Source: a virus
IMG/VR virus record: IMGVR_UViG_3300021197_001287
Coordinates: 1 to 22,154 of that record
DNA: 22,154 nucleotides
Direction: 5' to 3' (one strand)
A model generated the notes under the pieces. The model saw only the letters and a list, made by a program, of their open reading frames with translations. It had not been told where the DNA came from and did no database searches. This document shows positions 1 to 22,154 of the stretch, piece by piece. Position 1 is the first letter of the stretch. Every line of letters begins with the position of its first letter. The translations under genes were made by a program, and so were the position numbers.

Positions 1-1
1 G

Positions 2-166
2 TCTAAGGATAAGAAAAACCCTGACCGTTGCTTGCCTAAAAGAAAGGCTCTCAGCTTGTCGAAAAGCGAAAGAGCAGCAACTGCTAGAAAAAAGAAATCA
101 GCAGGAGCAAGAGGCAAAACAGTAGTATCGAACACACCTAGAGCAAAAGTAAGAACTAAAAAGTAA
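2..166 (+). CDS. small basic phage protein, 3' part
   Basis: An open frame enters from the left edge and ends at TAA 164-166, leaving 54 codons; the true start lies outside the window. The peptide is very basic and Lys/Arg/Ser/Ala-rich, with RCLPKRKALSLSKSERAATA near the visible N-terminus and a KVRTKK end. Small proteins of this style occur beside virion genes of aquatic podovirus-like phages; their function is not known to me. Its stop codon overlaps the ATG of the next gene (TAATG), so the two are probably translationally coupled in the plus-strand virion operon. A DNA-binding or head-associated role would fit the charge but is inference only. Confidence 0.6.
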   Translation, partial: SKDKKNPDRCLPKRKALSLSKSERAATARKKKSAGARGKTVVSNTPRAKVRTKK

Positions 167-411
167 TGGCTGACAAATCAAAAATGAAATGCAACGTGCC
201 ACGCCGTGAAGTACAGGGTGGTAAAAAGTTCGTTGTTAAGGCTTGCCAAGGAGGTACTGAAAAACTAGTACGTTTTGGTGATGCTAACATGAGCATAAAG
301 AAGGACCGTCCAGCACGGAAGAAAAGCTACTGTGCACGAAGCGGTGGCATCAAAGGTAAGAACAATAAACTATCAGCGAACTACTGGAGTCGCAAAGCTT
401 GGGACTGTTAA
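166..411 (+). CDS. small basic Cys-containing phage protein
   Basis: 81 residues, starting at the ATG inside the TAATG overlap with the preceding gene. It is rich in Lys, Arg and Gly, with four Cys residues (near 9, 27, 56 and 81) and a distinctive C-terminal block KLSANYWSRKAWDC. Proteins with the pattern KCNxPRR ... VVKAC.GG.EK..RFG ... lsA.YW are, from memory, a conserved small family in aquatic phages located near portal or virion genes, with no assigned function. The next gene's ATG follows the stop by two bases. A virion accessory role is inferred from position only. Confidence 0.7.
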   Translation: MADKSKMKCNVPRREVQGGKKFVVKACQGGTEKLVRFGDANMSIKKDRPARKKSYCARSGGIKGKNNKLSANYWSRKAWDC

Positions 412-413
412 TT

Positions 414-1238
414 ATGGGATTCGGACAAAGAGCAGGTAACTTCAATGAACTCGGCAAGGTCCTATCGGTCAAGCCAAGTACAGGTACTCCAATGACATTG
501 GTTAACTCATACCAGATAAGTAGTTCTGGTCAGCCAGCTAATGTTATTCATGCAAGGGACCCAATCTTCAAGCCAGGAACCGAAACGGTAATCAATGCTA
601 ACGCTACGTTCTTTGAACCAGTAGAAAGCTATGATGCTAAAGGTGTACCTCAGTATTCTCAGTTTGTTATTGATGCTGCAGCTGGAAGTCCTAATATTCA
701 TGTGAGTCAGTACAAAGAAAAGTTCAATGTAACTGACCCAGGCGTTATGGGAACTCAAGGCTTCTTTGCTAACGGAAGTAATTCAGGTGCTGTTACTCGT
801 GTGCCTCGTGCACTTTCACTCCCAGTAACACGGAGACGTTCAGGAACCGTTGATGTTTATTTAACAACTACAAATGCCACTGACGTAGAAGATGCATATC
901 AAGATGACGGAGTAGAATGGTGCTCAATATCTTTTTCTACATTTACAACTGGAGCTACAAACAGTACGGCATCAGTATCAGCGTCCTTTAGAACATTTAA
1001 TAAATACCTTCGCTCAACCGATAGTACATATCCAGCAACTGGCACTACATCAGTAAGCTCTGCTGGTGTTTATGCCGCTAGAGCGGATTCCGTAGCAACA
1101 GGTGACCCCGCTACTGATGGCGACCCAAGCGAATCCGAATATCAAAAAACTGGCATCTTTCGCTCGCAGACAGTTCCCTTTATGAAGAACGCAGCTGGTG
1201 CTCAATTATATTTAAAGACAAATGTTACATTTGCTTAA
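414..1238 (+). CDS. putative virion structural protein
   Basis: 274 residues from ATG 414. A TTG at 399 would extend the frame by five codons into the preceding gene, but the ATG two bases after that gene's stop is the simpler start. The protein is Ser/Thr/Ala/Gly-rich with alternating hydrophobic residues, so mostly beta structure is likely; no signal peptide or membrane segment is visible. I do not recognise the family. Its position in a chain of three overlapping genes, between small virion-linked genes and the presumed ejection proteins, suggests a capsid decoration, tail or fibre component. The stop overlaps the next ATG (TAATG). Confidence 0.7.
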   Translation: MGFGQRAGNFNELGKVLSVKPSTGTPMTLVNSYQISSSGQPANVIHARDPIFKPGTETVINANATFFEPVESYDAKGVPQYSQFVIDAAAGSPNIHVSQYKEKFNVTDPGVMGTQGFFANGSNSGAVTRVPRALSLPVTRRRSGTVDVYLTTTNATDVEDAYQDDGVEWCSISFSTFTTGATNSTASVSASFRTFNKYLRSTDSTYPATGTTSVSSAGVYAARADSVATGDPATDGDPSESEYQKTGIFRSQTVPFMKNAAGAQLYLKTNVTFA

Positions 1239-1720
1239 TGGATGCAACATCATCATATAATGCTGCTACTAAAATAGCACAGGACCCAGAGCAATCAGTA
1301 TCTGATATTTTTGCTCAGGCTACTAGCATTCCAAACCCACCTGAACCAGGATTTCAATCTGATTTAGAAGTCGCTGATAATCAAGGCGGAGGGAATGGAG
1401 GCTCACAAAAAGCATCAGGAATTAGATTGTTTCCTAATACAGCATCAGAAGTATTTATATCCACTACTACTATACTTGATAGTTATGACCCTACTAGTGA
1501 TGATGACTGGTCAGTTAACCTGACTATATCAAGCGGAGTATTTAACGGAACTATTGCGTACAGTAGTGATACCGCATTGTATAACGCAACAGGAAGTAGC
1601 CAGACTGTGTACAGAATACCAATCGTAAGAGACGAGGTATTTGTAGCTACATACGGAGCATACGCAGAAAAAACAGTATGTATTAACGGTGAATCCGTTG
1701 TTCAGTTTATCCACATATAA
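1238..1720 (+). CDS. putative virion structural protein
   Basis: 160 residues; the ATG shares a base with the stop of the preceding gene and the stop overlaps the next ATG in the same way, so translation is probably coupled on both sides. The N-terminal third is polar, with a Gly-rich NQGGGNGGSQK stretch around residues 48-58. The rest is beta-rich and ends in GESVVQFIHI. No catalytic motif is seen. A small structural or tail-associated protein is the best guess from composition and neighbours; the family is not recognised. Confidence 0.65.
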   Translation: MDATSSYNAATKIAQDPEQSVSDIFAQATSIPNPPEPGFQSDLEVADNQGGGNGGSQKASGIRLFPNTASEVFISTTTILDSYDPTSDDDWSVNLTISSGVFNGTIAYSSDTALYNATGSSQTVYRIPIVRDEVFVATYGAYAEKTVCINGESVVQFIHI

Positions 1721-2514
1721 TGCCCACAGCCGACCCATTCAATGCCCTTACTAAAGGCAATGGTTTAGCCTTCTGTGCAAGCAAGGTTGATGTTTCGGGT
1801 TTTGATAAGTGGCAGACATTAGGAGGATACAGGGACAGTGCTGCGAGTGGAGGAACAGCAGTAACAGCAGCCCAGATACAAACTTCACTTGATAACGCTA
1901 TGTTGCTTTACTGGAACATGAACGGAAACGTGGTATCAGCAGCGGCTAGTAACATTGGAGGAGGAAATAATTTATCTACTAGTGCTGGTTCAAGTGGAAC
2001 CTCAGTAGTAACAATAAATGCAGGAGTTCCAAAAACTAGAGTATGCGGAACAACTTCCGCTGGAGCATACAAGCTAGTATATACGGACGAACAAAATGAC
2101 AACTCTGGCTCATTGAATGTTGATGCTGATGTATTTGTTGATTTAGAAATAATAAGAATGTACAATGGTGCAACTACCAGTGAAAGTAATTTCATTGGAT
2201 ATGGGGCATCAGATATAATTGTTAATTCACAAGCTTCAGGTGGTGGCGGTGTTATCGTTACTGCTGGTGTAGTAATTTCATCATACATGAATGGAACTAC
2301 GTCATCTACATTGAAGAACGAATACTTTGATATGTCCTACGGAAGTGGTCTTTCTGTGCCTATAGTTGGCAAGGTACAAGTATCTGGAACATTCAGCGGA
2401 ACCCCGACATTAACTTTTTCACCACCTCAAGCTAGAGCAGTAAACACAGTAGGAACTCCAGAAATTATAGTTGATTCTAAATTCAGCAGCTTTGAAGTTT
2501 ATACTTACTCCTAA
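1720..2514 (+). CDS. putative virion structural protein
   Basis: 264 residues, third in the TAATG-coupled chain. It begins MPTADPFNALTKGNGLAFCA and then has a repetitive Gly/Ser/Thr-rich beta pattern (SNIGGGNNLSTSAGSSGTSV around residues 76-95), typical of phage surface or fibre-like proteins. No coiled coil or enzyme motif is visible. After the stop there is a 30-base gap with a TATAAT before the next gene, so this chain of three may be a separate translational unit. Function is inferred from composition and context only. Confidence 0.65.
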   Translation: MPTADPFNALTKGNGLAFCASKVDVSGFDKWQTLGGYRDSAASGGTAVTAAQIQTSLDNAMLLYWNMNGNVVSAAASNIGGGNNLSTSAGSSGTSVVTINAGVPKTRVCGTTSAGAYKLVYTDEQNDNSGSLNVDADVFVDLEIIRMYNGATTSESNFIGYGASDIIVNSQASGGGGVIVTAGVVISSYMNGTTSSTLKNEYFDMSYGSGLSVPIVGKVQVSGTFSGTPTLTFSPPQARAVNTVGTPEIIVDSKFSSFEVYTYS

Positions 2515-2531
2515 CTTTAAACCCCTTATGA

Positions 2532-2537
2532 TATAAT
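2532..2537 (+). promoter_or_regulatory. TATAAT -10-like hexamer, possible leaderless start
   Basis: A perfect TATAAT ends seven bases before ATG 2545. No good -35 hexamer is present 16-18 bases upstream. If it is used, transcription would begin at or next to the A of the ATG, giving a leaderless mRNA. It could also be chance in an A/T-rich gap. Confidence 0.3.
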
Positions 2538-2544
2538 ACACGAC

Positions 2545-4041
2545 ATGGCTACACCACAAGAGATAGAACAACAGAGACTTTTAAACCAGCAGTTACTGGG
2601 ACAGGCAATTAAAGTTCAGGACCAAGACGAATACCCTAGTGCATCACTTGCTCTTGGAGATAGCATATTGGGGTTTGCTCAACAAAATGCTGCACCAACA
2701 GAACAGGTGACGGTTGCTCCATCTCCAGCACCTAAACAAAGTTCTTTTTTAGATAAAGTTATAGGAGGTATATCTGCAGTTACATCTTTACGAGACATTC
2801 CAAAAACTGCTGGTCGTGTTGGTCAATTAGCTGGTGAACAGTTACTTGGGACTGGATTAGATGCCCAAGGAAATGTTACAGGAAGACCAGTAGCTGAAGG
2901 AACACTTCCTTCTGGAGTTTTAAAAACAATAGGAGCAGGTCTTGGTTTGACTGGACAAGCAGCCCAGGGGGTCGGCAGAGGTCTTGAGTTTATTACAGCT
3001 ATGGATATTGTGGAAGGCGGTCCAGTAGGTCCAGCCGCCCGTGACCGTTCAGCCGTTCCTTATGTTCCCCCAGTTTCACCTGCTGGTACTGGTACTGTTC
3101 TGCAAGGAATAAGGGACATGGATACTCAGGCAGCTTTACCAGCTTTTCAAGAAATACAGGGGATTGACCCTAACGCTCCTGTGCAATCAGCACCCGAAGG
3201 CATGGTGCGTACAATTGACCCCAGCACAGGGCAACTAATACTTGCTGACAAGGCAACAGCTGCTCAGTTCTCTGAAACAATCAACGCTCGCAGGAAAGCT
3301 GACTTTGAAGCACAGCAACGAGCTATTCAACAAATATCTAGTAGTGGTATTGGCTACCGACTAGCGGAACAGGAAGTTGCGAGAGAACAGGCTGCATCTG
3401 CAGCGAGAGAGGCTCGTATGGCTTCTCGTCCAGATTTTATGGAATCAGTATCAGATAGTCAACGCCGTGGCGATGGACTGTCCGATTCCGAGATGCGTAG
3501 ATACATAAAGGGTAAGAACCCCAATGCTAGTGACCGAGAGAAGGCTTATTCAGCAAGGATTGATATGCAACGCAGGGATGAGGCAACTCAAACAGCCGCA
3601 CAGCAAGCAATGGATTTAGCTCAAATGCGTATTGATGCATCAGTAGAAAGTCAGGATAAGACTATAGCTGCCCAGCAAGAAGCCGCTAAAGTAGCACAAG
3701 AGAATGCCTTGAAACTAGCAATGATACGTAAGCAATTATCACCGAGTCAGGCTAGAGAAGCTGAGTTAAAAATTATAAAACTTGAGCAAGATGCAGCCGC
3801 AGGTCAGCAAGTTGACCCATCGGATATTCAAAAGATATTAACCTCAGTTGGTGTACCCACATTAAATGATATTAAGTACGATGCTCAGCGGGATGTCTTT
3901 GTTAATACAAAAGGTATAGACGATACCTTCGGTCCTGAGAGTGCTGCTTACAGAGTCCTAGCGGGTACAAAGGTTGGTAGAGCAATCATGGGCAGTGGTC
4001 CAAATATGAAAGTAATAAGCACAAGACCATCCCAAGGATAA
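2545..4041 (+). CDS. helical internal-virion-type protein
   Basis: 498 residues, starting at the first ATG after the gap; no Shine-Dalgarno is seen. The N-terminus is Gln-rich (ATPQEIEQQRLLNQQLLGQA). Residues about 60-170 are Gly/Ala/Pro-rich, and residues about 240-420 are long charged helices rich in Ala, Gln, Glu and Arg with coiled-coil character. This composition, and its place directly before the giant protein, resemble the Ala/Gln-rich helical ejection proteins of podoviruses (compare the roles of T7 gp14/gp15). I cannot show homology from motifs. It is probably an internal or ejected virion protein; a tail tube or scaffold-like role is an alternative. Confidence 0.6.
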   Translation: MATPQEIEQQRLLNQQLLGQAIKVQDQDEYPSASLALGDSILGFAQQNAAPTEQVTVAPSPAPKQSSFLDKVIGGISAVTSLRDIPKTAGRVGQLAGEQLLGTGLDAQGNVTGRPVAEGTLPSGVLKTIGAGLGLTGQAAQGVGRGLEFITAMDIVEGGPVGPAARDRSAVPYVPPVSPAGTGTVLQGIRDMDTQAALPAFQEIQGIDPNAPVQSAPEGMVRTIDPSTGQLILADKATAAQFSETINARRKADFEAQQRAIQQISSSGIGYRLAEQEVAREQAASAAREARMASRPDFMESVSDSQRRGDGLSDSEMRRYIKGKNPNASDREKAYSARIDMQRRDEATQTAAQQAMDLAQMRIDASVESQDKTIAAQQEAAKVAQENALKLAMIRKQLSPSQAREAELKIIKLEQDAAAGQQVDPSDIQKILTSVGVPTLNDIKYDAQRDVFVNTKGIDDTFGPESAAYRVLAGTKVGRAIMGSGPNMKVISTRPSQG

Positions 4042-4054
4042 CAAATAATTAAAT

Positions 4055-7000
4055 ATGCAAATCTCGGAAATCGAACTTCCTAGTGGGCAAATAATAGAAA
4101 TTGAGCATGATGACAATGCTACTCAAGAGCAACTATTTAACTTTGCTTCACAACACTTAAGGACTACGGATGACCGTGGTACCTTATTAGGTAACGCAGC
4201 TAAGACATTCTTGTCAGGCGGAATAGAAGCAGCTATTAACGTAGGTGCTGGTGGTGCTCAAATCACCGCAATGGGTATTGATATTCTTGATGGCGAGATG
4301 GACGGTATTAACCCGAATATGGGTGAATCAGTCCAGATAATGAGTGATGTTGCTCAACGCTGGAGAAAATTATCAATGGGTATTGATGAACGCATGGGCA
4401 TTGACCCTGAGTTCGCTAATAGCTTCGGTGGTCAGGTTCTCAATGGACTAGGTCAATTACCAGTTAATATTGCTGGAGGAATAGCTGGTGGATTAATTGG
4501 TACTGCTGTAGGTGGAATACCTGGTGGTGTTGCTGGTGGATTAATTGGCTCAGGTCTAGCGATTGCACCTCAGATGACTACTGAAGCCATCATGGATGCT
4601 GAACGTACATTAAATAAAAAGTACCTTGAGTTCTCAAATGAAGAGATGGATGATGCTGCGTTGTCAGCACTCGGTTATACTGCACTCGGCAGTGCATTGG
4701 AGTACGTTGGTTTACTTAAGTCAGTACCACAAGTAAAAAGATTCCTCCGTGGTCAATTAAAACTCCCCTCTGGAGAAATAAAGGAAATAACAAAGAGCCT
4801 CAAGCGTGAGATAGCTGAGGGTTTTGCTGCTGAGGGATTCACTGAGGCTGCTCAGGGACAGTTACTGGATAGTTTAGCTGCTGCAACCTACGATGACGAC
4901 AGACGTTTAATGTCGTACGATGTATTAGCTAACCGATTCAATGAGTTCCTTGTTGGTGGTGTAGTCGGTGGTACTGCTGCTGGTGCAACTGGATTATTTA
5001 CTAAACGTGAGCAAGACGTTAGTAATCAAAATACTAAACCTACTGGAGCTAACTCATTTGATGTTGTTGTTGTTGATGACGCAAGTGGAAGAGAATTTAT
5101 AATCCCTATCGAGGCAGCAGCCAATGAACAGGAGGCTATAAAAATAGCACAGGAAGGACTTGATGCTTACGAGACTAAGTCCCCTGACCTTACCTTTACT
5201 GTTACTGGTGCAACACCCTCACAGGGTCGTGTAGAGCAAGTAATAGAGGAACCAGAAGCCCAGCCCCAAGCACAGCCTGAAGCTACTGCACAGCCTGACT
5301 TAGAGGAGGAATCCCTACGCCAACAGGCAGAGATATTAGCAGGCGAACAAGCTACTGAACAAGACATACAATCAGTCATGTCCGAGTTACGCACTGAGGA
5401 ACAAGAGCGTCAAGCCCCAGCGACACCTACTGCACAGCCAGTTCCCGCAACCTCAGTGCCTGCACCTACTACAGCACAGCCTCAGCGTACTGGTACATTC
5501 CAGTTACCAAAGGGACTACGTGGTGCTAAGTCCAGATACAGGGATGCTACTGTTAATTTCTCTAGTGATTTTGAAAAAGCTGTTTACATAGCAGGCAAAG
5601 TAAAAGGTAAAAAGTCAGCACGATTTAATGACTACCTTGCTGAACTTGAGAACGCTGGGTACACCCCAAGGGAAATACAGGAACTCCGTAAGGAGATGAT
5701 GTCCGACCTTAATTATAAATACCAAAGAGGTGACAGGGATATTGATACTGTACGTCTAACTCAGAAGGATGTTGTAGCAGAACCACAAGTACCAACACAG
5801 AGAATACCTGTCGATATAACTGACCCTGACCTGATTGCATACATTGAATTTTTACAGCAAGAGGACCCACAAGGAGGGGATATAATAGCTGGTGCTAGTA
5901 CTCCTGCCGTTCCATTTACTAATGAGCAAGTACTAAGGGAAGCTAAGTTCGAGAAAAACGACCCAAGAATTATTGAAAAACTAGGCAATGAACCATTACC
6001 TAGAGGTGGCGTTCGTCTTAATCTTAACTCCGCATTTACTTTACCTAATGGTCAAAGGGGTATGCTACAGACTGTTCACCCAATCAGCAGTACAGGTAGG
6101 GTTAATTACGACAAAGCTCATAGTTATGGTTCAGCCTATATAATAAAAGATGGCAAGCTATCGGTAACTCCATTGGGTCGTGCTGTAATTGGGTACGGAT
6201 TAAATTCTAAGTTCCCTATGGCTAGTGTAGATGGCGATATTGTTGGTACTGAACCAAATCTAGAAGCTAACGAAATACTAACATTCAATCCATTCAGGAA
6301 CTCATCCTTTGTTGATAGCCGAGGCAGACCAGTAGAAAGCTTTAAGGGTGAGGGTACAGTCCACGGCTCTAAGGTTTATGTAAGAGGTACATTAAATTAC
6401 GCAAAACAGGAACCAGTTCGTTTTACCCAGAAGGATATGCTGGATTACCTGAGCGGTAAGACCGTAAAGGGAAAAAAATTATCGTTCTCAAAACTTGGAA
6501 TAACAGGAAAAAAATTCCCTACTGATTCTGACAAGGCTAAGGAAATCAGAAGAATGAAAAAAGTAGTCAGGGAAAAGGGAGAGCTCCCATTTGACTCAAT
6601 CCAAGAAGATATTGTAGCTGGTGCTAGTGAAGTATTTACCGCTCCGCAGAAGGCTGAGTTGTCTCACGTTACCCAGAATGACATTATTGATATTGATTCT
6701 TTGATTAATGAGATTGAAGAAAATAATATTCCTGTTTGGTTTTGGTACGCTGACCAATTAGGTGACGGAAAACTTCAACTTCCTAATAAAAAGAAACAAA
6801 GCATAACACTTGATGCGGGTCCTAGCTATGCACTTCAACCAGCCAATAGAGCTGCTGGTCGTGTATGGGCTTCCAGTAAATCAGCAAAAGAAATTAATAA
6901 TAAAATTTCACAGCTTGAATACACTGACAAGGACGGCAATAAAAAGACAGGTTATATATTTCTAGTTTCGGGAAGTCCGAATAATATGTTCTTGTTTAAC

Positions 7001-10000
7001 AAACAAGCGTTCATGGCTTTTTATAAAAATGCTTTTGGTAGTACGGCATTTAGTAAGGTAAAAGCAGAGATTCTTGCGAATAGTCCTACCAAACAAGTAC
7101 GAGATATTTTAAACAAATATACTTCTCTTAAAAAGTTACTGGATAGTGCTGATAGTCGTCCTTTTATTCAAGGACTTACTGACCAAAGGGGTAAGACAAG
7201 AAGTAAATTTACACAATACTTAGATAGTAAGGGTTTCTTTACTTTAGAAAACGAACAACTTCGTGACGGTTTTTATAGGGAGAATGACTTCAGGCTAAAT
7301 GATGTACTCTTAGTCGTTCAGCCCACTAAGGCTGATAATAAAACTGCTAATCACGGTACGTATACTACTCCTGTATACGGAAAAGTAATAGGAGTTCCTG
7401 ACAAAAGGAAAGATGCCTTCTTATTGTTGCCTGATGATGTAAGGAAAGATAAGTTAATTAGCATGGAGCCTGCAATGGCTGCTCAAGTTGTAGCTCCTTA
7501 TGGAGCTAGGGTCACAAGAATTAAAAAGATAATAGGGAGCGAAGAGGCTCAAAGGTCAGTTGATTATCTTACTGAAATTATTACCTCTGAGGATGCAAAG
7601 GATGGATTCACTATAACCACATCGGGAGATGCAGTAAATGAAGGTTATGTAGTTGCACCCAATAAAGAAACTGAAACGTACATAAATAGGGATGACTTCA
7701 ATGCGGAAACATTAACTCAATTTATAGTTAATAATGCTGAGTACCTTAATGTTAAGGGGGCAATGCTCGGTGGATGGTATAATAGCAAAATAGGTAAATA
7801 CGTATTGGATGTTGTCTTCGCTATTGACAAATTTGAAGATGCCGTTGAGATTGCAATATGGGGTGACCAAGATGCAATATTCCATTTAGATACATTAACA
7901 GAAATAGAAACAAAAGATGATACACAGAATAAAGCAGCGAAAACCCCAGCAGGGTACAACGGAACAGCAAGTGAAATCCTCAGCAGGAAACCGTCCATCA
8001 GTCTTGGTCGGTATTCCTCCGAAAGAAGGAGAGTCACCAGTGGACTTCGCCGAGCGGTTCCTCAAGCATTTGTCGGACCAACTGCAGGACCAGTAGAACG
8101 AGCGGATACCGAAGGTATAGAAGCTGGTGGTTTCCTTGGTGATTTCTTTGACGCAGGGCTGAATCCTCCTGTGGACAACAGCATGAGGACCCCTCAGGAG
8201 CAACGCATTGAACCTACCGATGACGTAAACCCCGAAGGGTACGCTAACGAGAGAGAGTTAGAGAAGGCTATATACGAGGAGTTCAACCCAATAGCGAAGT
8301 CACTTGGTCTTACTCCTATATTTGCTAATATAGTAATGACCTTGGGTGCTAGGTACAATGTCATACAAAACGAGATTGAGTTCAATCCACGTTTACTAAT
8401 AGGTCAAAGCAAGGAGTACGTACGTGCCGCTATGCGTGAAGAGATTATTCATGCTGTTACTCACGAGGTAATTAAAAAGCAAGGCGGTGGCTGGGTGCAG
8501 TTCTTCGGTCAAGTAGGCAGGGACATGAACCCCAAGGAACGCCGTGCCGTTTCGGATGTATACAGAAATTTAAAAGAGGACTACGAGTTCGGTGCTGAGT
8601 TCTATCGTATGATAATCCAGCAGGGTTCATACGGACAGATAACTGAGCAGTTCTCAAGAAATGGTCCAGCTATGAGTAAGATTCAAAAGTTACTCAAGAA
8701 GGTTCAGTCCTACATGGCTCGGTTACTCAAGACCATAGCAGGTGAGAAGTACCAAGCTGACGTTATGATTGCTCAGTCAGCGGCTTTACTTGCACAGGTT
8801 GACCCATCAGCTAGACCTACCAATCAAAAGGTCATAGAGGAGGCTACGGAGAGCATAGCGATACAGACAGGTCAGCGTGAGATTACCGCTGGGGTAGCCG
8901 CTGAAATCAATACACCTCCATCAAAGAAGAAGAAGAACAAGGAGAAACTCAGCTTCATGGATAAGTACGTGAATACTGTGTCACGTGTTCTTTCAAAGAT
9001 TAATCCACGAATTGCTCAGGCATTCCAGGGTTACTTCAATACTATTGAGGCTGAAAAGAATGATGCTATTAAGCGTGTACTTCCTTTTGTACAAAAATAC
9101 AATGCAATAAAAAGCAAGGCTGACAAGGACCGACTAAAGCAGTTACTCATGTATAGTCCTCTCAAGCAGGACGAGCAACCCAAGGCTGAGTTAATAGCTG
9201 AACGTGATGCATTACTTCGTAAGTACGATATGTACAATGATTTAATATTCGGGGTTCAACCAGTTCTTTCTCGCTTGCGTTCTAATGCTAGGGAGCAGGG
9301 CATTGATGTTGGATTCCTTGAGTCATTCTTCCCACGTAGGGTTATTGATTACAAGGGTCTAAAGGATTCACTAGGTGAAACCATAGCTGATGATATTAAC
9401 TTAGCTCTTGAGCAGCGTAACGCTGAGATTGAGACTGAGAACATCGCAATAATGGAGCGTAACTCAAAGCTTCAGCCAGGACAAAAAGGTGAGAACCTCA
9501 TACCCAAGATAGAAAAGAACTCCCCTGAGGAGGCGTTATTCATTGAGGACTACATCCGCAAGGCTGGAACCAGTGAGCAGTTCCTGAAGAACCGAGGAAT
9601 AAGTATTAAGATTCCAAGGGAGGAGCTGTCACGTAGATTTGAATTAATCCAAAAGGAACAGTTAGAATTTTATGATGATGTTCCATCAGCACTTGAAAGT
9701 TATATTACTAACATGATTGTTGCTACTCGTACTACCGAACTAATGGGTAGACGATACGAGGAACTCGATGTTACACTGGACCCGACATTTGAAAAGGTAC
9801 GTACTCCTGGTACGTTATCCCCATTAATATCTGAGTTACTGGAAAGTGGTGAGATAAATGCTGAGGACGTAAAGACAGTACGTAACATAGCACGTATGAT
9901 TCTTAACCCAGCGGCTAAAGAGAATCCACTTCTCAGTGGTATGCGACAAGGTAGTTACATTACTACGCTAGTTGAGTTCACATCTACATTATCACAACTG

Positions 10001-11011
10001 TTTGATATGCCATTCGTTATGTATCGAAATGGATTAATCAATACAGTACGTGGTCTAGGCATGACAAGGGACTTCAGTCTTGAGTCCTTCGGTTACGCAA
10101 AGGACCGAGTCTCCGATGAGTTCACTGATGAAAAGTCATTCCTGAATAGTGCGGCTAAGTTCGGACTGAAGGCAGTTGGCTTTACAAAGCTGGACCAGAT
10201 AATGAAGGAGAGCAATCTAGCCGCTAGTTATTTACAGCTAAGAAAACTTGCTCGTGGTTACTACAAGAACAGGGACTCCAAGGCATCCAAGAAATTTAGA
10301 CTTGAGATTGAACAGTACAATGGTGCTGAGAATGTTGACGCTACTATCGCCGCCTTGAAGAAGGGCGACAGGGACAATGCATTAGTACGTAATTTTGTGT
10401 TCGCTCAGTTGCTTAAGACTCAGCCAATGAGTAAGATGCAGAGTGTAGCCGCTCAGTCAGCTAACCCCAATGTACGTTTTGTTTATCAAATGAAATCATT
10501 TATGATTGCACAGCTTGCTTACACAAGGCAGGAGATATTCGATGACCTGTTCGGAAGTAATAGTACAACTAAACAAAGAGCAGTAGCTCTCTCTAATCTT
10601 ACTAAATTAATGGGCTTCATGTTGCTTGTTGGTTTACCTGTTGACGCACTCAAGGACTTCTTGGCTGGTCGACTTGGTTACTTAGATGATTATTTATTAA
10701 ATGGTATGGTACGTTCCTTCGGTATCAGTAAGTACCAGTTTTATCAAATCAAACGTGAAGGTCTAGGTCAGGCTGCATTGGATTTCATTACTCCTATTAC
10801 AGTCCAGCAGGGCGTGGACTACACCGCTGAGTTACAACGTGTAATGAGTGGTGACAAAGCCCTTACCGAAAGCAAGCTAGTAAGCATAGCTCCAGCCTCT
10901 GACGTTATCAATCGCCTGTTCGGATTTACTCGTGAGAAAGAAATGAAGGAGTACAGGAGACGACTCAAGGAAGGTGATGTACCATTCATCCGACCTCCTG
11001 GTTCTCTATAA
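4055..11011 (+). CDS. giant polyvalent internal virion (DNA ejection) protein
   Basis: 2318 residues. Order: an N-terminal segment with DNATQEQLFNFASQHL (about 20-35), a motif style common at the start of large phage virion proteins; Gly-zipper hydrophobic stretches at about 130-178 and 295-316 that could insert in a membrane; a Pro/Gln/Ala linker at about 395-485; a region with DAGPSYALQPANRAAGRVWA (about 925-945); a GGWYNSKIGKYVLDVVFAID module near 1236-1255, resembling a GGW..LDV domain of polyvalent phage proteins; a zincin-like EEIIHAVTHE at 1462-1471; then a long helical C-terminus with KSFMIAQLAYTRQEI near 2148. The C-terminal pattern matches, from memory, large polyvalent or ejection proteins. 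It probably enters the cell with the DNA. Last gene of the plus block. Confidence 0.75.
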   Translation: MQISEIELPSGQIIEIEHDDNATQEQLFNFASQHLRTTDDRGTLLGNAAKTFLSGGIEAAINVGAGGAQITAMGIDILDGEMDGINPNMGESVQIMSDVAQRWRKLSMGIDERMGIDPEFANSFGGQVLNGLGQLPVNIAGGIAGGLIGTAVGGIPGGVAGGLIGSGLAIAPQMTTEAIMDAERTLNKKYLEFSNEEMDDAALSALGYTALGSALEYVGLLKSVPQVKRFLRGQLKLPSGEIKEITKSLKREIAEGFAAEGFTEAAQGQLLDSLAAATYDDDRRLMSYDVLANRFNEFLVGGVVGGTAAGATGLFTKREQDVSNQNTKPTGANSFDVVVVDDASGREFIIPIEAAANEQEAIKIAQEGLDAYETKSPDLTFTVTGATPSQGRVEQVIEEPEAQPQAQPEATAQPDLEEESLRQQAEILAGEQATEQDIQSVMSELRTEEQERQAPATPTAQPVPATSVPAPTTAQPQRTGTFQLPKGLRGAKSRYRDATVNFSSDFEKAVYIAGKVKGKKSARFNDYLAELENAGYTPREIQELRKEMMSDLNYKYQRGDRDIDTVRLTQKDVVAEPQVPTQRIPVDITDPDLIAYIEFLQQEDPQGGDIIAGASTPAVPFTNEQVLREAKFEKNDPRIIEKLGNEPLPRGGVRLNLNSAFTLPNGQRGMLQTVHPISSTGRVNYDKAHSYGSAYIIKDGKLSVTPLGRAVIGYGLNSKFPMASVDGDIVGTEPNLEANEILTFNPFRNSSFVDSRGRPVESFKGEGTVHGSKVYVRGTLNYAKQEPVRFTQKDMLDYLSGKTVKGKKLSFSKLGITGKKFPTDSDKAKEIRRMKKVVREKGELPFDSIQEDIVAGASEVFTAPQKAELSHVTQNDIIDIDSLINEIEENNIPVWFWYADQLGDGKLQLPNKKKQSITLDAGPSYALQPANRAAGRVWASSKSAKEINNKISQLEYTDKDGNKKTGYIFLVSGSPNNMFLFNKQAFMAFYKNAFGSTAFSKVKAEILANSPTKQVRDILNKYTSLKKLLDSADSRPFIQGLTDQRGKTRSKFTQYLDSKGFFTLENEQLRDGFYRENDFRLNDVLLVVQPTKADNKTANHGTYTTPVYGKVIGVPDKRKDAFLLLPDDVRKDKLISMEPAMAAQVVAPYGARVTRIKKIIGSEEAQRSVDYLTEIITSEDAKDGFTITTSGDAVNEGYVVAPNKETETYINRDDFNAETLTQFIVNNAEYLNVKGAMLGGWYNSKIGKYVLDVVFAIDKFEDAVEIAIWGDQDAIFHLDTLTEIETKDDTQNKAAKTPAGYNGTASEILSRKPSISLGRYSSERRRVTSGLRRAVPQAFVGPTAGPVERADTEGIEAGGFLGDFFDAGLNPPVDNSMRTPQEQRIEPTDDVNPEGYANERELEKAIYEEFNPIAKSLGLTPIFANIVMTLGARYNVIQNEIEFNPRLLIGQSKEYVRAAMREEIIHAVTHEVIKKQGGGWVQFFGQVGRDMNPKERRAVSDVYRNLKEDYEFGAEFYRMIIQQGSYGQITEQFSRNGPAMSKIQKLLKKVQSYMARLLKTIAGEKYQADVMIAQSAALLAQVDPSARPTNQKVIEEATESIAIQTGQREITAGVAAEINTPPSKKKKNKEKLSFMDKYVNTVSRVLSKINPRIAQAFQGYFNTIEAEKNDAIKRVLPFVQKYNAIKSKADKDRLKQLLMYSPLKQDEQPKAELIAERDALLRKYDMYNDLIFGVQPVLSRLRSNAREQGIDVGFLESFFPRRVIDYKGLKDSLGETIADDINLALEQRNAEIETENIAIMERNSKLQPGQKGENLIPKIEKNSPEEALFIEDYIRKAGTSEQFLKNRGISIKIPREELSRRFELIQKEQLEFYDDVPSALESYITNMIVATRTTELMGRRYEELDVTLDPTFEKVRTPGTLSPLISELLESGEINAEDVKTVRNIARMILNPAAKENPLLSGMRQGSYITTLVEFTSTLSQLFDMPFVMYRNGLINTVRGLGMTRDFSLESFGYAKDRVSDEFTDEKSFLNSAAKFGLKAVGFTKLDQIMKESNLAASYLQLRKLARGYYKNRDSKASKKFRLEIEQYNGAENVDATIAALKKGDRDNALVRNFVFAQLLKTQPMSKMQSVAAQSANPNVRFVYQMKSFMIAQLAYTRQEIFDDLFGSNSTTKQRAVALSNLTKLMGFMLLVGLPVDALKDFLAGRLGYLDDYLLNGMVRSFGISKYQFYQIKREGLGQAALDFITPITVQQGVDYTAELQRVMSGDKALTESKLVSIAPASDVINRLFGFTREKEMKEYRRRLKEGDVPFIRPPGSL

Positions 11012-11049
11012 ATAAAAAGCCCCGCCCCCCAACAACAAGGGACGAGGCT
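11011..11049 (-). terminator. intrinsic terminator of the minus-strand operon
   Basis: Read on the minus strand, arm AGCCTCGTCCC (plus 11039-11049) pairs with GGGGCGGGGCT (11018-11028) as 11 pairs including two G-U wobbles, with a 10-base loop. TTTTT and then ATTT (plus 11011-11018) follow. On the plus strand the wobbles become C-A mismatches and no T tract follows, so it should act on transcripts leaving the helicase gene. It directly abuts the stop codon of the giant gene. Confidence 0.8.
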
Positions 11050-11173
11050 ACCTATCACACATCGAGGCTTTAAATGAGGGAGTAATACTAACCCCGCTAC
11101 TGATTACTCATGTAGCTTACCTCGTATTATTATTATACACTGATGGTTTCATTTACTATGTCAACAGTCATAG

Positions 11174-12499
11174 CTATTCAAACCTTCCTACGCAGTGGTA
11201 GAATTTAAAGAAGGAACCAATGCCTCGCTCGCCCTCACGATTCTTAGCTAACTTGTAGTTAAGGGACGTAAAGGAACCCTTGTGGTCCTGGTCCTTGGAA
11301 TCCTCAACGCTACCCTTGGATGGGTACATAAGGAGCACAACGTCAGCATCATTCTCGATGTCACCTGAATCCTTGAGGTCATACAGTTCAAGCGGTCCAC
11401 GCTTTGCACCCTCTCGGTTTACCTGAGCCAGCAGGATAACTGCTATGTTCAAGTCCAGTGCCATCTGTTTGACCTTGTGGGAGATGTCAGCGATACCCTC
11501 GTTCTTGCTCATCTTGTTTGAGTTAAACGGAATCAACTGGAGGTAGTCAATGATGACTAGCTTTACTCCCTTGTTCCGTACGAACTGTCGGGTCTGACTT
11601 ACTAGGTCATCAGCACTACGTACGCTGTGAGATGTAACGATTGGGTACTTGGTGTCGAGGTCGTTAATGGATTGATTGACTCGGTTCACTTGGTCATCAG
11701 TAGCTGTGCCTTCACGAATGTTCCTCATGTTTACACCTGATATTGTCTGTAGTAAACGATTAGTAAGTTGCTTCTGTGGCATCTCCAATGAGAAGATACC
11801 GCAGGCATGACCATCCTTTACGACTGACTGTGATGCTATGTACAGAGCTAGTGCGGACTTACCGCATGATGTCGGAGCGGCTAAGGTTAGTACTTCGCCA
11901 GCGGCGATACCACCATTACCAAGCTGGTCATCAAGCAGACCGAGGTGCGTCTTAACAACGTCAGCCTCGTACGTTCCGTCCTGCATTGCTTTAATCTCAG
12001 CCATGATTTCTTTAGCTGAGTTAGAGATACTGGACTTGTCATGCAGTCGTGATGGCTTAGCTATAATCTCAGCCTCAAGTGTACTACGGATGTGGTCGTA
12101 GTTCATTGTCTCAAGCTGTGATTCATCCATAGCGACACGGCACGAACGAATAAGGGAACGAAGTCGGGACTTCTCGTCCACGATACCTGCGTAGTACTCA
12201 GCCTGTGTGGACGTTAGAGCCTTGTCCATGACTGCATATATACCAGCCATGCCCCCGACCTCATCAAGCCCACCAAGCATCTTTAGACGCTCGGCAATTG
12301 ACACCTCGTTAATTGGTTCTCCAGCTGAGGCGAGTTCGCCAAGAGCATGGAAGAAAAGTTTACCCCGAAGGGTATAGAAATCCTCATGGGATACAGTACG
12401 GCTTACTGTGTCGTAAACCCCAGTGTCCCCGTCAAGGAGACACGATGCGATTAGTTTGTCCTCCGCTTCTTCGCTATGCGGTTGCTTTAGATTGTTCAT
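11174..12499 (-). CDS. DnaB-family replicative helicase
   Basis: 441 residues from ATG 12499; a TTG three codons upstream is a weaker alternative. It is a RecA-fold 5'-3' helicase that would unwind the phage fork. The N-terminal domain spans about 1-150. The core has Walker A APTSCGKSAL (about 208-217), FSLEMP (236-241), Walker B LVIIDYLQL (314-322), the sensor ILLAQVNRE (355-363), then DSGDIENDADVVLLMY (377-392) and an Arg-finger-type KNREGERG near the C-terminus. The P-loop carries Cys where classical DnaB has Met in PSMGKT. The length fits the family. It is the last gene of the minus operon, followed by a terminator. No primase is nearby, so it probably recruits host DnaG. Confidence 0.95.
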   Translation of the reverse strand: MNNLKQPHSEEAEDKLIASCLLDGDTGVYDTVSRTVSHEDFYTLRGKLFFHALGELASAGEPINEVSIAERLKMLGGLDEVGGMAGIYAVMDKALTSTQAEYYAGIVDEKSRLRSLIRSCRVAMDESQLETMNYDHIRSTLEAEIIAKPSRLHDKSSISNSAKEIMAEIKAMQDGTYEADVVKTHLGLLDDQLGNGGIAAGEVLTLAAPTSCGKSALALYIASQSVVKDGHACGIFSLEMPQKQLTNRLLQTISGVNMRNIREGTATDDQVNRVNQSINDLDTKYPIVTSHSVRSADDLVSQTRQFVRNKGVKLVIIDYLQLIPFNSNKMSKNEGIADISHKVKQMALDLNIAVILLAQVNREGAKRGPLELYDLKDSGDIENDADVVLLMYPSKGSVEDSKDQDHKGSFTSLNYKLAKNREGERGIGSFFKFYHCVGRFE

Positions 12500-12680
12500 G
12501 TTTGTCAAGTATTTCTACCAACGAACGAAGAACCTGACCCAAAGCCTTATGTTTAACACGAGTCTCCTCTGGTAGCTGGTAGCTATCAATCTCATTGTAG
12601 ATTGAGAGGGAGACTTCGGTTGCTTCAAGGATTGTTTTGTTCATTACGTTGCTGTGTGTTGTGTTGTTATTATTAGTCAT
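12474..12680 (-). CDS. small helical protein upstream of helicase
   Basis: 68 residues. It begins with an Asn/Thr-rich stretch (MTNNNNTTHSNV); the conserved-looking part starts at the internal Met 13, so the shorter ATG at 12644 is a possible start. The remainder is amphipathic helix, ending SLVEILDKHEQSKATA. Its 3' end overlaps the helicase start by 26 bases, suggesting coupling. The upstream gap holds a TATAAT in an inverted repeat 26 bases from ATG 12680, which favours the longer start. A helicase loader or accessory role is possible from position, but no motif shows it. Confidence 0.6.
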   Translation of the reverse strand: MTNNNNTTHSNVMNKTILEATEVSLSIYNEIDSYQLPEETRVKHKALGQVLRSLVEILDKHEQSKATA

Positions 12681-12690
12681 ATAGTGAATA

Positions 12691-12720
12691 CTTGCCCCTT
12701 ACAGGATTATAAAGGACAAG
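12691..12720 (-). promoter_or_regulatory. TATAAT promoter inside an inverted repeat
   Basis: Arms CTTGCCCCTT (12691-12700) and AAGGACAAG (12712-12720) can pair over nine positions, including wobbles on the minus strand. The loop contains TATAAT on the minus strand (12706-12711). The hexamer ends 26 bases from ATG 12680, the same spacing as at the 16594 site. The -35 match is poor (TTATGG at 16 bases). The dyad could be an operator over the -10. Confidence 0.45.
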
Positions 12721-12737
12721 CATTCTACCATAACTGA

Positions 12738-13082
12738 TTACGGCTTACTCTCTCGGTCGAGCATCCCAATGGCTATCAACGAGTAACCAATTAGGTCACG
12801 GAAGATGTCCTTGGATTGGTCGCCCTTTGTGTTAACTGAGAGGGAGCCATCGGAACAAAGAGCACGTGCCCTTTGGAATTTATCCTGCATCCTGACACAG
12901 ATACCAGTCAGGGGATGAACACCGAACTCAACTGACTTGTCGAAGTTAGCGAAGGGATTATCGCAGGTCTGACCACCAGTGTAATCGTTGTTCTTATCAG
13001 CAGTCAAGGCAAGGATGGAAGTGACCTCCGCATTACGGAAGTCCTCCCACCACTCCTTGTCGAACTTACGTTCGCTCTCCAT
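12738..13082 (-). CDS. Nmad1/DUF1599-family protein
   Basis: 114 residues. Residues 30-71 carry the family pattern KNNDYTGG ... NPFANFDKSVEFG ... ICVRMQDKFQRA, followed by SKDIFRDLIGYSLIAIGML at about 90-108, which matches the helical core of DUF1599 (nucleotide modification associated domain 1). The family is common in phages near nucleotide-metabolism and DNA-modification genes and has an all-alpha, MazG-like look; a role in nucleotide or base modification is proposed, but the reaction is not established. The ATG shares a base with the preceding gene's stop (TAATG). No modified-base pathway is visible in the window. Confidence 0.8.
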   Translation of the reverse strand: MESERKFDKEWWEDFRNAEVTSILALTADKNNDYTGGQTCDNPFANFDKSVEFGVHPLTGICVRMQDKFQRARALCSDGSLSVNTKGDQSKDIFRDLIGYSLIAIGMLDRESKP

Positions 13083-13339
13083 TAAAACGGAGTGTCGTCA
13101 TTTGTCGGTGCGGTAGCCGCTTTGGGCTGTTCCGTACGTGGCTTCTGTGCCTCATCGACTGACTGTACTGCCAGGGACAAGAAGTTAAGTCCGCTCTTGG
13201 CGACCTTCTTCCAGCCCTTAATGTAGAAGTCCTCGCCCCCTACATTAATCTTACCAGTATAATCAGGATGTGTTTCTTTTTCCTTGCGGTCATTCACAAA
13301 GAATGTACCTCGATTTGTGTTATCGTATTGTTCGCTCAT
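13082..13339 (-). CDS. small SSB-tailed putative ssDNA-binding protein
   Basis: 85 residues. The N-terminal part (RGTFFVNDRKEKETHPDYTG, then KINVGGEDFYIKGWKKVA and LNFLSLAVQ) alternates like a small beta barrel and resembles, from memory, a widespread phage and plasmid family. Residues about 63-80 are a Pro/Ala/Thr linker, and the protein ends NDDTPF, close to the DDDIPF tail of bacterial SSB that recruits replication and repair partners. Placed between the ERF annealase and the helicase, an ssDNA-binding role is plausible, though the body is shorter than a classical SSB. The leader is A/C-rich with no Shine-Dalgarno. Confidence 0.65.
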   Translation of the reverse strand: MSEQYDNTNRGTFFVNDRKEKETHPDYTGKINVGGEDFYIKGWKKVAKSGLNFLSLAVQSVDEAQKPRTEQPKAATAPTNDDTPF

Positions 13340-13359
13340 ATTTATATGTTGGTTTATGG

Positions 13360-13641
13360 TTAGTTAGAATTTGTTTCTGAATCAATGAGTACGTGTACTC
13401 CGTTGTCAAGCTCGATACCAAGGTGGTCAGTAATGACGTTAATCTTTTCACGCTGTAGGCTATCCCACTCGTCCACCCTGCGATACTTTTCATCGGTGTA
13501 CTTGTATATCTGTTCGAACCTTTCATCAATCAGTTCCTCAATCTTGTTGAGTCTCTTCCAGTTCTGTTCGCACTCGAACTCAAGGCGGTCAACCGCCATC
13601 TTGATTGATGCTACACGTTGTCTTAATCTACGGAAAAACAT
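13360..13641 (-). CDS. coiled-coil protein after ERF
   Basis: 93 residues from ATG 13641. The open frame extends further upstream inside the annealase gene, but a perfect AAGGAGG (plus 13650-13656) sits eight bases before this ATG, which fixes the start. That is one of the strongest ribosome sites in the window. The protein is charged and helical (RLEFECEQNWKRLNKIEELI, DERFEQIYKYTDEKYRRVDE), with heptad-like spacing from about residue 15 to 75, then a short tail. The family is not recognised. The start lies two bases past the annealase stop, so the product may work with the annealase; this is inferred from position. Confidence 0.75.
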   Translation of the reverse strand: MFFRRLRQRVASIKMAVDRLEFECEQNWKRLNKIEELIDERFEQIYKYTDEKYRRVDEWDSLQREKINVITDHLGIELDNGVHVLIDSETNSN

Positions 13642-13642
13642 A

Positions 13643-14086
13643 TTAAAATCCTCCTTGGTTAATTGGCTTGGCTTGCTTCTTGCCGTGGTCATTGGTAGCG
13701 TCAGCATCCTTGACATCGTCAATAGCGAACAGTCCATTCAATGCGTACTTACGAGCGTAGCTACTGGCTGAACCAGTAATCTGTGCATCGTCCATACCCT
13801 TCTTGACCTCAGCCTCACGAGCAAAGCCAGTTGAACTGACAACAGCATTTGAATCATTTGAGTCAAGTAACTCACAGGTAGCCTTGACGTATACACGACC
13901 ACCTACCTCAACGATTTCATCGTGAATGATAAGTGAGCATTCGTTCTCAGCAAGTAATGGTTTGACTGCGGTAAGGATGTCCTCACAGGAGCGGTACTTG
14001 TACCCCCCGAATTTATTAGTCTGCCCCTTCGGAGCTTTGAGGGATGACTGAATCCCTTGTAATTTTTGGTGTAGGTTTTTACTCAT
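13643..14086 (-). CDS. erf: ERF-family single-strand annealing protein
   Basis: 147 residues. It pairs complementary single strands during phage recombination. Family signatures are clear: FGGYKYRSCEDIL at 27-38, a beta region to about 87, then FAREAEVKKGMDDAQITGSA and SSYARKYALNGLFAIDDVKD at about 88-127. The length is near the ERF core without a long C-terminal domain; the tail (KKQAKPINQGGF) is short. It overlaps the endonuclease VII gene by eight bases. With the PD-(D/E)XK exonuclease upstream in the same operon it would form the usual exonuclease plus annealase pair for end resection and annealing. Confidence 0.93.
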   Translation of the reverse strand: MSKNLHQKLQGIQSSLKAPKGQTNKFGGYKYRSCEDILTAVKPLLAENECSLIIHDEIVEVGGRVYVKATCELLDSNDSNAVVSSTGFAREAEVKKGMDDAQITGSASSYARKYALNGLFAIDDVKDADATNDHGKKQAKPINQGGF

Positions 14087-14525
14087 ATTTTTCTTTCGTT
14101 AGTGCACGGAATAAATCCGCACGATGATGGTGATTTGTACAGGCTTCAAGCATTTCCTTGCTCGCACCTAACGCCTCCAACTCTGACCTCTGCTCATCAG
14201 CTGTCAAGCTTGATAGAAACTTTCGTGTTAGTTGTTTGAGTCCAACTGGATGCAGGACATCCGTCTTGTAGTCCTCAAGGTAACAAGCCATAGCCTCCAA
14301 TGTAACAGGCAAGAAGTCCTTGTCCCCTTTGCACATACCAAGGTAGAAGTTCTCGACCTTCCCTAGTAGACTGTTGGCTTGGCGTGAGATTACGCCACGT
14401 ACCATTCCAGTCTGATGGTCATGGTCAAGTACCCAGTCATCAGTCTTAATGCTGAGGATGGGACAGCAGGTAGGTAAGTTAGCCTCCCTGTATTCTTTTA
14501 CTTTGGCTTGTGTTAAGTAAGGCAT
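14079..14525 (-). CDS. recombination endonuclease VII family nuclease
   Basis: 148 residues. The His-Me finger core is complete: CCPIL at 20-24, then DDWVLDHDHQTGMVRGVISR (29-48), followed by NSLLGKVENF (51-60), matching the T4 gp49-type endonuclease VII fold. D34, H35 and D36 lie at the catalytic strand and N51 in the finger helix. The second Cys pair of the structural zinc site is not obvious. Such enzymes cut Holliday junctions and branched DNA before packaging. The C-terminal half (to 148) is helical and unassigned. The gene follows a 53-codon gene and overlaps the annealase gene. Confidence 0.92.
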   Translation of the reverse strand: MPYLTQAKVKEYREANLPTCCPILSIKTDDWVLDHDHQTGMVRGVISRQANSLLGKVENFYLGMCKGDKDFLPVTLEAMACYLEDYKTDVLHPVGLKQLTRKFLSSLTADEQRSELEALGASKEMLEACTNHHHRADLFRALTKEKYE

Positions 14526-14531
14526 ATTGGA

Positions 14532-14693
14532 TTAGCTTTCGTTCTCTTCTATTAATTTATCCGTGGATTGAACAAGCTTAACGAGCTCTCCCCTGTAGAG
14601 TTTTACATCCCTACGGAGTTTATCGTTCTCAAGTTCTAGTGCCTTTACCAGTTTACTTACTGGACATGAATCAGTTGTTATCTCTTGGCTCAT
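14532..14693 (-). CDS. 53-residue coiled-coil protein
   Basis: A short gene I translated by hand: ATG 14693 overlaps the stop of the preceding HTH gene (ATGA), and it ends at TAA 14532-14534, six bases before the endonuclease VII start. The sequence begins MSQEITTDSCPVSKLVKALE and continues LENDKLRRDVKLYRGELVKL. The regular Leu/Val heptads from about residue 15 to 48 predict a leucine-zipper-like coiled coil. The tight fit between two coupled genes supports it being real. The function is unknown; it may act as an oligomerisation partner of a neighbour. Confidence 0.7.
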   Translation of the reverse strand: MSQEITTDSCPVSKLVKALELENDKLRRDVKLYRGELVKLVQSTDKLIEENES

Positions 14694-15001
14694 AGTGATG
14701 GTGTCTTTTGGTAAGGTAAGTTAAAATCCCTTGCCCATTTGTTATAAGTACTCTGATGGCAACCAGCGAGTTTTGCGGCGTAAGGTGCTTTGTGTCCCTG
14801 CCTGCGGTACTGCTGTGTCTGTAGTACCATCTGTATTTTCTCTTCGTCAGTCATCCCGTGAGGACATATCATCTTACGTCTCTTCGGAACGAAGTCCCTT
14901 GTGCCTGCTTCCCTTTCAAAAGCCTCGTCATCCTTCACGGCTTGAGCAATCTTAGCTTCAGCCCATTCCATGAATTTACTTATTGATTCTGCGTAACTCA
15001 T
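14690..15001 (-). CDS. small HTH-type DNA-binding protein
   Basis: 103 residues. The N-terminal helix (SISKFMEWAEAKIAQAVKDD) and the basic segment VPKRRKMICPHGMTDEEKI lead to a C-terminal helix-turn-helix pattern APYAAKLAGCHQSTYNKWA (about 72-90) ending FNLPY, like the helix-turn-helix of resolvase or transposase N-terminal domains. No catalytic domain is attached, so it is more likely a phage regulator or DNA-binding accessory than a recombinase. It overlaps both neighbours by ATGA. It is one candidate for binding the operator-like repeats elsewhere in the window (inference). Confidence 0.65.
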   Translation of the reverse strand: MSYAESISKFMEWAEAKIAQAVKDDEAFEREAGTRDFVPKRRKMICPHGMTDEEKIQMVLQTQQYRRQGHKAPYAAKLAGCHQSTYNKWARDFNLPYQKTPSL

Positions 15002-15360
15002 AATTGTGTATTGTTTTTTATTAGTAGTGAAAGCGGGACGAGTAACCCAAGTGAAGTGTTATCGTCACCACCTTTTCGTTCGGCTGATGTGCCGAGCAAA
15101 GGTCGTATCAAGTCCCGAAGTTTGTCCGTCTTGATAATTAAAAATAAATCCCCTATATCAAATGCCCAGTAGTCCGCTTCGCTTGATGCGATACCCGAAC
15201 CCTTGCCACGTGACATGAACTCCACGTACAGGTTGCCAGTTACCCTCGCCTTGAGGTCACGCTTTACCTCTACTGTTTTGTTCTCAAATATATCACCGAG
15301 TTCTTTCTCGGATACTTGACCTACCTCTAGGTCATGTCGGAAGTCAGAGTTGTAGTTCAT
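14998..15360 (-). CDS. PD-(D/E)XK-like small nuclease candidate
   Basis: 120 residues. Near the N-terminus it reads SDFRHDLEVGQVSEKELGDI, then KTVEVKRD at 28-35, then TGNLYVEFMSRG, with SSEADYWAFD at about 59-68. The ExK in VEVK with upstream acidic residues (E17/E20) and a following beta strand is the usual layout of small phage nucleases or Holliday-junction-resolvase-like PD-(D/E)XK proteins. From memory, this sequence type is common in phage recombination modules. The gene is coupled to the HTH gene by ATGA. The catalytic assignment is from motif only. Confidence 0.7.
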   Translation of the reverse strand: MNYNSDFRHDLEVGQVSEKELGDIFENKTVEVKRDLKARVTGNLYVEFMSRGKGSGIASSEADYWAFDIGDLFLIIKTDKLRDLIRPLLGTSAERKGGDDNTSLGLLVPLSLLIKNNTQL

Positions 15361-15361
15361 G

Positions 15362-15559
15362 TTAATCCTTTAGTTCTTCAACGGACAGAATCATTCCTGT
15401 ACCGCCACGTTTTAATCTGCACCTGCCATCCTTCTCTGGCTTGACCTGTAGTAAAAGACGGACAGCGTCCTTCTCGTTGTGTGCCCACTTGATTGCACAG
15501 CTGGTATTACTCTCAGCAGGTAGCTCATCCACCCTGTACGTTATGTAGTACTGCTTCAT
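15362..15559 (-). CDS. small conserved phage protein
   Basis: 65 residues with alternating strands (KQYYITYRVDELPA), then CAIKWAHNEKDAVRLLLQVK and a basic KDGRCRLKRGGTG turn. The KWAHNEKDAV..LL pattern recurs, from memory, in small uncharacterised phage proteins, possibly with a small alpha/beta nucleic-acid-binding fold. It overlaps the upstream gene by ATGA and ends one base before the nuclease candidate, so it is tightly embedded in the recombination operon. No enzymatic motif. Confidence 0.65.
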   Translation of the reverse strand: MKQYYITYRVDELPAESNTSCAIKWAHNEKDAVRLLLQVKPEKDGRCRLKRGGTGMILSVEELKD

Positions 15560-15801
15560 TGGTATATGACTGTGAAGCCCTCGCCACCCATGACTGGGAT
15601 GACATTGAAATCAATCCACTCATAAGCCTCGTCAACTGTCATGCCTTGCTCCTCGAACACCTCAATCATTTTGCTGTGGTCATAAAGCAGGAAGCCCCTG
15701 TGGTCAACGCCGACTACCGCATCGTCCAGTCCGTCAAAGCGGATGGCTTCGGGGTCAGCCCATTCTAAATAGTCATCAAGTGTTGGGTTATTTACGTACA
15801 T
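15556..15801 (-). CDS. small conserved phage protein
   Basis: 81 residues from ATG 15801. The frame opens 12 codons earlier, but that part lies inside the exonuclease gene, and the ATG two bases past its stop fits better. The pattern FDGLDDAVVGVDHRGFLLYD ... MIEVFEEQGMTVDEAYEWID ... FNVIPVMGGEGFTVIY matches a widespread small phage family (DDAvvGvd ... GM..eeA.e.i.fNv). Its function is unknown to me; it is acidic and probably compact alpha/beta. Coupled downstream by ATGA. Confidence 0.7.
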   Translation of the reverse strand: MYVNNPTLDDYLEWADPEAIRFDGLDDAVVGVDHRGFLLYDHSKMIEVFEEQGMTVDEAYEWIDFNVIPVMGGEGFTVIYQ

Positions 15802-15803
15802 AA

Positions 15804-16568
15804 TTACATTCTTAGTAGCCAGTAAAGTTCGGCACATTTCTTTGCGACCTTGATTCCCTTTTGCATTTCATCTGAGTCCCAAACTTTATGGTGGTGTTTC
15901 TTTGTGTCGCAATCAATTACAACGGAGATGCATGAGGGCAGGTAGTCCAGCTTGTGTTGCTTCATTAGCATCCATGATTCAATAGCTAACTGCTGGCAGT
16001 CCTTGTCGTAAGTCTTAGCCTTACCCTTGGTATTGGTACGGCACTTGTAGTCCGCAAGGAAAACCTTGCCATCGGAATCATGTCCTATGAAATCAACTGA
16101 GCCAGCAATCTTGATACGATTGTCAGCTATGATTCTTTCGCAAGCGATTGGCTTAACGTCATTGTCCAGTACCCATTGATAAAATGGTTCAGCCCAGTCA
16201 TCGTACTCCCTGCCTTCGGGTAGCTCACGCATCCTGTCCCATATAAGGGATTCAATCATATCCTCGATTGTCTTGTGAACCGCTGTGCCGAACTCCGAGG
16301 ATGGTATGTCCTCGTTGGTGGCTGGGTGCTTACGGAATCCGTAAGTCATACGTTCGAGTTCCTGCCAAGGTAAGAAGGGATTCTTCCTAGCTAGGTCAGT
16401 CATCATACGTGGTTTGTAAATTGAATCAAGGAAGGCATCCTTTACTATACCGAGTACTGTAGTAACGGATGGGTAAACCTTGTTGACCTTGCGAGCCTTC
16501 GCTGGTGTTTCAATGTCAGGCTCAAAGGAAGGGTCAGTAGTATCTTTGCAGTTGTAGAAATGTGCCAT
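15804..16568 (-). CDS. PD-(D/E)XK (RecB/Cas4-like) exonuclease
   Basis: 254 residues from ATG 16568. A longer frame from 16595 would start inside a hairpin/promoter site, so the shorter start is chosen. RecB-type nuclease motifs appear in order: SSEFGTAVHKTIEDM with His at about 98, AGSVDFIGHDSDG with Asp 159, FLADYKCR with D173 and K175, and DCQQLAIESWML with Gln 192-193. It would resect DNA ends to feed the ERF annealase downstream. The N-terminal VYPSVTTVLGIVKDAFLDSI is also typical of phage members of this family. No Shine-Dalgarno is seen; a -10-like site lies 26 bases upstream. Confidence 0.88.
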   Translation of the reverse strand: MAHFYNCKDTTDPSFEPDIETPAKARKVNKVYPSVTTVLGIVKDAFLDSIYKPRMMTDLARKNPFLPWQELERMTYGFRKHPATNEDIPSSEFGTAVHKTIEDMIESLIWDRMRELPEGREYDDWAEPFYQWVLDNDVKPIACERIIADNRIKIAGSVDFIGHDSDGKVFLADYKCRTNTKGKAKTYDKDCQQLAIESWMLMKQHKLDYLPSCISVVIDCDTKKHHHKVWDSDEMQKGIKVAKKCAELYWLLRM

Positions 16569-16570
16569 AG

Positions 16571-16610
16571 GAATATATAAAAGGTGAGTCACCATTTAAG
16601 ATGACCCACC
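16571..16610 (-). promoter_or_regulatory. inverted repeat around a -10-like site; promoter/operator or terminator
   Basis: On the minus strand GGTGGGTCATC (16600-16610) pairs with GGTGACTCACC (16583-16593) at all 11 positions, two as G-U wobbles, with loop TTAAAT and then TTTTATAT. This can be an intrinsic terminator. Alternatively, the loop hexamer TTAAAT is a -10 with TTGACA (16618-16623) 18 bases upstream, ending 26 bases from ATG 16568. Both readings are possible. Confidence 0.55.
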
Positions 16611-16621
16611 CTGCTGATGTC

Positions 16622-16637
16622 AAATCCTATAGGATTT
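16622..16637. promoter_or_regulatory. perfect 16-bp palindrome, operator candidate
   Basis: AAATCCTATAGGATTT is perfectly self-complementary. It overlaps the last bases of the 130-residue gene and the first bases of a minus-strand TTGACA (16618-16623), where a repressor would block the -35 of the exonuclease promoter. Confidence 0.5.
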
Positions 16638-17028
16638 ATAACTTCTCGTTTGCAATTACTTGTGACATGAGTTCACGGAACGCTCCACGAATCTCTGACT
16701 TGAGTGGGTGCTTGCCAGTAACTACACCGCCTATCTGCTTGATTGTTTCCTTCTCGTAGCAGTAGACCTCACTCGTGTCATCGGGACGCTCATAAATACT
16801 GAACGCCAAGGTCTTCTGATTATCAATTAGATAGTCCAGTATCTCGATGTCGCTAGCTAGTGGTAGCTGGACTTGTTCGGGGATGATGTACTTGTCGCCA
16901 TCCTGTAGCTCATGGAAGTAAGCGTCCTTGAAAACAAGAACTCCGCTTATCTTTACTTGAACTTGTATATGCTCCCCATTGGAAAGCTGTTGCCCTTCTG
17001 GGTATGTGTGAACTTTTATTATACTCAT
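16636..17028 (-). CDS. hypothetical protein
   Basis: 130 residues, predicted mixed alpha/beta and acidic. It begins MSIIKVHTYPEGQQLSNGEH and ends in a helical REAFRELM-like segment (GAFRELMSQVIANEKL). No signal peptide, membrane segment or catalytic motif is seen, and the family is not recognised. The leader is A/T/C-rich (ACTAAATAAACTATG) without a Shine-Dalgarno. It sits between the endolysin gene and the exonuclease gene, separated from the latter by a palindrome and a hairpin, so it probably ends the upstream transcription unit. Confidence 0.65.
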   Translation of the reverse strand: MSIIKVHTYPEGQQLSNGEHIQVQVKISGVLVFKDAYFHELQDGDKYIIPEQVQLPLASDIEILDYLIDNQKTLAFSIYERPDDTSEVYCYEKETIKQIGGVVTGKHPLKSEIRGAFRELMSQVIANEKL

Positions 17029-17050
17029 AGTTTATTTAGTTATAGGTTAT

Positions 17051-17461
17051 TTATTTATAGAATATGTGCTGACCGATAGTACAGGTCAACTCCAAATGTT
17101 TTGCCCAGTATGGCTTTACATACTTAGCGTGGTAGTGGTCAGCTCCCCCAGTTATATTGGTTCGCTTTCCATGTACGATACTGAGTGCGTGAGCGTACCG
17201 AGGGTGAGCCTTAGCCTTGGCGATTAGCTTGCGGTACTTACCGCTATTCCAACAGCTGAACTGCTTGGGCTGTAGGCATACCTGCTTGGGCGTGAGCCTG
17301 CGTTTGTCAGCTCGGTTAAGGATAACCTCATGCACCGCCTGCATCGCCCCCTCAGCGTACTCACCGCCCGCTTCAAGGATAAGTGTTGATGCTACTATCT
17401 CGGCATCGTCAGCCAAGGCTGAGGTGACAAGGAGGGGAAGTAAAAGTAATAAGTATTTCAT
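17051..17461 (-). CDS. secreted SleB-type cell wall hydrolase (endolysin)
   Basis: 136 residues. Residues 1-17 form a Sec signal peptide (MKYLLLLLPLLVTSALA, cleavage expected after ALA). The mature domain matches Hydrolase_2/SleB: TLILEAGGEYAEGAMQAVHE (27-46) with the probable catalytic Glu 30, VILNRADK, then QPKQFSCWN and GGADHYHAKYVKPYWA (about 105-120), ending GQHIFYK. The family are N-acetylmuramoyl-cleaving lytic transglycosylases or amidases that act on peptidoglycan. Export by its own signal means it may not need a large-pore holin. The ATG is coupled to the upstream gene by ATGA. Confidence 0.88.
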   Translation of the reverse strand: MKYLLLLLPLLVTSALADDAEIVASTLILEAGGEYAEGAMQAVHEVILNRADKRRLTPKQVCLQPKQFSCWNSGKYRKLIAKAKAHPRYAHALSIVHGKRTNITGGADHYHAKYVKPYWAKHLELTCTIGQHIFYK

Positions 17462-17709
17462 CGTAGTGGTAGTTTGTTGTCATCATTAATCCATTCAAGT
17501 AGTGCGACCATGTCATCCTCATCGAGGTAGTACTTGCACTCAAATGTATCAAAGCAGTAGAACTCGCCATCCTCATCAACGCTGAACGTACCAGTAACCA
17601 GTACGTCCTCGTGGTGGAAGGTGTCCATTGTAATTTTAAAAGGGATGCCACTCTCGGAGTGGTTAATCACCTCGTCTCTGTCCGTGTAGTCCTCTATATT
17701 TCCGTACAT
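17458..17709 (-). CDS. hypothetical acidic protein upstream of endolysin
   Basis: 83 residues from ATG 17709; a longer open frame is unlikely because an AGGAGG (plus 17716-17721) sits six bases upstream of this ATG. It is acidic and rich in aromatic residues (TFHHEDVLVTGTFSVDEDGE, then FYCFDTFECKYYLDEDDMVA), so a small beta-rich domain is likely. Family not recognised. It overlaps the endolysin start by four bases (ATGA), implying coupled translation and perhaps a role in lysis timing (position only). Confidence 0.7.
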   Translation of the reverse strand: MYGNIEDYTDRDEVINHSESGIPFKITMDTFHHEDVLVTGTFSVDEDGEFYCFDTFECKYYLDEDDMVALLEWINDDNKLPLR

Positions 17710-17710
17710 A

Positions 17711-17881
17711 TTAGTCCTCCTGTTTGTTGTAGTCCTCAGTCTCAATACCGAGGAGCTTGTTGATTCGTTTGAGCTGTTGCTCGTGGTACTCCATGCCTTC
17801 CTTGTTGCTCTCGGTTATGCACCGATGGTACTCGTTGACATGGTTGGTGTACTCAATTGCTAGTTCTGATATTTTACTCAT
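17711..17881 (-). CDS. small helical protein
   Basis: 56 residues from ATG 17881; the long upstream extension of this frame runs through the neighbouring gene in another frame and is rejected. Sequence MSKISELAIEYTNHVNEYHR continues in charged helix to ETEDYNKQED. Its start context is nearly identical over 17 bases to that of the next upstream gene. The end of the gene contains the Shine-Dalgarno of the following one. No function assigned. Confidence 0.6.
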   Translation of the reverse strand: MSKISELAIEYTNHVNEYHRCITESNKEGMEYHEQQLKRINKLLGIETEDYNKQED

Positions 17882-17885
17882 GGTG

Positions 17886-18128
17886 TTATATGGCTGATTG
17901 GTAGTATAGGTATCCGTCTGGTGAGGTGATTGAATAACGAAGGTGCTTTTTCCACAGTCGTCCACCAGACACGAAGTAATAGGTCTGGTTTGGGTTAGCA
18001 TCGTGCATAATCTCGCTCTCGTCATCCCAGACGCTGAGTATTGGCTCGACAGTGTCCTGCAAGGAATCGAGTGTGTAGTATTCGTCACCTTCGACGAACG
18101 GATATGTGTTTTGCTGTATTTTACTCAT
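17886..18128 (-). CDS. hypothetical protein
   Basis: 80 residues, MSKIQQNTYPFVEGDEYYTL at the N-terminus, aromatic-rich with a C-terminal RYSITSPDGYLYYQSAI that looks like a beta hairpin. It resembles small uncharacterised phage proteins beginning FVEGDEYYTLD. No catalytic or metal site is visible. It ends four bases before the next ATG. The leader has no Shine-Dalgarno (CATAAACACCATG). Confidence 0.65.
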   Translation of the reverse strand: MSKIQQNTYPFVEGDEYYTLDSLQDTVEPILSVWDDESEIMHDANPNQTYYFVSGGRLWKKHLRYSITSPDGYLYYQSAI

Positions 18129-18133
18129 GGTGT

Positions 18134-18349
18134 TTATGGTAGGTTTGTAATTTCAAGATGATTGAGAAGCTTCTGCTGTACAATGTCAATCGTTTCATTG
18201 AACAGGTCTTGAGCCTCCTCGGTCAATCCTTCGCTTCCGTCCTCTCTGTCCTCCCACATCAAGTGAAGTCCGATGCGGTTTTCTACGATGGCTTCGGCGA
18301 TGTCGGCTGAAAGCTCAAGGAATTTTTCGTTAGTGATTTTCATTTTCAT
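18134..18349 (-). CDS. hypothetical acidic helical protein
   Basis: 71 residues, MKMKITNEKFLELSADIAEA onward, largely helical and acidic with a central WEDREDGSEGLTEEAQDLF and a C-terminal helix of Ile/Val/Leu heptads. The start may be either Met 1 or Met 3. The upstream leader is a pure CA repeat (ACACACACACAAACATT) directly before the ATG, with no Shine-Dalgarno. Family not recognised. Confidence 0.65.
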   Translation of the reverse strand: MKMKITNEKFLELSADIAEAIVENRIGLHLMWEDREDGSEGLTEEAQDLFNETIDIVQQKLLNHLEITNLP

Positions 18350-18367
18350 AATGTTTGTGTGTGTGTG

Positions 18368-18586
18368 TTAGTTTATTGTTTTACTGAGTTCCTTTAGGTT
18401 ATCTATAAGAGCTTGTATGTGTGCTTGCATTTGATGAGTTGTTAATTGCTTACCGTGCGAATGCATACTGGTAGTCCATTCGTCATCGTCATTGCTATTA
18501 TCAGTTATCATTATGCCACTTGTGATTATTGCGGATAAACGTGTAATGTTTTTATGTAAATGAGGTTGTAAGTTATTTGTTTTCAT
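18368..18586 (-). CDS. hypothetical small protein
   Basis: 72 residues, His/Thr/Asn-rich: MKTNNLQPHLHKNITRLSAI at the N-terminus, then DNSNDDDEWTTSMHSHGKQL, then a helix MQAHIQALIDNLKELSKTIN. Overlaps the upstream gene by 14 bases. The leader is A/C-rich (CAACAAACAAATACTATG). Composition is odd but the A/C leader matches other real genes nearby. Function unknown. Confidence 0.5.
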   Translation of the reverse strand: MKTNNLQPHLHKNITRLSAIITSGIMITDNSNDDDEWTTSMHSHGKQLTTHQMQAHIQALIDNLKELSKTIN

Positions 18587-18770
18587 AGTATTTGTTTGTT
18601 GTTGGTCGCCATAGATTGGCGGGTTGGTTTCTTGAATAGGTATCCTCGATTAGTCCTTCGGGATAGGGTTGTTCTGTAAAGGGGTCATGCCTGTCGCTAC
18701 TTGTGAGTAACTCATTGATGACATCCTCGTCCTTGTAGTCAAGGGCATTTGAATAGAATATATTTTGCAT
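18573..18770 (-). CDS. hypothetical small protein
   Basis: 65 residues, MQNIFYSNALDYKDEDVINE then DPFTEQPYPEGLIEDTYSRN; polar with many aromatic and Asn residues, no predicted membrane segment and no known motif. It is the first gene downstream of the 117-bp CTTAAG repeat block, so its expression is the most likely target of that element. Overlaps the following gene by 14 bases. Confidence 0.5.
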   Translation of the reverse strand: MQNIFYSNALDYKDEDVINELLTSSDRHDPFTEQPYPEGLIEDTYSRNQPANLWRPTTNKYYENK

Positions 18771-18792
18771 GGGTATTGACAGGTTATTTTAG

Positions 18793-18887
18793 GTGACCCA
18801 TCTTAAGACAGCCCCATCTTAAGAAAGCCATCCCCCTCCCCTTGAAGGGAGGGAAAGACAGCCTTAAGATTGACAGCCTTAAGATGG
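18793..18887. repeat. CTTAAG repeat cluster around a GC-rich hairpin
   Basis: Two tandem 17-mers, CCCATCTTAAGACAGCC and CCCATCTTAAGAAAGCC (18798-18830, period 16), are followed by a CCCTCCC/GGGAGGG hairpin (18835-18854). Two further copies with core GACAGCCTTAAGAT then follow in inverted orientation (18857-18886, period 15). CTTAAG occurs at 18802, 18818, 18863 and 18878. This is an operator array, cruciform or terminator-like element between two minus-strand genes. Confidence 0.8.
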
Positions 18888-19085
18888 TTAAGCGGTTGAT
18901 GTTTTGCGGGATTGCTTGGCTATCTCCGCTATGGTTTTAACCTCCCCAGTTGATGGGTTAGTTAGGGTTTCTGATTCCCCACATGACTTGCAGTACTCAA
19001 GCCATAGAGAACCTCCGTTAAGAACGAGGTGCTGTGTGCCACCTTCGGGTCTGCGTGTATCGCATATGTTGCAGTAATCGCTCAT
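18888..19085 (-). CDS. zinc-ribbon protein
   Basis: 65 residues. Two CxxC knuckles, CNIC at 5-8 and CKSC at 32-35, are separated by a Gly/Leu-rich stretch and form a typical single zinc ribbon. The C-terminal 30 residues are Thr/Ser/Lys-rich helix. Such small phage zinc ribbons often bind nucleic acid or host RNA polymerase, but nothing here shows a target. It has a moderate Shine-Dalgarno (AAGGA five bases before ATG), unlike most neighbours. It ends inside the start of the CTTAAG repeat block. Confidence 0.75.
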   Translation of the reverse strand: MSDYCNICDTRRPEGGTQHLVLNGGSLWLEYCKSCGESETLTNPSTGEVKTIAEIAKQSRKTSTA

Positions 19086-19108
19086 AGTTATCCTTTCTGG
19101 TTGTGTGA

Positions 19109-19426
19109 TTAAGCTTCGTAACGAAAGGGAACGGGCTCGCCGTAATGGCTTGGCTTCATTATGTGAGAATGTAAAATGCCATCCTCGTCTATCGCTACGT
19201 GGCTTCGTGTTTTAATTCCGTCTACGTCTAAAACAAGTGAGAGTCCACCCGTGCCCATGTCAGACTCGTTAAAGCCTAAAACGACAGCCTCGGAGCCTTC
19301 AAAATGTCCCCATGCAAATTGCCAAATGACGGGAACCTTTACGTCTTTATAGGTGAAAGCGAAGTCTATTACATTTTTGCTTTCGATAGTGTGCATATCG
19401 AATACCTTGTTATTTTCGTTGTCCAT
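19109..19426 (-). CDS. hypothetical protein with CA-repeat leader
   Basis: 105 residues, predicted mostly beta: VIDFAFTYKDVKVPVIWQFA then GLSLVLDVDGIKTRSHVAID. No Cys clusters, signal peptide or catalytic motif; family not recognised. The ATG is preceded by about 37 bases of almost pure CA repeats on the minus strand, with no Shine-Dalgarno, so initiation is presumably from an unstructured leader. The next gene, the zinc ribbon, starts 23 bases after its stop. Confidence 0.65.
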   Translation of the reverse strand: MDNENNKVFDMHTIESKNVIDFAFTYKDVKVPVIWQFAWGHFEGSEAVVLGFNESDMGTGGLSLVLDVDGIKTRSHVAIDEDGILHSHIMKPSHYGEPVPFRYEA

Positions 19427-19470
19427 AGTGTGTGTGTGTTTAGTGTGTGTGTGTGGTTGTGTGTGTAAAA
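19427..19470. repeat. TG/CA dinucleotide repeat leader
   Basis: Three adjacent runs of TG repeats (CA on the coding strand) lie directly upstream of ATG 19426. The same kind of run occurs at 18353-18369 before another ATG. These are simple-sequence, unstructured leaders that could also slip and change length. Confidence 0.75.
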
Positions 19471-19597
19471 ATGTTGCACCTTTCTTAGCCTCTCCCCTCT
19501 CCTCCCTATCACTTGGGAGTACAATTCGAGGGTATGACCTAGAGTATCCGAAGATAAGCCTCTCTAGGCGAAGCTAAGTGGTGCTGTGTGATAAATT
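19471..19597. other. short intergenic region with two small hairpins
   Basis: No gene is seen. CTCCC/GGGAG (19502-19506 with 19515-19519) and GCCT/AGGC (19558-19569) can form small stems. Neither is followed by a convincing T tract on the minus strand, so neither is called as a terminator. Confidence 0.45.
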
Positions 19598-19972
19598 TTA
19601 GAAGCCGTAGGCTTCGTTAGCTTTACTGGTTAAGTAATCGAGATTTGCTTCGAGCTTCTTGAACCACGAACTGTGATAGTATCCATCTCTATGCCTTGGG
19701 AGCTTCAAGTTTGGCGTATCTTCATCGTACTCCTCATCGTATGGATAGCCCTCTGAGACTTCATACTCTGTCAATTCATAGGTGTTATCCTTGTAATCAA
19801 TAAAGACCCAAGCTGAATCTTGGCTTGCGATAAGGCGGTTACCATCGCACACCTCGAACCACACTTGTAACCTTGCGGTCATGTCATGTCGAAGAGGAAT
19901 CTCGATAGTCTCGAATTCAATCCCACTATCTAATTTTTCGTACTTAATATTTTTTACTTTTTCGTGTACCAT
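19598..19972 (-). CDS. hypothetical acidic protein
   Basis: 124 residues. Begins MVHEKVKNIKYEKLDSGIEF, then a beta-rich part with LQVWFEVCDGNRLIASQD, then a very acidic EGYPYDEEYDEDTPNLKLPR and a helical C-terminus with SSWFKKLEANLDYLTSKANE. No known domain recognised. The A/C-rich leader (CAACAAATAAATACACATTATG) is nearly the same as that of the gene upstream (20000-20233), suggesting a duplicated or selected initiation sequence. Confidence 0.65.
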   Translation of the reverse strand: MVHEKVKNIKYEKLDSGIEFETIEIPLRHDMTARLQVWFEVCDGNRLIASQDSAWVFIDYKDNTYELTEYEVSEGYPYDEEYDEDTPNLKLPRHRDGYYHSSWFKKLEANLDYLTSKANEAYGF

Positions 19973-19999
19973 AATGTGTATTTATTTGTTGGTGGTTTG

Positions 20000-20233
20000 C
20001 TAGCTGAGTGAGCGGTAAGCGTTGTTGTAAGCGCTAAAGGCTACAGAGGCGGCGTCCTCTAAAGCTTCAAGAGCCTCTAGCGAGGGCGTTGAGTAAGTGC
20101 ACTTAGCCTCTGCGCGTTGAGCTCTTGCTTGAGTGATACGGGCGTCCTTTTGTAGCTCTTGGAGCTTCTCAAGTGTAACGTTGAGCGCTGTTGCAGGTAG
20201 TTGTGTTATTGTGTCTGTAAGGTAGTTTTTCAT
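20000..20233 (-). CDS. coiled-coil small protein
   Basis: 77 residues, helical throughout: MKNYLTDTITQLPATALNVT, LEKLQELQKDARITQARAQR, then an Ala-rich LEALEALEDAASVAFSAYNN. One Cys and no membrane segment. It begins nine bases after the holin-like gene with the leader CAACAAATAAATACATACTATG. It is reminiscent of small spanin-like or lysis accessory coiled coils by position only; it has no signal or lipobox, so that is not claimed. Confidence 0.65.
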   Translation of the reverse strand: MKNYLTDTITQLPATALNVTLEKLQELQKDARITQARAQRAEAKCTYSTPSLEALEALEDAASVAFSAYNNAYRSLS

Positions 20234-20242
20234 AGTATGTAT

Positions 20243-20521
20243 TTATTTGTTGTTGCGTAAGTTGCTGATGAGAAGAATTACTGGGATGAAACCCAGCCCG
20301 ATGATGCATCCGACTGCTGTGCCGTTTGCCATGCTGAGGTTGCCTGCTACGAAGCCTCCAAGCCAGTCACTAGTGGCATTGCCTAGCCCTGCCCCGATGA
20401 CAGCTCCTAGCCCCTTCTGAAGGGACTTAGGAAGGTATCTCTCGACCTCGTAGCCTGTCATTGCACCGATAATCATTACTAGATTGTCGATGATTCCGAA
20501 TGTTATGTATTCAAATGTCAT
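20243..20521 (-). CDS. holin-like membrane protein
   Basis: 92 residues. Hydrophobic helices at about 5-22, 36-62 (Gly-rich, GLGAVIGAGLGNATSDWLGG) and 66-87 (GTAVGCIIGLGFIPVILLIS) suggest two or three membrane passes, with a short basic tail RNNK. The stretch TGYEVERYLPKSLQKGLGAV recurs, from memory, in small membrane proteins of aquatic phages, often labelled holin or unknown. An SleB-type hydrolase lies 2.8 kb downstream on the same strand, so a lysis role is reasonable but not proved. The gene follows a terminator plus a hairpin and the TATTATTATG leader. Confidence 0.7.
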   Translation of the reverse strand: MTFEYITFGIIDNLVMIIGAMTGYEVERYLPKSLQKGLGAVIGAGLGNATSDWLGGFVAGNLSMANGTAVGCIIGLGFIPVILLISNLRNNK

Positions 20522-20545
20522 AATAATAGTTGTTGATTGTTGTTT

Positions 20546-20600
20546 GATGCGACCTGCATCTACCCAAAAAGCCCCAGCCTTGTAGGGCTGGAGCTGTGGT
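20546..20600 (-). terminator. terminator followed by a small hairpin
   Basis: On the minus strand AGCTCCAGCC (20586-20595) pairs with GGCTGGGGCT (20570-20579), ten pairs with one G-U, loop CTACAA, then TTTTTGGGTAGA. It is followed at once by GATGC-AGGTC-GCATC (20546-20560), a five-base-pair hairpin. The next gene starts 25 bases further on. Confidence 0.8.
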
Positions 20601-20855
20601 CTATTTGAGTATGTCCTCTAATGGGATTAAGTCAGCTATAAAACCTATATTAAAGGTCTGAAGGAATACGTTGAAATGATGTACCTCAATGTCCGTTACA
20701 TCCTCCGCTAGCTGAACCTCTTTGTCCCAGTCAAGCCATATTACACTTGAGTAATTGCGGATGATTTTCTCATAAAGAGGAAAGTTGATTCTCTCAAATG
20801 ATTTGAGAGTTTCACGAATGAATCTGAGTTGCTTTTCTTTTGGTGCTATTTTCAT
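20601..20855 (-). CDS. hypothetical helical protein
   Basis: 84 residues, MKIAPKEKQLRFIRETLKSF at the start, basic N-terminal helix, then aromatic IWLDWDKEVQ and a hydrophobic C-terminus FLQTFNIGFIADLIPLEDIL. Not strongly hydrophobic enough for a clear membrane helix. Family not recognised. It is a single-gene unit: an intrinsic terminator follows its stop, and a second terminator plus hairpin precede it. Confidence 0.65.
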   Translation of the reverse strand: MKIAPKEKQLRFIRETLKSFERINFPLYEKIIRNYSSVIWLDWDKEVQLAEDVTDIEVHHFNVFLQTFNIGFIADLIPLEDILK

Positions 20856-20880
20856 AATAATAATAGTTGATTGTTGATTG

Positions 20881-20930
20881 GAAGCGGAATGCTTCTACCC
20901 AAAAAGCCCGCACCTGTGAAGTGCGAGCTG
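20881..20930 (-). terminator. terminator followed by a small hairpin
   Basis: On the minus strand AGCTCGCAC (20921-20929) pairs with GTGCGGGCT (20905-20913), nine pairs with one G-U at the same place as in the 20570 terminator. TTTTTGGGTAGA follows, then GAAGC-ATTCC-GCTTC (20881-20895). The hairpin stem differs from the 20546 one by a compensatory pair. ATG 20855 is 25 bases away. Confidence 0.8.
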
Positions 20931-20934
20931 TTGG

Positions 20935-21201
20935 TTAAAGGATTGATGCGATTTCCTCCGCCTCCTTAAATTTACGGCGAACCTGTGATTCAAGCTTCGA
21001 CCATTCCTTTAAGAACCCCTCTACGTTTTCCATGTCCGCCCATCCATGATTTTTCATGTAATCTACCTGTGCATTAATCATGCAGGTGGATGTTGCTTCA
21101 TCAGCACTTACACGACCGAATGTGACCATGTCCTCAAATGTATAGCCATCAAAGATGGATGGTGTATTTAAGATTGATTTAACTGTAGGTAATTTATCCA
21201 T
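20935..21201 (-). CDS. hypothetical protein, first gene of the minus-strand block
   Basis: 88 residues, MDKLPTVKSILNTPSIFDGY onward, helical with a charged C-terminus EWSKLESQVRRKFKEAEEIA. No recognised domain. It is the first credible minus-strand gene after the 0.9-kb control region, so it may be among the earliest expressed genes, a position where phages often place host-takeover proteins. Its leader (CAACAACAACTATTATTATG) is shared with the next two genes, and a terminator follows its stop directly. Confidence 0.65.
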   Translation of the reverse strand: MDKLPTVKSILNTPSIFDGYTFEDMVTFGRVSADEATSTCMINAQVDYMKNHGWADMENVEGFLKEWSKLESQVRRKFKEAEEIASIL

Positions 21202-21640
21202 AATAATAGTTGTTGTTGATTGCTCTCAGCGTTTATGCGGACTTGAGACCGCCACCCCATGTGGTCGCTTTACAATCTTATGTCCCCCTTGATACGTCAT
21301 CGAAGTCTCCTATCGGAATCCTGCGTTACCACTTCCTGTTCTTATGGTGCGTATTAATTAGCACGGCATCGCCACTTGGAGTGTTACCCCAAGGTCGGTA
21401 TCGGGTTGGACTGAGAAAGAACACCTGCTGTTTGGGTCGGTCGCATATACTCTGAAGTGCAATTGAATGAGCTTCTCCGCACCGAAGTGCTACCAGAGTA
21501 GGGAATCGATTTTCGACTGATGTCAGCTAGGAAAGAACATACAGTAATTAAACTGTAATACCGATAATGCATACATATTTGATTCAATCGAGCAAAAAAT
21601 GACCCACATTCAAAACTAGTGATTTTCCGATAGAAAAACA
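21202..21640. other. non-coding region with hairpins
   Basis: No credible gene. Local stems: GCGG/CCGC (21237-21252), CCAC/GTGG (21252-21264), GTGC/GCAC (21347-21364), a CTTGG/CCAAG stem near 21375-21393, GCAC-CGAA-GTGC (21479-21490, a C(UUCG)G tetraloop on the minus strand), CTGA-TG-TCAG near 21516-21526 and TACAGT/ACTGTA (21540-21557). It may be a structured leader or non-coding RNA of the minus block. No tRNA could be folded. Confidence 0.45.
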
Positions 21641-21674
21641 AAATAATGAAACTACCTTCATTTGCTTAATTTCC

Positions 21675-21720
21675 ATGCACATTCAATGCACACACCTCAT
21701 TTCAATGCACACCTATGCAC
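21675..21720. repeat. four ATGCAC repeats
   Basis: ATGCAC occurs at 21675, 21686, 21705 and 21715, with two copies in the longer context TTCAATGCACAC. Read on the other strand this is GTGCAT, close to the TTGCAT core of the repeats further right. The cluster lies in A/T-rich, gene-free DNA. Confidence 0.75.
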
Positions 21721-21754
21721 TATTTAGTTACGTAAGTCGTTGATTATCAGTACG

Positions 21755-21920
21755 GTTGCATTAAATTGCATAGCCCGTAGTGAGCCATAAATGCCCCTAG
21801 AAGGCGTCTTTGATTCGAGGCGACCTCTCCCCCTCGCAAATCATCCAAGGAGCATACAGCCAATTTCGCCATTTTTAGTTGCATTAAATTGCATAGCAAG
21901 TTGCATTAAAATTGCATAGC
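21755..21920. repeat. three GTTGCATTAAATTGCATAGC iterons
   Basis: A 20-mer occurs exactly at 21755-21774 and 21878-21897 and with one inserted A at 21900-21920. The last two are 22 bases apart, about two helical turns. Each contains two TTGCAT cores around TTAAA. Such iterons fit an initiator, repressor or terminase binding site. Confidence 0.85.
21811..21843. other. hairpin between iterons
   Basis: TGAT-T-CGAGG (21811-21820) can pair with CCTCG-CAA-ATCA (21832-21843): five plus four base pairs around an internal loop, with an 11-base pyrimidine-rich loop. It lies between the first and second iteron. Function unknown. Confidence 0.4.
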
Positions 21921-21960
21921 ACCAACTCAGCCCCAGTCTCAACCCTAAATCCCCCCTTAA

Positions 21961-21992
21961 TGAGACACATGTCTCAATAGTACTCACGTGAG
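21961..21992. promoter_or_regulatory. two adjacent palindromic operator candidates
   Basis: TGAGACA-CA-TGTCTCA (21961-21976) has perfect seven-base arms, and CTCACGTGAG (21983-21992) is a perfect 10-bp palindrome. They directly precede an extended -10 on the plus strand, a normal repressor or activator position. Confidence 0.6.
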
Positions 21993-21993
21993 G

Positions 21994-22004
21994 TGATATA
22001 TAAT
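21994..22004 (+). promoter_or_regulatory. extended -10 promoter candidate
   Basis: TGATATATAAT contains TGnTATATA and an overlapping perfect TATAAT (21999-22004). The -35 region is poor, consistent with an extended -10 or activator-dependent promoter. It points to the plus-strand ORF at 22094, leaving a leader of about 80 bases. Confidence 0.5.
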
Positions 22005-22093
22005 AATGTGGGGTGAATAACCCATCTTCCCTTCAGAGGAAATAAAATAAGGTCATTACCTATTAACCTTACAACCTAAGGGGTTCCCCTAAG

Positions 22094-22154
22094 ATGAGAC
22101 TCAGTCGCAATAGAGCCAACCGCAACAGACGGGTGGGGGCGGTCAGAAGTCTGG
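22094..22154 (+). CDS. start of a plus-strand gene, partial
   Basis: ATG 22094 opens a frame that runs off the right edge after 20 codons: MRLSRNRANRNRRVGAVRSL, strongly basic. No clear Shine-Dalgarno; an AGGGG/CCCCT stem lies just before the ATG. Its promoter-like upstream region and orientation away from the minus block suggest it begins the plus-strand operon, whose far end is the virion block at the left of the window if the genome is circularly permuted. It is too short to identify. Confidence 0.4.
   Translation, partial: MRLSRNRANRNRRVGAVRSL

Follow-up and report, generated by a model that had tools for sequence, protein, structure and literature searches.

What purpose is served by two structured gene boundaries of the same design that follow one another at the start of a block of small phage genes? 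The window, by which we mean the entire IMG/VR virus record of 22,154 bases, contains two such units on the minus strand, where they separate three small ORFs (20935-21201, 20601-20855 and 20243-20521) at the point at which the minus-strand gene block begins. A reading made from the sequence alone (the sequence-only reading) had described two cassettes here, each with a terminator stem, a small hairpin and a leader, and both are indeed present. The features of this region are as follows.

21280-21417, minus strand: RAGATH-24 RNA (Rfam RF03049), the structured RNA that comes first in the early transcript (cmscan)
21219-21276, minus strand: predicted type-P1 twister ribozyme (Rfam RF03160), before the first gene (cmscan)
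20935-21201, minus strand: first small early gene, 88 aa, MDKLPTVKS... (ORF list and clustering)
20905-20929, minus strand: terminator-like stem-loop 1 (AGCTCGCAC/GTGCGGGCT), stem AGCTCGCACTTCACAGGTGCGGGCT at 20929-20905 (scan and folding)
20897-20905, minus strand: conserved linker UUUUUGGGU, copy 1 (sequence match)
20881-20895, minus strand: 5' hairpin GAAGC-ATTCC-GCTTC, copy 1 (covariation and folding)
20856-20880, minus strand: leader, G-poor, no Shine-Dalgarno, copy 1 (sequence)
20601-20855, minus strand: second small early gene, 84 aa, start at 20855 (ORF list)
20570-20595, minus strand: terminator-like stem-loop 2 (AGCTCCAGCC/GGCTGGGGCT), stem AGCTCCAGCCCTACAAGGCTGGGGCT at 20595-20570 (scan and folding)
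20562-20570, minus strand: conserved linker UUUUUGGGU, copy 2 (sequence match)
20546-20560, minus strand: 5' hairpin GATGC-AGGTC-GCATC, copy 2 (covariation and folding)
20522-20545, minus strand: leader, G-poor, copy 2 (sequence)
20243-20521, minus strand: third small early gene, 92 aa, MTFEYITFG..., start at 20521 (ORF list and clustering)

The terminator-like stems are 10-11 bp long, GC-rich and followed by a U-run, and both are detected by the terminator scan. The G-U that the sequence-only reading placed in each of them is a U-G, the fourth pair of both stems. Directly after each stem comes TTTTTGGGTAGA (20905-20894 and 20570-20559, minus strand), and each small hairpin, with a 5 bp stem and a 5 nt loop, is followed by a leader of the form CAATCAAC...ATTATTATG and then the ORF start. 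Between the two hairpins the third stem position is swapped from A-T to T-A, just as had been claimed. Compared with shuffled sequence, the whole units fold with z = -4.7 and -5.4, and the 5' hairpin plus leader with z = -4.4 and -7.5. Only two exact copies of the unit occur within the window.

Beyond the window, IMG/VR scans and fetched relatives yield about 170 distinct copies, nearly all of them from one family of 35 kb phages with an SU10-type capsid, so the sequence-only reading, which had proposed a search for more copies, underestimated how general the element is. For instance, the pattern TTTTTGGGTAGANGC.....GCNTC matched 21 virus contigs in IMG/VR, 20 of which have a terminator, a hairpin and a complementary N-N pair, with A-T, T-A, G-C and C-G all seen at the free stem position; the same terminator, hairpin and SD-less leader recur in 19 of those 20. 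The remaining match, L012, lacks the pairing, and L004, which has high GC, shows a terminator and a hairpin but an SD leader and may be a chance match. A scan with GGGCTTTTTGGGTAGA, which makes no demand for a hairpin, returns 56 contigs, and a hairpin is found in nearly all of those belonging to this phage family. The commonest form is CTTTTTGGGTGTAAGC-ANNNN-GCTTAC; CTTTTTGGGTGTAAGC matched 100 contigs, part of them by chance in coding sequence, versus 7 for the control CTTTTTCCCTGTAAGC, in which GGG is replaced by CCC. The window finding is not a chance one. There are 197 distinct candidates with an upstream stem, and in 170 of them at least four Watson-Crick pairs form right after GGGU. Of the 197, 147 have TTTTTGGGT and 37 have TTTCTGGGT; besides the commonest form there is one with the U-run UUUCU.

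Six pattern matches in GTDB genomes lack the combination of terminator, hairpin and leader and were therefore counted as chance, and blastn of the consensus cassette against named phages returned chance-level fragments only. The nearest named relative, Phage C75C1 (OQ984151.1, our L031; TerL 71.6%, DnaB 43.5%), does not contain TTGGGTAGA, and Thalassomonas phage BA3, which combines a terminator with TTTTTGGGTG, shows no clear hairpin. We found no cultured member of the family that carries the element, and a TerL search of three bacterial genomes, made with a host in mind, gave no match. The element is absent from Rfam, in which no family matched the small hairpin, and the papers searched in an open library yielded no description of it or of RAGATH-24; a 2017 paper in NAR reportedly describes motifs of this kind. 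The element is a strong marker for an uncultured, water-borne phage group.

Across these copies the order is fixed: a GC hairpin, UUU(U/C)UGGGU, a hairpin of 5-6 bp, a G-poor leader of about 26 nt without Shine-Dalgarno sequence, and ATG. U-runs were counted as 4-5 T in 8 nt or as UUUCU, and only UUUUU or UUUCU stands before GGG. Stop codons mostly lie 5-8 nt ahead of the first stem. The layout is one of single-gene cassettes, and in all 40 contigs with at least two cassettes the cassettes share one strand. The leader, with a median length of 26 nt, contains 4.3% G, and a Shine-Dalgarno sequence occurs in 0 of 132.

It is structure, rather than sequence, that is conserved, as the sequence-only reading had held from two copies. 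Among 72 distinct hairpins of fixed length, the pair formed by columns 13 and 23 is A-U in 47, C-G in 15, G-C in 5 and U-A in 5, and is never broken; columns 15 and 21 are C-G in 56 and G-C in 12, and columns 11 and 25 hold G-C, U-A, U-G, A-U or C-G in 61. The covariation score is 0.437; shuffled letters score 0.107 (sd 0.016), and slid partners do not exceed 0.144. These values are partly biased, since a portion of the stem was prescribed in some of the search patterns (columns 13-23 were free in two patterns). A less biased set is given by the UUUCU copies gathered before any UUUCU search, where 34 of 37 have the hairpin. A Watson-Crick stem of at least 5 right after GGGU is found in 112 of 156 candidates, versus about 4.7 in shuffles. 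Other stems, longer or quite different, can stand in the same place (GTAACCC/GGGTTGC, GCCGG/CCGGC). That reading would have been given up had there been no copies elsewhere and no covariation; both were found. The two main hairpin types almost never occur without the upstream hairpin, the U-run and a GGGU-like linker, so that the parts of the element are coupled. The ratio of G-U to A-C, 114 vs 33 in the terminator stems, is 24 vs 38 in the small hairpin (loop-closing position included), a count that does not prove action as RNA. In folded read-through RNA, GGGU pairs fully with an upstream ACC/UCC in 59 of 147 cases and not at all in 33, which is too poorly conserved for a claim.

The first gene of the window has a different leader. 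In the slot where genes 2 and 3 have their hairpin lies a predicted twister ribozyme (51.7 bits, E=5.8e-10; gathering cutoff 67.2, not reached), preceded by a RAGATH-24 RNA (40.3 bits, E=2.7e-6; below the gathering cutoff of 45.3), the Rfam covariance-model search having been run in E-value mode. At the same place in relatives RAGATH-24 scores above gathering (66.1 bits in L008, 64.5 bits in L078), and in L078 it is paired with a twister of 53.5 bits. The twister core is kept in 24 fetched loci and the window, with the RAGATH-24 region ahead of it in the alignment. The type-P1 twister cleaves itself at a conserved U-A step, and we know of no clear job for twister ribozymes in most bacteria and phages. 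As an observation of its own, the pair of twister and RAGATH-24 (window 21210-21417, minus strand) heads the early operon across the phage family.

Protein clustering shows that twister and hairpin are alternatives for one slot, since in each of five ORF families the gene follows a twister in some genomes and a hairpin in others. To illustrate, the MDKLPTVKS gene is twister-led in the window and in L003 (the complete genome G001) and hairpin-led in L010 and L011. Hairpins, too, replace one another: the MTIEYITFG gene is found behind GATGC, GAAGC and GTAAGC stems, and orthologues of the third small gene elsewhere have GAAGC- or GTAAGC-type hairpins in front. The ribozymes thus share with the small hairpin the same 5' slot, the same gene cassettes and the same phages, and differ from it in that the hairpin has no Rfam family of its own. 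That a ribozyme can take the slot suggests a role for the element in marking where each message starts or in protecting that start, and the interchange of a ribozyme with a tiny hairpin before the same genes makes it a testable proposal that ribozymes form message 5' ends.

Where does transcription of the series begin? Sigma-70-like matches are fewer in the gaps than in shuffled sequence (mean 5.1 vs 6.3 of 12). A conserved block lies upstream of RAGATH-24, which in L091 includes TTGACC-17-TAATAT, plausibly a host promoter; other members have weak boxes. A perfect 20-nt direct repeat, GTTGCATTAAATTGCATAGC, occurs in non-coding sequence upstream of RAGATH-24 (window 21755-21774 and 21878-21897); it could be a regulator or replication-origin site.

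The sequence-only reading had looked instead to the small hairpins for promoters that restart transcription after each terminator, in the manner of the N4 virion RNA polymerase, which initiates at extruded DNA hairpins. N4 promoters have a 5-7-bp stem, a 3-nt loop and a purine at the loop centre of the template strand (PMC4496689). Like them (PMC4496689), the present hairpins are small, lie near early genes and keep their structure while some stem positions are free; many reach about 6 bp with a 3-nt loop if an A-U closing pair is counted, the rest, both window copies among them, having 5 bp and 5 nt, and the preceding terminators would make a restart useful. Unlike them, they always lie behind a terminator-like hairpin, bound to it and its linker, they are missing from the first gene, which has the twister instead, and the template loop centre is T or C rather than a conserved purine (loops ATACT, the commonest, which gives T, AGGTC, which gives C, ACACT, ATGTC and ACACG). 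Nor was a polymerase recognised. The complete relative G001 (35,320 b, with about 157 nt common to its two ends) encodes DnaB, Erf, an exonuclease, endonuclease VII, an endolysin, TerL and the SU10-type capsid, and among the 18 Pfam and 25 of 41 PHROG families listed for its 47 proteins there is no RNA polymerase, sigma factor or integrase. A giant protein of about 2,300 residues likewise matched no solved structure in the PDB, no polymerase family and no catalytic motif set. With no polymerase recognised by sequence and no sigma-70-like promoter in the gaps, the N4 reading is unsupported, and we regard it as very improbable. In the window the giant protein (4055-11011, plus strand; 2,318 aa) is a virion-side protein with no family match above cut-off, and its conserved part includes an HExxH-like stretch, EEIIHAVTHE.

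The shuffling of genes and leaders raises a further explanation, that the linker is a DNA-level site at which single-gene cassettes are swapped, either by homologous recombination with the Erf-like annealase of the phage or because the linker folds into an attC-like site. The same genes do occur at varied positions and behind varied hairpins, a few terminator alleles turn up behind more than one gene, and the phage encodes Erf. An attC-like site calls for a cognate tyrosine integrase, and none is among the families reported for G001; moreover, the compensatory stem changes lower homology rather than keep it, the spacing of terminator, leader and start codon is near-fixed, and a twister can replace the hairpin. 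We consider such a site improbable.

The serial terminator-like hairpins, with no promoters between them, imply a need for read-through, which could be met if each nascent hairpin, and RAGATH-24 at the operon head, so altered the elongating polymerase that the following terminator no longer stopped it. HK022 put is an antitermination RNA of this kind. The likeness lies in a leader RNA that heads an operon interrupted by terminators, RAGATH-24 being at the head of the transcript, and the spacing from U-run to hairpin is constant; unlike put, the hairpins here are much smaller and are repeated per gene. Loops and stems vary freely, which leaves little but GGGU for recognition, and a twister in the hairpin slot would not stay with the polymerase but cleave the RNA. 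Antitermination or pausing appears unlikely to us.

A second phage group bears on the role of the leader. This group has an epsilon15-like TerL (at most 49% identical to those of database phages), a GC of 0.34-0.40 and SD leaders, and comprises 12 loci (L042, L046, L049, L051, L062, L065, L068, L100, L113, L121, L165 and L168). They carry the same terminator and linker, as TTTTTGGGT/UUUUUGGGU, in the form CAAGCCCGCTT(T)ATGTGGGCTTTTTGGGTGTAAGC-AATAAC-GCTTAC or relatives. A single protein of 81 aa is common to the two groups, L068 adds a match over a short fragment, and beyond this no proteins are shared; the unit was either exchanged between them or arose twice. The hairpin (TGTAAGC/GCTTACA) is found in part of these copies only, so GGGU may serve a purpose of its own. 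Were the element purely translational, a 5'-UTR hairpin that frees the G-poor leader or a standby site for SD-less initiation irrespective of RNA ends, its position a median of 26 nt ahead of ATG and the lack of an SD in the leader would be accounted for. The second group nevertheless combines the element with an SD leader, and it would be left unexplained why the small hairpin is so rigidly linked to the terminator-like one and to GGGU. We give this explanation, too, a rather small chance.

To our minds the best explanation, offered tentatively as little short of an even chance, is that the element is intercistronic RNA punctuation, in which a leaky terminator, or else a processing site, and a hairpin at the 5' end would together delimit single-gene mRNAs. 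RNA processing and protection of a new 5' end had been named by the sequence-only reading as alternatives to its promoter; they fit better than the promoter does, and are put forward here on the pattern of sequence and structure. Since the gaps have no promoter and the U-runs are short or interrupted, one upstream promoter with partial termination is the simplest account. Host RNA polymerase would transcribe the whole series from a single promoter upstream of RAGATH-24, and the short U-runs would halt only part of that transcription. Read-through RNA would be cut in or next to UUUYUGGGU, or would continue and be translated; if a nuclease acts, the conserved GGGU is the obvious candidate for its recognition site. 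After such a cut the upstream message would finish in a 3' hairpin, and the downstream one would carry a 5' hairpin near its end. The twister would form the 5' end of the gene 1 message by its own cleavage, and by partial termination or cutting each message would therefore end in a 3' hairpin and begin with a 5' one, that of gene 1 beginning with the twister product instead. The outcome would be protected, separately dosed mRNAs. From leakiness to cutting and end protection, these steps are what we infer from the layout.

Processing of the T7 early region by RNase III yields single-gene mRNAs. As in T7, the early-gene boundaries here are structured and would leave hairpins at new message ends; unlike in T7, the hairpins have 5-6 bp, whereas a classical RNase III site would need a far longer stem, each of them has a terminator-like stem ahead of it, and a ribozyme can replace them. 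In the post-transcriptional control of T4, RegB cleaves within GGAG/U between early genes, and a cut by RNase E lies upstream of gene 32 (PMC3014915). The G-rich motif of the present early intergenic regions is likewise a conceivable cut site, and processed 5' ends upstream of a gene, a feature of T4, are conceivable here also; unlike in T4, GGGU is directly flanked by a hairpin on each side, and it is no Shine-Dalgarno sequence. No RegB-like protein was recognised in G001. A stronger proposition is that the two-hairpin unit is a module for RNA cleavage or end formation that has not been described before, does the work of a self-cleaving ribozyme, and is used gene by gene in an aquatic phage lineage and partly in the unrelated epsilon15-like group; this is putative and in our estimation unlikely. 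With more than 80 distinct stem-loop variants, the element is in any case a natural library for studies of mRNA punctuation.

Two minor observations concern the leaders and boundaries of the same phages. After some GTAACCC- or GCAAGC-type hairpins the leader holds repeats of ATACAGGCGC or TGTGCCGTGC ahead of ATG (L126 at 1024, minus strand; L149 at 337, minus; L055 at 9483, minus; L011 at 7650, plus), which are perhaps regulator sites. A related boundary, TTTTTTGGTAGACAAGGCTA..., has two larger hairpins in place of the small one, the second being CTGCGC/GCGCAG after AAACGAGA. It has no Rfam match and occurs in L078 (5411, minus strand), L081 (4523, plus), L084 (16745, minus) and 37 contigs of one scan, mostly before a few recurring ORF families (MYSESARSAL, MDIEEYLKT), and is possibly another structured leader or ribozyme.
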